Below, piece after piece: positions 1-59,916 of a DNA stretch of 59,916 bases. Position 1 is the first letter of the stretch; the number at the start of each line of letters is the position of its first letter. A model generated the notes under the pieces. The model saw only the letters and a program-made list of their open reading frames with translations. It was not told the origin of the DNA and did not search any database. Source of the DNA: Chloroflexota bacterium. GTDB taxonomy: Bacteria > Chloroflexota > Anaerolineae > J102. Both the position numbers and the translations under genes were made by a program. Where the stretch lies: the NCBI GenBank assembly GCA_013151415.1, contig JAADII010000044.1, forward strand, positions 1-59,916. The letters run 5' to 3'.

Positions 1-57
1 GCGCCCACCATCCAAAGCTATTATCTGCCCCTGATCGGGCGGGGCCAGGGAGACTGA
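1..57 (+). CDS. C-terminal end of an exported protein (partial)
   Basis: Only the last 18 codons are in the window; the frame is open from base 1 to the TGA at 55-57 and encodes a tail ending YYLPLIGRGQGD. A YLPL(I/V) motif just before the C-terminus is a recurrent tail of secreted Chloroflexota proteins (recalled pattern, not checked here). It suggests an extracytoplasmic protein, which fits the large secreted protein that follows. The gene body and function cannot be seen. Confidence 0.5.
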   Translation, partial: APTIQSYYLPLIGRGQGD

Positions 58-250
58 CCGGCTCAATTCGCTGGCGCAGCCTGAGAGAGCCTCCTCATCC
101 ATCGGGCCAACCTGGTCGTTAGGACAGTGAATTATTGGCCAAAGGAATAGGAGCGAATTGGCGGGTTTGCCGATGTAAAATACAGAATGAACGCGCATAA
201 TGAGGGGAAAGTTATTGTGACAAAACACCACACTTGGAGGAGTCTCTTTT
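58..250 (+). promoter_or_regulatory. Leader of the large secreted protein, with Shine-Dalgarno
   Basis: This stretch separates the partial upstream gene from the ATG at 251. A GGAGG at 236-240, ten bases before the ATG, is a good ribosome binding site and fixes the start. I could not identify a convincing -35/-10 pair. A reading frame beginning at 187 in another phase overlaps the gene and is treated as a shadow. Confidence 0.5.
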
Positions 251-3200
251 ATGAAGCGGTGCAATCGACTTGCTTTCCCCCTGCGTTTATGGGCTGGCGC
301 AGCCATATTATTGCTCTTTCTGGCGGGCATCGCCGCCTCGAATTCTCTGGCTCAGGCCAGAATGAGCGAACACCCCCAGATCAACAAAAGTCAACGGGCC
401 TTTGCCGTCTCCGGCGTCATTACCGCCATCAAAGGGAACACCGTGACCCTGCGCACCGATCGCGGCGTTTTGCGTTTAGAGACGCCGCCCAACAGCCGCA
501 TACTCACCCGTTCGGCTCGACCGGGCGGCTTGCAAGACTTACGAGTGGGCGATAGGGTGCGAGCGCGCGTGTATCCCAGCGCGGAAGGCGCATTGATCAG
601 CACCTATCTTCGGACGCTTTCCTCTTTGCAACCCGCACCGTCGCCAAATTCGGTCCGGACATCGGCTTTTTTCCAACCTCAGGCCAATCCCTGTGCGAAT
701 CTGGGCGGTGGCGGCGGCCAGATCGGCGATTGGCCCATGTTCGCATATGACGCAGCGCATACGGGATTCAATAGCGTGGAAACCGCTTTAGCGCCCCCCC
801 TCACCCAAGAATGGGTGCGTTCGGACCCCAATGGTTATGTCATTGCAAACCCCGTCGTCATTGGGCAGACCGCATATCTGGGAACATACGCCGAGTTTAT
901 GGCCCTGGATATGAACACGCAGACGGTGGTTTGGCAGCAACCGCTAGGGCCCACTGAAGGAGACAATGAATTTTCGACGCCCGCGCTATGGGGGGGAAAC
1001 ATCTATTATGGAACCTGGATGGGCAATGTGGTGAATCGCTCTCAGGCGAATGGGGCGGTCAACTGGATGACCAATGTCATCAGCGACGCGAGCTCGCCTC
1101 AGATCTACTCGCCTGTCGTGGTGAATGGCGAAGTGTATGTGGCCGTCGATCATTACACGCCTGACTTCTCTCAAGTCACGTCGTCCATTTATGCGCTCGA
1201 TGCGGCCAGCGGAGCGGTGCTTTGGTCCACCGATGTGGTCACCGCAGCCATCAACGCCGGGTCTGATCCCTTGGTGTCGGGAAATCTGATCTACCTGGGG
1301 ACGACCAATGAGGGGCTTTATGCCATCGACCGCACCACCCAAACCGTGGCCTGGCATTTTCCTTTGCCCGCAGGAGCCGTGTCCAATGTCAACTATGAGA
1401 CCCATCTCACCGTGCAGAATGGGCTGATCTATGTGCCCGTCACCTATAGCAACGGAACCAATGAGCTTTACGCGTTGAACGCGACGACGGGCGCGGTGGC
1501 CTGGGTGTATACGCCATCCAACCCGGCCTGGCCTTTCAACTCCAGCACGTTCGTGTATGGGGGTAGTGTGTTGCAATGGCTCATCGAACCGGGTAACTCG
1601 GCCAATAAGATGCTGGTGGCGCTGGACGCGGCCACGGGCAATGTCACATGGACGAAAAGCTACACCGATAGCGGCGTGGATGGCGGTTGGTGGTGGCAAA
1701 CCGCGGCCAACGGCGTGCTCTATCGCACCTCGGCCAGTCTGTTCGTCAACGGCTACGATCTTTTCGATGGAACGCTTCTCTGGTCGTATGACACAGGCAC
1801 CTCGGTCGAGTCTATGGCCACGCCGGCCGGAGGCAAGCTTTCCTTCGTAGATGTTGATGGCATCTTCCGCGTGTTCGGCAACCCCGGCGGCGGTGGCGGC
1901 GGCATATGCGGAAGCGTGTATGAAGACCGGAACGCGAACGGCGTGCGCGACGCGGGAGAGGGAGGGCTTGCCGGCGTTGAGCTCGCGCTGTTCGACGGCG
2001 CCACGACCATCACCACCACCACCGATATTGACGGCGACTACGGATTCACGGGACTGGCGACAGGGACCTACACCGTCACGGCCTCGAATCTGGCCGGTTA
2101 TCTCAGTGTGGCGGCCAATCCGGGAACCACAGGCGGGGTCGCGACCGACGCCGACACCATTAGCGGCATCCCTCTGGCCGCGGGCCAGGCGAGCAACAAC
2201 AACGATTTCGGCGACACGCGCCTTGCCAGCGTTAGCGGGGTGGTCTACGAGGACGCCAACGCCAATGCCGCGCGCGACGCGGGCGAAAACGGCATCCCCG
2301 GCGTCACCATCACTCTCAGCAACGGCGTCGACACATACACCAACACCACCCTGACCGATGGCTCGTTCAGCTTCAGCAACATTTGGCCGGGCAACTGGAC
2401 CCTGACCGAAACCAACCCGGCCGGCTATTTCAGCACCACCGACGATGTCATCACCCTCACCCTGCTTTCAGGCGACGCGCTTACGCAAGACTTTGGCGAT
2501 GCGCGCTACGCGGACTTGGCGGGTGTGGTGTATGAAGATGTCAATGGCAACGCTGCTCGCGATGCGGGTGAACCTGGCATTGCCGGCGTGACCGTCGCGC
2601 TGAGCGGCGCAGACTATCTGGGCCAATCCGTCAGCGTGGCCACGACCACCCTGGCCGACGGCAGCTATCTCTTCGAGCAACTGCTTCCCGGCGACTACTC
2701 GGTGCAGGAAACTGATCCAGCCGGTTATCTCAGCGTCGCAGCCAATCCCGGAACCACAGGCGGAACGGCCACCGACGCCAACACCATCAGCAACATCGTT
2801 CTGGCGTCGGGTGACAACAGCCAAAACAACAACTTCGCGGACGCGTTGCCCGTTCGCATCAGCGGCGCGGTCTACGACGACCAAAATGTGAATCAGACCT
2901 TCGACGCGGGCGAACTCGGCATTGCCGGCGTCACGGTCAGCCTGGATAACGGCGCGTCCACCACAACGGCCAGCGACGGAACTTATGCCTTCGACAATCT
3001 GCTCCCTGGCAGCCACCAGGTGACCGCGCAGACCTTGAGCGGTTACTTCAGCACCACGCCCGACGCCATCACGCTGAGCGGACTCACTTCAGGCGCGAAT
3101 CAGAGCAATGTCAACTTTGGCGACGCTCGCTACGCCTCATTGGCCGGGAACGTGTTCGATGATCTCAATGGGAACGGCGTGCGCGACGCGGGTGAGAACC

Positions 3201-4207
3201 CTCTGATGGGCATTCTCCTCACCCTCACCGGCGTCGATTATCTGGGCCAAAACGTTTCTCTCACCGATTTCACCGACAGCTCCGGCAACTACCTGTTCGC
3301 CAATCTCTTACCCGGCGACTACACATTGACAGAACAAGACCGGGTGGGGTGGGAAAGCACGGCCGCGATTGTGGGTAGCGCCGGCGGCGTGATCAGCGAC
3401 GCGAACACCATTACGTCGATTCCCTTGAGCGCTGGCGTCGACGGCGTGGGATATGACTTCGCGGATCGCGTGCCGCCCACGCCCACCCCTACACCCACGC
3501 CAACAGCCACCCCCACCCCACCACCTACGCCCACGCCAACCAGCACGCCCACACCCTCGCCCACACCCTCTCCCACCCCAACCCACACATTCACACCCTC
3601 GCCCACGCCCTCTCCCACCCCAACGAATACACCCTCGCCCTCGCCCACGCCAACCCACACATTCACACCTTCACCAACCGCCACTGCAACGCCGATCGAA
3701 GACGAAATATGCAGCTTGGTTCGCGTCGAAAATCTCCGATTCCATGAATCAAAGCACGACAACCTCCTGGCCGATGTGGTCAACGAAAGCGATGAGAAAG
3801 CCGTTATCGAACGGGTCATCTTCTATTGGCCCGAAATGCCCGGCTACGACAAGGCGCGAATCGATTGGTACAAACTCAAGGATAAAACCATTTGGGAAGG
3901 CGACGGTTATGATCATCCGCAAGACACCACACTAACTTCATCGAAAAGCAAGCGCACAGTGCCCGCGCACAAAACGCGCACCTGGCGCGTCGATCTCGAT
4001 AAGACGCCCAAACCACTGTATGAAAGCTACGGCATCGAACAATTTGGGCTCACACTTTACCTGCGAGTGGACGACGCACTTTGTGAAGTGAGTGTGAGTG
4101 GAGCCGAGGAAACGCCTACGCCTGAGCCAAGCGAGACCCCTGAGCACACCAAGACGCCCGAACACACCAAGACACCCGAGCGCACCAAGACGCCCCGAGA
4201 CCCCTGA
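251..4207 (+). CDS. Secreted PQQ-like propeller / SdrD-repeat protein, 5' part of a frame-interrupted gene
   Basis: Extracellular multidomain protein of 1318 residues as read. A signal peptide (residues 1-35, arginine-containing n-region, long hydrophobic core) is followed by a DUF5666-like small beta domain (about 45-120), a PQQ-like beta-propeller (about 155-550) with repeated 'vYALDaatGavlW' blades, and five SdrD B-like repeats (about 553-1075) with the DxNxNxxxDxGE calcium-binding pattern. Then come a proline/threonine-rich stalk and an uncharacterised domain (about 1154-1284). The frame ends in a TPExTK hexapeptide tract at TGA 4205-4207. Removing one C from the CCCC at 4193-4196 joins it in frame to the vWA part that follows, giving one protein of about 1800 residues. 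I see no catalytic residues for a PQQ dehydrogenase, so a structural or adhesive role is more likely (inference). Confidence 0.85.
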   Translation: MKRCNRLAFPLRLWAGAAILLLFLAGIAASNSLAQARMSEHPQINKSQRAFAVSGVITAIKGNTVTLRTDRGVLRLETPPNSRILTRSARPGGLQDLRVGDRVRARVYPSAEGALISTYLRTLSSLQPAPSPNSVRTSAFFQPQANPCANLGGGGGQIGDWPMFAYDAAHTGFNSVETALAPPLTQEWVRSDPNGYVIANPVVIGQTAYLGTYAEFMALDMNTQTVVWQQPLGPTEGDNEFSTPALWGGNIYYGTWMGNVVNRSQANGAVNWMTNVISDASSPQIYSPVVVNGEVYVAVDHYTPDFSQVTSSIYALDAASGAVLWSTDVVTAAINAGSDPLVSGNLIYLGTTNEGLYAIDRTTQTVAWHFPLPAGAVSNVNYETHLTVQNGLIYVPVTYSNGTNELYALNATTGAVAWVYTPSNPAWPFNSSTFVYGGSVLQWLIEPGNSANKMLVALDAATGNVTWTKSYTDSGVDGGWWWQTAANGVLYRTSASLFVNGYDLFDGTLLWSYDTGTSVESMATPAGGKLSFVDVDGIFRVFGNPGGGGGGICGSVYEDRNANGVRDAGEGGLAGVELALFDGATTITTTTDIDGDYGFTGLATGTYTVTASNLAGYLSVAANPGTTGGVATDADTISGIPLAAGQASNNNDFGDTRLASVSGVVYEDANANAARDAGENGIPGVTITLSNGVDTYTNTTLTDGSFSFSNIWPGNWTLTETNPAGYFSTTDDVITLTLLSGDALTQDFGDARYADLAGVVYEDVNGNAARDAGEPGIAGVTVALSGADYLGQSVSVATTTLADGSYLFEQLLPGDYSVQETDPAGYLSVAANPGTTGGTATDANTISNIVLASGDNSQNNNFADALPVRISGAVYDDQNVNQTFDAGELGIAGVTVSLDNGASTTTASDGTYAFDNLLPGSHQVTAQTLSGYFSTTPDAITLSGLTSGANQSNVNFGDARYASLAGNVFDDLNGNGVRDAGENPLMGILLTLTGVDYLGQNVSLTDFTDSSGNYLFANLLPGDYTLTEQDRVGWESTAAIVGSAGGVISDANTITSIPLSAGVDGVGYDFADRVPPTPTPTPTPTATPTPPPTPTPTSTPTPSPTPSPTPTHTFTPSPTPSPTPTNTPSPSPTPTHTFTPSPTATATPIEDEICSLVRVENLRFHESKHDNLLADVVNESDEKAVIERVIFYWPEMPGYDKARIDWYKLKDKTIWEGDGYDHPQDTTLTSSKSKRTVPAHKTRTWRVDLDKTPKPLYESYGIEQFGLTLYLRVDDALCEVSVSGAEETPTPEPSETPEHTKTPEHTKTPERTKTPRDP
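3476..3699 (+). repeat. Low-complexity PT-rich linker tract
   Basis: About 75 codons of alternating proline with threonine or serine (PTPTPTP type, with HTFTPSP interruptions), encoded by near-tandem cccacgcc-type units. It is a typical extended stalk between extracellular domains. A shorter stalk of the same kind lies at about 5175-5230. Confidence 0.8.
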
Positions 4208-4390
4208 ACACACCAAGACGCCCGAACACACCGAAACACCTGAGGGCACCAAGACGCCCGAACACACCGAGACCCCTGAGCACACCAAGACGCCCGAATC
4301 CACCAAGACCCCTGAACATACCAAGACGCCCGAATCCACCAAGACCCCTGAGCGCACCAAGACGCCCGAACCCTCTAAGACGAAAACACC
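4125..4390 (+). repeat. 18-bp tandem repeat encoding TPExTK hexapeptides
   Basis: About fourteen imperfect copies of an 18-base unit (consensus acgcccgaacacaccaag) encode T-P-E-(H/S/R/G)-T-(K/E). The tract crosses the point at 4193-4196 where the two reading frames of the large secreted protein meet. Copy-number change by slippage would keep the frame, since the unit is 18 bases; the single-base change is a separate event. Confidence 0.85.
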
Positions 4391-5645
4391 TGAACCCACG
4401 CCGCCCGTATGCGAAAATACACCCGTTGATCTCCTTTACCTCCTGGACATCTCCGGCAGCATGGATCAATCCTATGTGGGCGCGGGAACCAAGCTTGAGG
4501 CCGCTCAGCAGGCCATTCTCCTCCTGAATCAGGTCGTGGCCGAACAACAAAACGGCAGCCGCGTGGCTCTGGTCACCTTCAACGGCGCCGGCAACGGACG
4601 AGGCGATCCGCCGCTCTATCCCGCCTATATTCGCCTGGTGCAGAAATTCACCACCAACTTCAATCGCTTTGAAAGACGTTTGCTGTCGTTGGATGCATCG
4701 GGCGGCACGCCCACAGGAGCCGCGCTTGAGGCCGTAGCCGAGTATCTGCCTCAAGCCTGGAAACCCGCCAACCGACCTGTGGTGATCCTGCTATCGGACG
4801 GCGTGCCCACCATCGATCTCGATGAACATGGCTTCCCCGACCGTTATGTGCAGCCCATCAGCCTATACGACAATGCAGGAAACTTCTATACGCCGGCACA
4901 GGTGCGAAACATGGGGCAATACTTCCCCATATATAACGAGCGCGCAGGCGAAACATTGGCCGACGCCATGCTGGGCGTTCAGCATCTAAAGGCGGCGTTG
5001 CCCGAAGCATTGGTCTACAGCGTAGCTGTGCAATCGGAAGCGGGCGGCATCTTCAACGCCGATATTTTGGAATATGTCGCGGTTCAAGGCGACGGCCAGG
5101 CCTATCCAGCCACCGATGCCAATGCTCTGGCCGAGGCGCTCAAAGCCATTCTTTCTGACAGCACATGCAGTGACCCGCCTCCGCCATCCACGCCCACGCC
5201 GTCGCCCACGCTCACGCCAACACCGGTGGCGGATAACGTCTGCACCCAGGTGTCTGTCGAGAATCTGCGTTTTCACGCATCGAAACATGACAATTTGTTG
5301 GCTGATGTGGTGAACGAGAGCGACGAAAAAGCGGTGATCGAGCGCGTTGTTTTCTACTGGCCCGAGATGCCTGGCTACGATAAGGCCCGCATCGATTGGT
5401 ACAAACTTGGCAGCAAAGTCATCTGGTCGGGCAACGGCTACGATCACCCCCAAGACACAACCCTGACCTCGTCTAAGAGCAGGCGCACGGTCCCATCCGA
5501 TAAGACTCGCACCTGGCGCGTCGATCTCGACAAGACGCCCAAACCGCTTTACGAGAGCTACGACATCGATCACTTCGGGCTCACGCTTTACCTGCGGGTG
5601 GACGACGCATTGTGTGAAGTGAGCGTCGGAGCCACAGAAGACTGA
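4194..5645 (+). CDS. vWA-domain C-terminal part of the same secreted protein (frame +1)
   Basis: From 4194 the TPExTK repeats continue in the next frame. They are followed by a von Willebrand factor A domain (about 4420-5140) with an intact MIDAS: DISGS, the threonine in GGTPTG, and LLSDG. A short PT stalk and a second copy of the uncharacterised domain (5241-5635) close the protein. The second copy is nearly identical to the copy at 3710-4101, sharing the ESDEKAVIERV, FYWPEMPGYDKARIDWYK and DKTPKPLYESY strings. No start codon with a Shine-Dalgarno lies near the frame boundary, and the codons before 4194 in this frame are not repeat-like, so independent translation is unlikely. Read with the preceding part it gives propeller, repeats, domain X, vWA, domain X. 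Confidence 0.8.
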   Translation, partial: PETPEHTKTPEHTETPEGTKTPEHTETPEHTKTPESTKTPEHTKTPESTKTPERTKTPEPSKTKTPEPTPPVCENTPVDLLYLLDISGSMDQSYVGAGTKLEAAQQAILLLNQVVAEQQNGSRVALVTFNGAGNGRGDPPLYPAYIRLVQKFTTNFNRFERRLLSLDASGGTPTGAALEAVAEYLPQAWKPANRPVVILLSDGVPTIDLDEHGFPDRYVQPISLYDNAGNFYTPAQVRNMGQYFPIYNERAGETLADAMLGVQHLKAALPEALVYSVAVQSEAGGIFNADILEYVAVQGDGQAYPATDANALAEALKAILSDSTCSDPPPPSTPTPSPTLTPTPVADNVCTQVSVENLRFHASKHDNLLADVVNESDEKAVIERVVFYWPEMPGYDKARIDWYKLGSKVIWSGNGYDHPQDTTLTSSKSRRTVPSDKTRTWRVDLDKTPKPLYESYDIDHFGLTLYLRVDDALCEVSVGATED

Positions 5646-5972
5646 GCCTCGTGCATTTACTATTCGTCATTGCAAAGCCGTAGGGCTGAAGCAACCTCCA
5701 TTTCAGGAACTCTCGCCACTCTCCCGCCCTCGCCGCCCTCTTCTGCATGCATTCCCCCACATGCAGAAGGGGGCGGCATCTTTTGTCCGAAAATGCGAAT
5801 GCGATGTGGAGACACATTGACAGTATTGTCAACCAAGCGGTAAATGAGATCATGAACGCGTTGCGGGGAAACCGATGCCATGAGCTTTGACATCGATATT
5901 TTTATCTGTATCCGGCGCGGCAAAATGTGCTTAGATCACAATGGTTCTTTGGTCGAACGTGGTGATGACCCA
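5646..5972. other. Gap between convergent genes, no feature recognised
   Basis: About 330 bases between the vWA gene and the convergent phosphodiesterase. Only short frames without ribosome binding sites or recognisable composition are present. It contains pyrimidine-rich stretches (around 5713-5745) but no clear U-tailed hairpin. Confidence 0.5.
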
Positions 5973-6743
5973 TCATCCATCATCCCACTGCCCCTTTGTT
6001 CTTGCCACGCTCACCAATCGATCCACATAGTCCCCCATGATCATGTCTACGCCCAACTGTTTCATACGGGCGATGTCGTCCGGTTCGTTCACGGTCCAGG
6101 TGTGCACGCGCTGGCCGCGTGCATGTGCGCGGGCCACGAACCCGGCCGTGACCAGCGTGTATTGAGGATGCAGGGCATGGGGGCGAAGCAAGCGTCGCCA
6201 CCAGGCCCAGCGCAGATACCAAGGCAAGAAATCGCCCCAGGTCGCGCCCAGCATGATGCGCGGTTCGGCTTTTTTGATGGCCCAAAGCACGCGAGGATTA
6301 AAGGACGAAATCATGGCGCGGTCAAACAAATTCATGCGGCGGAAAAGATCGACCATGAGCGTTTCCACGCCGTCGAGACGGGGCGAATCGTTGACCACGT
6401 CGAAATTGAGCAGCAAACGGCCGCCTACAGCCTCCACCACTTCCTCAGGCGTGGGCATGCGCACGCCCGAGTATTCCGGGCCGAACCACTCGCCCACGTC
6501 GAGCGAGCGCAAATCCGCGAAGGTCCAATCGCGCAGCGCGCCGCTGGCGCTTTCGGTGCGCCCTAGAATGCGATCGTGGATGACGATAAGCCGGCCATCG
6601 ACCGTGCGCTGCACATCCAGCTCAACGCCGTCCGCGCCCATGTCCGCGGCCAGCAGAAAAGCCGGAAGGGTGTTTTCAGGCGCATGAGCGGACGCGCCGC
6701 GATGACCAAAAAGCAGGGGTCGGTCGGGTGGATATTGGAACAT
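5973..6743 (-). CDS. Glycerophosphodiester phosphodiesterase family protein
   Basis: Predicted to cleave glycerophosphodiesters to glycerol-3-phosphate and an alcohol (family role). The 256-residue protein starts at ATG 6743, where GGAGG lies 8 bases upstream on the coding strand; the longer frame to 6908 has no ribosome binding site and an atypical N-terminus. The GDPD signature is intact: GHRGASAHAPENT near the N-terminus with the catalytic His, then ELDVQRTVDG and VIHD with the metal-binding Glu/Asp and second His, and a C-terminal barrel strand 'HTWTVN' with the usual conserved Trp. No signal peptide is visible, so it is probably cytoplasmic. It is divergent from the reductase gene that starts at 7003. 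Confidence 0.9.
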   Translation of the reverse strand: MFQYPPDRPLLFGHRGASAHAPENTLPAFLLAADMGADGVELDVQRTVDGRLIVIHDRILGRTESASGALRDWTFADLRSLDVGEWFGPEYSGVRMPTPEEVVEAVGGRLLLNFDVVNDSPRLDGVETLMVDLFRRMNLFDRAMISSFNPRVLWAIKKAEPRIMLGATWGDFLPWYLRWAWWRRLLRPHALHPQYTLVTAGFVARAHARGQRVHTWTVNEPDDIARMKQLGVDMIMGDYVDRLVSVARTKGQWDDG

Positions 6744-6935
6744 GAGCAGCCTCCGCGCACTCGCGCGCGACTTCAAGTTGGCGCGTGGGTTGTATACGGG
6801 TAGAATACCTTGCTGGTCACCGGCGTTTTCTTGATCTTGACGCGAATGAACACCAATTTGACGAATAAAGCAAGAAAAAATTCGTCGAATTCGCTCAATT
6901 CGTGTCAAAAAAGGCGCAAAAAGCGACCGAAGTCA

Positions 6936-6964
6936 ATTTTCGCCAGGCTCCAGCGCCTTATAAT
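6936..6964 (+). promoter_or_regulatory. Probable promoter of the reductase gene
   Basis: A perfect TATAAT lies at 6959-6964; the matching -35 is weak (attttc at 6936-6941, 17-base spacing). Transcription would begin near 6971, giving a short leader carrying GGAGGA at 6985-6990 before the ATG at 7003. Confidence 0.5.
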
Positions 6965-7002
6965 ACACTCAAACTCAAATCAATGGAGGAATCAACGAAC
7001 CC

Positions 7003-7809
7003 ATGAGCGACAACGAACTCAAAGGCAAGTGGGCCTTGATCCTGGGCGCGTCCAGCGGTTTTGGCGCAGCCACCGCGCGGGCGCTCGCGCGTAAGGGCAT
7101 GAACATCTTCGGCGTGCATCTCGATATGAAGCAAACCATGCCCCGCGTGCGCGAGGTCATCGCCGATATCGAGGCCGCGGGCGGCAAGGCCGTGTTCTTC
7201 AATATGAACGCGACCAACGAGCGCAAACGCAAGCGCGCGCTGGGCAAAATGAAGGCCGAACTGGAGGCTTCGGGCGAGCCGTACATCTGGCTGATGATGC
7301 ACTCGCTGGCCTTTGGCACGCTCAAGCCCTTCATCGCCGACGAACCGCAGGACGCGATCGATAAGGCGGCCATGGATATGACCCTGGAAGTGATGGCCCA
7401 TTCTCTGGTCTATTGGGTGCAAGACCTGGTGCGGGAGGAGATGCTGGGTCGCGGCAGCCGCATCTGGTCCATGACTTCGGAAGGCTCGCATCGCGTGGTG
7501 CCGGGCTATGGCGCGGTGTCGGCCGCGAAGGCGGCGCTCGAATCGCACACGCGGCAACTGGCCATGGAGCTAGGCCCGCGCGGCATTTTGGTCAACTGCA
7601 TCCAGGCCGGAGTCACCGACACGCCGGCCCTGCGCATGATCCCCGGCCACGAGCAAATGATCGAATACAGCTTGCGCCGGAATCCACAAGGCCGTTTGAC
7701 CACGCCCGAAGACGTGGCCAACACCATCGCCGCGCTGGCCACGCCCGAGGTGAGCTGGATTTCGGGCAGCATCGTGTTCGTAGATGGTGGCGAAGACATC
7801 GCGGGCTGA
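7003..7809 (+). CDS. Enoyl-ACP reductase-like short-chain dehydrogenase (FabI/FabL type)
   Basis: NAD(P)H-dependent oxidoreductase of 268 residues with the SDR Rossmann fold. The cofactor motif is GASSGFG (residues 16-22). The catalytic region around 'MTSEGS...YGAVSAAK' has Tyr and Lys separated by six residues. Y-x6-K spacing is characteristic of the FabI/FabL enoyl-ACP reductases, whereas classical SDRs have Y-x3-K, so a role in fatty-acid synthesis is favoured (family knowledge). The C-terminus has the usual 'sGSIVFVDGG' strand. A strong GGAGGA precedes the ATG. It stands alone on the plus strand between divergent and convergent neighbours. A different SDR substrate remains possible. Confidence 0.8.
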   Translation: MSDNELKGKWALILGASSGFGAATARALARKGMNIFGVHLDMKQTMPRVREVIADIEAAGGKAVFFNMNATNERKRKRALGKMKAELEASGEPYIWLMMHSLAFGTLKPFIADEPQDAIDKAAMDMTLEVMAHSLVYWVQDLVREEMLGRGSRIWSMTSEGSHRVVPGYGAVSAAKAALESHTRQLAMELGPRGILVNCIQAGVTDTPALRMIPGHEQMIEYSLRRNPQGRLTTPEDVANTIAALATPEVSWISGSIVFVDGGEDIAG

Positions 7810-7820
7810 ATCGAAGTCCA

Positions 7821-8873
7821 CTATGGATTGCGCACGCAACGGTAGCCATGCCGGGGATTGCCCCACGATTTGGGCTGAACGCCCACATGGCCGTTGTAGC
7901 TGACGTAAAAAGCCTGGTTCTCGTCCAACTCATCGCCCGACCAATAATAGATGGGCGGCTGGTCGGGCGCCCAAAGGGGCGTCTCCTTATCGGGGCGTCC
8001 CTTTATCGCGCAATCCAACCGACCCGGCTCGCCGTTCCAGACGCAGCCCGCGTTTTGACCGTGCAAAACCAATGAGCGAGCGATCTCATCGGTGGTGGGC
8101 ATGCGCCAAATGTTTTGGGGTTCGGGCGTCAAGGTCGAGCCGCTTTCGTCCAGATAACGGCAGAGGCCGGTGGTCATCATATCCTGCTCTGATGCGTTGC
8201 TTCCATCCGGTTTCCGCGCCTTGCCTTCCAGACCCACCGGCTCGACCCCATAAAGCGCGAGGCTGTTCCAGGCGGGATACCCGCCAAAGGGCTGTTTCCA
8301 GTTCCAACCCGGCCCGGCCGGCGCCCAGATCAACGACACGCCGTTGCCATCGATGCGTCGCGGCCCGCGGTCGCCGTCATCCACCCTGGCCAGCACGATG
8401 GGCAAATAATAGGCCGAAACGCCCGCAGCCACCAACAAGGGAGCGACCAGGGCAAGCGCGACCGCGCCGCGGCGCCACCTGCGCTCGCGCGGTGAGACAT
8501 CTTCGATTTTCCGACGCCGCCGTCCTTCCCAGATAAACATCGTCCCCACCAGCACCACCAACAACGTGACCGGCATCCAACTGAGCAGAGCCGTTAGCGG
8601 CGCGCGGCCGTTGGCCACGCGAGGCCCCAGGATCAGGGCCGAGAAAACCGACCCCACAATGACAATGATCCAACCGCCCAAACGAGGCCAGAGCAGGGCC
8701 AGCACGGTCAGACTCAGGCAAATCGCCGCGGGGACAAGGTAGAAGACTGGGATGGGAAAGGGGTTGCCCCAGCCCTCATAATACATCTCGGCCACGCCCC
8801 AAAACGTCCACAGGCAGGTGATGAGGATCATCAAGCCGGCGGCAATAAGACCGGGAAGAAGAGATTTGCTCAT
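7821..8873 (-). CDS. Membrane protein with Lcl (DUF1566) C-terminal domain
   Basis: About 350 residues: four to five N-terminal membrane segments (residues 1-145 and one near 175-195), then an extracytoplasmic domain of about 160 residues. This domain ends in the pattern of the Lcl/DUF1566 C-type-lectin-like fold: WRMPTTDEIAR, YYWSGDEL, then HGYRCVRNP. The start at 8873 is supported by TTGGAG a few bases upstream and by a 4-base ATGA overlap with the stop of the Mut7-C gene, so the two are probably translationally coupled. The ligand of the domain is unknown. The cysteines flanking CVWN, LDCA and YRCV may form disulfides. Confidence 0.7.
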   Translation of the reverse strand: MSKSLLPGLIAAGLMILITCLWTFWGVAEMYYEGWGNPFPIPVFYLVPAAICLSLTVLALLWPRLGGWIIVIVGSVFSALILGPRVANGRAPLTALLSWMPVTLLVVLVGTMFIWEGRRRRKIEDVSPRERRWRRGAVALALVAPLLVAAGVSAYYLPIVLARVDDGDRGPRRIDGNGVSLIWAPAGPGWNWKQPFGGYPAWNSLALYGVEPVGLEGKARKPDGSNASEQDMMTTGLCRYLDESGSTLTPEPQNIWRMPTTDEIARSLVLHGQNAGCVWNGEPGRLDCAIKGRPDKETPLWAPDQPPIYYWSGDELDENQAFYVSYNGHVGVQPKSWGNPRHGYRCVRNP

Positions 8874-9328
8874 TTGATCTCCAACCATTTCTGCAAACCC
8901 GGCCAATGCGTGCCGGGCCAGTAGACGCGCCGGCAGCGGCGACAGCGCGCGAACTCGGTTTGAGTGCGGGCCACATAGGGAGGAACCAGGGGCGCGGCCT
9001 GCGCGGGCGTCAGGCGCTCGAGTTCGCCATTGCATACGGTGCAACGCGAACGCGCGCCCGAAGGGCCGAGCGCATCGACAACTGCGGCCACCTGCTCCTC
9101 CAAGACGGTCGCAGCCACATAAAGCGCGCGCACCCCGCGGCGTCGGGCCAAAGCGCGATCACGCGTCACCAACAGCCGACCGGTCTCGCGAGCGATGGCC
9201 ATCATCTCTTCGTCGGGCAAGTCATTGCGATACTCCGCGTCGTAGCCCAGCCATCGCAAACGACGGGCCAGGGCGCCCAACATGGCGTCGACAAGCAGGG
9301 GAGGGGCTTTTGCTCCGGTTGAGGGCAT
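8870..9328 (-). CDS. Mut7-C RNase-domain protein with zinc ribbon
   Basis: A 152-residue cytoplasmic protein matching the Mut7-C family, a PIN-like fold predicted to act as a ribonuclease. N-terminal 'LLVDAMLGALARRLRWLGYD' and 'LLVTRDRALARRR' carry the conserved acidic and basic positions. The C-terminal half has a four-cysteine zinc ribbon (CTVC and CRRC). The ATG at 9328 was preferred because homologues begin close to the DAMLG strand; a TTG at 9358 would add ten residues. Neither start has a strong Shine-Dalgarno. It overlaps the downstream Lcl-domain gene by 4 bases. Confidence 0.8.
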   Translation of the reverse strand: MPSTGAKAPPLLVDAMLGALARRLRWLGYDAEYRNDLPDEEMMAIARETGRLLVTRDRALARRRGVRALYVAATVLEEQVAAVVDALGPSGARSRCTVCNGELERLTPAQAAPLVPPYVARTQTEFARCRRCRRVYWPGTHWPGLQKWLEIK

Positions 9329-9399
9329 TTGGTATGATGCGGAAACAACAGTCAACAATCAACGGTCAGCGAGTGACATGAAGGCAAACAATCCGCCGA

Positions 9400-9428
9400 T
9401 TGTCGCGTATGCTCGTCCCCTATTATAC
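9400..9428 (+). promoter_or_regulatory. Probable promoter of the Amt-like gene
   Basis: TTGTCG at 9400-9405 pairs with a -10 in the tattatac string (TATTAT 9421-9426, or TTATAC 9423-9428 with 17-base spacing). Transcription would start only about 10 bases before the ATG at 9445, which lacks a Shine-Dalgarno; a leaderless or very short-leader mRNA is plausible. The pair overlaps the longer reading frame beginning at 9400 and argues against that start. Confidence 0.45.
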
Positions 9429-9444
9429 CCTAATCCCTTCCGCT

Positions 9445-10770
9445 ATGCCTGAAACGCAGATCATCCCCATGTGGTCACTTCTGACCACGGCCCTGGCTTT
9501 GCTCATTCCGCTCGGCGCGGCCCTGGTGGTCGCGGGCGGCCGGCCAAACGATGAGGCGCGCCGCGTCCTATTGGCCTCTCTACCCGCGTTCCCGCTGGCC
9601 GCTACGGCCTATCTGGCCGTAGGTTTCGCTTTGCATTACGGCGGCATTGGCCTGCAATACGACAATCCCGAATTCGAGGCGCTGGTTTGGGAATGGACCG
9701 CTCTGACTCAGGACTGGGCCGCAACCTGGGGCATGGCTGGTTGGGCCGGGTTTTTTATGCGGGATGTGCAAAACGCGTTAACTTACGCCCTCTTTCTATC
9801 CGCGTTGCCGTTCGCGACCACGGCCGCGATGTTGCCCATGCTGGCTCTGAGTGGCCGCGCGCCCACGCTGATAACAGTGTTGTTTGGCCTGCTGACCGCG
9901 GCGGTGGGCTATCCCGCGGTTGCGAATTGGGTGCAAGGCGGCGGCTGGCTGGCCAATTTGGGCGTCAATATAGCCGCGGGACACGGGTTCGTGGATGTCG
10001 GCGGCGCGTTTCTCTTTTTGCTGGGCGGAGGCGCGGCTCTGGCCGCCATGTTCATCTTTCTGGATCGGCGACCGGCCAGTGATGAATCGGAGGCGGCCGC
10101 GCCGGGGGTCTGGATGAGCGCCTTGGGCGCGGGATTGATATTGGTCGGCTCAATCGGTTGGCTACTGGCCTGGCCATTGACCAACTGGGAGACGTTGAAC
10201 GCAACCCGAATTGCGCTCAACGCGTGGATGGCCGCGGCCGGCGGCGGTTTGGCTGCGCTGGTTTTGGGCTGGTTGGGACTGGCCCGTCCAGCATCTTTGC
10301 ACACCGCGCGCGGAGTGGTGGCTGGGTGCATCGCGGGGATGGCCGGCGCGGCCTTTGTTCCTCTCGAAATGGCGTTGCTCATCGGCGCGGCGGCCGCCGC
10401 GCTCATGATGCTGGCGATTTTTCTACTGGAGGATCGTCTACGGTTGCAAGATCAAGGCGGCGTCTTCGCGACATTCGGTCTTCCGGCAGGATGGGGTTTA
10501 CTGGCCGTAGGGCTGTTTGCAGATGGAACCGCAGGCGTAGGGTTCAACGGTGTGGGAACAGAACAATACTTGGGCGTGGTCGGTCAGGGCGTGACCGGTC
10601 TCTTCGCCGCCGCGGGGTTTGCGGCCGATTGGCCGGGCCAGATGCAGGCGCAGGCCGTGGGCGCAGCCGCTATTTTCCTGTTGGCCTTTCTCGCTGCTTC
10701 GCTGCTGCTTTCGCCCATCGCCCTCCTTTTACGCGGGCGCGCTGCCAAAAAGGAAGAAGAAACAAAGTGA
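9445..10770 (+). CDS. Amt/Rh-family-like membrane protein lacking twin histidines
   Basis: Polytopic protein of about 441 residues, the usual Amt length, with roughly 11 membrane segments. Amt landmarks are visible: an N-terminal 'MWSLLTTALALLIPLGAALVV' helix, 'GYPAVANWVQGGGWLANLGV' (Amt: plAHWvwg-gGwLaxlG), and 'ACIAG/GCIAGMAGAAFVP...LLIGAAAA' followed by 'WGLLAVGLFADG'. Both pore histidines appear lost: the first falls on Val or Asp (within GFVDVGGA) and the second on Phe in 'GVFATFGLPAG', where Amt has avHGvxGi. The conserved Asp of the DFAGG motif is Asn. It may therefore be a sensor or a transporter with another substrate; ammonium transport should not be assumed. No GlnK gene adjoins it. 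The C-terminus is a short basic/acidic tail. Confidence 0.65.
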   Translation: MPETQIIPMWSLLTTALALLIPLGAALVVAGGRPNDEARRVLLASLPAFPLAATAYLAVGFALHYGGIGLQYDNPEFEALVWEWTALTQDWAATWGMAGWAGFFMRDVQNALTYALFLSALPFATTAAMLPMLALSGRAPTLITVLFGLLTAAVGYPAVANWVQGGGWLANLGVNIAAGHGFVDVGGAFLFLLGGGAALAAMFIFLDRRPASDESEAAAPGVWMSALGAGLILVGSIGWLLAWPLTNWETLNATRIALNAWMAAAGGGLAALVLGWLGLARPASLHTARGVVAGCIAGMAGAAFVPLEMALLIGAAAAALMMLAIFLLEDRLRLQDQGGVFATFGLPAGWGLLAVGLFADGTAGVGFNGVGTEQYLGVVGQGVTGLFAAAGFAADWPGQMQAQAVGAAAIFLLAFLAASLLLSPIALLLRGRAAKKEEETK

Positions 10771-10830
10771 GACATCTTTATCTAGGGCTTGATGGTTGAT
10801 TGGGCGGACGGATTTTGACGAACCCAAAAA

Positions 10831-10862
10831 TGGCGACAGCGCTGGGGAACGCGCTGTCGCCA
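10831..10862 (-). terminator. Rho-independent terminator of the minus-strand convoy
   Basis: Perfect 12-bp inverted repeat (tggcgacagcgc / gcgctgtcgcca) with an 8-base loop. On the minus strand the stem is followed directly by TTTTTGGG, so it ends transcripts coming from the gene at 10900-11301 and the genes upstream of it. Confidence 0.85.
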
Positions 10863-10899
10863 TCTCTCTGAAAAGGTCGCTAAAAGGCCGTCGCGTTGG

Positions 10900-11301
10900 T
10901 TACTGATTATCGCCGGTTTGGCCAAAGGCCTCGCGCACGTTGGGCAACATGCAATAGAGTAGAATGAGCGCATTGATCAGAAAGCTGAGGCTGACATCCG
11001 ACCACTCCGCCCTGCCAACAAGGTAGGTGAAGTTGACCACCATATTGAAGATGGTGATGACCACCAAAAACAGCCAGGCCTGAGGGTCCACGCGCCACAG
11101 CATTTGAACCAACCACACCCACACCCACACCATCAAGCCCCACATAATCGCGTTCCAAAGACTAAAACCGCGCACCGGGAAGGGGCCGATGAAGAAGGGC
11201 AGGATGCCCAAAGATTGCAAGGTGTGAATGCCCGCCAACACAGCGGCGATCCCCGCCAAAATGGCCAGTAAAGTGACGCCAAAGGGTCGTTGCTTTGCCA
11301 T
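10900..11301 (-). CDS. Small four-helix membrane protein, function unknown
   Basis: A 133-residue protein with four predicted membrane helices: VTLLAILAGIAAVLAGI, the tryptophan-rich LWNAIMWGLMVWVWVW, LFLVVITIFNMVVNF and LSFLINALILLYCML. AGGAGC lies 7 bases before the ATG. It resembles the small uncharacterised integral membrane proteins often found near HdeD-type genes. It is the last gene before the terminator at 10831-10862. No catalytic residue stands out. Confidence 0.75.
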   Translation of the reverse strand: MAKQRPFGVTLLAILAGIAAVLAGIHTLQSLGILPFFIGPFPVRGFSLWNAIMWGLMVWVWVWLVQMLWRVDPQAWLFLVVITIFNMVVNFTYLVGRAEWSDVSLSFLINALILLYCMLPNVREAFGQTGDNQ

Positions 11302-11431
11302 AATTCAGCTCCTTATGTAATGAAAATGAATGAGAAAAAAACGATACAATTTGAACGACTACACCACGGGTTCGGTGAATTGCTTGGCCAGTGCAAACCT
11401 TCGCCGGCTCATTGGTCTAACATGGCAAGAT

Positions 11432-11950
11432 TCACCGATACTTATAAGCGTAGTATATACCCAACGCGCCCTGAACGACCAAAAGAAGCGCCAAAATCCA
11501 AACCAAAATCTGCCCGCTCACAAAGCTATTGAACATGAAGAGCAGACCCACAAGAATGGCGACGACGCCGAAAACGCCAACGCCCCAACCGCCGCCTTGG
11601 AGAGCTTCGATGAGGCCGGAAAGGCCAATGAGAAGGCCAAAAACGCCCATGATAAGCGCCACCGCGGCCGGCACCACGGCCGTGCTTTCGATGGGGTTGC
11701 GCAAGACCAACAAACCCGCGGCGACGCCAATGACGCCGCCAAACAGCTTCCAACCCCATTGCGATTTATCCATAAAAATGCTCATGAGATTAAAGACGCC
11801 TTGAATAAACCACGAGAGGCCGACCAGCAGCATGATCAGAGCCAGCGTCGCCGTGGTCTGCGTCAACAACAAGACGCCGATAACCAGCGAGACGATGCCC
11901 GCGAACAACAAGGCGTAGTTCATGGTGTGTTCTTGTTCTGAATACGTCAT
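11432..11950 (-). CDS. HdeD family (DUF308) membrane protein
   Basis: A 172-residue inner-membrane protein with six short hydrophobic helices arranged as the DUF308 repeat, with 'LLVGLSWFIQGVFNLMS' and 'LLIGLSGLIEALQGG' as the two repeat cores. HdeD proteins are linked to acid resistance in enterobacteria; that role is not established here. The start at 11950 is set by AAGGAG nine bases upstream; the frame extends to 12094 without support. A terminator-like hairpin lies just upstream (12020-12059), so this gene may have its own promoter. Confidence 0.8.
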   Translation of the reverse strand: MTYSEQEHTMNYALLFAGIVSLVIGVLLLTQTTATLALIMLLVGLSWFIQGVFNLMSIFMDKSQWGWKLFGGVIGVAAGLLVLRNPIESTAVVPAAVALIMGVFGLLIGLSGLIEALQGGGWGVGVFGVVAILVGLLFMFNSFVSGQILVWILALLLVVQGALGIYYAYKYR

Positions 11951-12019
11951 TTGAACGTCTCCTTGAGAGAAAGGAATAAAAAGAACGACTATTGAATCAT
12001 GATGGCGAAAAATGAAAGA

Positions 12020-12059
12020 TGGCGGAAAGGCCGGGGGATGGTGGCTGACCTTTCCGCCA
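12020..12059 (-). terminator. Terminator-like hairpin after the SulP gene
   Basis: Perfect 11-bp arms (12020-12030 tggcggaaagg and 12049-12059 cctttccgcca) enclose an 18-base loop. On the minus strand the stem is followed by a T-rich stretch (atctttcattttt), as expected for an intrinsic terminator at the end of the SulP transcript. Confidence 0.65.
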
Positions 12060-12170
12060 ACCCGATTATGGTAGCCCAAGAATCGCATCCTCATTCTAGC
12101 ATGCTCGAAAACATCTCGATAGAGCCAAAACGATGTATAAAAGTTGTAAAAATTGGAAGCTAACTTATAA

Positions 12171-13889
12171 TCAGTAGTGAATCGATTCTGAAGATGGGGT
12201 CAAATAGTGCTCTACAGCGACTTGAATCGAGGTGAAAAAGTGCTCGCGCCCAATTCTCTCGACCAGTCCGGCCCGATCCATCGTATCGAACACATCCTTC
12301 ATCACGCCGCTAAACCACAACTCGACGCCCTGCTCCTTCAGTTCATTATGAAGCTCTTCCAGCATATCAATGGCCGTCACATCCACATAGTTGATAGGAT
12401 CGGCATCGACGAGCAACACCTTGGTGTCGGGCGTCATGTTCAACGCCACGCGCACCAGGTCGCGAAAATTGGGCGCATTGGCGAAAAAGAGTAGGGCGTC
12501 AAAACGAAAAATAAGCAGACCGGGGAAAGTTTCGGCGTCGGGAAAGTTTTCCAAACTACGATAAGCAGTGCGGCCAGGTAGTTTGCCCAGGATAGCGGCG
12601 TGAGGGTTCTTGACCGAAGCCAGCAAGGTGAGCAAAGAGAGCACCACCGCCAGCAACAACCCACCCAATAGTCCCAACACCAGCACGCCCACCAGCGCAA
12701 CCAACGAAGCCCAAAAGTCGCCCCGCCGCACGATCCAATAACGCTTGAGTTTGTGAAAACTGATCAGCTTCCACACCGCATGAATGACGATTGCGCCTAA
12801 AGTGGCCTCGGGCAGGCTATAGAAAAGGGGCGTTAGAAAAAGCACGGTGATGATAATGAAAATGGCGGCGATGATGGAAACCATCTGTGATCTCGCGCCC
12901 GCGCCAACCGAGGCCGCGGTCTTGGATAAGCTGCCATCCACCACAAAGCCGCCACTGACGCCCGCCCCCAGGTTGGCGACCCCCAAGCCGACCATCTCCT
13001 GATTCGCGTCCACCTCATATCCAAACCGGGTGGCGTAAGAGCGGGCCGCGGCCACCGATTCAGCAAACCCCACCAAAGCCACGGCCACCGCGCCGGGAAT
13101 CAGCTTCATATAATCGCGCACCGAGATATCCGGCAACCCAAAAGGCGGCAGTCCCGCGGGAATTTCCCCCACAATGTGCACGCCATACGCTTTGTTCAAA
13201 TTCAACGCTGCGGAGACGATAATGGCCAGGATGAGCACGGTGATGGCGGCGGGAATTTTAGGAGCGTACGCATGCAGCAAAAACAGCGCGGCCAAACTGC
13301 CCACCCCCACAATCAAAGTGGGGATGTGAAGCTTTCGAATATCGAAAACGAACTGCAACACCTCGCGAAAGAAACCGGCCGCCTCGACATCGTAACCAAC
13401 AATCTTGCCCAACTGGCCAAAAGCAATGGTGATGGCCAAACCCACAATGAAGCCGCTCAAGACCGGCTTTGAAAGAAAATCAGCCAATACGCCCAATCTC
13501 AGCAGCCCCGAGAGAATGAGCAAGACGCCGGTCATGAGAGCAAGGCCCGTGGTGAAAACAACGAATTCTTTGGAACCGGTCGCTATCGCGCCGATGATGG
13601 CGAATGATAGGATGGCTACGGTCGAACTGGGCCCCACGTTGAGATGCCGCGACGTGCCAAAAATGGCGTAACCCACCAACGCCAATGGCGCTGTATAAAG
13701 GCCCGTCTGCGGCGGCATGCCCGCGATGCCGGCATAGGCCATAGCCTCTGGAACCAACAACGCCCACACGGTCAGGGCGGCGACGACATCCCAACGAAAC
13801 CAGGATTTGTCGTAAGCAGGAAGCCACTCGAGAATAGGCATGAAAGAGCGAATGGTGCGTTTAGGCTTTGGCGGCGCTAAAGTAGTCAT
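12171..13889 (-). CDS. SulP family anion transporter with STAS domain
   Basis: A 572-residue permease of the SLC26/SulP family. The N-terminal membrane domain (about 40-420) has the family signature 'PEAMAYAGIAGMPPQTGLYTA' region and a 'NVGPSSTVAI' motif. The C-terminal STAS domain (about 445-560) follows, including LLVDADPINYVDVTAIDML, where sigma-regulating anti-anti-sigma proteins carry their phosphorylatable Ser. Possible substrates are sulfate, bicarbonate or another anion; sequence does not decide. The start at 13889 matches the conserved N-terminus, although its ribosome binding site is weak. It lies between two hairpins (14026-14062 and 12020-12059) and could be its own transcription unit. 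Confidence 0.9.
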   Translation of the reverse strand: MTTLAPPKPKRTIRSFMPILEWLPAYDKSWFRWDVVAALTVWALLVPEAMAYAGIAGMPPQTGLYTAPLALVGYAIFGTSRHLNVGPSSTVAILSFAIIGAIATGSKEFVVFTTGLALMTGVLLILSGLLRLGVLADFLSKPVLSGFIVGLAITIAFGQLGKIVGYDVEAAGFFREVLQFVFDIRKLHIPTLIVGVGSLAALFLLHAYAPKIPAAITVLILAIIVSAALNLNKAYGVHIVGEIPAGLPPFGLPDISVRDYMKLIPGAVAVALVGFAESVAAARSYATRFGYEVDANQEMVGLGVANLGAGVSGGFVVDGSLSKTAASVGAGARSQMVSIIAAIFIIITVLFLTPLFYSLPEATLGAIVIHAVWKLISFHKLKRYWIVRRGDFWASLVALVGVLVLGLLGGLLLAVVLSLLTLLASVKNPHAAILGKLPGRTAYRSLENFPDAETFPGLLIFRFDALLFFANAPNFRDLVRVALNMTPDTKVLLVDADPINYVDVTAIDMLEELHNELKEQGVELWFSGVMKDVFDTMDRAGLVERIGREHFFTSIQVAVEHYLTPSSESIHY

Positions 13890-14025
13890 TATGAATAACT
13901 TGACACCTATAAGTGAAGAAAATCGCTTGATCGGGATGAACTGCGGTGCTCTCTTTATCTTGATCTGAGCGGACGATTTCTCATCGGCGCGAGTCGCGCC
14001 GGCCCGCCCTCCGAACCGACTAGAT

Positions 14026-14062
14026 ATCGGGTCGGCGATTTGTGAAGGATCGCCGACCCGAT
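14026..14062 (-). terminator. 14-bp perfect hairpin between the Ala-rich gene and SulP
   Basis: Arms 14026-14039 (atcgggtcggcgat) and 14049-14062 form a perfect 14-bp stem with a 9-base loop, ten bases past the stop of the Ala-rich gene. There is no U-tract, so it could be a factor-assisted terminator or an RNA-stabilising hairpin. A second palindrome (ggcgcgagtcgcgcc) lies at about 13988-14002. Confidence 0.5.
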
Positions 14063-14071
14063 TCAATTAGA

Positions 14072-14800
14072 CTAAGAAGATTTGGGTTCTTCGTCGCGAT
14101 CGATCATCTGAGCAATTCCCTCAGCCGCCAATTCGGCCGCGCCTTCGCGCAGGCCCTCAGAGACCGCGACTCCGGCCATGCCCATGGCGGCCATCTCAGC
14201 GCCGGCCTCGGCCAACGCCTCGCTCTGGGCAGCCATTTCCCCGGAAACGGCCATCCGAGTCAGGCCTTCGGCCACTTCGTTCGCGCCCAAAGCCGCGACA
14301 TCGACGCCGGTCTCGCGCATGGAGGCCGCCAACGCGCGCGCGGCGCTAAAACGCATGATGGTCTCCACCGCCATGTCTTGCAACTCGTCGCTCTTTGTAT
14401 CCAGGAATTCGGCCAGGGTGGGCATTTCTAGCATGAGCGCGACATCGGCCACAGCTTCGAGTTGACCGGCAATAGCGGCCATGTTCATACCCAGGCTAAG
14501 ATCTTGCTCGCTCATGGACTTGACCAGCTCGCTTTGCACCGCGATGTCTTCGGAACTAACCAGCAATTCAATGCCCTGGCTCACGTCGGCCACGCCAGCG
14601 GCCGCGACCACCTCGCTCAACACGGCTGCTCGCTCGGCCGCGGCCACCGCGTCAACGCCGCGAGTAATATCGCTTGCGCCCGCGGCCAAAGCCGCTCGAC
14701 TCATATCGTCTGCGATCGCGGCCGCTTCCAGAGCGTCCAGTCCTTCGGCCAGGTCAGACTTTTCGGCTGCTTGCAATTCGCTTTTCGCTTCTTTGGTCAT
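14072..14800 (-). CDS. Alanine-rich helical repeat protein, function unknown
   Basis: A 242-residue soluble protein rich in Ala, Glu and Met, with no Trp or Cys. It is built from about 28-residue repeats of the pattern xxD(L/I/V)xxGhxhhxxxxxxxhxSEhhxxx. Examples begin SDLAEGLDAL, SDITRGVDAV, ADVSQGIELL, EQDLSLGMNM and, near the C-terminus, NEVAEGLTRM. The regular heptad-like spacing predicts an all-helical solenoid or bundle. AGGAG seven bases upstream supports the start. It sits in the convoy with stress-type genes; I do not recognise the family well enough to name it. Confidence 0.75.
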   Translation of the reverse strand: MTKEAKSELQAAEKSDLAEGLDALEAAAIADDMSRAALAAGASDITRGVDAVAAAERAAVLSEVVAAAGVADVSQGIELLVSSEDIAVQSELVKSMSEQDLSLGMNMAAIAGQLEAVADVALMLEMPTLAEFLDTKSDELQDMAVETIMRFSAARALAASMRETGVDVAALGANEVAEGLTRMAVSGEMAAQSEALAEAGAEMAAMGMAGVAVSEGLREGAAELAAEGIAQMIDRDEEPKSS

Positions 14801-14851
14801 GTTGTTGCTCCTATATGAAGAGGATGTGTGGATTGTCCTGTCGCTTCGCTT

Positions 14852-15730
14852 TTATTCTTCGGTCTCAAACTGCAGAAGACCGGTGGGAGCGGTGAGGGTC
14901 AATTGTTTGCCCTGGCTGCCCAAAACCTCGAAAGACACGACCTCGGCCAACGCGTCCAGAAAAGTTTGCTCCTGCTCCATGATGGGTTGCTCGCAAACCT
15001 GACGTCCGGCTTGAATGTCGGTGATGCGAATCGAACCGTCACTGGCGGTCTGATAATTGGCCCTGAACTCGTTGCATCCTGCAAAACCGGTCGCCTTGCC
15101 GCGCACAAAGAGAATGGTGATCTCGGTGTCGGGCAAAGTGTTCAACAACTTCCATTCCCGTCGTTCCAGTGCGTCCGAAGGGTCGACGGGCGTGGCGGTG
15201 GGTTCGGGCGTATTGGTGGGTTGGGGTTCGGGCGTGGCGGTGGGTTCGAAAGTGGACGTCGGGGTGGGGGTGGGCTCTTCCACCGTGAGCTTGATGGTGG
15301 AGCGGTTCTCGAGCCCGTTGTTATCGACGACGGTGAGCGAAACTTCGTATTCGCCCGCCTCTTGGTAGGTGTGCGTCACTTCCATATTGGTGGATTGCAC
15401 ACCATCGCCCAGGTCCCACTGGTAGCTAACAATTTCGCTTCCTTCGGCTGCGCGCGAATCGGCCGCACTCAAGGTGATAGCCTCGCCAACCAGGGTTTGG
15501 GTCGGTCCACTGATGACCGCAACCGGCGGTTCTGAGGGTTCGGGCGTGGGGACTGGGGTGTCGGTGGCCGTGGGAGCCGTGGTGGGAACGGAAGCGACCG
15601 GGGTTGGCGTCGGCTCGGGCTGCGCGCCGAATCCGCCGGATAGCAGATAAAAAACGCCGATGAGCGCGGCCACAATGACCGCGACGACGAGGATTTTCAT
15701 GCCTGGCGAGGCATTGCTCCAGAAATTCAT
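14852..15730 (-). CDS. Membrane-anchored PKD and META domain protein
   Basis: A 292-residue exported protein. An N-terminal membrane anchor (MKILVVAVIVAALIGVFYLL, residues 11-30) is followed by a PT-rich stalk, a PKD domain (about 70-160, with YQWDLGDG and HTYQEAGEY), a second stalk and a META domain (about 190-290). META domains occur in HslJ, a heat-inducible outer-membrane-linked protein of E. coli. The 'GCNEF' and 'CEQPIMEQE' strings are the META landmarks. AGGAG precedes the ATG at 15730. The next gene encodes a shorter paralogue with the same anchor and META domain, evidently a tandem duplicate. Confidence 0.85.
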   Translation of the reverse strand: MNFWSNASPGMKILVVAVIVAALIGVFYLLSGGFGAQPEPTPTPVASVPTTAPTATDTPVPTPEPSEPPVAVISGPTQTLVGEAITLSAADSRAAEGSEIVSYQWDLGDGVQSTNMEVTHTYQEAGEYEVSLTVVDNNGLENRSTIKLTVEEPTPTPTSTFEPTATPEPQPTNTPEPTATPVDPSDALERREWKLLNTLPDTEITILFVRGKATGFAGCNEFRANYQTASDGSIRITDIQAGRQVCEQPIMEQEQTFLDALAEVVSFEVLGSQGKQLTLTAPTGLLQFETEE

Positions 15731-15826
15731 AGAATTGGGTCTCCTGTGGAATTTGAGATATATCTTAAGATCGCGAGGATCTAAGATGCGAAACAGCGTT
15801 GGCAAAGCTTGTATGTCGCGTTGCGC

Positions 15827-16315
15827 TCATTTTGCTCGAAATTGCAGCGCGCCAGAACCCGTGTGAAGGGTGAGCTGATCATCTTGCACCTGGAAAGATG
15901 TGGCCGAACCCAATGCGGTTAGAAAATTCGTTTCCTGGTCCATGATGGGTTGGTCACAGGCCATGCGACCTCCGGCCAAATCGCTGATGCGCATGGTAGC
16001 GTCGCTGCTGGTTTGGTAGTTGCCTGTAAATTTGTTGCAACCCGCCGAACCCGACACTTTGCCCCGTACGAAAGCGACGGTGATCTCGGTGTCGGGCAAA
16101 GTGTTCAACAAGAGCCATGTGCGCCCCTCCAACGCTTCAGAAGGGTCGGCCGGCGGCTCTGGCTCAGGCGCTTCGGTGGCTGCAGGCGGAGGTGCGGGCG
16201 GAGGCGAACCGCCAAATGCGCCCGCCAATAAGGCGTATACGCCGATGAGCGCAGCGATAACCACTACGATTATGAGCGCTTTCATGCCGGTTGATGCATT
16301 GTTCCAAATTTCCAT
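15827..16315 (-). CDS. Membrane-anchored META domain protein
   Basis: A 162-residue paralogue of the PKD/META protein just downstream. It keeps the N-terminal anchor (M-K-A-L-I-I-V-V-V-I-A-A-L-I-G-V-Y), a short PA-rich stalk and the META domain (about 58-160) with GCNKF and CDQPIMDQE, but lacks the PKD domain. AAGGAG lies about 13 bases before ATG 16315. Shared wording in the domain boundary (LLNTLPDTEIT) shows the two arose by duplication. It probably sits on the outer face of the cytoplasmic membrane. Confidence 0.85.
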   Translation of the reverse strand: MEIWNNASTGMKALIIVVVIAALIGVYALLAGAFGGSPPPAPPPAATEAPEPEPPADPSEALEGRTWLLLNTLPDTEITVAFVRGKVSGSAGCNKFTGNYQTSSDATMRISDLAGGRMACDQPIMDQETNFLTALGSATSFQVQDDQLTLHTGSGALQFRAK

Positions 16316-16344
16316 ATTGAATGTGCGTCTCCTTAAAGTGAGAA

Positions 16345-16698
16345 TTAAGTCAATCCATGGTTCGTTTCCGCCGGCCACATTTCCGCGGCTCGAATAGCCC
16401 GAAGATTGAATTCTCCGAACGCCGCGGTGGCGGGGAAAAGATCTTGTCGCGGAATCGTTTCAAAGGCGCGGGTCTTATCCAAACGCTCTTGCAAAGTGTA
16501 AGCGCCTGAAAAGAATAGGCTTCCCCAAACATGCAGCGCGGTGACGCCATCTCTTTTCAGCTTTTTCGAAGCCGGATGTTCTTCAAACAAAATGAGGGTG
16601 AAGCGCATGAGGGATCTCGGGCCCGCGCCCACATCTTCGCTTAAATTCTTGGGGTCGAAGGCGAAAAAACGCCTCTCGGAGAAAGGAGATCGCATCAT
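16345..16698 (-). CDS. Hypothetical protein coupled to the MFS exporter gene
   Basis: A 117-residue frame whose ATG overlaps the stop codon of the MFS gene by 4 bases (ATGA at 16695-16698), typical of translational coupling. The product is a soluble, mixed-charge protein without a signal peptide or membrane segment. No motif is recognised. It ends 30 bases before the META gene. The overlap arrangement is the main reason to regard it as real; a shadow frame cannot be ruled out. Confidence 0.45.
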   Translation of the reverse strand: MMRSPFSERRFFAFDPKNLSEDVGAGPRSLMRFTLILFEEHPASKKLKRDGVTALHVWGSLFFSGAYTLQERLDKTRAFETIPRQDLFPATAAFGEFNLRAIRAAEMWPAETNHGLT

Positions 16699-18290
16699 GC
16701 GCTTACCAATTTTCGTTTGGGAAGTCGAAAGGCCAGGATGAGGGCAATGAGGGAGAAAAACGCCAGAAGGCTTACGCCCGCCTTAAAAGCCTGAGTGCGG
16801 GCCAGGTTGTAAATCCGCAACACCTCTTGCCGGATGTTTGCGTCTACGCCGCTCTCATCCAGGCCCGATTCGATAACTTCATTGGAAACCAGCTGCACGC
16901 CGTCTTCCACGGCCGCGGCCATTTCAGCCTTGGCCTCTTGAGGAATGATCGCACTGGCCTGAATGCCTTCGCCGGCGCTTGCCGTCAACGCGGCCAGCAA
17001 GATCGTGCCAATGAGCGCCACTCCGATCGCGTTGCCAAGCTGTTCGAAGGTGCTGTTCACGCCCGAGGCCTCGGCCGTTTGTTCGGGTTTCACCGAGGAG
17101 AGAATGAAGTTCAAAATCTGCGAATTGATGAGGCCCAAACCTAAACCAAACAGGGCTCCCACGGCCAAGTCGGTCGCGCGAATATCCGGCTTGATGGATG
17201 CGCCGATCACGCCCAGACCGGCCGTAGCCAACACAAAACCCGCCACAATGATGCGATTGGCGAAAAACTTGGCCGAAAGTTTGGCGCCCAAGATGGCCAT
17301 GATCAGCAAGCTCAAGGAGAAAGGCATAAGGGCCAACCCGGTTTGCATGGCTGTGTAGCTAAAACTCAGTTGCAGCATCAAGGGAAAAATGTAGAGAAAT
17401 CCGGCCATGATGGCCATCTGCACAAAACGCACGGCCATGCTCGATTTCAAACCGGGCGTCTGGAAAATTGAGGGTCTGAACAGCCCATCGCCGCCGCTGG
17501 CCTCCAACCGCTCCTCCCATGCAAACAAGAGCATGATCATGATGACGCCGAATCCAACCATCACAGGGCTGATGGAAAGGCCAAAAGGCGCAAAAGCCAG
17601 ATCACCGATCATGAAGGGCTTTTTGGCCAGAAAGAAGCCATACTCTTGGGCCTGCAAGATCCCCAGCACAATGCTCGACCAACCCAAAATAGAGAGCAGA
17701 CTGCCCAAATAATCGAATTTGGGGCGAGTTTCGGAGCGTTTATCGGCCATAAGCGTGCGCGAGAGCAGAAGAACAAGAATGGCGATGACCAATTCTGTGC
17801 GAAAAGCCCAACGCCAACTAATATAGGTGGTGAAAAACCCGCCTACGATGGGCCCCACGGCCGCGCCCACGGCCGCCACGGCCGCCACGATCCCATAGGC
17901 GAAGGCCAGGTCTTCGCCTTCATAGCGCTTGCGCAGCAAAACCTGAATCGTCGGAATCATCAGCGCCGCGCCCACGCCTTCCATCACCGACCAACCCACA
18001 ATCATCACAGACAGGCTCGGAGCCAACGAGGCGAGGGTGGTGCCAATGCTATAAATGATCAAGCCAATGACAAATATCTTTTTCGTGCCGAGAATGTCTG
18101 AAAGGCGACTGCCAATGAGCATGAGCGAAGCCATAACCATGGCATAGATGGAGATGGCCGACTGCACCCCCACCACGGTGGTGTTCAAATCCACCACCAA
18201 GGCGGAAATGGATACGTTCATGATGGTCGTATCAATAACAATGATGAACATGGCCAAGGCCATGGTGATCAAGGTTCCCCATTTTTTCAT
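16695..18290 (-). CDS. MFS drug exporter, DHA2 (EmrB/QacA) type
   Basis: A 531-residue major facilitator with about 14 membrane segments, the size and layout of the EmrB/QacA proton-drug antiporters. The loop after helix 2 reads 'GSRLSDILGTKKIF' (motif A) and helix 5 contains 'GPIVGGFF' (motif C of antiporters). A long insertion near the C-terminus (about 430-500) carries an acidic helical stretch before the last membrane segment. AAGGAG lies about 10 bases before the ATG. A gene for an EmrA-like partner is absent nearby. Substrate unknown. Confidence 0.9.
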   Translation of the reverse strand: MKKWGTLITMALAMFIIVIDTTIMNVSISALVVDLNTTVVGVQSAISIYAMVMASLMLIGSRLSDILGTKKIFVIGLIIYSIGTTLASLAPSLSVMIVGWSVMEGVGAALMIPTIQVLLRKRYEGEDLAFAYGIVAAVAAVGAAVGPIVGGFFTTYISWRWAFRTELVIAILVLLLSRTLMADKRSETRPKFDYLGSLLSILGWSSIVLGILQAQEYGFFLAKKPFMIGDLAFAPFGLSISPVMVGFGVIMIMLLFAWEERLEASGGDGLFRPSIFQTPGLKSSMAVRFVQMAIMAGFLYIFPLMLQLSFSYTAMQTGLALMPFSLSLLIMAILGAKLSAKFFANRIIVAGFVLATAGLGVIGASIKPDIRATDLAVGALFGLGLGLINSQILNFILSSVKPEQTAEASGVNSTFEQLGNAIGVALIGTILLAALTASAGEGIQASAIIPQEAKAEMAAAVEDGVQLVSNEVIESGLDESGVDANIRQEVLRIYNLARTQAFKAGVSLLAFFSLIALILAFRLPKRKLVSA

Positions 18291-18319
18291 GATTGGAATG
18301 ACTCCTTGCCAATGCGGTT

Positions 18320-19483
18320 TTACGGAGCGGATGAAGAAGCGCTTCCAGCATGGGCCGCGGGGTCATCTTGGCCCGAAGGTGGAAGCGCGCCGGTCACGAG
18401 AGGGGAATCTTCAGCGCTAAAGAGAATAGCCAGCCAACGCGTATCGTCGAACGCGCCCAAAAGCAAAATCATGAGGGCCGCCAGCGGCCCTGCCAGCATG
18501 GCGCCCAAAGACCCCAAGATCCACACCCAAAAAATCACCGAAAATAGGGTCAATGTAGGCGATAGAGTCATCTCTTTGCCAACAATCCTGGGCTCGATTA
18601 CTTGCTCGATAACCTGATTGATGACAAAGTAACCAACACCCAACAGGACGCCCGCCGTCAGACCTGATTCAGCCACCCCCAACAATAGAGCGGGAATAGC
18701 AGCGATGATCAAACCAATATAAGGAATGAAGCTCAGAAAGAAGGCCAATACGCTCCATAGCAACGCGTAGTCCACCCCAAAGATGAGCAACATGACAAAA
18801 ACGCCAGCGCCTGTGAGAAAATTGAGCTTCACGCGCGCGAACACATAACGCAGCAAGCTTTGCTGAAACAGCTTCATGCGACGAAAGAGATCATTGGTTT
18901 CGCCCAGCCCTTTTTCCAATCGCCGGCCAAAACTTTCTGACTCGAGCATGATGAAGGCCAGAGCAATGAGAGCCATGACGCCTCCGGCCACCAGGTTTAC
19001 AACGCCGCTCAACACCCCGCGAGCCGCATTGGTCAAGATCTGAAACAACGCCTCATTGAAGCGCTGAATGATTTCTGGATCCAGCTGAACGGCTTGCAGG
19101 CTTTGGACGAGGGGCAGCGTGTTGACCTGAAAGCTTTGGGTGTAGTTCTCCAGACCGTCGAGAAGCTGGGCAAACGACGAAAGCACCAACCAACCCAGCC
19201 CAACAAACACCGCCGTGATGCCAAGAAGCATGACCAAGAGCGCAACGCCCGGTGAAAGCCCGCGTTTTTTCAAACCATTGAAAAGCGGAACCACCAAAAT
19301 GGAGAGAAAAACAAAGAACAGAAAAGGACCCGCCACCGCATTGCCGGCTTTGAGAATAATAAGAATAACCAATGCAGAGGCCAGTAAAATGGTCGGGCGC
19401 AAGATCGAATGCGTGGTGACGGTGACTTCAATGGGTTCGACAGGGGGGCTTGAATTTCTCATAAGCAGATAAACCATGCACAT
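18320..19483 (-). CDS. AI-2E family transporter (first copy)
   Basis: A 387-residue membrane protein of the AI-2E/UPF0118 family, with seven to eight helices in the pattern two, a long extracytoplasmic segment (about 85-190), then five or six. The family core 'FLSFIPYIGLIIAAIPALLLG' is clear. Members have been tied to autoinducer-2 export or to Na+(Li+)/H+ antiport; sequence does not decide. Three in-frame ATGs (19483, 19477, 19462) are candidates and none has a good ribosome binding site. A second family member lies at 29347-30510. Confidence 0.85.
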   Translation of the reverse strand: MCMVYLLMRNSSPPVEPIEVTVTTHSILRPTILLASALVILIILKAGNAVAGPFLFFVFLSILVVPLFNGLKKRGLSPGVALLVMLLGITAVFVGLGWLVLSSFAQLLDGLENYTQSFQVNTLPLVQSLQAVQLDPEIIQRFNEALFQILTNAARGVLSGVVNLVAGGVMALIALAFIMLESESFGRRLEKGLGETNDLFRRMKLFQQSLLRYVFARVKLNFLTGAGVFVMLLIFGVDYALLWSVLAFFLSFIPYIGLIIAAIPALLLGVAESGLTAGVLLGVGYFVINQVIEQVIEPRIVGKEMTLSPTLTLFSVIFWVWILGSLGAMLAGPLAALMILLLGAFDDTRWLAILFSAEDSPLVTGALPPSGQDDPAAHAGSASSSAP

Positions 19484-19500
19484 AAGGAGTGAAAGGTCTG

Positions 19501-20742
19501 TTACGCAAATTCCGGCGCGTTGGCGTCATGTCCTGCAAGATAACGGGCGTAAAGCTTGCTCAGCGGCGCGGCGCTGACGCCATGAGCCAAGACGCTGAGC
19601 AACACAGTGGCAATGACAGCGAGAATGATGTTCTCGTTCACCTCGATCAAGGACAATTCTTCGAGATAAATGAGACCCAGAACCACCGAAGCCAGTCCGC
19701 GAGGCCCAAACCACCCCATGAAAAGCGTGGTGCCAGGCTTGAGACGCGCGCCCATCAGGGCCACGGCTACAGGCGCCATGCGCACAAGGGTGAGGCTAAA
19801 AACGGCATAGAGCCATATGGTCGCCGTGATATGCGATAACCAGGGCGCGGCCAGTAAACCAAAGAAGTAGAAAATGAAGTAGACCAACAAATGAGCCCAG
19901 GATTCTTCGAATTCTTCGGCATGATCAACGGCGTTATTATAGGCCCACCGCAGGGCTATTCCGGCAACGAAAGCGGCGATGAAACCATTGCCGCCAACAC
20001 TGTTGGCCACCCCCCAGGCGAGGATGGCCAGAGAAAGCAAGGCGATAAGATGCGAGCCCGAGTGCATCCAACCCTTCTGTTCAGACCATTCCAACAGCTT
20101 TCCGCCCAACCAGCCGATAGCCAGACCGAGCAACACGCCCAGACCCATTTGCATAACCGTAAATTGGAGCCAGGTGCGAGAAAAACCGTGCAGCTCGATG
20201 CCGGCCAAAGCCAGAAAAAGGACGAAAAAGGGCATGGACAACCCGTCGTTCAAGCCAGATTCCACCGATAAAGCCTGGCGAATGGATTCGGGAACCAACT
20301 TGCTGTTCACCACCACAGCGCCCAGGCTGGCGTCGGTGGGGGCCAGGATGGTGGCGAGAATAGCCGCCTCCCAAAAGGGGATGCGACCAGCAAAAAGCCA
20401 GTAACCCACCAATGAACCAAGAACAATGGTGAGAGGCATGCCGATCAAAAGCAACCGCGTCGCCAACTCGCTGCGATCCAAAACTCGCCTGAGCCTGATG
20501 CGAGTGGCGTCTCCGAAAAGAACGATGGCCAGAGCGACCTCCGCCACGGTGAGAATGGTGGCCCCAGCCGCTTCGGCGCCGGTGGTTTCGGAAAAACGGC
20601 CAACCAACGGCGGTGCGAGAAAGTAGGCGCTTACGCCTGCAAACGTAAACACCATCGGGCCGGTGATTATGGTCCCTTCCAATCGTTTGGCCAGCAGGCT
20701 GACCACAAACACGAGGATAAGGAAAATGATCACGTGCGTCAT
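19501..20742 (-). CDS. Monovalent cation:proton antiporter (CPA1/NhaP type)
   Basis: A 413-residue antiporter with 12 to 13 helices. Functional motifs are intact: 'ILAPTDASLGAVVV' in the helix 4/5 region and 'SVESGLNDGLSMPFF', which carries the Asn-Asp pair that marks electroneutral CPA1 exchangers. It would expel Na+ or K+ in exchange for H+. The ATG at 20742 follows the stop of the small membrane protein gene by 9 bases, suggesting an operon pair. The last 20 residues form a short cytoplasmic tail, without the regulatory domains of larger NhaP proteins. Confidence 0.9.
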   Translation of the reverse strand: MTHVIIFLILVFVVSLLAKRLEGTIITGPMVFTFAGVSAYFLAPPLVGRFSETTGAEAAGATILTVAEVALAIVLFGDATRIRLRRVLDRSELATRLLLIGMPLTIVLGSLVGYWLFAGRIPFWEAAILATILAPTDASLGAVVVNSKLVPESIRQALSVESGLNDGLSMPFFVLFLALAGIELHGFSRTWLQFTVMQMGLGVLLGLAIGWLGGKLLEWSEQKGWMHSGSHLIALLSLAILAWGVANSVGGNGFIAAFVAGIALRWAYNNAVDHAEEFEESWAHLLVYFIFYFFGLLAAPWLSHITATIWLYAVFSLTLVRMAPVAVALMGARLKPGTTLFMGWFGPRGLASVVLGLIYLEELSLIEVNENIILAVIATVLLSVLAHGVSAAPLSKLYARYLAGHDANAPEFA

Positions 20743-20751
20743 TAGCGCTTC

Positions 20752-21030
20752 TCACACAGGGATGCGCTCGCGGCCCGTGTAGGCGCCTCCGCTGTATGAT
20801 GCGATGTCCGCTAATAAGCCTAAGGCAAGCCAAATCCAATCGAAGCCGACGATCCCGCCGGGAAAGACAAGGACATACATGAGCGTCGTCCAAGGCGCAA
20901 AGAGAAAGCCCAGAAACGGCCACAGAAATGTTTCAAATGTCGCTTGCCAACGAATAGGTTGAATCAGCCACCACACCAAAATGCCGAGACGAGGACCGAA
21001 TAGGACCAGGGTTGTGAATAGGCAGCACAT
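20752..21030 (-). CDS. Small conserved membrane protein
   Basis: A 92-residue protein with three hydrophobic stretches: LFTTLVLFGPRLGILVWWLI, TFLWPFLGFLFAPWTTLMYVLVF and a third helix rich in aromatic residues. The segment 'FAPWTTLMYVLVFPGG' recalls a small uncharacterised family found in Actinobacteria and Chloroflexota (recalled, unverified). A strong GGAGGA lies 6 bases before the ATG. It lies immediately before the antiporter gene; an accessory role is possible but unproven. Confidence 0.75.
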   Translation of the reverse strand: MCCLFTTLVLFGPRLGILVWWLIQPIRWQATFETFLWPFLGFLFAPWTTLMYVLVFPGGIVGFDWIWLALGLLADIASYSGGAYTGRERIPV

Positions 21031-21164
21031 GGGGTTCCTCCGAAATGATGGTGGGGGGGAAAGAGAAAGGGAATGGTTGCGTCTTTCTTAAGTGAAAAAG
21101 GTGGATGCGAACTCGAATGGAAACGCTTTTGGGGCAGGCAATCGGCAGGCGCTCATCAGCTCGT

Positions 21165-21653
21165 TTACAAACCAAGCAATTGGCGCTTCTTGGCCTCAAA
21201 ATCTTCGGCGGTGATAACGCCCGCGTCGCGCAGTTCGGCCAACTTTTTCAGCTCCTCGATATAATCGGCTTGCGTCGGACCGGCCGCGGGCTCGGTCGCG
21301 GATGCGCCCTGAGCTTCGGCTAAAGCGTGGCGATCTTCGTCATCCAGCGGCTCCGGCTGAATGCCCAGATCAGCCATCGCGACCTCAAGGTCTTCCGGGC
21401 TCAACTGATCCGCGGGCACGCCGGTGTATTCTTCGATCTGCTGTGCTTGATTCTTGCCCAGTTTGTAGGCCACGCCCGCAGTTGCGCCCAAAATGAGCAA
21501 AGCGCCCAGAGGGCGGCGCACCGCGCGACGACGATATCGCACGGGCGCGGGGCGGAACATGCGGCGTCGAGCGACGCGACGGGTGGTTCGTCGGGCTGTG
21601 CGCCGGGCCGTGCGTCGTCCGGCGCGTCTTGCTGCGCGTCTCATGGGTGGCAT
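21165..21653 (-). CDS. SHOCT-domain protein with arginine-rich N-terminus
   Basis: A 162-residue protein. The first 45 residues are highly basic (about half arginine) in ARRTARRT-type repeats. A single hydrophobic segment follows (GALLILGATAGVAYKLG, about 48-65), then an acidic middle and a C-terminal SHOCT domain (about 130-162, ending 'LAELRDAGVITAEDFEAKKRQLL'-like; the usual short C-terminal oligomerisation motif). The N-terminus could bind nucleic acid or the membrane surface. AAGGAG lies 9 bases upstream of the ATG. It is followed closely by other membrane stress-type genes. Confidence 0.85.
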   Translation of the reverse strand: MPPMRRAARRAGRRTARRTARRTTRRVARRRMFRPAPVRYRRRAVRRPLGALLILGATAGVAYKLGKNQAQQIEEYTGVPADQLSPEDLEVAMADLGIQPEPLDDEDRHALAEAQGASATEPAAGPTQADYIEELKKLAELRDAGVITAEDFEAKKRQLLGL

Positions 21654-21680
21654 GACAAATTTCTCCTTGAGATCATAGGG

Positions 21681-23009
21681 TTATTCGGATCGCTTTCGAA
21701 TTGGGGCTGGTTGCCAACGCCCCTCCAAAATGGCGGCGTCTGGCCAGTAAAGGCGCAATCCCAACATAAATGGCCCATCGGGCGCGGGCAGCCAGTTAGA
21801 CTCTTTGTCCGGGCCGGGAGATTCATGCTGAATGTATACATCCAGAGAGCCATCGTCGTTGTAACGCAAACCGGGCGTGCGATCGCCAAGGGTGTAGCGA
21901 TTGAGCGGATTATGGATGAAGAGGGTTTCGGGCAATTTGTACATGCTGATGGACCAAAAAGCATGGACGGGCGGAGGCGCGTCGAAATGAAGAAGGTAGT
22001 TGTGTTGGGAAGCGTCCAGAGGGTCGCCGTCCGCATCGCTCATGCCCATAAAGTTATAGGCCTCTTCAGGATTGTTGCCATAAAGACCGCGCATGCCGGC
22101 CGCGGCCCGAAGCAAGTATTTCCCTTGCATCATGGAGCGATAGCCAAACCCCTCGCCAATGAGCGTCCAATGATTCACCTCACGACCGATTTTGGCGCTG
22201 GCCTCTTTGATTTTTTCCAAACCGTCGGCCACCCCCTCATCAATAGCTTTTCGCAAGGTTGGATCCAGAGCGTCAGCTTTGAAGGATGCGCCCGGAGCAA
22301 CGCCGATCTTCGCGAACTTTTCAAAGAGCGCCTGTTCGCTGGGGTGAATGTCTGCAAACCCCATCAAAAAATTGAAGTAGGTGATGAACTCGGCGCTCTT
22401 GGCCTTTTCGTCGTCATAAGGCGGGAAATCGGGTCGAGGAGCGGGTGAGGGAGCGGGTTGGCCCATCCAGGCGCTGAGGGGCGTCAATCGAAATTGCTCT
22501 TGCAAAGCGATGACCTCAGGCGCATCATGCTCTCCGTTCACTGCGGTGCGGTGCAATATGAACACGAATTGGGTCTCGCTACGCCGCACGCCGTCCACGT
22601 TCTCCGGCGTCTCGCCGTTCCAATCGGGCCCGACCAGCAAGAAATCGCCGCCTTGAAAACCCGTGGTGCGCGCACCGATGTATTCGATATTATGCGTGTA
22701 AAGATCGATCATGTGCGTCACAAAATAGCGTTCGCCAAAGTCGGGCAAACTGAGCACCAGCGGTTCGGTGCGGAGATCCAGCCAGGCCATGGAGTAGAGC
22801 GTGTCGTTGTTGGGTGCAACAACCTCGGTGAATTCGGGTCCGAGAAGCTGACGAAAGTGATGGAATTGATTGAACGGCGCTTGAAAACCGGGCGAATGCT
22901 CATTCACGGCCTGACCATACATGGTTTTGTAGTTCTCTAACATGGGATAGGCGAAGATGTAGGCCTCTTCGGCGATAGAACGAGCTTCTTGCATAGTTAT
23001 CGTAGTCAT
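21681..23009 (-). CDS. DUF1254/DUF1214 domain protein (first copy)
   Basis: A 442-residue protein with the two-domain layout DUF1254 (about 20-150; 'VVAPNNDTLYSMAWLDLR', 'RYFVTHMIDLYTHN') and DUF1214 (about 310-430; 'HAFWSISMYKLPE', 'YNDDGSLDVYIQ', 'NWLPAPDGPF'). The biochemical function of the family is not established. There is no signal peptide, although many relatives are exported, so this copy is probably cytoplasmic. The start at 23009 has AAGGAG at good spacing. A divergent paralogue lies at 24004-25551 and a C-terminal remnant of a third at about 25680, with the BASS transporter gene in between. Confidence 0.85.
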   Translation of the reverse strand: MTTITMQEARSIAEEAYIFAYPMLENYKTMYGQAVNEHSPGFQAPFNQFHHFRQLLGPEFTEVVAPNNDTLYSMAWLDLRTEPLVLSLPDFGERYFVTHMIDLYTHNIEYIGARTTGFQGGDFLLVGPDWNGETPENVDGVRRSETQFVFILHRTAVNGEHDAPEVIALQEQFRLTPLSAWMGQPAPSPAPRPDFPPYDDEKAKSAEFITYFNFLMGFADIHPSEQALFEKFAKIGVAPGASFKADALDPTLRKAIDEGVADGLEKIKEASAKIGREVNHWTLIGEGFGYRSMMQGKYLLRAAAGMRGLYGNNPEEAYNFMGMSDADGDPLDASQHNYLLHFDAPPPVHAFWSISMYKLPETLFIHNPLNRYTLGDRTPGLRYNDDGSLDVYIQHESPGPDKESNWLPAPDGPFMLGLRLYWPDAAILEGRWQPAPIRKRSE

Positions 23010-23022
23010 ACGTTTTGTCTCC

Positions 23023-23901
23023 TTATGAATTTTGCGTCTTCGCGGCTGCGCGCTTGCCAATCTCCCCGCCCAACGGCAACATGACAACCAGATCCACAAT
23101 GGCAAGCACCACCAGGCTGATGATCACATCGGGCCGGTCGGAAAAGTTGCCCGCGGCCACCACAAACGCGGCTGAAAGATTGCGTTGGCCTGTGCCCAGA
23201 GCTAACACGCTTTTCGTGCCTTCGTCTGCGCCAAAGCCCAAAAGAAAACCGATGATGAAGGAGCCAAGATAGAAGATGACCCCGGCCAAGAGAACGCCCG
23301 TGCCCACCGTGCCCAAAATGGTTTTCACGTTCATGAGCAAGAGCACGCCCATCATCAAGAGCAGGGCCGTGTTTGAGGCCTGACCAAAGATGGGCTGCAG
23401 ATGATCGGCCGACTCCTCATATCGGGCTCTGATGAAAAGCCCGATGGCCAGTGGAATGAGCATGGTGATGACCAACGATCGAGCGATGGCCGCCGCATCC
23501 ACCTGCACACCCGGCAACAACAAAGGCAATACAATGGGCAGGAAAAAAACGCTGACCACCATCAGCAATGTCATGAGTCCGACGGAGTAAGCGACATTGC
23601 CCCGGGCCATTTGCGCCAGCTTGGGTAAGAAGGGCGCGCCAGCAGCGGTGGCCAGCAAAAGAAAGGCGATGGTGTTGTCTTCAGTGAATCCGCCAAACAG
23701 GTTGCCAAACACCAGGGTGAGAACGTAGGCCAATAGGGGGACGAGGATGAAGTTGGCCACAAGGGCCATCACCAGCAGCTTTCCATTCTTCAGCGGTTTC
23801 GTGATTTGGGGAATGGTGAGACTCAGCCCCATGGCCATCATGCTGCCCACCACAAAAACCAGGGCCGACAATTGGACGACGACGGTAAGGATTTCGGTCA
23901 T
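23023..23901 (-). CDS. Bile acid:Na+ symporter (BASS/SBF) family transporter
   Basis: A 292-residue membrane protein with nine to ten helices and the SBF fold. Landmarks are 'SMMAMGLSLTIPQI' in helix 2, 'LLATAAGAPFLPKLA' in the first discontinuous helix and 'LALGTGQRNLSAAFVVAAGNF' in the second, which carries the conserved GxRN. In bacteria, members carry organic anions such as pantoate or sulfonates; the substrate cannot be deduced. The start at 23901 follows GAGGT; the longer frame is unsupported. It is 14 bases from the next DUF1254 gene and likely cotranscribed. Confidence 0.85.
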   Translation of the reverse strand: MTEILTVVVQLSALVFVVGSMMAMGLSLTIPQITKPLKNGKLLVMALVANFILVPLLAYVLTLVFGNLFGGFTEDNTIAFLLLATAAGAPFLPKLAQMARGNVAYSVGLMTLLMVVSVFFLPIVLPLLLPGVQVDAAAIARSLVITMLIPLAIGLFIRARYEESADHLQPIFGQASNTALLLMMGVLLLMNVKTILGTVGTGVLLAGVIFYLGSFIIGFLLGFGADEGTKSVLALGTGQRNLSAAFVVAAGNFSDRPDVIISLVVLAIVDLVVMLPLGGEIGKRAAAKTQNS

Positions 23902-24003
23902 GATAACCTCGTGAAAATAGCGAATCGATGCTGGCTGCTGGAGATTGGCGTCGAAATCCGTCCGCCCAGCGCCAGCAGCCAACACCTGATCTGCGGGCCG
24001 CCA

Positions 24004-25551
24004 TTAGCCTTCAACAAGCTCGAAGTCATTCAGCTTCCAAGACTTGTCGAACCAGGGCTCCAGGGGGCCGTAAATGCGGAACAGCACCAGCCAACCTTTG
24101 CCAGGAACGGTTTGCACCCAATTGTTTTCCCAGCCCGCGGGCGCTTCCGGTCCGAAATACAGGTCCACCGAGCCATCGTCATTCACCCTTAGCCCGCTAC
24201 GCACGCTGTTCAAAGCCGGAAAACGCTGATCGTTTTGCAACATGGCGCGCGTCTGCGGATCGTAAACAACAACGGACCAAAAATCCTTGGCGGGCGCGTT
24301 GGGGGGAATGGTGAGGCGATAGGTTTTGCTTCCATCGAAATAGGCGCCATCTTTGTCTCGCGCGCAGAAGGCATACTGCGAGCCCAAACCGATCATTTTG
24401 AGCACCATGGCCGGGGTGACCGCAATGGCGCCATAGTAAAATGTAATGCGGGCGTCCAGATGAACGCCTCCGCGCCCCTCGTCTCGCAGCCATTCGTGAC
24501 TACCGCCCACAAAACCCCAATACCACTGCCGATCGGGATAAATGTACGCGTCTTTATCTCGGGGGGCGTAGAGAATGGTGCGACCAATGCCATCGGCGAT
24601 GTTGGCCGCATCCTCATAGATTTCCACCCAACGTTCGTCTTTGGGAAAAGATTCGCCCTTTTCGATGCCAATGGCGGCCAAGAGGCCGCGGGACTCGGGA
24701 TCGAGGGCCTCAATCGGTTCGCGCTGCACCACATCGTCGAGCATCTTGAAATAGCGGGCCGTGCGGGGAAAAATGGTGAGAGAAACCCGGCCACTCAGAT
24801 TGTGGAATTCCATTTGGGGCGGGTTGGCCGCATCTTTCAGGGGATAGATCTTCAAATTCTGCTTGAAGAGATTGACAGAGAAGTCGGGTTTGCCATCCAC
24901 TAGAAACCCGCGCAGCGCGCTCCAATTGACATAGGTGCGAGACTTCACCACAAAGACCTCTCGCGGTTCGCCGGCGATTTCCATGGTGGTTTTTACGCCG
25001 CCCTGATGGGGCGCGTCGATGTCGCCTTCGTAATCCGGAGGAAGGATGACATACGTCCCGCCCTGACCGCGGTCGGGACCGGTGGGGCCAAAGTCGATGA
25101 CCCAGCGCATCCAGGCGTCATCCAGAAAGCCGGGTCCGGCTTTGGCCGGCATCTCGATAACGGTGGGGCCGTCGCGCTTCAGGTCGAGCATGAAGAAAAG
25201 GTAAACCGTGCCGGTGTTGCCCGTCAGCCAGATGAAGCGGGCGTCGGCGAGCTGCTCGCTGACCAACACATGTTGACAACCCGCGCCGCCCAGTTCATCA
25301 TGCACCAGTCGCTGCATTTCGGTGGACACTGCGCCCATGTTGTTGAGATACGCCTCCACCGCGCGGGCGGTGTCAAGGTAGTTGTAAAGTTTTCGCACGG
25401 TCTTGGACTTAGGACGACCGTCGTCGAACTTGAGTTTGCCCAGGCTTGTCCGAACCTTATCAGGAACGATGACATCCTCGGGCATCGGGGTCTTGTAACC
25501 GGGCATTTGTCTCCATTCGCCCGCAGCAAAAGGATCTCGTTTGTCAGACAT
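24004..25551 (-). CDS. DUF1254/DUF1214 domain protein (second copy)
   Basis: A 515-residue protein with the same two domains as the gene at 21681-23009 but strongly divergent. DUF1254 covers about 60-300 and DUF1214 about 390-500 ('FWSVVVYDPQTRAML', 'VNDDGSVDLYFGP', 'NNWVQTVPGKGWL'). The N-terminus is charged and without a signal peptide, so a cytoplasmic location is likely. AGGAG lies 10 bases before the ATG. Enzymatic activity is not known for the family. Two intact copies and one remnant within 4 kb suggest local duplication and decay. Confidence 0.85.
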   Translation of the reverse strand: MSDKRDPFAAGEWRQMPGYKTPMPEDVIVPDKVRTSLGKLKFDDGRPKSKTVRKLYNYLDTARAVEAYLNNMGAVSTEMQRLVHDELGGAGCQHVLVSEQLADARFIWLTGNTGTVYLFFMLDLKRDGPTVIEMPAKAGPGFLDDAWMRWVIDFGPTGPDRGQGGTYVILPPDYEGDIDAPHQGGVKTTMEIAGEPREVFVVKSRTYVNWSALRGFLVDGKPDFSVNLFKQNLKIYPLKDAANPPQMEFHNLSGRVSLTIFPRTARYFKMLDDVVQREPIEALDPESRGLLAAIGIEKGESFPKDERWVEIYEDAANIADGIGRTILYAPRDKDAYIYPDRQWYWGFVGGSHEWLRDEGRGGVHLDARITFYYGAIAVTPAMVLKMIGLGSQYAFCARDKDGAYFDGSKTYRLTIPPNAPAKDFWSVVVYDPQTRAMLQNDQRFPALNSVRSGLRVNDDGSVDLYFGPEAPAGWENNWVQTVPGKGWLVLFRIYGPLEPWFDKSWKLNDFELVEG

Positions 25552-25679
25552 AACGATGTTGCTCCTGCTCTTGAGCCGTTGAGATTATAGAAGGATTGCA
25601 AAGAAGGAGGCGGGGAAGCTGCGCCGCGTTCTCTCCAGGCGTCATGTCCTGGCGCACGCGTACACGCGTATAGGTTCCG

Positions 25680-25908
25680 TCAGTCCACCCGTCGAACAGG
25701 CGGCGCAACCCATGAGCCATCCAAGGCCTCGGGCCTGGGTTGATATTCATGCAGCAGAGGTCGGAATGGCCCTTCGGGCGCGGGCAGCCAGTTCAAAGGC
25801 CCGGCGATATTTGAGCTCGTAATCATAATCCGCGCTCGATGAACCAACGCCCGCAGGAGGCTCGCCGCCCAAAGGTTCGGGCGAATTGTGGGATGTGTCG
25901 GTGCTCAT
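25680..25908 (-). pseudogene. C-terminal remnant of a third DUF1214 protein
   Basis: In the frame that stops at 25680-25682, the codons from about 25826 encode NWLPAPEGPF, then a short tail ending APPVRRVD. This aligns with the end of the first DUF1254 copy (NWLPAPDGPF...QPAPIRKRSE). Only about 45 of some 440 residues remain. An ATG at 25908 with an AAGGAA site opens a different frame that runs to 25747 with no recognisable product, so the start region and the surviving tail are out of phase. I read this as a deleted and frame-shifted gene; translation of either short frame is possible but unsupported. Confidence 0.6.
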
Positions 25909-26000
25909 GATTGTGTTCCTTGCTCGAGATAACAAAAAGGGCCGCTCCACAGACAACCGCTTTGAAAACTGCTGAATGACGACGGTGTTGACATGGTTTA

Positions 26001-26294
26001 TCATCTCAGCGCCTGATCGTCTTTTTCCATTATCAGCGCATCGTCGTCTGCGGCCGCTGTTCCAAAAAATCGTAAGGAGAGTAGGGGATATCTTAAGTCG
26101 TACAGCGTATTCAAAATGCCCAACAAAACAGCCTGATCGACGACCTCTCCGGTCAAGGTGGTCACAAACTCGCCTTCATCCGTCTCCCTCGTGACAATGT
26201 GCAAGCCGCCCAAGCGGTCACTCCAGTCTGCGCTCAAATAGCCTTGAACGCATATCTGGTATCGGCCCGGCGACTCCATTTTAAGGTTGCTCAT
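26001..26294 (-). CDS. Conserved hypothetical protein (about 97 residues)
   Basis: A small soluble protein. Its core 'GRYQICVQGYLSADWSDRLGGL' region, followed by 'TTLTGEVVDQAVLLGILNTL' and 'PLLSL', matches the pattern of a widespread uncharacterised family (Y-x-I-x-V-x-G-x-L ... L-T-G-x-x-x-D-Q-A-x-L) seen next to many regulators and transporters. The function is unknown. Starts at 26294 or 26279 are both possible and neither has a clear ribosome binding site. It lies between the MalT-like regulator and the DUF1254 genes. Confidence 0.7.
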   Translation of the reverse strand: MSNLKMESPGRYQICVQGYLSADWSDRLGGLHIVTRETDEGEFVTTLTGEVVDQAVLLGILNTLYDLRYPLLSLRFFGTAAADDDALIMEKDDQALR

Positions 26295-26328
26295 GCGGTT
26301 GCCATTTCAAAAACTCATATAAAGAACC

Positions 26329-26367
26329 TTGTCGGCTGCGGCGATCTTGAGCGACATCAGCCGACAA
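26329..26367. repeat. 10-bp inverted repeat upstream of the small conserved gene
   Basis: Perfect arms ttgtcggctg (26329-26338) and cagccgacaa (26358-26367) flank a 19-base spacer, between the end of the regulator gene and the start of the 97-residue gene. The centre-to-centre distance is 29 bases. It may act as an operator for a dimeric regulator or as a transcript hairpin; no U-tract follows on the minus strand. Confidence 0.5.
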
Positions 26368-26491
26368 AGCGACCGAGCGGCCGTACAATTCGCCCCGACA
26401 TCGCAAATTTATATTCAAAATGTTACCATGACCCGAATTTGCGCGACAGCCCCAAAAAGATGCAAAAAGGGTGTAGGTTCTGGATGCTTTC

Positions 26492-29167
26492 TTACTCGGG
26501 AGGAGAAAGCAAGCCGAGCGCGATGGCTTTTTCCACAGCCTGCCGTCGTCCCTTGACCCCAAGCTTTTGATAAATATTGCTGGCGTGACGCTTCACTGTG
26601 GCGGGCGCGATGAACAACTGGGCCGCGATCTCCTTATTGCTATAACGACGGGCGAGCAGGGCCAATACATCCAGTTCGCGATCGGTCAGCGGCTCCACCA
26701 GGGGAGGGGGCGTTTGCGATGAATAAGCGGATTGCGAGACAGGAAAGGCGCTTAATATCTCATCGATGAAATCTTGCGCTGCGCTCCGCCATCTCAGTTC
26801 GCGCAACGGCTCCATGAGCACCGGCCCCACTTCTAAAAAGGGGCGCACCCATCCGCCTGGCTCGGCGAGCATCACGGCCTCTTGCAGCGCCTCCAACGCC
26901 TTTCCCTGTCGCCCTAATTTTTGATGCGCCGCGGCCAACACAGGCAAGATATCAATTTGTTGGCGCACATTGTGCGAAGCTCGCGCCAATCGCCATTGCT
27001 CTTCCAGAAGAGCCGCTCCTTTTTGCCATGCGTCCGCCGACTCGCGCGCCACCAGCACGCGGGCTTGAGTCACGCGTGGCAGCTCCATCCACAAAAACAT
27101 GGTTCGAGCAGGCGCGGAAAAATCAATACCGCGCACAATATGCGCGGCCTTTTCCACGTCTCCCTGCAAAACCGCCAATCGCGCCTGAGCGGAATGCGCC
27201 AAAAGCAAGCCCAATGGGTTCCGCGTAATGGAAGCATAGGTCAAGAGATCTTCCATCACTTCGGTGGCTTGCTCGGTTTTTCCAAGGCCCTGATAGCAAA
27301 GCGCCAGGCCAATATGGCTATCAAGGGGTGCGTGGTGGTCTAGCAAAAAACGTTTTTCAACCGCCTGAGTAAAATGGGACGCGGCTGTTTCCAGATCGCT
27401 CCAGCCCCAATGAATATGGCCCAACAAATAAGCCGCCCAACCCTCGAAAAATGGAGCGCGGCTCCGAAGGGCCATACTTTGGAGGCGGGTGGCGAACCGA
27501 TAAGCCTCGGCCACCCGGCCAGACAACAGATAAACAAAAACAAGCGAACCCAGCAATCGCCCCTTACGCGCGTTGTCTTCACGCTCTTCATTGAGCAACG
27601 CGCGCTGCATGGCAATGGCTTTATCCGCCTTGCCAGCCATTTGGTAAACCGTGGCCAGGTGAAGCTCGGTCGCGCCGCGAGCAAACTTGTTCTCAGATGG
27701 GATCAAAGCCGCCGCGCGCTCGAAATGTCGGATGCTTTGTTCAAGCTCTCCTCGCCAAAGTTGCGGCACGCCGCGGAAAAAAGCGATCTCGCCAAGCATC
27801 GTTGGACTGGCGGCGTCTTCTTCGAGTTGCGCATCCAGTTGTTTGAGAAGCGGAGGAATGGCCGAGATGTGATGACGAAAATGAGCGATCCAGAGTCGAA
27901 TCAAAAGCAGCTTGGGTCTGGTCTTGATGATTCGTTCTGGCAGATAGGAGAGCCATCTTTCCAATATGGGCCAGCGATCGGCGTTCAAGACATGGTCCTT
28001 ATTATCCTCGATAAGCTCAATGGCCCTGTTTGCATCACCCGCAGCCAGCGCATGACGGATCGCTTCGTCGATAAGTCCGTTTTGAGCAAACCATTCGCTC
28101 GCCCGACGATGCAATCGAGCGATTTCAGCTTCACCCAGCTCCCGTCTTAGTTGACGTTTCAGCAAATCTTGGAACAAATGATGATATCGGAACCATCGTC
28201 GTCGCTCATCCAAAGCGATGACGAACACATCCGCCTGCTCCAACCATGCCATAAACGCTTGCCCGCCCATGGGGTCGGACACGGTTTCCGCATCACAAAG
28301 ATGTTCGCAAAGCGGGGCGGAAAACCGATCGAGAATGGATGTTCTGAGCAAATGTTCTTGAATGGGTTTGGGCTGGCTTGCAAAAACCTCATTGAACAGA
28401 TAATCGGTGACCAAACCCTGCACCGGCAGTTTTTCTGCAATTGCATCAAGCTCTTCGATGTCTTTCAGCGAAAGAAAACACAAACGTAAGCCCGTGGCCC
28501 ACCCCTCTGTTTTCGCCTGAAGTTTCGCAGCCTTCTTCTCGTCGAGAGGTTTTCCATACACTTTTTGAGCGAACGTTCGAGTCTCGTCAATGGTGAAACG
28601 TAGATCATCGGTTCGTATCTCCAACATCTGGCCGCGAGCGCGTAACTGGCGAAGATTGAGAGGAGGGTTCAAACGCGAGATCAACACCAAATGCAGGGTC
28701 TGTGGCGCATGACAGAGCAATTTATCGATGAAATCATGCACCGCCATGTCGCGAACAAAATGATAATCATCCAACACCAGAATAAAGGGTTGTTCGATAC
28801 GGTCTAAATCGTTGATGAGCGTTCCGGTCAAGACTTGCGCTGGGGGAAGCTCGGGCGCGCGTAAAAGAGCGTATGTGGAGCGAATGGCCTGAGGAAACAT
28901 GGTTTGCACGGCCGCGATGAAATAGTTCAGAAACATGGCGAGATCGCTGTCGCCTTCATCCAGCGATAGCCAGGCGTTTGGACGTTTGCATTTGTCCAGC
29001 CATTCCAAAACCAGCGTAGTCTTGCCATATCCCGCCGGCGCCACCACCAACGTCAACTTGCGGCCCATGCGTTTGTTTAGTTGCTCAACAAGGCGCGGCC
29101 GCTTGGTCAGGTCGCTAACAACCCGAGGACGATTGAGTTTGGTGCGGATAAGCGTGAAGGGTTCCAT
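26492..29167 (-). CDS. MalT-like LuxR family ATP-dependent transcriptional regulator
   Basis: An 891-residue signal-transduction ATPase of the STAND class. It has an N-terminal nucleotide-binding domain (Walker A APAGYGKTT near residue 45; Walker B-like 'FILVLDDYH'), a winged-helix region, and a long array of TPR-like helical repeats (about 420-800) of the MalT sensor type. The C-terminal LuxR helix-turn-helix (about 820-885) reads 'PLTDRELDVLALLARRYSNKEIA' and 'TVKRHASNIYQKLG'. ATP and an inducer would drive oligomerisation and activation (family knowledge). The start at 29167 was chosen because homologues begin with 'MEPFTLIRTKLNRP'; a codon at 29185 adds six residues. It lies near the upstream end of the minus-strand convoy and is the best candidate for its regulator (inference). 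Confidence 0.9.
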   Translation of the reverse strand: MEPFTLIRTKLNRPRVVSDLTKRPRLVEQLNKRMGRKLTLVVAPAGYGKTTLVLEWLDKCKRPNAWLSLDEGDSDLAMFLNYFIAAVQTMFPQAIRSTYALLRAPELPPAQVLTGTLINDLDRIEQPFILVLDDYHFVRDMAVHDFIDKLLCHAPQTLHLVLISRLNPPLNLRQLRARGQMLEIRTDDLRFTIDETRTFAQKVYGKPLDEKKAAKLQAKTEGWATGLRLCFLSLKDIEELDAIAEKLPVQGLVTDYLFNEVFASQPKPIQEHLLRTSILDRFSAPLCEHLCDAETVSDPMGGQAFMAWLEQADVFVIALDERRRWFRYHHLFQDLLKRQLRRELGEAEIARLHRRASEWFAQNGLIDEAIRHALAAGDANRAIELIEDNKDHVLNADRWPILERWLSYLPERIIKTRPKLLLIRLWIAHFRHHISAIPPLLKQLDAQLEEDAASPTMLGEIAFFRGVPQLWRGELEQSIRHFERAAALIPSENKFARGATELHLATVYQMAGKADKAIAMQRALLNEEREDNARKGRLLGSLVFVYLLSGRVAEAYRFATRLQSMALRSRAPFFEGWAAYLLGHIHWGWSDLETAASHFTQAVEKRFLLDHHAPLDSHIGLALCYQGLGKTEQATEVMEDLLTYASITRNPLGLLLAHSAQARLAVLQGDVEKAAHIVRGIDFSAPARTMFLWMELPRVTQARVLVARESADAWQKGAALLEEQWRLARASHNVRQQIDILPVLAAAHQKLGRQGKALEALQEAVMLAEPGGWVRPFLEVGPVLMEPLRELRWRSAAQDFIDEILSAFPVSQSAYSSQTPPPLVEPLTDRELDVLALLARRYSNKEIAAQLFIAPATVKRHASNIYQKLGVKGRRQAVEKAIALGLLSPPE

Positions 29168-29346
29168 CGAAACCTGTACGACCAATGGGATTCAGAAGCC
29201 CGCAACACCGCGCACCTCGAGTGGCGATGTTGCCCAGATTACAGGAGCCGAGACTCAGCAATAGGTGATAATCGGGCTTGTTTTGGCCGTTGATCGCCTC
29301 CTAAATGAGATGAACGCTGGGATCGCTTCGAAAGCAATGACAGACT

Positions 29347-30510
29347 TTACGTCTCGTCGGTGATGGAAGGAGCCGGAACGACCGCTCCAGAAGAGGTCTT
29401 TGCAGGTTTGGTTGCGCCGCCCAAACCCACCGTGGCTTTAATCTTATCCAGAAAGCCGCCGATCTCTTCCCGGGCTTGCCGCGCGCCTTCATCATCGACG
29501 CTCCCTTTGGGTCGAATAAGGCGCACAAACCCGCGCGTCGTCTCGAATTGCTCCAGAGTCACCAAGATCAACAGCGTCAATGGCACAGCCAGGATCGCGC
29601 CAATCGCGCCCAGCAACCAGCCCCAAATAAACAACGAAAGAAACACAACGATTGGGGAAATGTTCAAATTATCCCCCATCATCTTGGGCTGGATGAAGTT
29701 TTGCACGCTGCCGTTGATAAGAACAAAGCCAATGAACACGATGAACGCGGTGGTGGGGCCGTGCTCGGCCCAGGCCAAAATTGTGGGCGGAATCAGCGCC
29801 AACCAAAAACCAACCGTAGGTATATAACCCAAAAACCAGGCCAAAAGACCCCAGAGCAAAGCAAAATCCACCCCAAAGATAAGCAAAAAGATGGCGTCGC
29901 CTATACCCACCAACAAATTGATCACAGTGGTTACATTCACGTATTCACTGACATCGCTTGTGAAAACCCGAAAACTCTCGACCATGGTGGTCGCTCCCGA
30001 TTCGAGCTCGGTCTGCCCAGACATGGTAAGCGCAGCGCTAAGCATGAAAATGAAAATGAGCAGCGTCATGAACACCTGCACCAACGCATTGGCAAACATG
30101 CCCACCACCCCCAAGGCGATGCCGCTGATCTCGCTGGCGCCAATCTGGTTGAGGTCGACCGAAATCGAGGTCGTTCGCTCGAACAAGGCGTTCCATTCCG
30201 CTGAGCGCGCGGCAATATTGTCGGCGTAAGTTGGAATTTTCAACCTCAACGCATACAACGACCAACCAAACAGCACCATCACCGCCAAGATGCCCCCGAC
30301 AACGGCCACAATGGTGATGACAAAAGCCACCCGGCTCGACACGCCTCGTTTCATGAGTCGTTGAGGCAAAGGCGAAACCGCGATGGTAATGACAAGAGCC
30401 AATAAAATAGGATTGATAATGGCCGCAGTAGTCTTGATGCCCAGCATGATAATAAAAATGCTGGCCAAACCCACCACAAGAAAAATGGGACGCTGCGTCT
30501 GCTCTGTCAT
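29347..30510 (-). CDS. AI-2E family transporter (second copy)
   Basis: A 387-residue homologue of the AI-2E protein at 18320-19483. It has the same helix layout and conserved 'FGVDFALLWGLLAWFLGYIPTVGFWLALIPP' region, split by a long extracytoplasmic segment at about 80-170. The start at 30510 (MTEQTQRP) is backed by AGGAA seven bases upstream; the ATG at 30522 is less well placed. It is the first gene of the minus-strand convoy. The two copies differ widely, so this is not a recent duplication. Confidence 0.85.
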   Translation of the reverse strand: MTEQTQRPIFLVVGLASIFIIMLGIKTTAAIINPILLALVITIAVSPLPQRLMKRGVSSRVAFVITIVAVVGGILAVMVLFGWSLYALRLKIPTYADNIAARSAEWNALFERTTSISVDLNQIGASEISGIALGVVGMFANALVQVFMTLLIFIFMLSAALTMSGQTELESGATTMVESFRVFTSDVSEYVNVTTVINLLVGIGDAIFLLIFGVDFALLWGLLAWFLGYIPTVGFWLALIPPTILAWAEHGPTTAFIVFIGFVLINGSVQNFIQPKMMGDNLNISPIVVFLSLFIWGWLLGAIGAILAVPLTLLILVTLEQFETTRGFVRLIRPKGSVDDEGARQAREEIGGFLDKIKATVGLGGATKPAKTSSGAVVPAPSITDET

Positions 30511-31277
30511 GAGATTCCTCATTGCATCATGCAGGCGGCTCAGCCATTGGACGAGAGCCGAAAAGAACCAGCGATATATTAGATTTTATCACAAATCGCT
30601 TCTCTGCTGTAATTTACAAAACAGAATCGCTTTTCACCGACCGTTTTCAACCTTATCTGACAAAAACAGCCTTCATGACAGGGCGCGAATACATTAAATT
30701 ATTAACAACTTTATATAACTTTACACAGATTTTTTCTGCTCGATGCAAAGGAGAAATGAAAGGAATCATCCATTTTTCGCCTAAACCCTTCAAAAGGCGC
30801 AAATCAACAACCGAACGCAAATGCATCGCAACTGCGAACGCTTTCGATCTTAGGGGAGCGTCTGACAGTCCGCCATAAATGACGCGCGGCATTTTGCCCC
30901 GAAATCGAAACGCACCTCACCTTGCAATCGGTTGCGAAAACAGGGCGTTCTATGATATGATAACCATCCTGGAGCGAGGGTGGGAAACGGCTGGCGGACC
31001 CGCATCCAGGGCAAGGCGAACGCTCACGCCCAACAAAGGCGCGGCTTCGCGCAACAACACGATGGAAGGGTGGCGTCCGCTCTTCTAAGCCGCCATGCCA
31101 GCGACCCGCCAACCATCATCTTCACAATCGTCAATCATTGTGCGCAGACGCGTTTCCTATGGAACGGTTATAAGAGTCTAACATTTTGCTAATGCTTCTA
31201 TGATGAAATGAATATGCTGCTGACAATGCATTGACGAGCAGGCATTTCACACTTTCGACTGTTAGAGGTTGTTCGCC
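30511..31277. other. 767-base gap between divergent genes; AT-rich, no supported gene
   Basis: This region separates the convoy from the YugP-like gene. The left half (30560-30760) is noticeably AT-rich compared with its surroundings. Short frames in both strands lack ribosome binding sites and family-like composition. At about 30931-30960 a TTGCGA and TATGAT with 18-base spacing could form a plus-strand promoter, and the 130 bases after it are G+C rich with a gcgcg/cgcgc hairpin near 31046; a small RNA is possible but I cannot match a known class. Confidence 0.4.
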
Positions 31278-31979
31278 ATGTTTTACATTAGTCCCCTTTG
31301 GCTCATTCTTGCACTTCCCGGATTGCTTTTGGGCCTTTATGCGCAAATGCGCGTGAAAAGCGCCTTCAGCAAATACAGTCAGGTGCGCAATAGTCGCGGG
31401 CTCACCGGCGCGCAGGCCGCCAGAGTCATTCTCGACCATTACGGGCTCTACGATGTGCGCATCGAGGAGACGCAAGGCATGTTATCGGATCATTACGATC
31501 CGCGAAGCAAGACCTTGCGCTTATCGCCCGATGTGGGTCGAAGCCCAACCATAGCGGCTGTCGGCGTGGCTGCGCATGAATCGGGCCATGCTTTGCAACA
31601 CGCGAAGAACTACGCGCCTCTGCAGCTTCGCTCGGCCCTGGTTCCGGCCGTGCAATTCGGCTCGTGGCTTGGCCCGATGTTGTTCATGGCCGGGTTCTTC
31701 TTGCAAGCATTTTCCGGTTTTGGCTTCCAGGTCGCGTTGCTCGGGCTGATTCTGTTCGCGGTCACGGCTGTTTTCGCCATCATCACCTTGCCTGTAGAGT
31801 TCGACGCCAGCCGTCGGGCGAAAAAGGAGTTGGTGGCGGTGGGCATCCTCTCACCCGCCGAGATGGAAGGCGTGAACAAGGTGCTCAACGCGGCCGCGTT
31901 GACTTATGTGGCCGCCGCCATCGCGGCTATTGGACAGGTGCTCTATTACGCGCTCTTGCTTTTTGGCCGCCGGCGCTAA
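31278..31979 (+). CDS. Zinc metallopeptidase, YugP/DUF2227-type (neutral membrane protease)
   Basis: A 233-residue membrane protease of the YugP family. The zinc site is intact: HESGH within 'GVAAHESGHALQHAKNY'. One membrane helix precedes it (residues 1-25) and two or three follow (about 120-165 and 200-225), with 'LPVEFDASRRAKKEL' providing the downstream conserved Glu/Asp. The frame is open from a TTG at 31269, but AGAGG before the ATG at 31278 and the family N-terminus (MFYISPLW) favour 31278. A hairpin terminator follows at 31999-32031. Physiological substrates are unknown. Confidence 0.85.
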   Translation: MFYISPLWLILALPGLLLGLYAQMRVKSAFSKYSQVRNSRGLTGAQAARVILDHYGLYDVRIEETQGMLSDHYDPRSKTLRLSPDVGRSPTIAAVGVAAHESGHALQHAKNYAPLQLRSALVPAVQFGSWLGPMLFMAGFFLQAFSGFGFQVALLGLILFAVTAVFAIITLPVEFDASRRAKKELVAVGILSPAEMEGVNKVLNAAALTYVAAAIAAIGQVLYYALLLFGRRR

Positions 31980-31998
31980 CCGCATAAACGACAAACGC

Positions 31999-32031
31999 AT
32001 GGGACGATGGTCATCAACGCCATCGTCCCAT
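31999..32031 (+). terminator. Intrinsic terminator after the YugP-like gene
   Basis: 12-bp perfect arms (atgggacgatgg at 31999-32010 and ccatcgtcccat at 32020-32031) with a 9-base loop, followed by ttgttcattg. It lies 20 bases past the stop and faces the convergent dehydrogenase gene, so it may work for the plus strand mainly. Confidence 0.7.
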
Positions 32032-32080
32032 TGTTCATTGTGCAGCAAAACGTTGGGCTTTGGGCCGAGACGCCGGTTGT

Positions 32081-32977
32081 TTACAACGCTTTCTCAATCT
32101 CGAATCCGGCCAGATTTTCCAGGGCCTTGACCAATGCATGATTGCCCTCAGAACCAAGACCTTGAGCCTGAAGGGTGCGATAAAGTTGAAACACAAAGGC
32201 GGTCGCGGGCGCAGGGCAGCCGACATCGTCGGCGGCATCCAACACCAGACGGAGATCTTTCTGTTGGAGATCGATGGTGAAACCGGGGCGCCAATCGCGA
32301 GCGAGAACTTGGGGGCCGCGATAACTGAGCATCCAACTGCCGGCCGCGCCGGCCTTCACGGCTTCTAGTGCTTTGGCCAAATCGACGCCGCTGGCCTGGC
32401 CAAACAGCAGAGCCTCGCTCATGGCCAAAGCATGGCCGACCACCAGAATTTGGTTCATAAGCTTCACGGTTTGGCCCGCGCCATGGTCGCCCACATGGGT
32501 GATCTTTTCGCCCATGGCGCGCAACACAGGCAACGCGCGCTCAAAGTCTGCAATTTCGCCCCCCACCATGATGGAGAGCGCGCCCTTGATCGCGCCTTCT
32601 GAACCGCCGCTGATGGGCGCATCGAGCATATGGACGCCTTTCTCACGCAATCTCGCGGCCAATTCCCGGGTGACGGTGGGGCTAATGGTGCTGCAATCGA
32701 TGACCAAACTCCCCGGCTTGGCCCCTGAAAGCACGCCCTCTTCACCCAAAATCACGGCTTGCACATCTGGCGTGTCGCTAACGCAGATAATAATGATATC
32801 GCTTTGCGAGGCGAGATCGGCCGGCGATGCGGCCGCGTGCGCGCCCGCCTGCAACAAAGGCTGCATCTTGCTGGCGGTGCGATTCCACACAGTGAGCGCA
32901 AAACCCGATTTCAAGATATTGTGAGCCATGCCCCGGCCCATAATGCCCAAACCAATAAAGCCAATGCGTTCGTTCAT
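32081..32977 (-). CDS. Beta-hydroxyacid dehydrogenase (3-hydroxyisobutyrate/tartronate semialdehyde type)
   Basis: A 298-residue NAD(P)-dependent cytoplasmic oxidoreductase. The Rossmann signature is FIGLGIMGRGMAHN (residues 6-19), the substrate-binding loop is 'DAPISGGSEGAIKGALSIMVGG' (about 120-140) and the catalytic lysine lies in 'GAGQTVKLMNQILV' (about 168-180). The residues resemble tartronate semialdehyde reductase and 3-hydroxyisobutyrate dehydrogenase about equally, so the substrate is left open. AGGAG lies 8 bases before the ATG. It is divergent from the ABC receptor gene, with a promoter for that gene just outside its 5' end. Confidence 0.9.
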   Translation of the reverse strand: MNERIGFIGLGIMGRGMAHNILKSGFALTVWNRTASKMQPLLQAGAHAAASPADLASQSDIIIICVSDTPDVQAVILGEEGVLSGAKPGSLVIDCSTISPTVTRELAARLREKGVHMLDAPISGGSEGAIKGALSIMVGGEIADFERALPVLRAMGEKITHVGDHGAGQTVKLMNQILVVGHALAMSEALLFGQASGVDLAKALEAVKAGAAGSWMLSYRGPQVLARDWRPGFTIDLQQKDLRLVLDAADDVGCPAPATAFVFQLYRTLQAQGLGSEGNHALVKALENLAGFEIEKAL

Positions 32978-32998
32978 AATGCGACTCCTGAAAGTGGT

Positions 32999-33028
32999 TT
33001 GACAAAGGATGAAACTTGCTTCTATAAT
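32999..33028 (+). promoter_or_regulatory. Near-consensus sigma-70 promoter of the ABC receptor gene
   Basis: A perfect TTGACA (32999-33004) and a perfect TATAAT (33023-33028) with 18-base spacing. The start point would be near 33035, leaving an untranslated leader of about 270 bases before the ATG at 33306. Confidence 0.75.
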
Positions 33029-33305
33029 CGCAACGGATGTATTCCCCTATTGTAAAGACCGCGCCCGGATTTCGGCAAAGAGGTCGACAATCCAAAACTG
33101 CGCACTCGTTTTGGTCTTCATTGCGCTTACATTCGCCCCAAATTCATCCGTTTTTGTCTCGCGATATGGTAAGGAGGCGCCTATTGGAGTGTGTTGGAAC
33201 CATCTATATGAAATGACTCGTTGCGAGATTGCCCGACCAATCGGTCGCGAAGGCATCTCCTAGATGCTGCATTTCCTAACGTCTCTCTCAAAGGAGGAGA
33301 ATCTG
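33029..33305 (+). promoter_or_regulatory. Long untranslated leader of the receptor gene
   Basis: About 270 bases without a supported gene. It includes a small hairpin (cgacc-aatc-ggtcg near 33233-33246) and ends with a strong AAGGAGGAG ribosome binding site. I could not match it to a known riboswitch, but its length for such a strong promoter invites a check. Confidence 0.4.
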
Positions 33306-35747
33306 ATGCAAAAGCACCGAATTCTGATCTTGTTCAGCGTTTTGGCCGCGATTATGTTGGTGGCTGCGGCATGCGGCGGCGGGGCCGCGCCCACCGAAGC
33401 CCCCGCGCCCACCCAACCTCCGGCCGAGCCGACCAAAGCGCCCGAGCCCACGCCCACGCCCGAGCCGGCCGGCATCGGCGTCGTGCGCGTAGGCACAAAT
33501 GCCGAATATCCGCCGTTCGAATATGTCGATGACAATGGCGACATCGTCGGCTTCGACATCGATCTGATGAACGCCATTGCCGAGGCCGCGGGCTTTGAGG
33601 TGGAATACATCAACACGCGCTGGGACGGCATCTTTGTGGCGCTGGCCAGCGGCGAATTCGACGCCGTCATCTCGGCCGCCACCATCACCGACGAGCGCAA
33701 ACAAACCGTCGATTTCAGCGATCCCTACTTCAACGCCGGCCAATCGCTGGCTGTGAAGAAGGATAGCGGCATCGCCGGAATCGAAGACCTCGCGGGCAAA
33801 CGCGTGGGTGTGCAGTTGGGAACCACCGGCGACATCTGGGCCACCGAAAACCTGCCCGACACCGAAGTTGTGCGCTACGACGAGATCACCCTCGCTTTTC
33901 AGGCCCTGGCCAATGGCGATGTGGATGCAGTCATCAACGATGCGCCCACTTCGGCCGACATCATCAAGGCCAACCCCGAATGGGGCGTGACCATCGTTGG
34001 CGAGCCCTTCACCGAGGAGCTATACGGCATTGCCGTGCGCAAGGATGCGCCTGAAATTTTGGCCGCCATCAACGAAGGTTTGGCCGCGGTGAAAGCGTCG
34101 GGCCAGTACGATGAGATCTTCAACAAGTGGTTTGGCATTCCCGAGGCCGAAGCGCCCGCCGAAGGAGCAATGCCCATTGGCGAAAGCGAAGAAAATGGGC
34201 TGCTTGTCATTCGCGCCGAATGCAAGAACAACAAGGTGAAAGAGATCAAGGCCGTCGATGAAATGACCGTGCAGGTCACCATGTGCAAGCCGGATCCCGC
34301 CTTCCTGGCCAAGATCGCGTTCACGCCTTTCTATATCCAACCGCGTGAATGGATCGAGGAAACCGGCGGCACCGGCAAACTGCTGGAGCAGCCTGTGGGC
34401 ACCGGCCCCTATATGATCGACTCCTGGAACCGCGGCGATAGCATCGTGTTTAAGCGCTTCGATGATTACTGGGGCGAGCCCGCCAAGACCGCGACGCTGG
34501 TCTTCCGCTGGGCCACCGAGGGCGCGGCCCGTTTGCTCGAGCTGCAAGCCGGCACGGCCGACTACATCACCAAACTAAGCCCCGATGATTATGAGACGGT
34601 CAAGAACGATCCCAACCTCCAGTTCTTGCCCGTGCCCAACCCCAACATCATGTATCTGGCCATGACCAACACCTTCGAGCCGTGGAACGATCTGCGCGTG
34701 CGCAAGGCCATGGCCATGGGCATCGACCGCCAGCGCATCATCGACAACTTCTATCCCGACGGCTCTGAAGTGGCGTCGCACTTCACGCCTTGCTCCATTC
34801 CCAATGGTTGCGTGGGCGAACCCTGGTACGACTTCAACCTCGAAGAAGCGAACCGCCTGCTGGATGAAGCCGGCCTTCCGCGCGGCGACGACGGCATTCG
34901 CTTCAAGACCAAGATCTTCTACCGCGACGTGTTCCGCGTGTACCTGCCCGAACCGGGCCTGGTGGCGGTGGAGATTCAGACCCAATTGAAGGAGAACCTG
35001 GGCATCGACGCCGAGGTGGTGGTGATGGAATCGGGCGAGTTCATCGCCGAATCCACGGCCGGCAACCTGGACGGTCTCTACATGCTGGGTTGGGGCGCCG
35101 ACTATCTGCACGTGACCAACTTCCTCGACTTCCACTTCAGCCGCTCGAACCCGCAGTTTGGCGAACCCTTCCCCGAAATCTATGAGGTGCTGGAAAAGGC
35201 CTCCACCATCGCCGATCCTGAAGAAGCCGCGCCGTTGTATGAGCAAGCCAACAACGCCATTCGCGAATTGGTGCCCATGGTGCCTATCGCTCACGGCGCG
35301 CCGGCCGACGCAGCTCGCGCGGATGTGGAGAACGCCAAGGCCGCAGTGCTTGGCCCGCCCGACCTGTGGACCTTCGTGCCCGGCGATCGCGACACCCTCA
35401 TCTACCTGAAAGCGGCCGAGCCCATCAGTCTTTACTGCATGGACGAGACCGACGGCGAATCGCTGGACGCCTGCAAGATGGTGACCGAGGGTCTCTACAA
35501 GTACAACGCGGACGGCGAGGCCGTGCCCACGCTGGCCACCAAGTGCGAGGCCAACGAGGACGCGACGGTCTGGACGTGCTACCTGCGCGAAGGCGTCAAG
35601 TTCCACGATGGCTCCACGTTGGACGCCAACGATGTGGTGCGTTCGTGGGATGCGGGCCTGAACGCGATAAGCCCTTATCATGTGGGCAACACCGGCGCGT
35701 TCGAATATCCGTCCTATCTGTTCGACTCGCTGATGAACGCCGAATAA
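33306..35747 (+). CDS. Fused dual ABC receptor: SBP_bac_3 plus circularly permuted SBP_bac_5
   Basis: An 813-residue lipoprotein: lipobox LVAAAC with Cys23, then a PT/PA-rich stalk to about residue 56. Residues 57-283 are a complete amino-acid-type binding domain (GTNAEYPPFEY; FDAVISAATITDERK; 'NKWFGIPE' at the end). Residues 298-690 match the middle and C-terminal parts of oligopeptide receptors (VDEMTVQVTM, PVGTGPYMIDSW, DDYWG, VRKAMAMGIDR, DEAGLPRG, ending LWTFVPG). The matching N-terminal part (RDTLIYLKAAEPISL, EGLYKYNADGEAVPTLAT, REGVKFHDGSTLDANDVV) follows at 691-813, so the second domain is in permuted order. The start at 33306 was chosen for AAGGAGGAG and the signal peptide. DppB- and DppC-type permeases follow after a hairpin. 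Confidence 0.85.
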   Translation: MQKHRILILFSVLAAIMLVAAACGGGAAPTEAPAPTQPPAEPTKAPEPTPTPEPAGIGVVRVGTNAEYPPFEYVDDNGDIVGFDIDLMNAIAEAAGFEVEYINTRWDGIFVALASGEFDAVISAATITDERKQTVDFSDPYFNAGQSLAVKKDSGIAGIEDLAGKRVGVQLGTTGDIWATENLPDTEVVRYDEITLAFQALANGDVDAVINDAPTSADIIKANPEWGVTIVGEPFTEELYGIAVRKDAPEILAAINEGLAAVKASGQYDEIFNKWFGIPEAEAPAEGAMPIGESEENGLLVIRAECKNNKVKEIKAVDEMTVQVTMCKPDPAFLAKIAFTPFYIQPREWIEETGGTGKLLEQPVGTGPYMIDSWNRGDSIVFKRFDDYWGEPAKTATLVFRWATEGAARLLELQAGTADYITKLSPDDYETVKNDPNLQFLPVPNPNIMYLAMTNTFEPWNDLRVRKAMAMGIDRQRIIDNFYPDGSEVASHFTPCSIPNGCVGEPWYDFNLEEANRLLDEAGLPRGDDGIRFKTKIFYRDVFRVYLPEPGLVAVEIQTQLKENLGIDAEVVVMESGEFIAESTAGNLDGLYMLGWGADYLHVTNFLDFHFSRSNPQFGEPFPEIYEVLEKASTIADPEEAAPLYEQANNAIRELVPMVPIAHGAPADAARADVENAKAAVLGPPDLWTFVPGDRDTLIYLKAAEPISLYCMDETDGESLDACKMVTEGLYKYNADGEAVPTLATKCEANEDATVWTCYLREGVKFHDGSTLDANDVVRSWDAGLNAISPYHVGNTGAFEYPSYLFDSLMNAE

Positions 35748-35792
35748 GCGGCTTTTGTCGGCCAAACGATGCGTGAATGCACGCATTAGCAG

Positions 35793-35838
35793 GGATGCGG
35801 GATGGCCTGCGCCTGAATGGCCAGGTCATCTCGCATCC
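35793..35838 (+). terminator. Strong hairpin after the receptor gene
   Basis: 17-bp stem (35793-35809 with 35822-35838, two G-U pairs) and a 12-base loop, followed by ttcctcattct. It lies 45 bases past the stop and before the permease genes. It may attenuate transcription so that the abundant receptor is made in excess of the permeases, a common arrangement in binding-protein operons. Confidence 0.7.
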
Positions 35839-35975
35839 TTCCTCATTCTCCACAAATTCAATAGTGCGCTATTCGAAAACCGGTGTTCGTAGATAAGTCG
35901 TTTGCATTGTCACGCGTTTGATCCCTGCTCCTTGTTTTTTCATCATTCTGATTACTAGCTCTGAGTGCTCACGTC

Positions 35976-37052
35976 ATGCTCAAATATACGATTCGTCGAA
36001 TTCTCTCCTCTTTGCCGGTGCTTTTTGGCGTTCTTGTGGTGACATTCACGCTGGCGCGAGTGATTCCTGGGGATCCGTGCAAGGCCATGTTGGGCGAGAA
36101 AGCGACGCAAGAGGTGTGCGATCGTTTCATGGAGGAAAAGGGGTTGAACGATCCCATACCTCAACAGTTCGCGGCCTATCTAAAGGACCTGGCGCGCGGT
36201 GATTTGGGCACCTCGATCCGGTTTCGGCGCCCTATCACCCAAATCTTGGTGGAGCGATTGCCCACCACCATCGAGCTGGGCTTTGCAGGATTGTTTCTCG
36301 CTTCGCTGATAGGCATACCTCTGGGCATCATATCGGCCTTGCGCCATAATTCGCCCATCGATCTGGCCACGATGGTGGGCGCCAATATTGGGGTTTCGAT
36401 GCCTGTCTTTTGGTTGGGCCTGATGTTGGCCTATGTTTTTGCTCTTGTGCTCAAGGACACCCCGCTTTGGTTGCCGCCATCTGGTCGGCTGACCGCGGGC
36501 GTGGTGTCGGTTCCATTTTACGAGGTGTGGGGTTGGGTGGCCGATGGCGAGGAGGCGCCCCGACTTCTTCAATTTATCGCCAATCATTACATTTTCAATT
36601 CCTTCATCACCGGACAATGGGACGTGCTCAAAGACGCCATCCGGCATTTGATTTTACCTTCGGTGGCGTTGGCCACCATCCCGATGGCCGTCATCGCCCG
36701 CATGACGCGTTCGAGCATGTTGCAAGTGACGAACATGGACTATGTGCGCACCGCTCGAGCCAAAGGTCTACGCGAAAGCGCAGTGGTGATGCGACACGCT
36801 TTCCGCAATGCGCTCTTGCCCATCGTCACCATCATTGGCCTGCAGTTGGGCATTCTCTTCAGTGGGGCCATTCTCACCGAGACCATCTTTAGCCTGGCTG
36901 GGGTGGGGCGAAGCTTGTTCGAAGCCATCACCGCGCGCGATTTCCCCATCATTCAGGGCTTCACTGTGGTCATCGCCATCGGCTACATTATTGTCAACTT
37001 GATCGTGGATCTCTCCTACGGCTTCCTGGACCCGCGCATTCGGCTCGATTGA
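35976..37052 (+). CDS. Dipeptide/oligopeptide ABC permease, DppB type
   Basis: A 358-residue inner-membrane subunit of a peptide/nickel-class ABC importer. It has the N-terminal 'YTIRRILSSLPVLFGVLVVTFTLAR' helix, the BPD_transp_1 core and the EAA loop (DYVRTARAKGLRESAVVMRHAFRNA-like), which contacts an ATPase. The C-terminus 'LVDLSYGFLDPRIRLD' is typical of DppB. A segment between helices 3 and 4 (about 170-215) is longer than usual. The ATG lacks a clear ribosome binding site. It pairs with the DppC-type gene 51 bases downstream; the ATPases are not in the window. Confidence 0.9.
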   Translation: MLKYTIRRILSSLPVLFGVLVVTFTLARVIPGDPCKAMLGEKATQEVCDRFMEEKGLNDPIPQQFAAYLKDLARGDLGTSIRFRRPITQILVERLPTTIELGFAGLFLASLIGIPLGIISALRHNSPIDLATMVGANIGVSMPVFWLGLMLAYVFALVLKDTPLWLPPSGRLTAGVVSVPFYEVWGWVADGEEAPRLLQFIANHYIFNSFITGQWDVLKDAIRHLILPSVALATIPMAVIARMTRSSMLQVTNMDYVRTARAKGLRESAVVMRHAFRNALLPIVTIIGLQLGILFSGAILTETIFSLAGVGRSLFEAITARDFPIIQGFTVVIAIGYIIVNLIVDLSYGFLDPRIRLD

Positions 37053-37103
37053 TCAACGGTCCAATCGCTCCACGCAATACGAAACACGCAATCATCCTCA
37101 TCC

Positions 37104-38048
37104 ATGAGCACCAAACCCGAACCGACTTCCGACGTCAACATCGAAATCACCAAACACCGCTCTGAAGGGCCATGGCGCATTGCATTACGTCGTCTTCTTC
37201 GGCAACGCTCTGGCATTGCGGGCATGATCATATTGGGCTTTTTGCTGTTTGCAGCCATCTTTGCTCCGGTCATCGCGCCTTATGATCCCAACGAAGTGCT
37301 CATCGGCAAGGAGCCGGTGAAGAAACGCGCCAAGCCTTGCATTCATTTGCTCGGATGCCCCGAAGATCAGCCGCAGCACATCATGGGCATCGATGGCAAT
37401 GTGCGCGATGAGTTCAGCCGCATCATTTATGGCGCTCGCATTTCTTTGCGCGTGGGGTTTCTCACCATTGGCTTCGCCATCATTGTGGGAACGATTTTGG
37501 GCACGATTGCAGGTTATGCTGGGGGGTGGGTTTCCAATGTCATTATGCGCGTGCTCGATGTGTTGTTGGCGTTTCCATTCTTGCTATTGGCCATCGCCAT
37601 CGTGGCCGTGCTCGGGCCGGGCCTGATCAACGCCATGCTGGCCATCGCCATTATCAACATACCCGTGTACGCGCGCGTCAGCCGCGCGAGCGTGCTGGCG
37701 GTGAAAGAAGACGAGTATGTAACTGCGGCCCGCGCGATCGGCGCTTCGCCAACTCGCATCATCACTCAACATATCCTGCCCAACTCTATTCCCCCGCTCA
37801 TTGTGCTGGCCACGCTGGGCATCGGCACCGCAATTCTCGAGACCGCGGCCCTTTCATTCTTGGGGCTGGGCGCGCAGCCGCCAGACCCCGAATGGGGCGC
37901 TATGTTGGCCAGCGAGCGCAACCAGGTGTTCAGCGCGCCCCATCTCGTGTTCTTTCCCGGCCTCGCCATCATGCTCACGGTGCTCGGCTTCAATCTGCTC
38001 GGCGACGGCCTACGCGACGCGCTCGACCCTCGCGTGCGGATCGACTGA
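37104..38048 (+). CDS. Dipeptide/oligopeptide ABC permease, DppC type
   Basis: A 314-residue partner of the preceding permease. An N-terminal cytoplasmic stretch leads to a helix 'GIAGMIILGFLLFAAIFAPVIAPYDPNE', the usual DppC/OppC start, followed by a periplasmic segment with two cysteines. The core then has the EAA loop 'EYVTAARAIGASPTRIITQHILPN' and the conserved 'ETAALSFLGLGAQPPDPEWGAML'. It ends DPRVRID like most DppC proteins. It should form the transport pore with the DppB-type subunit and accept substrate from an SBP_bac_5 receptor, which here would be the second half of the fused receptor. Confidence 0.9.
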   Translation: MSTKPEPTSDVNIEITKHRSEGPWRIALRRLLRQRSGIAGMIILGFLLFAAIFAPVIAPYDPNEVLIGKEPVKKRAKPCIHLLGCPEDQPQHIMGIDGNVRDEFSRIIYGARISLRVGFLTIGFAIIVGTILGTIAGYAGGWVSNVIMRVLDVLLAFPFLLLAIAIVAVLGPGLINAMLAIAIINIPVYARVSRASVLAVKEDEYVTAARAIGASPTRIITQHILPNSIPPLIVLATLGIGTAILETAALSFLGLGAQPPDPEWGAMLASERNQVFSAPHLVFFPGLAIMLTVLGFNLLGDGLRDALDPRVRID

Positions 38049-38133
38049 CAGGCAAGAACGCCGGCGACGAAATCGCCGCGTTTTTCACCTTTGATCTCCA
38101 CACACCAACCCTATAACCAGGAGGCGCCATACC

Positions 38134-38652
38134 ATGACAAAACGAATCGTCACTCTCAAAGGCGAGCCCTTTTCCGAAGTGCTAGGCGAACCGGTGCAGG
38201 TGGGCCAGCCCGCGCCCTCGGCGGCCGGTCGCACCAACGGATTCAGCACCGCGACGTTCGACGTGATCAAAGACGCCGAAGGCAAAATACGCGTGCTCAA
38301 TTTCGTGCCCAGTCTCAATACGGGCATCTGCGACGCCCAAACGCGACGTTTCAACGAGGCGCTTAGCCGCGACGACCGCGTGGCCGTGATCACCATTAGC
38401 GCGGATCTGCCCTTTATGCAAGAAAAGTGGTGCGGCGCGGCCGGACTGGACGACGCGATCATGGTTTCCGACCATTACGACATGGCCATTGGCAATGCCT
38501 ACGGAACGCATATCAAAGCCAACCGTCTGGAGCAACGCGCGGTCATTGTTGTGGACGCCGAGGGCATAGTGCGCTATGCGGAATACTGCCCCGAAATCGC
38601 CATGCATCCGGATTACGACGCAGCCTTGGCCGCCGTCAAAGCGCTGTTATAG
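38134..38652 (+). CDS. tpx: Thiol peroxidase (Tpx/peroxiredoxin family)
   Basis: A 172-residue cytoplasmic peroxiredoxin that reduces peroxides with thioredoxin-type donors. The peroxidatic cysteine lies in 'VPSLNTGICDAQTRRFNEAL', the classic Tpx motif, and the resolving cysteine in 'QEKWCGAAG', with the conserved Arg in the distal part. AGGAGG precedes the ATG at good spacing. A perfect 16-bp hairpin terminator follows. Its position between two ABC permease loci is unusual; it is probably an independent or read-through unit and not a transporter part. Confidence 0.9.
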   Translation: MTKRIVTLKGEPFSEVLGEPVQVGQPAPSAAGRTNGFSTATFDVIKDAEGKIRVLNFVPSLNTGICDAQTRRFNEALSRDDRVAVITISADLPFMQEKWCGAAGLDDAIMVSDHYDMAIGNAYGTHIKANRLEQRAVIVVDAEGIVRYAEYCPEIAMHPDYDAALAAVKALL

Positions 38653-38704
38653 TCGAACATAGCACCCCAAAACGCCATGTTGGCTGGCATGCGCTCATAA
38701 TAAA

Positions 38705-38744
38705 ATGATGAGACGATGGCCTGATCTTGCCATCGTCTCATCAT
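38705..38744 (+). terminator. Intrinsic terminator after the thiol peroxidase
   Basis: Perfect 16-bp stem (atgatgagacgatggc at 38705-38720, complement at 38729-38744) with an 8-base loop, then ccccattgtctta. It separates the thiol peroxidase from the amino-acid-type permease. Confidence 0.75.
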
Positions 38745-38801
38745 CCCCATTGTCTTATTTGTCCGGAAACCGAACAAAATACGTAGTCCAGGAGAAACCC
38801 A

Positions 38802-40130
38802 ATGAGCGAGCAGCCGCCCTCAAGCCCTCTTACGCCCGACGTGCGCGCGCGTCATCGCGGTCGCATGGGCATGGCCATTCCTTGGGAAAACATTCCCTGG
38901 TGGGCCATCATCATCCTTATTGTTGGCGTCATTGTCGGCTTTTCCATTTTCACCAACGTTTATTATCGCGATGCACTCTATTTCATCTTTGATTTTCCCT
39001 GGAATCGCCAGGCCGTGGCGCGCGTCAAGGCCGCCGACATTGGGCCCAACGGCGAATGGTCTTATACGTTCACCAAGCCGTTAGAGCCGGGAAAGTACAC
39101 CTTATATGGCGAATATTTCAATGAAAAGGGCGAGTCTATTGGCCGGGGGGACGTATACATTGTGCGCGTGCCCAATGGAACCGAGGCCGTAGAAGAGGAG
39201 AGCTTACAACCATCGGAAGAGGTCATCGTCTTGGAGACCAGCACGCCCTCCCTCTCCGGGATCGCGCCGCCCGGAACCGTGGAAGTGCGCATCATCGATG
39301 ACTTTCGCAACCAACCCTTGCGCGTGGCCGAACGCATTTGGAACGCGAAAGGCGTGGTGATGACGCTCAAAGTCACTCTGATCGCCTTTGTGTTGGCCCT
39401 CATCATCGGTCTCATATTCGGCCTCATGCGCGTCTCCAGTCGTTCTCCCAACCTTTTCATCGGCGCGCCCAAACGCCTGTTGGTTGGCTTGATCATCGCC
39501 ATCGCGTTGATCTACTGGCGAGAGGAATGGCGCGAGCCGCGCGCGATCATCTCGGTGGTGGCGTTGACCGAAGCAACGCTCTTTTTGCTCCCGGCCCTGC
39601 CTTACACTATTTCCACCCTTTATGTGGAAATCATTCGCGGGGTGCCCATGTTGGTGATCATTCTCTACATGGGCTTTGCAATCACGCCTGCGCTGCGCGA
39701 TGCAACCGGCGGCAATGTGGATTTAGGCGGTTTGCCCGCGGCTGTTATTGGTTTGGGGTTTGGTTATGGCGCGTATCTGGCCGAAGTGTTTCGCGCGGGC
39801 ATCGAATCCATTCCCAAGGGACAGATGGAGGCCGCTCGCTCTTTGGGCATGACGTATATGCAGGCCATGCGACTTGTCATTTTACCGCAAGCCATTCGCC
39901 TTATCTTGCCTCCTTTGGGCAACGATTTCATAGCCATGCTCAAAGACTCTTCGCTAATTTCTGTCATTGCCTTGCCCGAAGTGCTGCAACAGGGTCGTCT
40001 GTGGATCTCGCGCAACTTCCGGGCTTTCGAGGGGTACAATTCGGTGATGATGGTCTATCTGGTGTTAACCCTCTCTTTGTCGTTGCTGGTGCGCGCCATC
40101 GAACGACGCTCACGACTGCCGAGCAAGTGA
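38802..40130 (+). CDS. Polar amino acid ABC permease with extracytoplasmic insert
   Basis: A 442-residue permease, about twice the usual 220-270 of the HisM/GlnP family. After a cytoplasmic N-terminus and helix (about 40-62) comes an extracytoplasmic beta-rich domain (about 66-170). Its core 'GEWSYTFTKPLEPGKYTLYGEYF' resembles bacterial Ig-like repeats. The permease core begins near 183 (MTLKVTLIAFVLALIIGL) and contains 'EIIRGVPMLVIILYMGF' and the EAA loop 'EVFRAGIESIPKGQMEAARSLGM'. A further insertion (about 225-265) adds one or two helices. AGGAGA precedes the ATG. The SBP_bac_3 half of the upstream fused receptor is its natural partner; no ATPase gene adjoins. Confidence 0.85.
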   Translation: MSEQPPSSPLTPDVRARHRGRMGMAIPWENIPWWAIIILIVGVIVGFSIFTNVYYRDALYFIFDFPWNRQAVARVKAADIGPNGEWSYTFTKPLEPGKYTLYGEYFNEKGESIGRGDVYIVRVPNGTEAVEEESLQPSEEVIVLETSTPSLSGIAPPGTVEVRIIDDFRNQPLRVAERIWNAKGVVMTLKVTLIAFVLALIIGLIFGLMRVSSRSPNLFIGAPKRLLVGLIIAIALIYWREEWREPRAIISVVALTEATLFLLPALPYTISTLYVEIIRGVPMLVIILYMGFAITPALRDATGGNVDLGGLPAAVIGLGFGYGAYLAEVFRAGIESIPKGQMEAARSLGMTYMQAMRLVILPQAIRLILPPLGNDFIAMLKDSSLISVIALPEVLQQGRLWISRNFRAFEGYNSVMMVYLVLTLSLSLLVRAIERRSRLPSK

Positions 40131-40288
40131 TGGTTTTTACGCCATGAAAACGCGAAAAGGGGGCGAATCTCACCGCGTTCGGCAAGAAGAGATGGAGCGG
40201 CCGCGAGCATTGGACCGATAGGATGAGATCGACGCGCCTCTGACGCTCGTCGCCGATTTCAAACATCAAAACCCCGGGAACACAGACC

Positions 40289-41494
40289 ATGCGACTTGCT
40301 TCGGGCATTCTGACAGGACGGGCGCTTCGGGAATTTCTTATCCTGGCCATTGTTGTGCGCCTGGTGCGCGATGTGGGGGTGCGCATGATGTATCCCTACC
40401 TTCCCGCTTATGCGCGCGGGGTGGGGCTAACCATCACCGCGTTGGGGACATTGCTGGCGTTTCGGGCCATCATGTTGGTGTTCGCCCCTTATTTTGGCCA
40501 TTTGGCCGATCGCACAGGCTCGCGGCGCTGGCTGTTGGGCGGATATGTCGTTTTGGCCGCGGGCATGATGTTGTTTAGCCTGGCTCATGGCTATGTGTGG
40601 ACAGCCGCAGCCCTGCTTCTCTTGGGTCTATCAGACGCCATCGTCACCCCGCTGATGCAGGCCTATGTGAGCGAGCATTCGCCCGCGCGCGTGCGCGGCC
40701 GGGCCTTGGCCACAGTCGAATACAGCTGGGCTATTACAGGCATTCTGTTCATGCCTTTAGTGGGGTGGATGATCGATGATCAGGGCTGGCAAACGCCGTT
40801 CCGCGTCGTGGCGTTGGCCGCGCTTTTGTCCGCTCTGCTTATGTGGGTCCGAATGCCGCGCGATAAACGCACAGCCGCGCCCGGCCAAATGAGCATGCGC
40901 CTGGAGGTTAAAGATATCTTTCGCGACCGCAGCGCATTGGCCGCGGTGCTGGTCAATGCGGTCGCATTCATTGCAGTGGAAACCTTTTTCTTGGTGTGGG
41001 GCGCGCATCTCGAGCTGAGTTACGCCCAAAACCCGGCATGGATTGGTCGCGTGGCGCTCCTCATCGGGCTGGCCGAACTAAGTGGAGCGGTGTTGTCTAG
41101 CCTGGTGATCGACAAAGTGGGCAAACGCCGCGGCACATTGGCGGGCGTGCTCGCATTCGCGACGATCATGGCGCTAATGCCGCTGTTCGATCAAGCCTTG
41201 CTCACCTTGGTCATTGGTTTGGTCCTGGCCTCGCTGTTCCTCGAATACTCCATCGTCAGCCTTATCCCGCTTTTGGGACAACAGCGACCGGGCGGCCGCG
41301 CGACCATGTTTGCGGTGGCCGTAATGGCCGCGGCGCTCAGTCGCAGCGCCACCGATGCCGCGGCCGCCTGGCTCTTGGAAAACCTGGGCTTTCTGGCCGC
41401 CATGACCTACGCGCTTCTGGCGTTGTTGGTCGCGGCCTGGCTCCTATGGCGATGGGTCGAAGAACGGGCCGAAACCACGGAGATGGCGACATGA
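40289..41494 (+). CDS. MFS transporter (12-TM)
   Basis: A 401-residue major facilitator protein. Motif A is present as 'GHLADRTGSRRWLLGG' in the loop after helix 2, and helix 4/5 holds 'ALATVEYSWAITGILFMPLVGW'. It has 12 predicted helices with a central cytoplasmic loop at about 190-210. Substrate is unknown. The stop overlaps the start of the URO-D family gene by 4 bases (ATGA at 41491-41494), so the two are very likely cotranscribed and may act in the same pathway. No good ribosome binding site is visible before 40289. Confidence 0.85.
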   Translation: MRLASGILTGRALREFLILAIVVRLVRDVGVRMMYPYLPAYARGVGLTITALGTLLAFRAIMLVFAPYFGHLADRTGSRRWLLGGYVVLAAGMMLFSLAHGYVWTAAALLLLGLSDAIVTPLMQAYVSEHSPARVRGRALATVEYSWAITGILFMPLVGWMIDDQGWQTPFRVVALAALLSALLMWVRMPRDKRTAAPGQMSMRLEVKDIFRDRSALAAVLVNAVAFIAVETFFLVWGAHLELSYAQNPAWIGRVALLIGLAELSGAVLSSLVIDKVGKRRGTLAGVLAFATIMALMPLFDQALLTLVIGLVLASLFLEYSIVSLIPLLGQQRPGGRATMFAVAVMAAALSRSATDAAAAWLLENLGFLAAMTYALLALLVAAWLLWRWVEERAETTEMAT

Positions 41495-42432
41495 ACCAAT
41501 CGCCAGAAATCACCCCACGCGTTTATTTGCAAAAATTGCTCCAAGGCCAAAAGCCCTCGCGTCTGGCCTTGGGCGAATTGGTGGTGGACCCGACCCTGGT
41601 GCGAGAGGCCGTTGGCCTCTCGCCAGAAGCGGCCTTGCCGCTGGACGCGGAAAAGGCGCTATTGAAACGATGGGGCCATGATCTGGTGACGACGCCCTTT
41701 TCCCATGGATGGGGCGCGACGCAACAGCCCGATGAAAAGGAAGCGCTGTTTCGGCTCTCTTACTGGCGTCAGGAGAGCGATCTCTTCGTTTTCGCGCTGC
41801 TCGACGGCCCATTCAGCGTCGCGGTTAGAGCCCTTGGCTGGGAGCAAGCCCTGGTGCAACTGGCCCAAAATACGGTCGAATGGACCACGCTGATGGCCGA
41901 CGCCGTTTTGAATTTCGGTCTCCTCGCAAACGAAGTGGCTCAGGCGGGGGCGGATGGCGTCATCATCGGCGACGACATCGCCTATCGTCGCGGCCCTTAC
42001 GCCAGTCCCCAACATTTGCGTCGCGCTTATTTCCCCTATCTCACGCTCTTTGCGCTTACAATACAAGACCTGGGCCTGCCCGTCCTTTTTCACTCAGATG
42101 GCAATCTATGGCCTATTTGGGACGACTTGTTGCAAACCGGCGTCAACGGCGTTCAAGGATTGGACCCCTACTCGGCCATGTCTTTGGCGCTGGCTCGCGA
42201 ACGCAGCGCTCCAGAATTTTGCTTGTGGGGCAATCTCGATCTGGGTTGGCTGTCGCGACCTCATGACGAAGAGGCTATCCAGCGTCATCTTCACGAATTG
42301 CTGGACCCCGTGAAAGGAACCGCTGTCATCTTTGGAACCAGCGGCGGCCTAACGCCGGGTCTGCCATTATCCTTGCTCGACCAACTCTACCAGGCCGCGC
42401 GCGCATTCCCGTTCGATAAAACCGTCTCCTGA
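41491..42432 (+). CDS. Uroporphyrinogen decarboxylase family protein (methyltransferase-like)
   Basis: A 313-residue cytoplasmic protein of the URO-D/MtaA superfamily with a TIM-barrel pattern. Conserved pieces are 'GADGVIIGDDIAYRRGPYASP', 'LPVLFHSDGNLWPIWDDLLQTG', 'LWGNLDLGWLS' and 'VIFGTSGGLTPGLP'. HSDG sits where methylcobamide:CoM methyltransferases have zinc-binding HxC; the Cys is missing, and true HemE arginine/aspartate motifs are also absent. It is therefore probably neither HemE nor a canonical MtaA. Start at 41491 was chosen for the ATGA overlap with the MFS gene. Reaction unknown. Confidence 0.75.
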   Translation: MNQSPEITPRVYLQKLLQGQKPSRLALGELVVDPTLVREAVGLSPEAALPLDAEKALLKRWGHDLVTTPFSHGWGATQQPDEKEALFRLSYWRQESDLFVFALLDGPFSVAVRALGWEQALVQLAQNTVEWTTLMADAVLNFGLLANEVAQAGADGVIIGDDIAYRRGPYASPQHLRRAYFPYLTLFALTIQDLGLPVLFHSDGNLWPIWDDLLQTGVNGVQGLDPYSAMSLALARERSAPEFCLWGNLDLGWLSRPHDEEAIQRHLHELLDPVKGTAVIFGTSGGLTPGLPLSLLDQLYQAARAFPFDKTVS

Positions 42433-42443
42433 AACCGCCGCGA

Positions 42444-44129
42444 TCACCGGCCATCTCGAAAATCTCGACGGGCCATGCTGCTGAGCATATCCACGGCCAA
42501 AGATAGCAATCCAAAGATGATGAGCGTCGCCAGCGCGGCCTGACCGTCGAAGGCGATCAATTGCTCCACCAAAAGACGCCCCAAGCCGCCGGCCCCCACC
42601 AAACCAATCATCACGGTGGCCCGCATGATTTCTTCCCAGCGATATAACAAGTATGCGAGAAAACGAGGCGCAGCAGCCGGCAGCACGCCATATAAAAACG
42701 CCTGGCTCTTGCTCGCGCCGCCCACTTTCAATGCAAAAACCGGGCGTTCATCCAGATTTTCGATAACTTCGGCCATCAGTCGCCCCAACACGCCCACCGT
42801 GTACAAACCCAGCGCCAGCGCGCCGGGCAATATGCCGGGAAACATGACAAACAACAGCAACAGGGCCCAGATCGGGGGTGGAATCGAACGAGCCGTCAAC
42901 AAGAAAAATCGCGTGAAAGAGAACGCGACCAGAGCGCCGACGCGATGCGCCCATCCGCCGTTTCCCCGCGCGCCAGCCGCCAGCCCGCCCGGAAGCAAAA
43001 AATTTCGAGCGGCCGGAAACGAAAGCAGCAAACCCCATAGGCCGGCGAAGGCCAGAGCCAAAACAGACATGCCCACGGTGATCCCGGCCAATTCCAGCCA
43101 ATGCGTCAACGACTGCGCGCCAAAATCAGGGGGGAACGCAAGCGCGACCATATAACGAAGCTGCTCGAAAGTGCGGGGAGAAAACAACTTGCTCACATCG
43201 GGCGCAACATACCAAAAGGAAAAGGGGATCAACAACGCCAGCGCGATCATCGAACCGCGCAGCGCCAAATCTTTGCGCGGAGACGGGGCGTTATTCACCA
43301 AACGCCAATCCGGTTTGGACGCATGGCAACGTACAGAGCATGTCATCGACGAGCCGAGCCGACGACGCACCATTCCACTCCAAAGATCGAATGCGCCATT
43401 CAACAAGAAAAGCGCGTATAAAAATGTCCATATTTGTTCAAACTTAAGCGTTTTCAGACTAACGAATATCTGAAAACCCAGCCCGCCCGCGCCAATAATG
43501 CCCAATACTGTGGCGGCTCGCACCGCGCAATCGAGCCGATAGAAGCCATATGCAATGAGATCGCGCGACGCCTGCGGCAGCAATGTGTATAGAAAAGCGT
43601 GAGACGTGGGCGCGCCGCCATTGCGCAAGGCGAGAAAGGGCTCGCGTGGCGTCTCGTCGAGAATCTCTGAAAAAACCTTGGCCGTAATCGCACCAAAGGG
43701 AATGGCGATGGCCAGGATCGCGCTGAGAGGATCAAGCCCGATAATATTGATGAAGATCAGACCCCAAACAATTTCGTGAACGCCGCGCGGGATGGCCAGC
43801 CCCGCGCGCATGATCAACCACGGGCCGCGATGACCGCCAAACCGCGCTCCATAGGGCCAAATCGCCTCCCACCACACTTCCGAGGTGAACACGCCGCCCA
43901 CAAAGCCAAGCAACAAACTTAGCGCCGCGCCGCCCACAGCATACGCCAGCGTGACCAACGTGGCGTGGAGCGCAATGCCCAAAAACTCAAGGTCTCGTTG
44001 TGGATGAAGCGCGGCGACGAAAAAGGCCTGCAATTGGGCGAAACCGCCCGGATTGAAAATCTCTTCAGAGAACGCGCCGGCCAGATTCAAGGCCCAAACG
44101 ACAGCGCCCGCGAACAGCCCCCACCACAT
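42444..44129 (-). CDS. phnE: Phosphonate/phosphite ABC permease, fused double PhnE
   Basis: A 561-residue protein made of two PhnE-type permease halves in tandem. Half 1 (about 40-260) has the EAA-like 'EILDETPREPFLALRNGGAPTSHAFLYTLLPQ' and half 2 (about 330-555) has 'EVIENLDERPVFALKVGGASKSQAFLYGVLPA'; both end in a 'GIIGAGGLG/GLVGAGGLG' helix. Separate PhnE1/PhnE2 genes are common, the fusion less so. The ATG at 44129 has no ribosome binding site. The frame stays open upstream to 44198, and a perfect AGGAGG (44207-44212) lies 8 bases before an ATC codon at 44196-44198, so a longer N-terminus of 23 residues from a non-canonical start is possible. Confidence 0.85.
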   Translation of the reverse strand: MWWGLFAGAVVWALNLAGAFSEEIFNPGGFAQLQAFFVAALHPQRDLEFLGIALHATLVTLAYAVGGAALSLLLGFVGGVFTSEVWWEAIWPYGARFGGHRGPWLIMRAGLAIPRGVHEIVWGLIFINIIGLDPLSAILAIAIPFGAITAKVFSEILDETPREPFLALRNGGAPTSHAFLYTLLPQASRDLIAYGFYRLDCAVRAATVLGIIGAGGLGFQIFVSLKTLKFEQIWTFLYALFLLNGAFDLWSGMVRRRLGSSMTCSVRCHASKPDWRLVNNAPSPRKDLALRGSMIALALLIPFSFWYVAPDVSKLFSPRTFEQLRYMVALAFPPDFGAQSLTHWLELAGITVGMSVLALAFAGLWGLLLSFPAARNFLLPGGLAAGARGNGGWAHRVGALVAFSFTRFFLLTARSIPPPIWALLLLFVMFPGILPGALALGLYTVGVLGRLMAEVIENLDERPVFALKVGGASKSQAFLYGVLPAAAPRFLAYLLYRWEEIMRATVMIGLVGAGGLGRLLVEQLIAFDGQAALATLIIFGLLSLAVDMLSSMARRDFRDGR

Positions 44130-44206
44130 GGTTCGTCGATTCAGTGGCGAAGGCCGTGATATTCTGGCTCGCGGCGACGCTTCGTGGGCGGAGATGATAT
44201 TTCAAA

Positions 44207-44212
44207 CCTCCT
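44207..44212 (-). promoter_or_regulatory. Perfect Shine-Dalgarno facing an ATC codon in the phnE frame
   Basis: AGGAGG on the minus strand, followed by eight bases and then ATC ATC in the phnE frame; an in-frame TGA lies between. No ATG, GTG or TTG is at a usable distance. It suggests initiation at AUC or a mutated start codon. Confidence 0.5.
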
Positions 44213-44247
44213 GTTCGATGCCGAAAGAGGTCGAGCGCTGAATAATG

Positions 44248-45009
44248 TTAATCCACAAGGCAATACAGCGATTCTATCATCGAATCGTTCACCCGATGCG
44301 CAGGCGCATCGAAGAGGATTCGCCCTTGCCTTAGGCCAATCACGCGTTGGAAATGGCTGAGCGCGAACTCGACATGATGCAGACTGACCAATAGCGTCTT
44401 GCCCTCAACCTGATTGAGATGACGCAATATTTCAATGATCTCGCGCCCGCGTTCTGGATCCAGGCTGGAGATGGGTTCATCGGCCAAAATGACCTGCGGC
44501 TGCTGCACCAACACCCGGGCGATGGCCACGCGTTGCTGTTGGCCCACCGAGAGTTGATCGGTGCGCTCGTAAAGCTTTTCGGGAATGCCCACTTGGGCCA
44601 AAGCGCGCATGGCCGATTTCACCTCCAATGGCCATAGCAAGGAGAACAAAGCCTTGTAAAAGGGCCAGCGACCCAGACGGCCGGCATTGATGTTATGAAT
44701 CACCCTCAAATTGCCCACCAGGTGAAATTGCTGATAGATCATGCCAATGCGCTGTTGAAAACGACGCAACTCACCCGGCTTGAGCTGGGTCAGGTTGCGC
44801 CCCCACATCCACGCCTCGCCCGAGCTGGGCGTCAACACGCCGCAAAGCAAATGTAACAAAGTGCTTTTCCCCGCGCCGCTTGGCCCCACCAAGGCCGCGC
44901 ACTCTCCGCGCTCGACCATCAAATCGACCTCATGAAGAGCGGGAAAGGAGCCATAGCGCACAGAGACGCGTTTCAATTGAAACACAAGAGCCTTTGATGA
45001 CCGAGACAT
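44248..45009 (-). CDS. phnC: Phosphonate/phosphite ABC ATP-binding protein, PhnC type
   Basis: A 253-residue ABC ATPase. It has Walker A GPSGAGKST (about 38-46), the Q-loop 'IGMIYQQFHLVG', the signature 'LSVGQQQRVAIARVLVQQP', Walker B 'VILADEPISSLDP' and an H-loop 'LLVSLHHVEFAL'. The 'NINAGRLGRWPFYKALFSL' segment is a PhnC-type landmark. The start lies 4 bases after the phnD stop and the gene is followed by the fused phnE, giving the order phnD-phnC-phnE. No C-P lyase or phosphite dehydrogenase gene is adjacent, so the substrate (phosphonate, phosphite or phosphate) is open. Confidence 0.9.
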   Translation of the reverse strand: MSRSSKALVFQLKRVSVRYGSFPALHEVDLMVERGECAALVGPSGAGKSTLLHLLCGVLTPSSGEAWMWGRNLTQLKPGELRRFQQRIGMIYQQFHLVGNLRVIHNINAGRLGRWPFYKALFSLLWPLEVKSAMRALAQVGIPEKLYERTDQLSVGQQQRVAIARVLVQQPQVILADEPISSLDPERGREIIEILRHLNQVEGKTLLVSLHHVEFALSHFQRVIGLRQGRILFDAPAHRVNDSMIESLYCLVD

Positions 45010-45013
45010 GGCG

Positions 45014-45934
45014 TCACCGAATCAATCCAATTTCTCGGGCCACAGCTTCAATTTGGCGATAATTTTCATTCTGGGTGGGAATAAACCGTTCGGCGCTGAA
45101 CAAATCCAAGATCTTTCGATGCTCTGGGTTATCGACGTCCATCTTCACAAACGCGGCCCTGACCTTTTCAGGAAAATCCGCGCCGTATCGTTCGGCCACG
45201 TCAGGCCGGATAACCCAATGATAATCGTGATAAGCCGGAGTTCGCCACAAAACCATGACCTTGTCGAGATCGACCGCGCCTGTTTTCACTCGGCGCAACC
45301 ACACCTGTTCATTCAGTGCGCCCGCGTCATATGCGCCCGCCTCCACCAGATCGATGGTCGCATCGTGCGAACCAGAAAACCCCGGCTCGCCCTTGAAATC
45401 AACCAGAGCGACCCCGGCCAACCCCAAATAATACTGTGGCATCAATCGGCCTGACGTGGAGGATTCGCTGCCAAAGGTGAATGTGCGACCTTTCAACTGG
45501 GTCAGTCCGCTCACATCTGCGATGGGTTGGAGATTGCTGGCTTTGTTGGCGATGAAAACACTATGAAAATCTTCATCCAACGCTCGTTGAACCAGCGCCT
45601 GGGCCCCATCCACCTGCAAACGGGCCTGCACCCCGGTCAAACCGCCAAACCAAACCATGTCCAAATCTCCCACTCGGAAGGCCGTTACGGCGGCGACATA
45701 ATTTGTGACTGGTTTATATTCCACCGCCACCCCCAGTTCAGCGGCCAGATAATCGGCCAACAGATCAAAACGACGTTGCAGCAATTCAGGCTCTTGGTCC
45801 GGAATGGCGCCAATGACAAACGGAGCCGTGGATCCGGCTGACGTCATCCCGTTCGACTCAGGGGCGGCCCCGCGGCAAGACGCCAAGAGCGCCACCGCAA
45901 CCGCCAAGGCAAATAAGCTCATATTCCGAAGCAT
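45014..45934 (-). CDS. phnD: Phosphonate/phosphite-binding lipoprotein, PhnD type
   Basis: A 306-residue receptor: signal peptide with lipobox LLASC (Cys22), then a PhnD-type domain. Landmarks are 'IGAIPDQEPELLQRRFDLLADYLAAEL' region, 'VTAFRVGDLDMVWFGGLTGVQAR', 'FTFGSESSTSGRLMPQYYL' and 'GSHDATIDLVEAGAYDAGALNEQVW'. The start at 45934 follows AAGGAG by 7 bases; an ATG 18 bases upstream overlaps that site and is less likely. It heads the phnDCE operon. The ligand-binding Ser-Ser-Thr-Ser stretch is intact, as expected for an oxyanion of phosphorus. Confidence 0.9.
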   Translation of the reverse strand: MLRNMSLFALAVAVALLASCRGAAPESNGMTSAGSTAPFVIGAIPDQEPELLQRRFDLLADYLAAELGVAVEYKPVTNYVAAVTAFRVGDLDMVWFGGLTGVQARLQVDGAQALVQRALDEDFHSVFIANKASNLQPIADVSGLTQLKGRTFTFGSESSTSGRLMPQYYLGLAGVALVDFKGEPGFSGSHDATIDLVEAGAYDAGALNEQVWLRRVKTGAVDLDKVMVLWRTPAYHDYHWVIRPDVAERYGADFPEKVRAAFVKMDVDNPEHRKILDLFSAERFIPTQNENYRQIEAVAREIGLIR

Positions 45935-46478
45935 GTCATCTCTCCTTGTCATCGAAAAAACGATGAGAATATCCCGTTTGATCCGGTTTTTCCAACAATA
46001 CAATAACGGCCCGGACCAAACGCGGAGCAAAAAACCGCCGCTTGCTCATGTGCAGGCGACGGAAGGAGAGATAAACGCTTCAAGAGGAGAGAGAAAATTC
46101 TCTCAAAGCAGCCAAGCCCCCACACCGCGCCCATCCACACGAGCGCCAGCGCGTAGACGCGATCCAGCGTCTGTCTGGACGCGTCATGTATAGCGATGAG
46201 TTAGCGCTGCCATTGATCACACTCCTATGGGTGAGCGTCGAAAATTCAACAGTCAGTTTAGCACACTCACATTGCGCAGTCAATGCCAGCACAACAGAGG
46301 GGGTGCGTTTCAAATGAAACAACGGCCTCAAAATCGGAACGCGCCTCCGAACAGAGTTCAGACAATGCAAATCTTATGCTGATCTAACGCCATACTAATG
46401 TTTGCATGAGATGGTGATCACTGGTAAAGTCAGTCTCTGGTTTTCTATTCTCTCATCGTCTGTCGAGGAGGTGAAAGC
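45935..46478. promoter_or_regulatory. Divergent intergenic region with likely hsp20 promoter
   Basis: About 540 bases between phnD and hsp20. TTGCAT at 46402-46407 and TAAAGT at 46425-46430 (17-base spacing) form a plausible plus-strand promoter for hsp20. A gagaga/tctctc palindrome lies at about 46090-46105. No complete CIRCE element is present. No other gene is supported here. Confidence 0.45.
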
Positions 46479-46952
46479 ATGGCTCAGATCACCCGCTGGG
46501 ACCCCTTCCGGGAGATGATGACATTGCGCTCCGCGCTGGATCGTTTGTTCGAGGAGCCGTTGGCTTTGTCGCGAGCCTTCACCCCTGGTCATTGGGGCCT
46601 GGCTCTCGATATTGCAGAAACCGATGAGGAATACATTGTCAAAGCTTCCATTCCGGGCGTCAAGGCCGAAAGCCTCGACATCACCTTGAGCGACAATGTG
46701 CTCACAATTCAGGGTGAATTTGGTCGCGAAGAAACGATTGAAAAGGCCAAATACCATCTGCGCGAACGCATGAGCGGCCGCTTCTCCCGTTCGGTGACGC
46801 TACCCACGGCTGTAAACGCGGACGCGGTGGACGCGGTCTACGAAAATGGCGTGCTCACACTGCGCATTCCCAAGGCCGAAGAGGTGAAGCCGCGACACAT
46901 TCGAGTGCATGCGCCAAAGGTGATCGAAGGCGAATCCAGCGTCACCGCGTAA
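46479..46952 (+). CDS. Hsp20 / alpha-crystallin small heat shock protein
   Basis: A 157-residue small heat shock protein that would hold unfolded proteins as large oligomers. The N-terminus 'ITRWDPFREMMTLRSALDRLF' is typical of the family. The alpha-crystallin domain (about 40-135) has 'LDIAETDEEYIVKASIPGVK', 'GRFSRSVTLP' and the 'ENGVLTLRIPKAE' strand, followed by a tail with an I-R-V-H type motif. GAGGAGGTG lies 7 bases before the ATG. A strong intrinsic terminator follows at 46991, so it is a single-gene unit. Confidence 0.95.
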   Translation: MAQITRWDPFREMMTLRSALDRLFEEPLALSRAFTPGHWGLALDIAETDEEYIVKASIPGVKAESLDITLSDNVLTIQGEFGREETIEKAKYHLRERMSGRFSRSVTLPTAVNADAVDAVYENGVLTLRIPKAEEVKPRHIRVHAPKVIEGESSVTA

Positions 46953-46990
46953 CATAAACGCGGCTCACAGCATCTTATTCATTTGCCAGG

Positions 46991-47029
46991 CGGGAGCCAG
47001 GCGCGACGCCCGACTCCCGTTTGTTTTTG
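46991..47029 (+). terminator. Intrinsic terminator after hsp20
   Basis: Outer arms cgggag (46991-46996) and ctcccg (47014-47019) with an inner ggcg/cgcc stem, followed by tttgttttt. It lies 38 bases past the hsp20 stop. Confidence 0.8.
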
Positions 47030-47093
47030 GCTCATCAACGGACTCGTTCTAGATTTGATCGTTTCATCCATCTTTCTTTCGAGGAGTTCAGAC

Positions 47094-47849
47094 ATGCCCT
47101 TCGACACACCCATTCATACAAACGCACAAAGCATCGATCGCGTGCTCGCGGCAGGGCTGCCGGTGGTGCTTGTCTTTTGGCGCAAAGATTGCCACCCTTG
47201 CCGACAATTAGACCCTCGCCTAAGCTGGCTGGCGGGCCAATACGCAGGAAAGATCCTGTTCGCGAAAGTGGATGCAGACAGCGAAAGCGAGCTGGTCAAG
47301 AGATACCACATTCAGCAACTTCCGGCCTTGGTTTTCATTAAGAATGGTCAGGTCGAGGCCACGGCTTATGGAGCGAGTGAGGAAACGGCCCTGCGTCAAT
47401 GGTGCGATTATCTGGTCCACGGCGGCGTGAAGCCCATGATACCCACCGGCCCCAGCGTGGCGCTTGCAGGCAAACCCGCGAGCAGCCAATCGCGCAAAGG
47501 AAACGGCGCCGCCGCGCGCGCGGTTAGCGATAAACCCCTTCATCTCACAGACGACAACTTCGACCGCGTGATCGCCAGTGATCTGCCCGTGTTGGTCGAT
47601 TTTTGGGCCCCTTGGTGCGGCCCTTGCCACATGATTGCGCCTACGGTCGAAGCGCTGGCCAAAGAATATGCGGGCCGGTTGGTGGTGGGCAAACTCAATG
47701 TGGACGAAAACCCGCTTATTGCTTCGCGTTACGGGATCATGAGCATTCCCACCTTGCTCATCTTCAAAAACGGCAAACCCGTGGACCAAATCGTGGGTGC
47801 GGTTCCGGCGCCATTGCTGCGCCAACGCGTGGCGCCTCACGTGCGCTAA
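47094..47849 (+). CDS. Tandem thioredoxin-domain protein
   Basis: A 251-residue protein with two thioredoxin folds. Domain 1 (about 5-105) has the active site CHPC in '[12 protein letters not shown]', and domain 2 (about 140-250) has the canonical WCGPC in '[15 protein letters not shown]'. Each has the cis-proline strand (QLPALVF and SIPTLLIF). A flexible Ala/Gly/Ser linker joins them. There is no signal peptide, so it should work in the cytoplasm as a disulfide reductase. The start at 47094 is backed by GAGGAG; the frame extends to 46983 through the hsp20 terminator and is not credible there. Confidence 0.9.
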
Positions 47850-47859
47850 GCTCGAGGGT

Positions 47860-47893
47860 CCGACGCCCAAAATTTGCGAATTTCAGGCGTCGG
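47860..47893 (+). terminator. Hairpin after the thioredoxin gene
   Basis: Arms ccgacgcc (47860-47867) and ggcgtcgg (47886-47893) enclose a second palindrome (aaatt-tgcg-aattt). It starts 11 bases past the stop. No T-run follows, so termination is plausible but weaker than at the hsp20 site. Confidence 0.5.
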
Positions 47894-47948
47894 GCTCTGC
47901 ATCATGCCGCTGTTTCATGGACCGCGCGGGCGCATTTTTCCAACGCAC

Positions 47949-48422
47949 ATGAGATTCAATTGGCGTGATCCTGCATTAAAATTGTTGCTGGTTTACTGGC
48001 GGGTGGTTCGCCCGCGCACGGTGGGCGTGCGCGGCATTGTGCAAGATGAACAAGGCCGCGTGCTTTTTGTGCGGCACAGTTATGGCGACAGATGCTGGTT
48101 CTTGCCCGGTGGCGGGGGCGCTGGCGACGAGTCCGCGGACGAATCCATGCGGCGAGAAATGCGCGAGGAAACGGGGTTGGAGGTGGAGATCACGCGGTTG
48201 GTGGGGGTCTATCTCTGGACGGAAATGTATAAACGCGACCATATCTTTGTGTTCGAATGCAAATCTGTTGGCGGGAAGCTTCGCATTCAACGGGGGGAGA
48301 TCGACGAATATGGCTGGTTTTGGCCAGACGAGCCGCCCGAGCCCCTCAATCCGGGCACGCGCGCGGCCCTGGCCGACTGGCGTAGCGGTCGCACCGGCTA
48401 TGGGCGTTGGGGTGAAGCATGA
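47949..48422 (+). CDS. Nudix hydrolase
   Basis: A 157-residue cytoplasmic pyrophosphohydrolase. The Nudix box is complete: G-x5-E-x7-REMREETGL within 'GGGAGDESADESMRREMREE'. The protein begins like its family with an Arg/Trp-rich helix and then 'TVGVRGIVQDEQGRVLFVRHSY'. The substrate cannot be deduced from the box. ATGs at 47949 and 47904 are both open; 47949 fits the family N-terminus, and neither has a Shine-Dalgarno. The frame back to 47874 crosses the hairpin after the thioredoxin gene. Confidence 0.85.
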   Translation: MRFNWRDPALKLLLVYWRVVRPRTVGVRGIVQDEQGRVLFVRHSYGDRCWFLPGGGGAGDESADESMRREMREETGLEVEITRLVGVYLWTEMYKRDHIFVFECKSVGGKLRIQRGEIDEYGWFWPDEPPEPLNPGTRAALADWRSGRTGYGRWGEA

Positions 48423-48613
48423 AGCAAGCCGCGACCGGCGTTCGATGACCGGCGCACCCCGATTTGCCCATGTTTCGAGCTTACTATAATATTCTCGCGT
48501 CCATTTCGACTCGATGCTTCTCTTCCATCGCGCCGCGCAACTCATATTCCGCCTATTACTGCCTATGAGGCCGGGCTTTTTGTCCAACCACTATGTTTGC
48601 ACTTTTTCATTTT

Positions 48614-48695
48614 GGACACAGATAAACACAGATGGACGCGGATCTCTTGAGATTATGTAAGTAAATTCCGTGTTTATCAGCGTTCATCTGTGTCC
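48614..48695. repeat. Inverted repeat built of three 10-bp units per arm
   Basis: The left arm (48614-48643) reads as three near-identical decamers: ggacacagat, aaacacagat, ggacgcggat. The right arm (48666-48695) is the complement of ggacacagat, gaacgctgat, aaacacggaa. The arms match at about 22 of 30 positions, with G-U compatible changes. The region lies in a 368-base gap (48423-48790) with no gene. Similar 'cagatgaacacagat' strings occur between genes in many environmental genomes (recalled, unverified); a mobile or structural intergenic repeat is likely. Confidence 0.6.
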
Positions 48696-48790
48696 TGTAT
48701 CGTGATTTCACAAAAACTGCAAAGGTAGTGGTCCAACAACTTACGCAACATAAAACACAAAATCACAATGAAGGAGACATCAACGCCATC

Positions 48791-49468
48791 ATGAATGCAA
48801 ACACGAGCAACTTGGGAACCATCGCTGTTATCGGCGGCACGGGCGCAGAGGGATCAGGCCTGGCCCTGCGTTGGGCCAAGGCCGGTCTGAACGTGATCAT
48901 CGGCTCTCGCTCCGCTGAAAAGGGAGCGGCCAAAGCCGCGGAGCTAAACGAACGTCTGGGCGTGGACACAGTGCGCGGAACCGACAATTTGAGCGCGACG
49001 CGAGAGGCCGACGTGGTGGTGCTCTCGGTTCCCTACGCATCGCAAAGAAGGATTCTGGACAGCATTCTTCCCGGACTGTCCGGCAAGGTGTTGCTCACGC
49101 TTGTCGCTCCCCTATTGGGTGAGAAAAAGGGTCGCTATGTTCCTCCGCCTGGCGGCTCGGCTGCATTGGAAGCGCAAGCCCAGGTGGGGGAGGAAGTCAC
49201 CGTTGTGGCGGCTTTTCAAAACGTAGGCGCGCACCATCTGCTTGATCCTGATCACGTCATCGACTGCGACGTGCTGGTGTGCGGCAAAAATCGGGCCGCG
49301 CGCGCGGTGGGCGTGGCTCTGGCCGAAGCCGCGGGCATGCGCGGCGTTCATGCCGGCGCACTTCAAAACTCGGCTGTAGTCGAAGGCCTGACCGCGGTGC
49401 TCATCGCCATCAACGCGGCTTACAAAGTGCGCGATGCAGGCATTCGCATCACAGGATTGCCCGAGTGA
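48791..49468 (+). CDS. npdG: F420-dependent NADP reductase (NPDG family)
   Basis: A 225-residue cytoplasmic enzyme expected to move hydride between reduced F420 and NADP. It has the N-terminal 'IAVIGGTGAEGSGLALRWAKAG' NADP-binding loop, 'VIIGSRSAEKG' with the 2'-phosphate-binding Ser-Arg, and 'VVLSVPY'. The C-terminal 'AFQNVGAHHL...DCDVLVCG' region and 'AGALQNSAVVEGLTAVLIAIN' are typical of the family. AAGGAG lies 14 bases before the ATG, a long gap. The stop overlaps the GTG start of cofE, which strengthens the F420 assignment. Confidence 0.9.
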   Translation: MNANTSNLGTIAVIGGTGAEGSGLALRWAKAGLNVIIGSRSAEKGAAKAAELNERLGVDTVRGTDNLSATREADVVVLSVPYASQRRILDSILPGLSGKVLLTLVAPLLGEKKGRYVPPPGGSAALEAQAQVGEEVTVVAAFQNVGAHHLLDPDHVIDCDVLVCGKNRAARAVGVALAEAAGMRGVHAGALQNSAVVEGLTAVLIAINAAYKVRDAGIRITGLPE

Positions 49469-50223
49469 GACGATTGATCGCCACCGCGCTGCCTGGCTTT
49501 CCCGCCATTCAGCCCGGCCACGACCTGATCGCGCTGACTCTGGCCGGACTCGAAGCCGCGCACATAAAACCAACCCATGACGATGTTTTGGTCTTCGCGT
49601 CCAAAATCATCTCCAAAGCCGAAGGTCGTTTTCGCGACCTGCGCCGCGTGCGCGTATCGCCGGCCGCGCGAGAAATCGCGAATGCCTGCGCCAAAGACCC
49701 GCGATTGGTTGAGCTTATCTTAGCCGAATCGCGCCGGGTCTTGCGCGTTCGTCCGGGTCTTATTGTGGTCGAGCATCGGTTGGGCTTCGTTTGCGCAAAC
49801 GCAGGCGTGGATCATTCCAACGTTGGCCCAGACCATGAACAAGTGCTTCTCTTACCCGAAGACCCCGATGCATCTGCACAGCGTTTGCGCGAGGGCTTGT
49901 GCAAAGCGACCGGCGCCAAGATGGCCGTGATCATCAACGACAGTCATGGCCGGGCCTGGCGGTTGGGCACAGTGGGCGCGGCCATTGGCCTGGCCGGGAT
50001 GCATCCTCTTATCGACCGTCGCGGACAGACCGATCTGTTCGGGCGCAAACTTCAGGTCACGGTTTTGGCCGCGGCCGATGAAATCGCGGCCGCGGCTTCG
50101 TTGCTCCAGGGCGGCGCGGCCGAATCCTCGCCTGTCGTCCATATCCGCGGCGCTGAATTCACGCCGGGACGCGGCCGGCTGAAAGACCTCCTCCGACCGC
50201 AAGAGCAAGACCTTTTTCGATAG
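49465..50223 (+). CDS. cofE: Coenzyme F420-0:L-glutamate ligase
   Basis: A 252-residue enzyme that adds glutamate to F420-0 with GTP. Conserved parts are 'ALPGFPAIQPGHDL', 'DVLVFASKIISKAEGR', 'FVCANAGVDHSNVG' and 'VIINDSHGRAWRLGTVGAAIGLAG', all CofE landmarks with metal-binding acidic residues. It is the single-domain form; the FbiB nitroreductase-like extension of actinobacteria is absent. The GTG at 49465 overlaps the npdG stop (GTGA), fixing the start. The rest of the F420 pathway must be elsewhere. Confidence 0.9.
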   Translation: MRRLIATALPGFPAIQPGHDLIALTLAGLEAAHIKPTHDDVLVFASKIISKAEGRFRDLRRVRVSPAAREIANACAKDPRLVELILAESRRVLRVRPGLIVVEHRLGFVCANAGVDHSNVGPDHEQVLLLPEDPDASAQRLREGLCKATGAKMAVIINDSHGRAWRLGTVGAAIGLAGMHPLIDRRGQTDLFGRKLQVTVLAAADEIAAAASLLQGGAAESSPVVHIRGAEFTPGRGRLKDLLRPQEQDLFR

Positions 50224-50343
50224 AGAAAACCGTGCAACATGAATGCCAAGCGCCCATAACGCCCAACGCCCTCGGTCTCCGTTGTCTCATTGTTTGCATT
50301 GCCGCGGAGCGCCATTGGCGCCAACGCGATCCTGAATCCTATC

Positions 50344-52719
50344 ATGCGTTCATCTCCCTCCCAACAAGCCGTGGAAAGCCCGCTTGCATGGCTGCTGGCG
50401 TTTGGATTGCTTCTCTGGGCCATATTCCTGACCCTTGGCGTTCAGGGCGGGGCCTTGCTCACGGCCTGGTTGGGCGAGCTCACAAAACTGAGCTTTAGCG
50501 CGCGGCAAATTTTGGCCATCGGCCTGGTGCAGACGCCATTGCTCGCTGCGCCGGCCGCCGGATTATTGTTGTTGAAGGCTCGTCCCGGAGCGGTGGCGCG
50601 TCTCACCCTCCTTGCGACCGCGGCCGCTGGCATGCTCATGCTGCCGCGCGTGGCATTTGCGCCTGAAGCCGTTTATGCGGCCGGGTTGACGCGTGGGCTG
50701 ATCTCGATGGGATTTGGGCTGCTCCTGTGGGTTAGAGCCGCTCGCGACGATGGGTTGATGTTGAAACCCCGCCTTGGCGCCGCGGGATTCGCAACGACTC
50801 TGGCGGGAATATGGATGATTCCCTGGTGGCTGTATGGCGCGTTGGGCGATTGGTTCGACATATTTGTGGCCGGGTTTCAAGCCGCAGGCATGGCGTTTTT
50901 GTTGACGGGCATGGCCGCTTATCTCATGCCCAGGCTGGTGAAATGGGGTGGAACGCCGGCGTCCAACATCGGGGTGGGGGGATTCGCGCTGGCCACGGCC
51001 ATTCTCTTAACGGCGGGTGCGTGGGGGCAAATGGATTATCAAAGCTTGCTGATGCTGGCCGCGCCTGCGTTGGGTTTCCCGTTGGCGGTTTTGGGCGCGC
51101 GCAGGGCCAAATATGATCTTTGGAGCGCGTGGTTGTTGCTCTTTTTGGCTGCATTCGGCCCCCTGGCGTTTAGCGATCCTCGCGAAACCCGACTGATTGG
51201 AGCCATCAGCGCGGACACCGCGGCCTGGACCATGCGGGCGGCCGCGCTCAACTTCGGAATAGGCTGGTTCCTCACCCTTCTGATGGCGTTTTTCGCGCCG
51301 CGGCGCTCGTTTCTGGAGCGCCGCGTTTGGGCGCCATTGGCCGGCCTGGCGTGGGTCGGCGGATTCGCCCTTTACCTTGGCATGGGCCAGCCAGGATTCT
51401 ATGGCGACGATTTCTTTGTCGTGCTCAAGACGCAAGCCGATCTCAAACCGGCTTTGGCCATCGAAGACCTAAACGAGCGTCGCGCCTGGGTCTATGAAAC
51501 ATTGGTCGACACGGCCGACAAAGAGCAAGCCGGCCTCATCGCCTGGTTAGAAGCTCGCAACATTCCCTACACGCGTTATTATCTTGTCAACGGCATTGAA
51601 ATCCATGCCAGTGTTCTGCGCCGCTGGCAGTTAGCCCGTCGCTCCGAGGTCGCTCGCGTGCTCTATAGCCCTGAATTGCGTCCGCTTCCCAAACCTCTCG
51701 CTCCCGAACCGGGCGCGAATCATGCGCCCCAAGAGCCCACCTGGGGCCTGGAAGCCATCCAGGCGCCGCGAGTGTGGAGCGAATTGGGCGTGCGGGGAGA
51801 AGGGATTGTCATCGGGCAGTCGGACAGCGGTGTGGATGGCGCACATCCCGCGCTGGCCGAAGCCTATCGCGGCCGAGACATGGGCGACGATTATAACTGG
51901 TACGACCCGTGGGGCGATACTCGCTCGCCCGTCGATCTCAGCGGACACGGCACACATACATTGGGCACGGCGTTGGGCCGCGGCAACATTGGCGTAGCCC
52001 CGGCCGCAACCTGGTTCGCCTGCGTCAATCTCCAACGCAATTTGGGCAATCCGGCCAATTATCTCGATTGCATGCAATTTATGCTCGCGCCTCACCCCCA
52101 AAATGGCGACCCTTTGCGCGACGGGCGGCCCGAGCTCGCGGCCGATGTATCCACCAATTCGTGGGGGTGTCCGCCCAAATTGGAAGGGTGTGATCAGCGC
52201 ACCTTATGGCAAGCGACCGAGGCCCTGCGCGCGGCGGGGATCATGTTTGTGGTCGCGGCCGGAAACGACGGGCCCGCCTGCAATTCACTACAAACGCCGC
52301 CGGGCAATCAGGGCAACGCATTATCGGTGGGGGCCATGAACAAGGAGCGCGAGTTGGCCTTATTTTCCAGTCGCGGGCCAGAGACGCTCTCGCCCGATGG
52401 CGCCATAGGGCCAGACCTCATCGCGCCGGGCGTGTGGATTACTTCGGCATGGCCGGGCGGGAGCTACAACACAACCGATGGAACCTCGATGGCCGCGCCT
52501 CATGTGGCCGGCGTGGTTGCATTGATGTGGTCGGCCAATCCAGAACTTCGGGGCGATGTGGCCGCCACAGAGCAGATCCTCATCGAAACGGCCGCACCCT
52601 ATGCTGGCCCCGATGACGGGTGCGGCGTCCCGGGCGAGTATCCGGACACAGGCGCAGGCTATGGCGCATTGGATGCATACGCAGCCGTGAAACGCGCTTT
52701 GGAGCTAAGAGGCGAATAA
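50344..52719 (+). CDS. Subtilase (S8) with N-terminal polytopic membrane domain
   Basis: A 791-residue protein. About ten membrane helices occupy the first 350 residues, then an I9-type propeptide-like domain (about 360-465; 'RNIPYTRYYLVNGIEIHAS'), then a subtilisin domain (about 480-785). The catalytic triad is complete: Asp in 'GQSDSGVDGAHP', His in 'SGHGTHTLGT', Ser in 'GTSMAAPHVAGV', with the oxyanion Asn in 'VVAAGNDGPA'. Most subtilases are secreted soluble enzymes; a membrane-embedded N-terminus of this size is unusual. Protease topology should be extracytoplasmic (inference). ATG 50344 was preferred over 50290 because the first helix follows it closely; neither has a Shine-Dalgarno. 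Confidence 0.85.
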   Translation: MRSSPSQQAVESPLAWLLAFGLLLWAIFLTLGVQGGALLTAWLGELTKLSFSARQILAIGLVQTPLLAAPAAGLLLLKARPGAVARLTLLATAAAGMLMLPRVAFAPEAVYAAGLTRGLISMGFGLLLWVRAARDDGLMLKPRLGAAGFATTLAGIWMIPWWLYGALGDWFDIFVAGFQAAGMAFLLTGMAAYLMPRLVKWGGTPASNIGVGGFALATAILLTAGAWGQMDYQSLLMLAAPALGFPLAVLGARRAKYDLWSAWLLLFLAAFGPLAFSDPRETRLIGAISADTAAWTMRAAALNFGIGWFLTLLMAFFAPRRSFLERRVWAPLAGLAWVGGFALYLGMGQPGFYGDDFFVVLKTQADLKPALAIEDLNERRAWVYETLVDTADKEQAGLIAWLEARNIPYTRYYLVNGIEIHASVLRRWQLARRSEVARVLYSPELRPLPKPLAPEPGANHAPQEPTWGLEAIQAPRVWSELGVRGEGIVIGQSDSGVDGAHPALAEAYRGRDMGDDYNWYDPWGDTRSPVDLSGHGTHTLGTALGRGNIGVAPAATWFACVNLQRNLGNPANYLDCMQFMLAPHPQNGDPLRDGRPELAADVSTNSWGCPPKLEGCDQRTLWQATEALRAAGIMFVVAAGNDGPACNSLQTPPGNQGNALSVGAMNKERELALFSSRGPETLSPDGAIGPDLIAPGVWITSAWPGGSYNTTDGTSMAAPHVAGVVALMWSANPELRGDVAATEQILIETAAPYAGPDDGCGVPGEYPDTGAGYGALDAYAAVKRALELRGE

Positions 52720-52741
52720 AAACGCCTGCTCAACGCCGCAC

Positions 52742-52771
52742 TTGACGCAAAGCGCGTTGCGGGCGTAGAAT
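52742..52771 (+). promoter_or_regulatory. Strong promoter placed for a leaderless mRNA
   Basis: TTGACG (52742-52747) and TAGAAT (52766-52771) with 18-base spacing. The ATG of the small gene is at 52781, ten bases past the -10, so the transcript should start at or within a few bases of the start codon. No Shine-Dalgarno is present. Confidence 0.65.
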
Positions 52772-52780
52772 GTTGGCGCT

Positions 52781-53086
52781 ATGGACGGCTATAAGGTTTT
52801 GGTCACCTACAATTTTCTCACCCATCGCGAGCTGGAATATCGCCGATTTATGATCCAGCAATGGATACCGGCCATGCAGGCGCTGGGGCTTGAGCCGGGC
52901 GAGGTGTTGCACACGTTATGGGGCGATTATCCCGCCCGTATGTTGGTGTTGTATGCACGCGATTACGAAACGTTGGTGAATGCGGTGCGGGGTGAAGAAT
53001 GGCAATATTGGCGGCAACAAATGCGGGGATATGTGCGCGATCTGCGCTATCGCATCGTTCCCGCCCGCCCCTGGCTGCAATATTGA
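52781..53086 (+). CDS. Small conserved protein, ferredoxin-like fold likely
   Basis: A 101-residue cytoplasmic protein. The order of strands and helices ('YKVLVTYNFL', a helix with 'EYRRFMIQQWIPAMQALGLE', 'MLVLYARDYETLVNAVRG') suggests an alpha-beta ferredoxin-like fold of the NIPSNAP/EthD-like kind. No catalytic residue is obvious. A promoter immediately upstream implies leaderless expression, which supports it as a real gene. It ends 8 bases before the convergent membrane-protein operon. Confidence 0.75.
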   Translation: MDGYKVLVTYNFLTHRELEYRRFMIQQWIPAMQALGLEPGEVLHTLWGDYPARMLVLYARDYETLVNAVRGEEWQYWRQQMRGYVRDLRYRIVPARPWLQY

Positions 53087-53094
53087 TAAGCCGC

Positions 53095-54876
53095 CTACAC
53101 GCGCTTCGCCGTCCACCCTCTCAAGCCCCGCAACCAGAGAAACAAGAGCAAAATCAACGTGAAAATGGAAATGAGGGACGCGACCGTGCGCAAGGGGGTG
53201 TTGGTGAAACGAATGCGAACATGATGCTCGCCTGCGGGCAGATCAAGCGTAATAAGACCTTGCGGCCCCTCCGCGCGGATGGTCGTCTCGCGGCCATTCA
53301 CAAATGCGCGCCAGCCCGGATACCAGTAGGTGTAAAACTGAAGCGTGACCGGAGTGCTGGCGAACACCCGCACTTCTTCCGAGCCGGCCCCATGACGAAC
53401 AGACTCGACCTTGCCCTGACCGGCGATGACGCCTGCAAGAGGCAAAGGCTGGCCAGAAAGATAGGCCGACTTCTTGGGCGTGTCCGAAGGCGGGCCTTCT
53501 GGGGCGAATGCTGTGCTCCCCAACATATCGGGATAAGCGACTTCAAAATCGGTGACCGCCACCGGGCTTTGATCGCGTTGGTCAATGGGCGTGTGCTGGG
53601 GCCGAGCGTAGGCGTAAGAACCCAAAACGATGGTTGCGGCCAGGGCCAAAACGGTTGCGGGGATCGCCGCATCGCGATGAAGCCGCGGAAGCAAGCCGGC
53701 GAGCAAGCCGGCCGCGGCCAGGGCCATTCCCAACGAGCTCAGAGCCAACAAACGAAAGGGAAACTGTATCAGCGCCATGAAGGGGAGCGCGTCCCACAGA
53801 AAACGGCTCGCGGCCGTGGTGAAAAAGAGCGCAACCAACGCGGCCAATACAAAACCAAGCCATGCGTCCGCCCGTCTTGGACGAAAACGCCAGGCCAAAG
53901 GCGTTGCAAAAAGCCCCAAAATCAGCAACCACAACCCCACCTGCTGACTCATGCCATCCTCAGGGCCGGGCAAGGCGAAACCGAAGCCCCAATCCAAAGC
54001 CAGAAGCTGGTGGGGAAAGATGAATTGGTTGGCATAGTTGTATGTATCGGGCAACCATTGTTGCTGGACAATAAAAGCGCTTTCGCCAATGGCCGGCAAC
54101 AGAAAAATGGCGGCCAAACCCATGCCCAATAGCGCGGCGGCGAGCGCGTAAAGGGCCTTGCGCGCAGGCAGGACGCGAGTGCGTCGCCATTCGAGCAGCA
54201 GCCAGTAAAAAACCAACGCGGCCAGAAAGGGTGGGAAGAAAATGACCGTCACACTGTGCGTCATCAAGATCAGTCCAAAACTCAGGCCGGCCAACGCCAG
54301 ATGACGATGGGAGGGTGAGCCTTGCACGTGATGGTCTTTGGCCGCGCGCGGAGCGCGCGCGGTTTCCACCCCCTCCAGCAGGTTCCAAAAAGCGTGTAGC
54401 ACCCAAGGGAAAAGCGCGAAAGCCAAAAACTCGGCCAGCGCCGCGCGCACATAAATGATGACAAAATGATAAGGCGCAAAAAGATAAAGCAGCCCTGCGG
54501 CAAAGCCCGGCCACGGCCCCCACAATCGCCGCGCAAAACCATACATGGTTATGGCCGAGAGAACAAACGCCAGGCCCCACGTGAGCTTGACCGCCAAGAC
54601 AAAACTCGCGCCCAACAGCACGAAGATTTCGCCAATATAGAAAACCAATGGCGCGTAAAATGTAAATAAGGGATAACCATAACCCAAAGCATGATCGGGA
54701 ACCCAACGCGGCCAGAGAAAACCATCGCGAATGCCCTGATCGAACTCCACAAGCCAGAAAATGCTATGAGCGGCGTCGTGCGCGCGCAAGAAGTAGCCGG
54801 GCGCGAGCAATGGCGCCCAGGCGAACGCGCTGAGCAGCAACAAAAGAGCAAGGGGAGAACGAAATGCTCGGCGCAT
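53095..54876 (-). CDS. Large membrane protein, PTPS-related (YfhO-like) family
   Basis: About 593 residues with 11 to 12 membrane helices and an extracytoplasmic C-terminal region. The N-terminal pattern 'PLLAPGYFLRAHDAAHSIF...FLWPRWVPDHALGYGYPLF.FYAP' is the signature of the 6-pyruvoyl-tetrahydropterin-synthase-related membrane family, which resembles GT-C glycosyltransferases; Asp in 'RAHDA' corresponds to their catalytic loop. The last 60 residues ('LITLDLPAGEHHVRIRFTNTPLRTVAS') form a beta domain plus a final helix. ATG at 54876 was chosen; a TTG two codons upstream is also possible. It is the last gene of the five-gene operon. Confidence 0.8.
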   Translation of the reverse strand: MRRAFRSPLALLLLLSAFAWAPLLAPGYFLRAHDAAHSIFWLVEFDQGIRDGFLWPRWVPDHALGYGYPLFTFYAPLVFYIGEIFVLLGASFVLAVKLTWGLAFVLSAITMYGFARRLWGPWPGFAAGLLYLFAPYHFVIIYVRAALAEFLAFALFPWVLHAFWNLLEGVETARAPRAAKDHHVQGSPSHRHLALAGLSFGLILMTHSVTVIFFPPFLAALVFYWLLLEWRRTRVLPARKALYALAAALLGMGLAAIFLLPAIGESAFIVQQQWLPDTYNYANQFIFPHQLLALDWGFGFALPGPEDGMSQQVGLWLLILGLFATPLAWRFRPRRADAWLGFVLAALVALFFTTAASRFLWDALPFMALIQFPFRLLALSSLGMALAAAGLLAGLLPRLHRDAAIPATVLALAATIVLGSYAYARPQHTPIDQRDQSPVAVTDFEVAYPDMLGSTAFAPEGPPSDTPKKSAYLSGQPLPLAGVIAGQGKVESVRHGAGSEEVRVFASTPVTLQFYTYWYPGWRAFVNGRETTIRAEGPQGLITLDLPAGEHHVRIRFTNTPLRTVASLISIFTLILLLFLWLRGLRGWTAKRV

Positions 54877-54885
54877 GTCCAATAA

Positions 54886-56688
54886 TCAAATACGAGGGAC
54901 GGCTTTGAATCGTCTTCCCAGAACCGACCAAAGAAGAAGCAAGACGATAAGCGCCAGTGCAAGCCAAGATATGCTTTCGCCAACGCGCCGGACGGGCGTA
55001 TCTTCAAAGCTGATAAGAAGAAGATGATCGCCCGCCGGAATGGGGACATTGAGCAAACCGTAGGGCGGATAGGTGTCTTCGGGCGTGAGAGGAAAACGCT
55101 CGATGACCTCACCCGTTTCAGGGTCCATGATCGTGGCCGTCCAGCCGGGGTACCATTGGCGATAGAAGGGCACCCGTTGACCCGGTTCTTTGGCGTAAAC
55201 TCGCACCAATTCGCGGTCTACGCGATGTTCGCGCGCGTCTACGGCCAGGGTTTCATTCTGGGGCACGCGACTGTAATCGACCCGATTTTCAACTGGCAAT
55301 CCAGCCACGTAGAGATCGGCCAAAGGCGACCAACGGGCGATGGCTTGAGCCGTCATGGTCATGCCGGTCATTTCATCGGAGCTGCGTTGGAATTCCATAA
55401 GCCCGGCCAGTGTGGCCCCGCCGGGCGGAGGAGGCGTCGTCTCGACGCGCAGATAGGGCGCGCCGCCCAAAACGAGCAGCCCTGAAAGCGTCAGGGCGGC
55501 GATCCAGTCGCGCCCATTTTCTTTGCGAACCGGGTGTTGAACCAAGACGGCGGGCGCAAGCGCGGCCAAAGCCACCACGGCCAGCGTAAGATAGCGCCAC
55601 GGAAACTGGGCGGACGAGACAAAGGGGACGCGCTCCCAAGCCCAAACCGCGGCGGCCGTAGTGAGCCATACGCTGACCACCAACGCCAACAACCAAAAGC
55701 CAATCTCCAAACGATGCCGTGAATCGCGACGCAGCCACCCCCAAAAGGCCAAAACCGCCAAACCAAATAAAACCAGGCCCAGTTGATAGCTGAGAGGATC
55801 GTCCGGGCCTGGCTGGCTAATGCCAAACCCCCAACGAGGGTCGAAAAGCTGTGCAAAATAAACAAAATGATCGCGAAAATTGTAATAGCCGCCAAACCAC
55901 TGGTCGAGATTCACGAAGCGCGCCTCAGTGAGCGCGGGCAAGATGAAAAACGAAGCCAGGGCCGCGCCTAAAAGCAAACCCAACCCGGGGGCGAAAAGCG
56001 CGCGTAGCCAGCCCCAAACCCGCCCTTTCAGATCGGTGTGAGACGCGACGCGCTTCAGGGCCAACGCGACAAGATAAGCCCCAAGCAATGGCGTAAAAAT
56101 GAGTGCGACCAGGTTGGAACTAAGGTGCAGTGCAGCGTAGGTTAGGGCCAAAGCAACAATAGAGAGCGGCCCAGGCGCAAACGCGGCGCGACGGGCGGCC
56201 CACAAAACCCAGGGCAAGACGGCCAGAGCCAACGACTCGGCCATCGCCGCGCGCACGTAGATGTCTAACAAGTGATAGGGCGCATAGACAAACGCCACAG
56301 CCGCGACCAGGGCCGCCTTCTCGCCCAACCAATCTCGGACGAAAAACCACATCCCCCACGCCCCCACCAAAATGGTGACGATAAGCGTGGCTTCGACCGC
56401 AGCCTCCAGGCTGAGAGAGAGAACGCGATAGAGCAATGCGCCGATAAAGGTGGCGCCCGGCGCATAGATGTTGAAAAAGGGATACCCATAGCCAAACGCC
56501 CAATCGGGCGACCAGCGCGGAAAAAGCGTTCCTTCGTCCCAGGTGATGTTGTACTGCATAATGAAGTACACATCGTGCCGGGCGTCGTGCGCGGCCCAAA
56601 AATAGCCCGGTTTGAGCAACGGCGCAATCGCGAAAAAAGTGAAAAAAGTCGCCATCCAAAAGGATGGAGAACGATAAAATGGTTTCAT
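54886..56688 (-). CDS. Large membrane protein, PTPS-related family (second)
   Basis: A 600-residue paralogue of the downstream gene, with the same N-terminal loop ('PLLKPGYFWAAHDARHDVYF', 'PRWSPDWAFGYGYPFFNIYAP') and 'VYAPYHLLDIYVRAAMAESLAL'. It has about 12 helices, then an extracytoplasmic beta domain (about 480-570) and a final helix with 'FEDTPVRRVGESISW'. The start overlaps the stop of the upstream gene (ATGA at 56685-56688). The family is suspected to transfer sugars from polyprenyl donors (inference from fold); no substrate can be named. Confidence 0.8.
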   Translation of the reverse strand: MKPFYRSPSFWMATFFTFFAIAPLLKPGYFWAAHDARHDVYFIMQYNITWDEGTLFPRWSPDWAFGYGYPFFNIYAPGATFIGALLYRVLSLSLEAAVEATLIVTILVGAWGMWFFVRDWLGEKAALVAAVAFVYAPYHLLDIYVRAAMAESLALAVLPWVLWAARRAAFAPGPLSIVALALTYAALHLSSNLVALIFTPLLGAYLVALALKRVASHTDLKGRVWGWLRALFAPGLGLLLGAALASFFILPALTEARFVNLDQWFGGYYNFRDHFVYFAQLFDPRWGFGISQPGPDDPLSYQLGLVLFGLAVLAFWGWLRRDSRHRLEIGFWLLALVVSVWLTTAAAVWAWERVPFVSSAQFPWRYLTLAVVALAALAPAVLVQHPVRKENGRDWIAALTLSGLLVLGGAPYLRVETTPPPPGGATLAGLMEFQRSSDEMTGMTMTAQAIARWSPLADLYVAGLPVENRVDYSRVPQNETLAVDAREHRVDRELVRVYAKEPGQRVPFYRQWYPGWTATIMDPETGEVIERFPLTPEDTYPPYGLLNVPIPAGDHLLLISFEDTPVRRVGESISWLALALIVLLLLWSVLGRRFKAVPRI

Positions 56689-58268
56689 TCTGCGATGGGT
56701 ATCCGAATCGCGTTCTGATCTCCAACCGGCAGCCGCTCCAATGTCCGCCAATCATATGCGCCAAGGATGAGCTGCAAATCGGCGGGCGCGTCGGACGGGA
56801 TGGTGAGCGTATATTGATCGGAGATAATCTCACCCGGCCGCCATGAGGTCATCGGTCGAGCGCCATTTTGGGGTTGCGCATCGACCTGCGCGCGCACAGT
56901 CTGATTCGCATCCAACACCTGCACAAACACATTGTAATCGAAATCCACCGCTCGCGGCGCAAACCACCGCGCGTTCACGGTGATGGTCGCGCCCGCCTCG
57001 AGAGTCCCTTCGACATCGAGATCGAGAAGCACGATCTGATTATCGCCAAAGATGGCGATGGGCTGAGAGGGGACTTCCAATGGTTCGAAGGTGGGTGATA
57101 AGCCCGGCCCCGCCGAGGCCAGCGGCAAGATGAGTAAGGCCGCATAAATCGCGGGGCGACGAAGCGCAGGCAAAAGCCGCAATGCAACGACCGCAGCCAC
57201 CCCCATAAAGGGAAGGGAAAGCAAAGGGAGGTGGGGAGAGAGAAAGGAGAGAGGGGGCGGAGAGGAGATGGCCAGAACAAGCAAAAGGACGGGAATAAGG
57301 AAATGCGCATAGAGGAGCGCGCGACTCGCCATCCCTTTATTCTGGGTTTCCGGGCTCGAATGACCGGCCCAAAGCCAAAAGGCGATGAGGAAGAGCGCCA
57401 GAAGAGGCAAACCCAACGAAAAGCTGAGAGGCGTTTCGCGGGAGAGGACGGTCGTATCAAAGGGCCAGCCAGGTTCGATGAATTGATAGAGCGCGGGGCC
57501 TTGGATATGGAGCGTGAAAGGCGGCGTCAGCGCGCTCGACCAGGGCCCTGCCAACACAAAACCCAGCCCTGCGCCCATTGCAAGCAAGAGCGTAGAGGGC
57601 CAGGCGACAAGGGGGGCCGGCTCTTGCGGATCGCGCATCGCAGATGGCGCGCTCCGCGGCGCGCGAGCCGCGATCAGGCGCGCGAGCGCCAATGCAAAAA
57701 GAGCAAACGCAGCCGCCAAACCCAAGCCAGGAGAGGAGGCGAGCGCGATCAACGCGCCCAAACCGGCAAGCAGGCCCCCGCGCCAGCCTGCTTCCAGCAA
57801 GCCCCAGCCAGCCAAAGCCATGCCGGCTACGACCCATGTCGCGGCCAGCGCGCCTTGCTGATACACCGCGCTAAGCAACAGCGGCGCATACAACACCAGC
57901 AACGCGGCCAGAGGCCCTGCGGCCGCCCCGGCCCATCTTCTTGCCCAACCCCACAAGCCCAGAGCCAAACCCAACAAGGCCAGGCCCTGACTCCACTTGA
58001 TGGCGTCGGGCAAATCGCCGCCCAACCAACGCCAGACGCGAGCCGCCGCATAAGGCCAGGGGCCGTCGTTGCGCCAAGAGTTGCTCGCTTCGGCCACAAC
58101 CGGAGGCCGGCCGTTCTCCAGTGCGGCCAGCCTGAGCGCGGGCGTAGGCCCGGCCAACGTGACGGGCGCTCCCGGCCGCGTCAACGGCGCCCAAACCGGA
58201 ATGGCAAGCAACAACAGCAGAAGCAGAGATCGCGCCGTCTCTCGCGGCGCGCCAAAATGCGGAAACAT
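56685..58268 (-). CDS. Polytopic membrane protein with C-terminal beta domain
   Basis: A 527-residue protein with about ten helices. It is more divergent than its two downstream neighbours, with an Ala/Leu-rich core and a periplasmic loop 'SNSWRNDGPWPYAAARVW' after helix 1. The C-terminal 130 residues ('DLDVEGTLEAGATITVNARWFAPR', 'SWRPGEIISDQYTLTIP', 'LILGAYDWRTLERLPV') form a beta-sandwich seen in Chloroflexota membrane glycosyltransferase-like proteins. The start at 58268 lies 8 bases after the hydrolase stop. Its place in the operon suggests it works with the two PTPS-related proteins. Confidence 0.75.
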   Translation of the reverse strand: MFPHFGAPRETARSLLLLLLLAIPVWAPLTRPGAPVTLAGPTPALRLAALENGRPPVVAEASNSWRNDGPWPYAAARVWRWLGGDLPDAIKWSQGLALLGLALGLWGWARRWAGAAAGPLAALLVLYAPLLLSAVYQQGALAATWVVAGMALAGWGLLEAGWRGGLLAGLGALIALASSPGLGLAAAFALFALALARLIAARAPRSAPSAMRDPQEPAPLVAWPSTLLLAMGAGLGFVLAGPWSSALTPPFTLHIQGPALYQFIEPGWPFDTTVLSRETPLSFSLGLPLLALFLIAFWLWAGHSSPETQNKGMASRALLYAHFLIPVLLLVLAISSPPPLSFLSPHLPLLSLPFMGVAAVVALRLLPALRRPAIYAALLILPLASAGPGLSPTFEPLEVPSQPIAIFGDNQIVLLDLDVEGTLEAGATITVNARWFAPRAVDFDYNVFVQVLDANQTVRAQVDAQPQNGARPMTSWRPGEIISDQYTLTIPSDAPADLQLILGAYDWRTLERLPVGDQNAIRIPIAE

Positions 58269-58276
58269 GGCCGCGA

Positions 58277-58759
58277 TTATACCATAGTCTCCTCTAGCAA
58301 CGCCTCCCAATCCAGGCGCTTGACCGTTTGGTGCAGCATGTGGTCGTCATCGACCACGTGAAATCGGAGATGGGAAAAAACCTGCCGGGCCAGGCTTCGG
58401 GTGGGCTCCAATGGAACAATGTCGTCGCGCCGACCATGAAAGATCACGGTTGGAACAGGACAGGGGCCGGGCGGATTGTCGGCGAACGCAGGATAGATCA
58501 AGGCGGGGGCTAAAAGAATCAGTTTCGCCACCTTTTCCGCGCGCGCACAGGCATAAAGCGCGGCCATCAACCCACCAAAACTGGAGCCGATCAGAATATG
58601 CCGCTCCTCGCTCCCGGCTAATATCTGTTCCAGCCTGGCCATGCGCTCATCCAAGTCGCCGGGGAAATCGGGCGTGAGCATATCGGGAAAGCGCTGACGC
58701 AAGAACCGCCCTTTGAATCCCTGACCGCTGCTGATTAAACCGTGAATGAAGACTTTCAT
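58277..58759 (-). CDS. Small alpha/beta hydrolase (YqiA/UPF0227-like)
   Basis: A 160-residue esterase-type hydrolase, short for the fold. The N-terminal 'KVFIHGLISSGQGFKGRFL' is the oxyanion loop. The nucleophile elbow is GSSFGG, the acid is Asp in 'HGRRDDIVP' and the base is His in 'DDDHMLH', so the catalytic triad is complete. There is no signal peptide. The ATG overlaps the xpt stop (ATGA at 58756-58759). Substrate unknown. Confidence 0.85.
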   Translation of the reverse strand: MKVFIHGLISSGQGFKGRFLRQRFPDMLTPDFPGDLDERMARLEQILAGSEERHILIGSSFGGLMAALYACARAEKVAKLILLAPALIYPAFADNPPGPCPVPTVIFHGRRDDIVPLEPTRSLARQVFSHLRFHVVDDDHMLHQTVKRLDWEALLEETMV

Positions 58760-59373
58760 GATAGTGTGGGCGGCGCCAGATGAAGCATGCCGCCTTCCAG
58801 ACTTGTGACCTTCACCAAAGAGTAGACAGGCGCGCCAAAACGCGTCAGCTCGGAGCGCCCTTGCTCGAAAGTTTTTTCCAGCACCACGCCAAAGGCCACG
58901 ATATTGGCCTCGGCCATGCCCACCAAATCACCCAAAGCGGCCAAAGTCGTTCCTTGGGCGAGAAAATCATCTACGATGTACACCTGCGCGCCTTTAGGAA
59001 TCACATGACTGCCCAGGAAGAGCTGAACAGGACGATTTTTGGTGCGACTAAAGGAATCGATGACATAATAGCCGCCTTCGGGCAAGGTGATGGGTCGGCT
59101 CTTTTTAGCAAAGACCACAGAAGCGGCGCGAGGCCATTGCTCATTGTTTACAGCCATGGCTGTAAACACCGCCACGCTAATGCCCGACGCTTCGGCCGTG
59201 AGGATCACATCGATGGGCTGTTCGCGCACCACCCGCGCCAGCACGGTGCCGCAATAGGCGCTGAACGCGTAGTCGATGCGATGGTTGAGCAACGTGTCGA
59301 CATTGACAATGCTGTCGCCCACAGCCTTGCCATGTTCGCGCACCAAGCTGTTGATGCGTTCGAGTAGATACAT
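58756..59373 (-). CDS. xpt: Xanthine phosphoribosyltransferase-like
   Basis: A 205-residue type I phosphoribosyltransferase that would convert xanthine and PRPP to XMP for purine salvage. The Xpt landmarks are 'NVDTLLNHRID', 'VILTAEASGISVAV' and the PRPP motif 'VYIVDDFLAQGTTLAAL', followed by 'VVLEKTFEQGRSEL'. The reading frame extends to 59538, but homologues begin at 'MYLLERINSLV', hence 59373. A possible extended -10 (TGCTAAAAT, minus strand, about 59545-59553) would give a 5' leader of about 160 bases; I could not fold it into a purine riboswitch. First gene of the operon. Confidence 0.85.
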   Translation of the reverse strand: MYLLERINSLVREHGKAVGDSIVNVDTLLNHRIDYAFSAYCGTVLARVVREQPIDVILTAEASGISVAVFTAMAVNNEQWPRAASVVFAKKSRPITLPEGGYYVIDSFSRTKNRPVQLFLGSHVIPKGAQVYIVDDFLAQGTTLAALGDLVGMAEANIVAFGVVLEKTFEQGRSELTRFGAPVYSLVKVTSLEGGMLHLAPPTLS

Positions 59374-59591
59374 AGGACCGAGAGAGGATTGAGCAAAATG
59401 AATGGGAGAACGCGATGTTGTGAAAGCCTGTTCGACAACAGGGCCGGAATGAAAAATTTTCAAGGAGCTTTCATCCGCGGGACAATCGAATCCCGCATGA
59501 AGAGAAAAAGCGCCCGGCTGGGGCGCTTCGTTGCACAAATGAATTTTAGCATAAATCGGACCGATGACGACAATTTGTCGCGTCCCGCGGG

Positions 59592-59620
59592 TTGCATTTC
59601 CACTTGCTCATGCGTATAAT
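59592..59620 (+). promoter_or_regulatory. tRNA-Val promoter
   Basis: TTGCAT (59592-59597) and a perfect TATAAT (59615-59620) with 17-base spacing, 13 bases upstream of the mature tRNA 5' end. Confidence 0.8.
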
Positions 59621-59633
59621 AACAATTGTGCAT

Positions 59634-59707
59634 GGGCGGTTAGCTCAGTTGGCTAGAGCGCCACGTTGACATCGTGGAGGTCACAAGTTCAAGTCTTGTA
59701 CCGCCCA
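59634..59707 (+). tRNA. tRNA-Val (anticodon GAC)
   Basis: The cloverleaf folds fully. The acceptor stem is GGGCGGT with ACCGCCC, the D-arm GCTC/GAGC, the anticodon stem CCACG/CGTGG with loop TTGACAT (anticodon GAC), and the T-arm ACAAG-TTCAAGT-CTTGT. The discriminator is A and CCA is not encoded. Confidence 0.95.
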
Positions 59708-59725
59708 CCTGACAAAGTTACATCC

Positions 59726-59916
59726 CAAAGCGTCGAACGGGACGAGTAACAGGCGTCCGGCGTCAGAGAGTGGAGGTCGCGGCTGCAAGCCTCCATCGTA
59801 CAGCGCCTGTGAAAACCACCCGTGAGTGGAGAGGTGAACCGCAACAGAGGCGCAGTATGCTCTCCCGGTTGGCTCCGTTAACGGCCTCCAAGCGGATGGG
59901 CCTTTCGGCCCGTCAA
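59726..59916 (+). ncRNA. T-box leader (5' part, cut by the window end)
   Basis: The sequence has the ordered T-box landmarks. These are AGTA of the specifier S-turn (59745-59748), AGAGAG and GGCTGCAAGCC of the distal Stem I (59765-59791), the closing cgcctgt, and a specifier stretch gaaaacca (59811-59818). Later come GTGAG, AGTA (59854-59857) and CCGTTA (59875-59880), then a gggcc/ggccc hairpin. The best specifier reading is ACC (Thr), because it is followed by A just before the closing stem; AAC (Asn) is the alternative. The antiterminator TGGxACCGCG and the regulated gene, probably an aminoacyl-tRNA synthetase or amino acid gene, lie beyond the right edge. Confidence 0.8.

Follow-up and report, generated by a model that had tools for sequence, protein, structure and literature searches.

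A Chloroflexota lipoprotein joining an amino-acid-type receptor to a circularly permuted oligopeptide-type receptor, probably serving two ABC importers

Introduction

Tp0684 (MglB-2) of Treponema is a naturally permuted sugar-binding protein, for which the label 'Cluster Bc' has been proposed (PMC4990184). Another arrangement is found in GlnPQ, in which tandem binding domains (SBD1-SBD2), both of the amino-acid class, are fused to one permease and act largely independently (PMC8025302). In this study, we analyzed a window of DNA (that is, the whole stretch under analysis, 59,916 nucleotides from a Chloroflexota bacterium; GenBank assembly GCA_013151415.1, contig JAADII010000044.1) encoding a lipoprotein in which an SBP_bac_3 domain (SBP3) is followed by a circularly permuted SBP_bac_5 domain (SBP5).

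Like Tp0684, this protein is a natural circular permutation of an ABC receptor that has been kept as a family and is tethered to the membrane; however, Tp0684 is of the type I sugar SBP class, and no fusion to another receptor is described for it. The permuted domain found here is an SBP_bac_5 domain that matches DppA, and it therefore falls outside Cluster Bc, which comprises a permuted type I sugar-binding fold. As in GlnPQ, two receptors share one chain and are joined by a flexible linker (14 residues in GlnP). Whereas both GlnPQ receptors are SBP_bac_3 domains with one fused permease, here two receptor classes are accompanied by two permease types encoded separately: the receptor ORF ends at 35747 and the permeases are separate ORFs, so there is no GlnPQ-like fusion of binding domain and permease. 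With DppA/HbpA (SBP_bac_5, cluster C), the permuted half shares the fold, about 25-28% identity, both peptide-terminus residues and the link to an OppB/OppC-type permease, but its chain is permuted at DppA 116|123 and fused behind another receptor. The other half has the whole domain, the PAAT permease partner and the fold (Z about 27) in common with AncQR/GlnH/LAO (SBP_bac_3), yet it forms the N-terminal half of a larger, two-domain receptor.

No permuted SBP5 chain was seen in PDB searches, and a literature search, with most subscription journals outside it, found no papers on permuted SBP5 or on SBP3-SBP5 fusion. The permuted SBP5 family, which is widespread in Chloroflexota, and its SBP3 fusion are apparently undescribed. 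They add a second receptor class to the natural circular permutations of ABC binding proteins, and unite receptors of different classes on a single anchor, with genes for both types of permease in the operon.

The receptor gene and its domains

The receptor gene, its parts and the permease genes downstream are listed in Table 1. Its ATG codon is preceded by a strong ribosome-binding site, AAAGGAGGAG, at about 33291, and residues 3-21 of the signal peptide form a helix in the AlphaFold model. In the Pfam scan, SBP_bac_3 (PF00497) was matched over its full length (residues 60-277, profile positions 1-131 of 132) with 165.4 bits and an E value of 7e-49, above the gathering score. The closest match of this half was AncQR, a reconstructed glutamine/arginine-type receptor (E 6e-63); alignment to AncQR revealed that the Arg and Asp by which this family holds an amino acid are retained. 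SBP_bac_5 (PF00496) was also detected above its gathering score (271.4 bits, E 2e-80) with complete domain content, but in two stretches, the larger of which places residues 296-615 on profile positions 61-365. R544 and D599 are invariant in 55 sequences; their DppA counterparts, R355 and D408, hold the carboxylate and the amine of the ligand, the two peptide termini.

Eight cysteines lie in the permuted domain (residues 306, 327, 496, 502, 711, 723, 747 and 758; window positions 34221-35579), and several of them are conserved in the family, suggesting possible disulfides.

Table 1. Coordinates of the receptor, its parts and the downstream genes in the window
Feature	Position	Strand	Remarks
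Receptor ORF, 813 aa	33306-35747	+	lipoprotein: SBP_bac_3, then permuted SBP_bac_5
Signal peptide, residues 1-23, ending at lipid-modified Cys23	33306..33374	+	sequence MQKHRILILFSVLAAIMLVAAAC
Pro/Ala-rich membrane tether, residues 24-56	33375..33473	+	pLDDT <50 for 23-54
SBP_bac_3 domain, residues 57-279, amino-acid receptor	33474..34142	+	Pfam, AncQR match, structural comparison
Flexible inter-receptor linker, residues 280-297	34143..34196	+	pLDDT <50 at 279-288
Permuted SBP_bac_5, canonical C-terminal part placed first, residues 298-690	34197..35375	+	matches DppA 123-504
Arg544, equivalent of DppA Arg355 (ligand carboxylate)	34935..34937	+	alignment to DppA
Asp599, equivalent of DppA Asp408 (ligand amine)	35100..35102	+	alignment to DppA
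Permuted SBP_bac_5, canonical N-terminal part placed last, residues 691-813	35376..35744	+	matches DppA 2-116
OppB-type permease	35976..37052	+	BPD_transp_1 + BPD_transp_1_N; directly after the receptor in nearly all relatives
OppC-type permease	37104..38048	+	BPD_transp_1 + OppC_N
Peroxiredoxin-like (Tpx-type) gene	38134..38652	+	named by sequence only
PAAT (amino-acid class) permease with long N-terminal extension	38802..40130	+	BPD_transp_1 at 267-438

Circular permutation of the SBP_bac_5 half

The canonical N-to-C order of SBP_bac_5 is replaced here by a permuted variant, in which the C-part stands ahead of the N-part. When the family profile was compared with the PDB, the C-part fell on residues 123-504 and the N-part on residues 2-116 of 1dpp, in the opposite order (among the DppA-type chains shown). 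The last 122 residues of the protein (segment 691-813), searched alone, matched solely the N-terminal ends of solved SBP5 chains among the PDB matches shown. Swapping the two segments back raised the global alignment score against all seven canonical SBP5 proteins compared (e.g., from 318 to 543 and from 289 to 566). The break point lies in a loop between DppA residues 116 and 123, and the old C- and N-termini are linked via a short turn (PPDLWTFVPGDRDTLIYL in the window protein and SPLGNEYFAVMDPGGRSTFVWM in Bellilinea). Each segment occurs once, with one N match and one C match in every permuted gene. Pfam and NCBIfam score the permuted proteins as ordinary SBP5, so the rearrangement is hidden from such annotation.

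An earlier note on this DNA, made from the sequence alone, had read the gene as a fusion of an amino-acid-type SBP to a circularly permuted SBP_bac_5. This reading is borne out by Pfam, by the profile-to-DppA alignment and by an order that is conserved in relatives; the single copy of each segment and the improved alignment in swapped order also turned out as the note had proposed, and our positions for the domain boundary (about 298) and the join (about 690) differ from those of the note by no more than a few residues.

We further modeled the full protein with AlphaFold, using an alignment of 55 sequences. The model (mean pLDDT 89.7) contains two compact domains, with low confidence just in the tether and the linker, and its pTM of 0.66 is in keeping with two bodies whose linker is flexible. 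Modeled alone, the permuted domain reached a pLDDT of 93.1 and a pTM of 0.90, and segment 691-813 has a pLDDT of about 90 or above; the domain is thus predicted to be one rigid body that includes the moved segment, the closed second domain that the note had called for. In structural comparisons, 385 residues within 291-694 superimpose on DppA-type receptors with Z 30 and an rmsd of 2.2-2.4, and residues 58-279 on glutamine- and lysine/arginine/ornithine (LAO)-binding proteins (Z about 27). Segment 691-813 would occupy the place of DppA 1-116, as follows from its sequence and the compactness of the model, the structural alignments shown ending near residue 694. The permutation would keep the fold and the binding cleft, the chain ends being merely relocated to the loop at DppA 116|123. 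With termini away from the usual site, the permuted SBP5 family represents a natural biosensor scaffold.

A family of permuted receptors with exchangeable modules

A total of 105 distinct permuted SBP5 sequences were recovered, comprising 62 unfused proteins, 35 fused to SBP_bac_3, seven fused to a LivK-type domain and one fused to both. They are distributed across Chloroflexota, in Bellilinea caldifistulae and in Acidimicrobiia (including the record of Ilumatobacter nonamiensis), and occur also in records labelled Devosia and Thermoanaerobacterales. Matches at E up to 1e-60, a count that includes SBP3-only matches, were present in 221 of the 396 genomes of the class. A plasmid-borne Azospirillum match over residues 311-801 proved to be canonical on inspection.

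The earlier note's picture of the permutation as a one-off event of this gene did not hold, since the family is large, mostly unfused and has switched partners many times: on the tree of permuted sequences, SBP3 was gained or lost 14 times or more. Accordingly, a duplication at the time of fusion is not supported as a one-off origin; a tandem-duplication step by itself is plausible.

Several close relatives carry the same SBP3 domain (about 75-84% identical) fused to a canonical SBP5, and the operon around it has the same layout, including the Tpx and PAAT permease genes. In genus g5, one genome with the permuted form (L101) and two genomes with the canonical form (L124 and L125) share 81-85% DNA identity from the upstream genes through SBP3 up to the linker, where the match ends. 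When the window was compared with a canonical g5 operon, the alignment resumed over the Tpx gene and the PAAT permease. In the SBP3 tree, sequences from permuted and canonical fusions interleave. Within genus g5, the SBP5 half has thus been swapped between permuted and canonical versions with the break at the linker, and SBP5-OppB-OppC behaves as a cassette. A first tree, in which canonical g5 sequences were nested among permuted ones, had raised repeated permutations or a reversal to the canonical form in g5; an AU test, however, did not reject a tree that unites all permuted sequences (p 0.63), which also had the higher likelihood, and the permutation may therefore have arisen just once.

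As to where this origin lay, the permutation may have arisen within an SBP3 fusion, with the unfused permuted proteins being later losses; we regard this scenario, which is compatible with a two-importer receptor, as possible but doubtful. The deepest permuted branches are mostly SBP3-fused, and one unfused sequence (L048) nests among fused ones; on the other hand, the root and long branches of the tree are uncertain, the unfused forms are the majority and extend to other phyla, and L132 encodes SBP3 and permuted SBP5 in two adjoining genes, both of which begin with a signal peptide. Another picture, more speculative and in our judgment rather unlikely, is a plug-in system in which Chloroflexota lipoproteins combine as many as three receptors (LivK, SBP3 and permuted SBP5, or two LivK and permuted SBP5). 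The SBP5-OppB-OppC cassette, flanked by an SBP3 head that stays fixed and by the PAAT permease of this head, would be exchanged, and the permuted topology would be favored as suiting SBP5 to the C-terminal place on a shared tether.

Larger receptors were also observed. One locus (L133:4621-8016, G035) encodes a triple receptor of 1132 aa with Peripla_BP_6 (LivK), SBP_bac_3 and permuted SBP_bac_5 domains, followed by OppB, OppC, a PAAT permease and a GlnQ-type ATPase. In L171 (5269-9276 and 1906-4773, G173) and in L084, neighboring receptors (956 and 1336 aa) have one LivK domain and two LivK domains ahead of the permuted SBP5, and an unfused SBP3 gene and a PAAT permease lie upstream. The scanned neighbors of three LivK-fusion loci, where Liv permeases had been considered, were unrelated genes. 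Another member of the class has an SBP3-SBP3 tandem fusion beside a PAAT permease (L136:6862-8418, G034). A LysM fusion in L135, which seemed possible by eye, was absent in the Pfam scan.

Operon content and co-divergence with permeases

Where the sequence downstream sufficed, 27 of 33 SBP3-fused genes were followed by a PAAT permease, against just one of the 46 permuted genes without a fusion (Fisher p 2.7e-14, uncorrected for relatedness). The operon of this lone unfused gene (L139) contains a stand-alone SBP_bac_3 gene; conversely, a few SBP3-fused genes (L157-L159, L146 and L134) have no PAAT permease nearby. In L146 (4075-6781, G100), the genes after the fusion of SBP3 and permuted SBP5 are not OppBC but two BPD_transp_2 permeases (branched-chain/ribose type). 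Several fused operons, permuted or canonical, have a Tpx-like gene between OppC and the PAAT permease. About 265 residues precede the Pfam domain in the PAAT permease of the window, and the extension is also long in an OppC-type permease (L182:9879-11213); these extensions may hold extracytoplasmic domains.

Pairwise divergence was then compared across 27 operons, a thinned set of 19 diverse operons and a permuted-only set of 22. Across the 27 operons, the SBP5 half correlated with OppB (r 0.86) and OppC (r 0.83) and the SBP3 half with the PAAT permease (r 0.76), whereas the two halves correlated poorly with each other (r 0.23). In the thinned set, the values were 0.81 (SBP5-OppB), 0.75 (SBP5-OppC), 0.71 (SBP3-PAAT) and 0.01 (SBP3-SBP5), and in the permuted-only set 0.85, 0.75, 0.78 and 0.48, respectively. 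Adjacency could have inflated the SBP5-OppB correlation via shared recombination tracts. DNA distance does not explain the pattern, because SBP3 and SBP5 share a gene but hardly correlate, whereas SBP3 correlates with the PAAT permease at a distance of about 5 kb. Since the halves co-diverge with different permeases and hardly with each other, each half most likely serves its own permease; with their exchange at the linker, these receptors offer a natural test of receptor-permease pairing.

Putative function and alternative explanations

We consider it probable that the protein acts as a dual receptor, in which a single lipid anchor holds the binding domains of two ABC importers. The SBP_bac_3 half would bind an amino acid and hand it over to the PAAT permease, and the permuted DppA-like half would bind a dipeptide or similar short peptide and hand it over to OppB/OppC (35976-38048). 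Dipeptides or similar ligands are most likely for the permuted half, as R544 and D599 match R355 and D408 of DppA in the alignment. The service to two transporter classes suggested in the earlier note is supported, as a putative function, by the operon content and the domain-specific co-divergence.

Alternatively, both domains might feed one translocator, OppBC, in a GlnPQ-like manner, the PAAT permease being part of another system. Tandem binding domains that share, and compete for, one permease are known from GlnPQ/GlnP (PMC8025302), and OppB lies directly 3' of the receptor in almost all relatives. This arrangement is nevertheless improbable here: the SBP3 half tracks the PAAT permease, not OppB (r 0.36) or OppC (r 0.18), and the presence of a PAAT permease goes with SBP3 fusion. 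In addition, the permease families with which SBP3 and SBP5 receptors work are normally different.

SBPs can also act in signalling, and the window operon lacks an ATPase gene, so the SBP3 half might be a sensor or a scavenging accessory instead of a transport receptor. We judge this very unlikely, given that most relatives have a PAAT permease in the operon, in many cases followed by a GlnQ-type ATPase, and that no sensor gene was noticed beside the receptor.

Finally, although the window comes from a draft genome of 197 contigs, the possibility that misassembly, an additional SBP5 copy cut short or chance mimics the permuted order can be dismissed, because one order is kept in 105 distinct sequences from independent assemblies, including the isolate records of Bellilinea caldifistulae GOMI-1 and Ilumatobacter nonamiensis, each gene has exactly one N and one C match, and the domain is predicted to fold as one body.

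For the dual receptor that we favor, the ATPases of both permeases probably act in trans, since the window operon has none and GlnQ-like and OppD/F genes are present on other contigs of the genome. Unfused permuted relatives often carry OppD/F. An OppD/F pair on contig C161, considered as an orphan partner of the window operon, has its own OppBC and an 866-aa receptor-like protein. The same genome also encodes a 740-aa protein (L184:5497-7719, G000:C185) in which WD40-like repeats, recognized by eye, are joined to a PAAT permease; it adjoins a GlnQ-type ATPase, with no receptor gene seen nearby.
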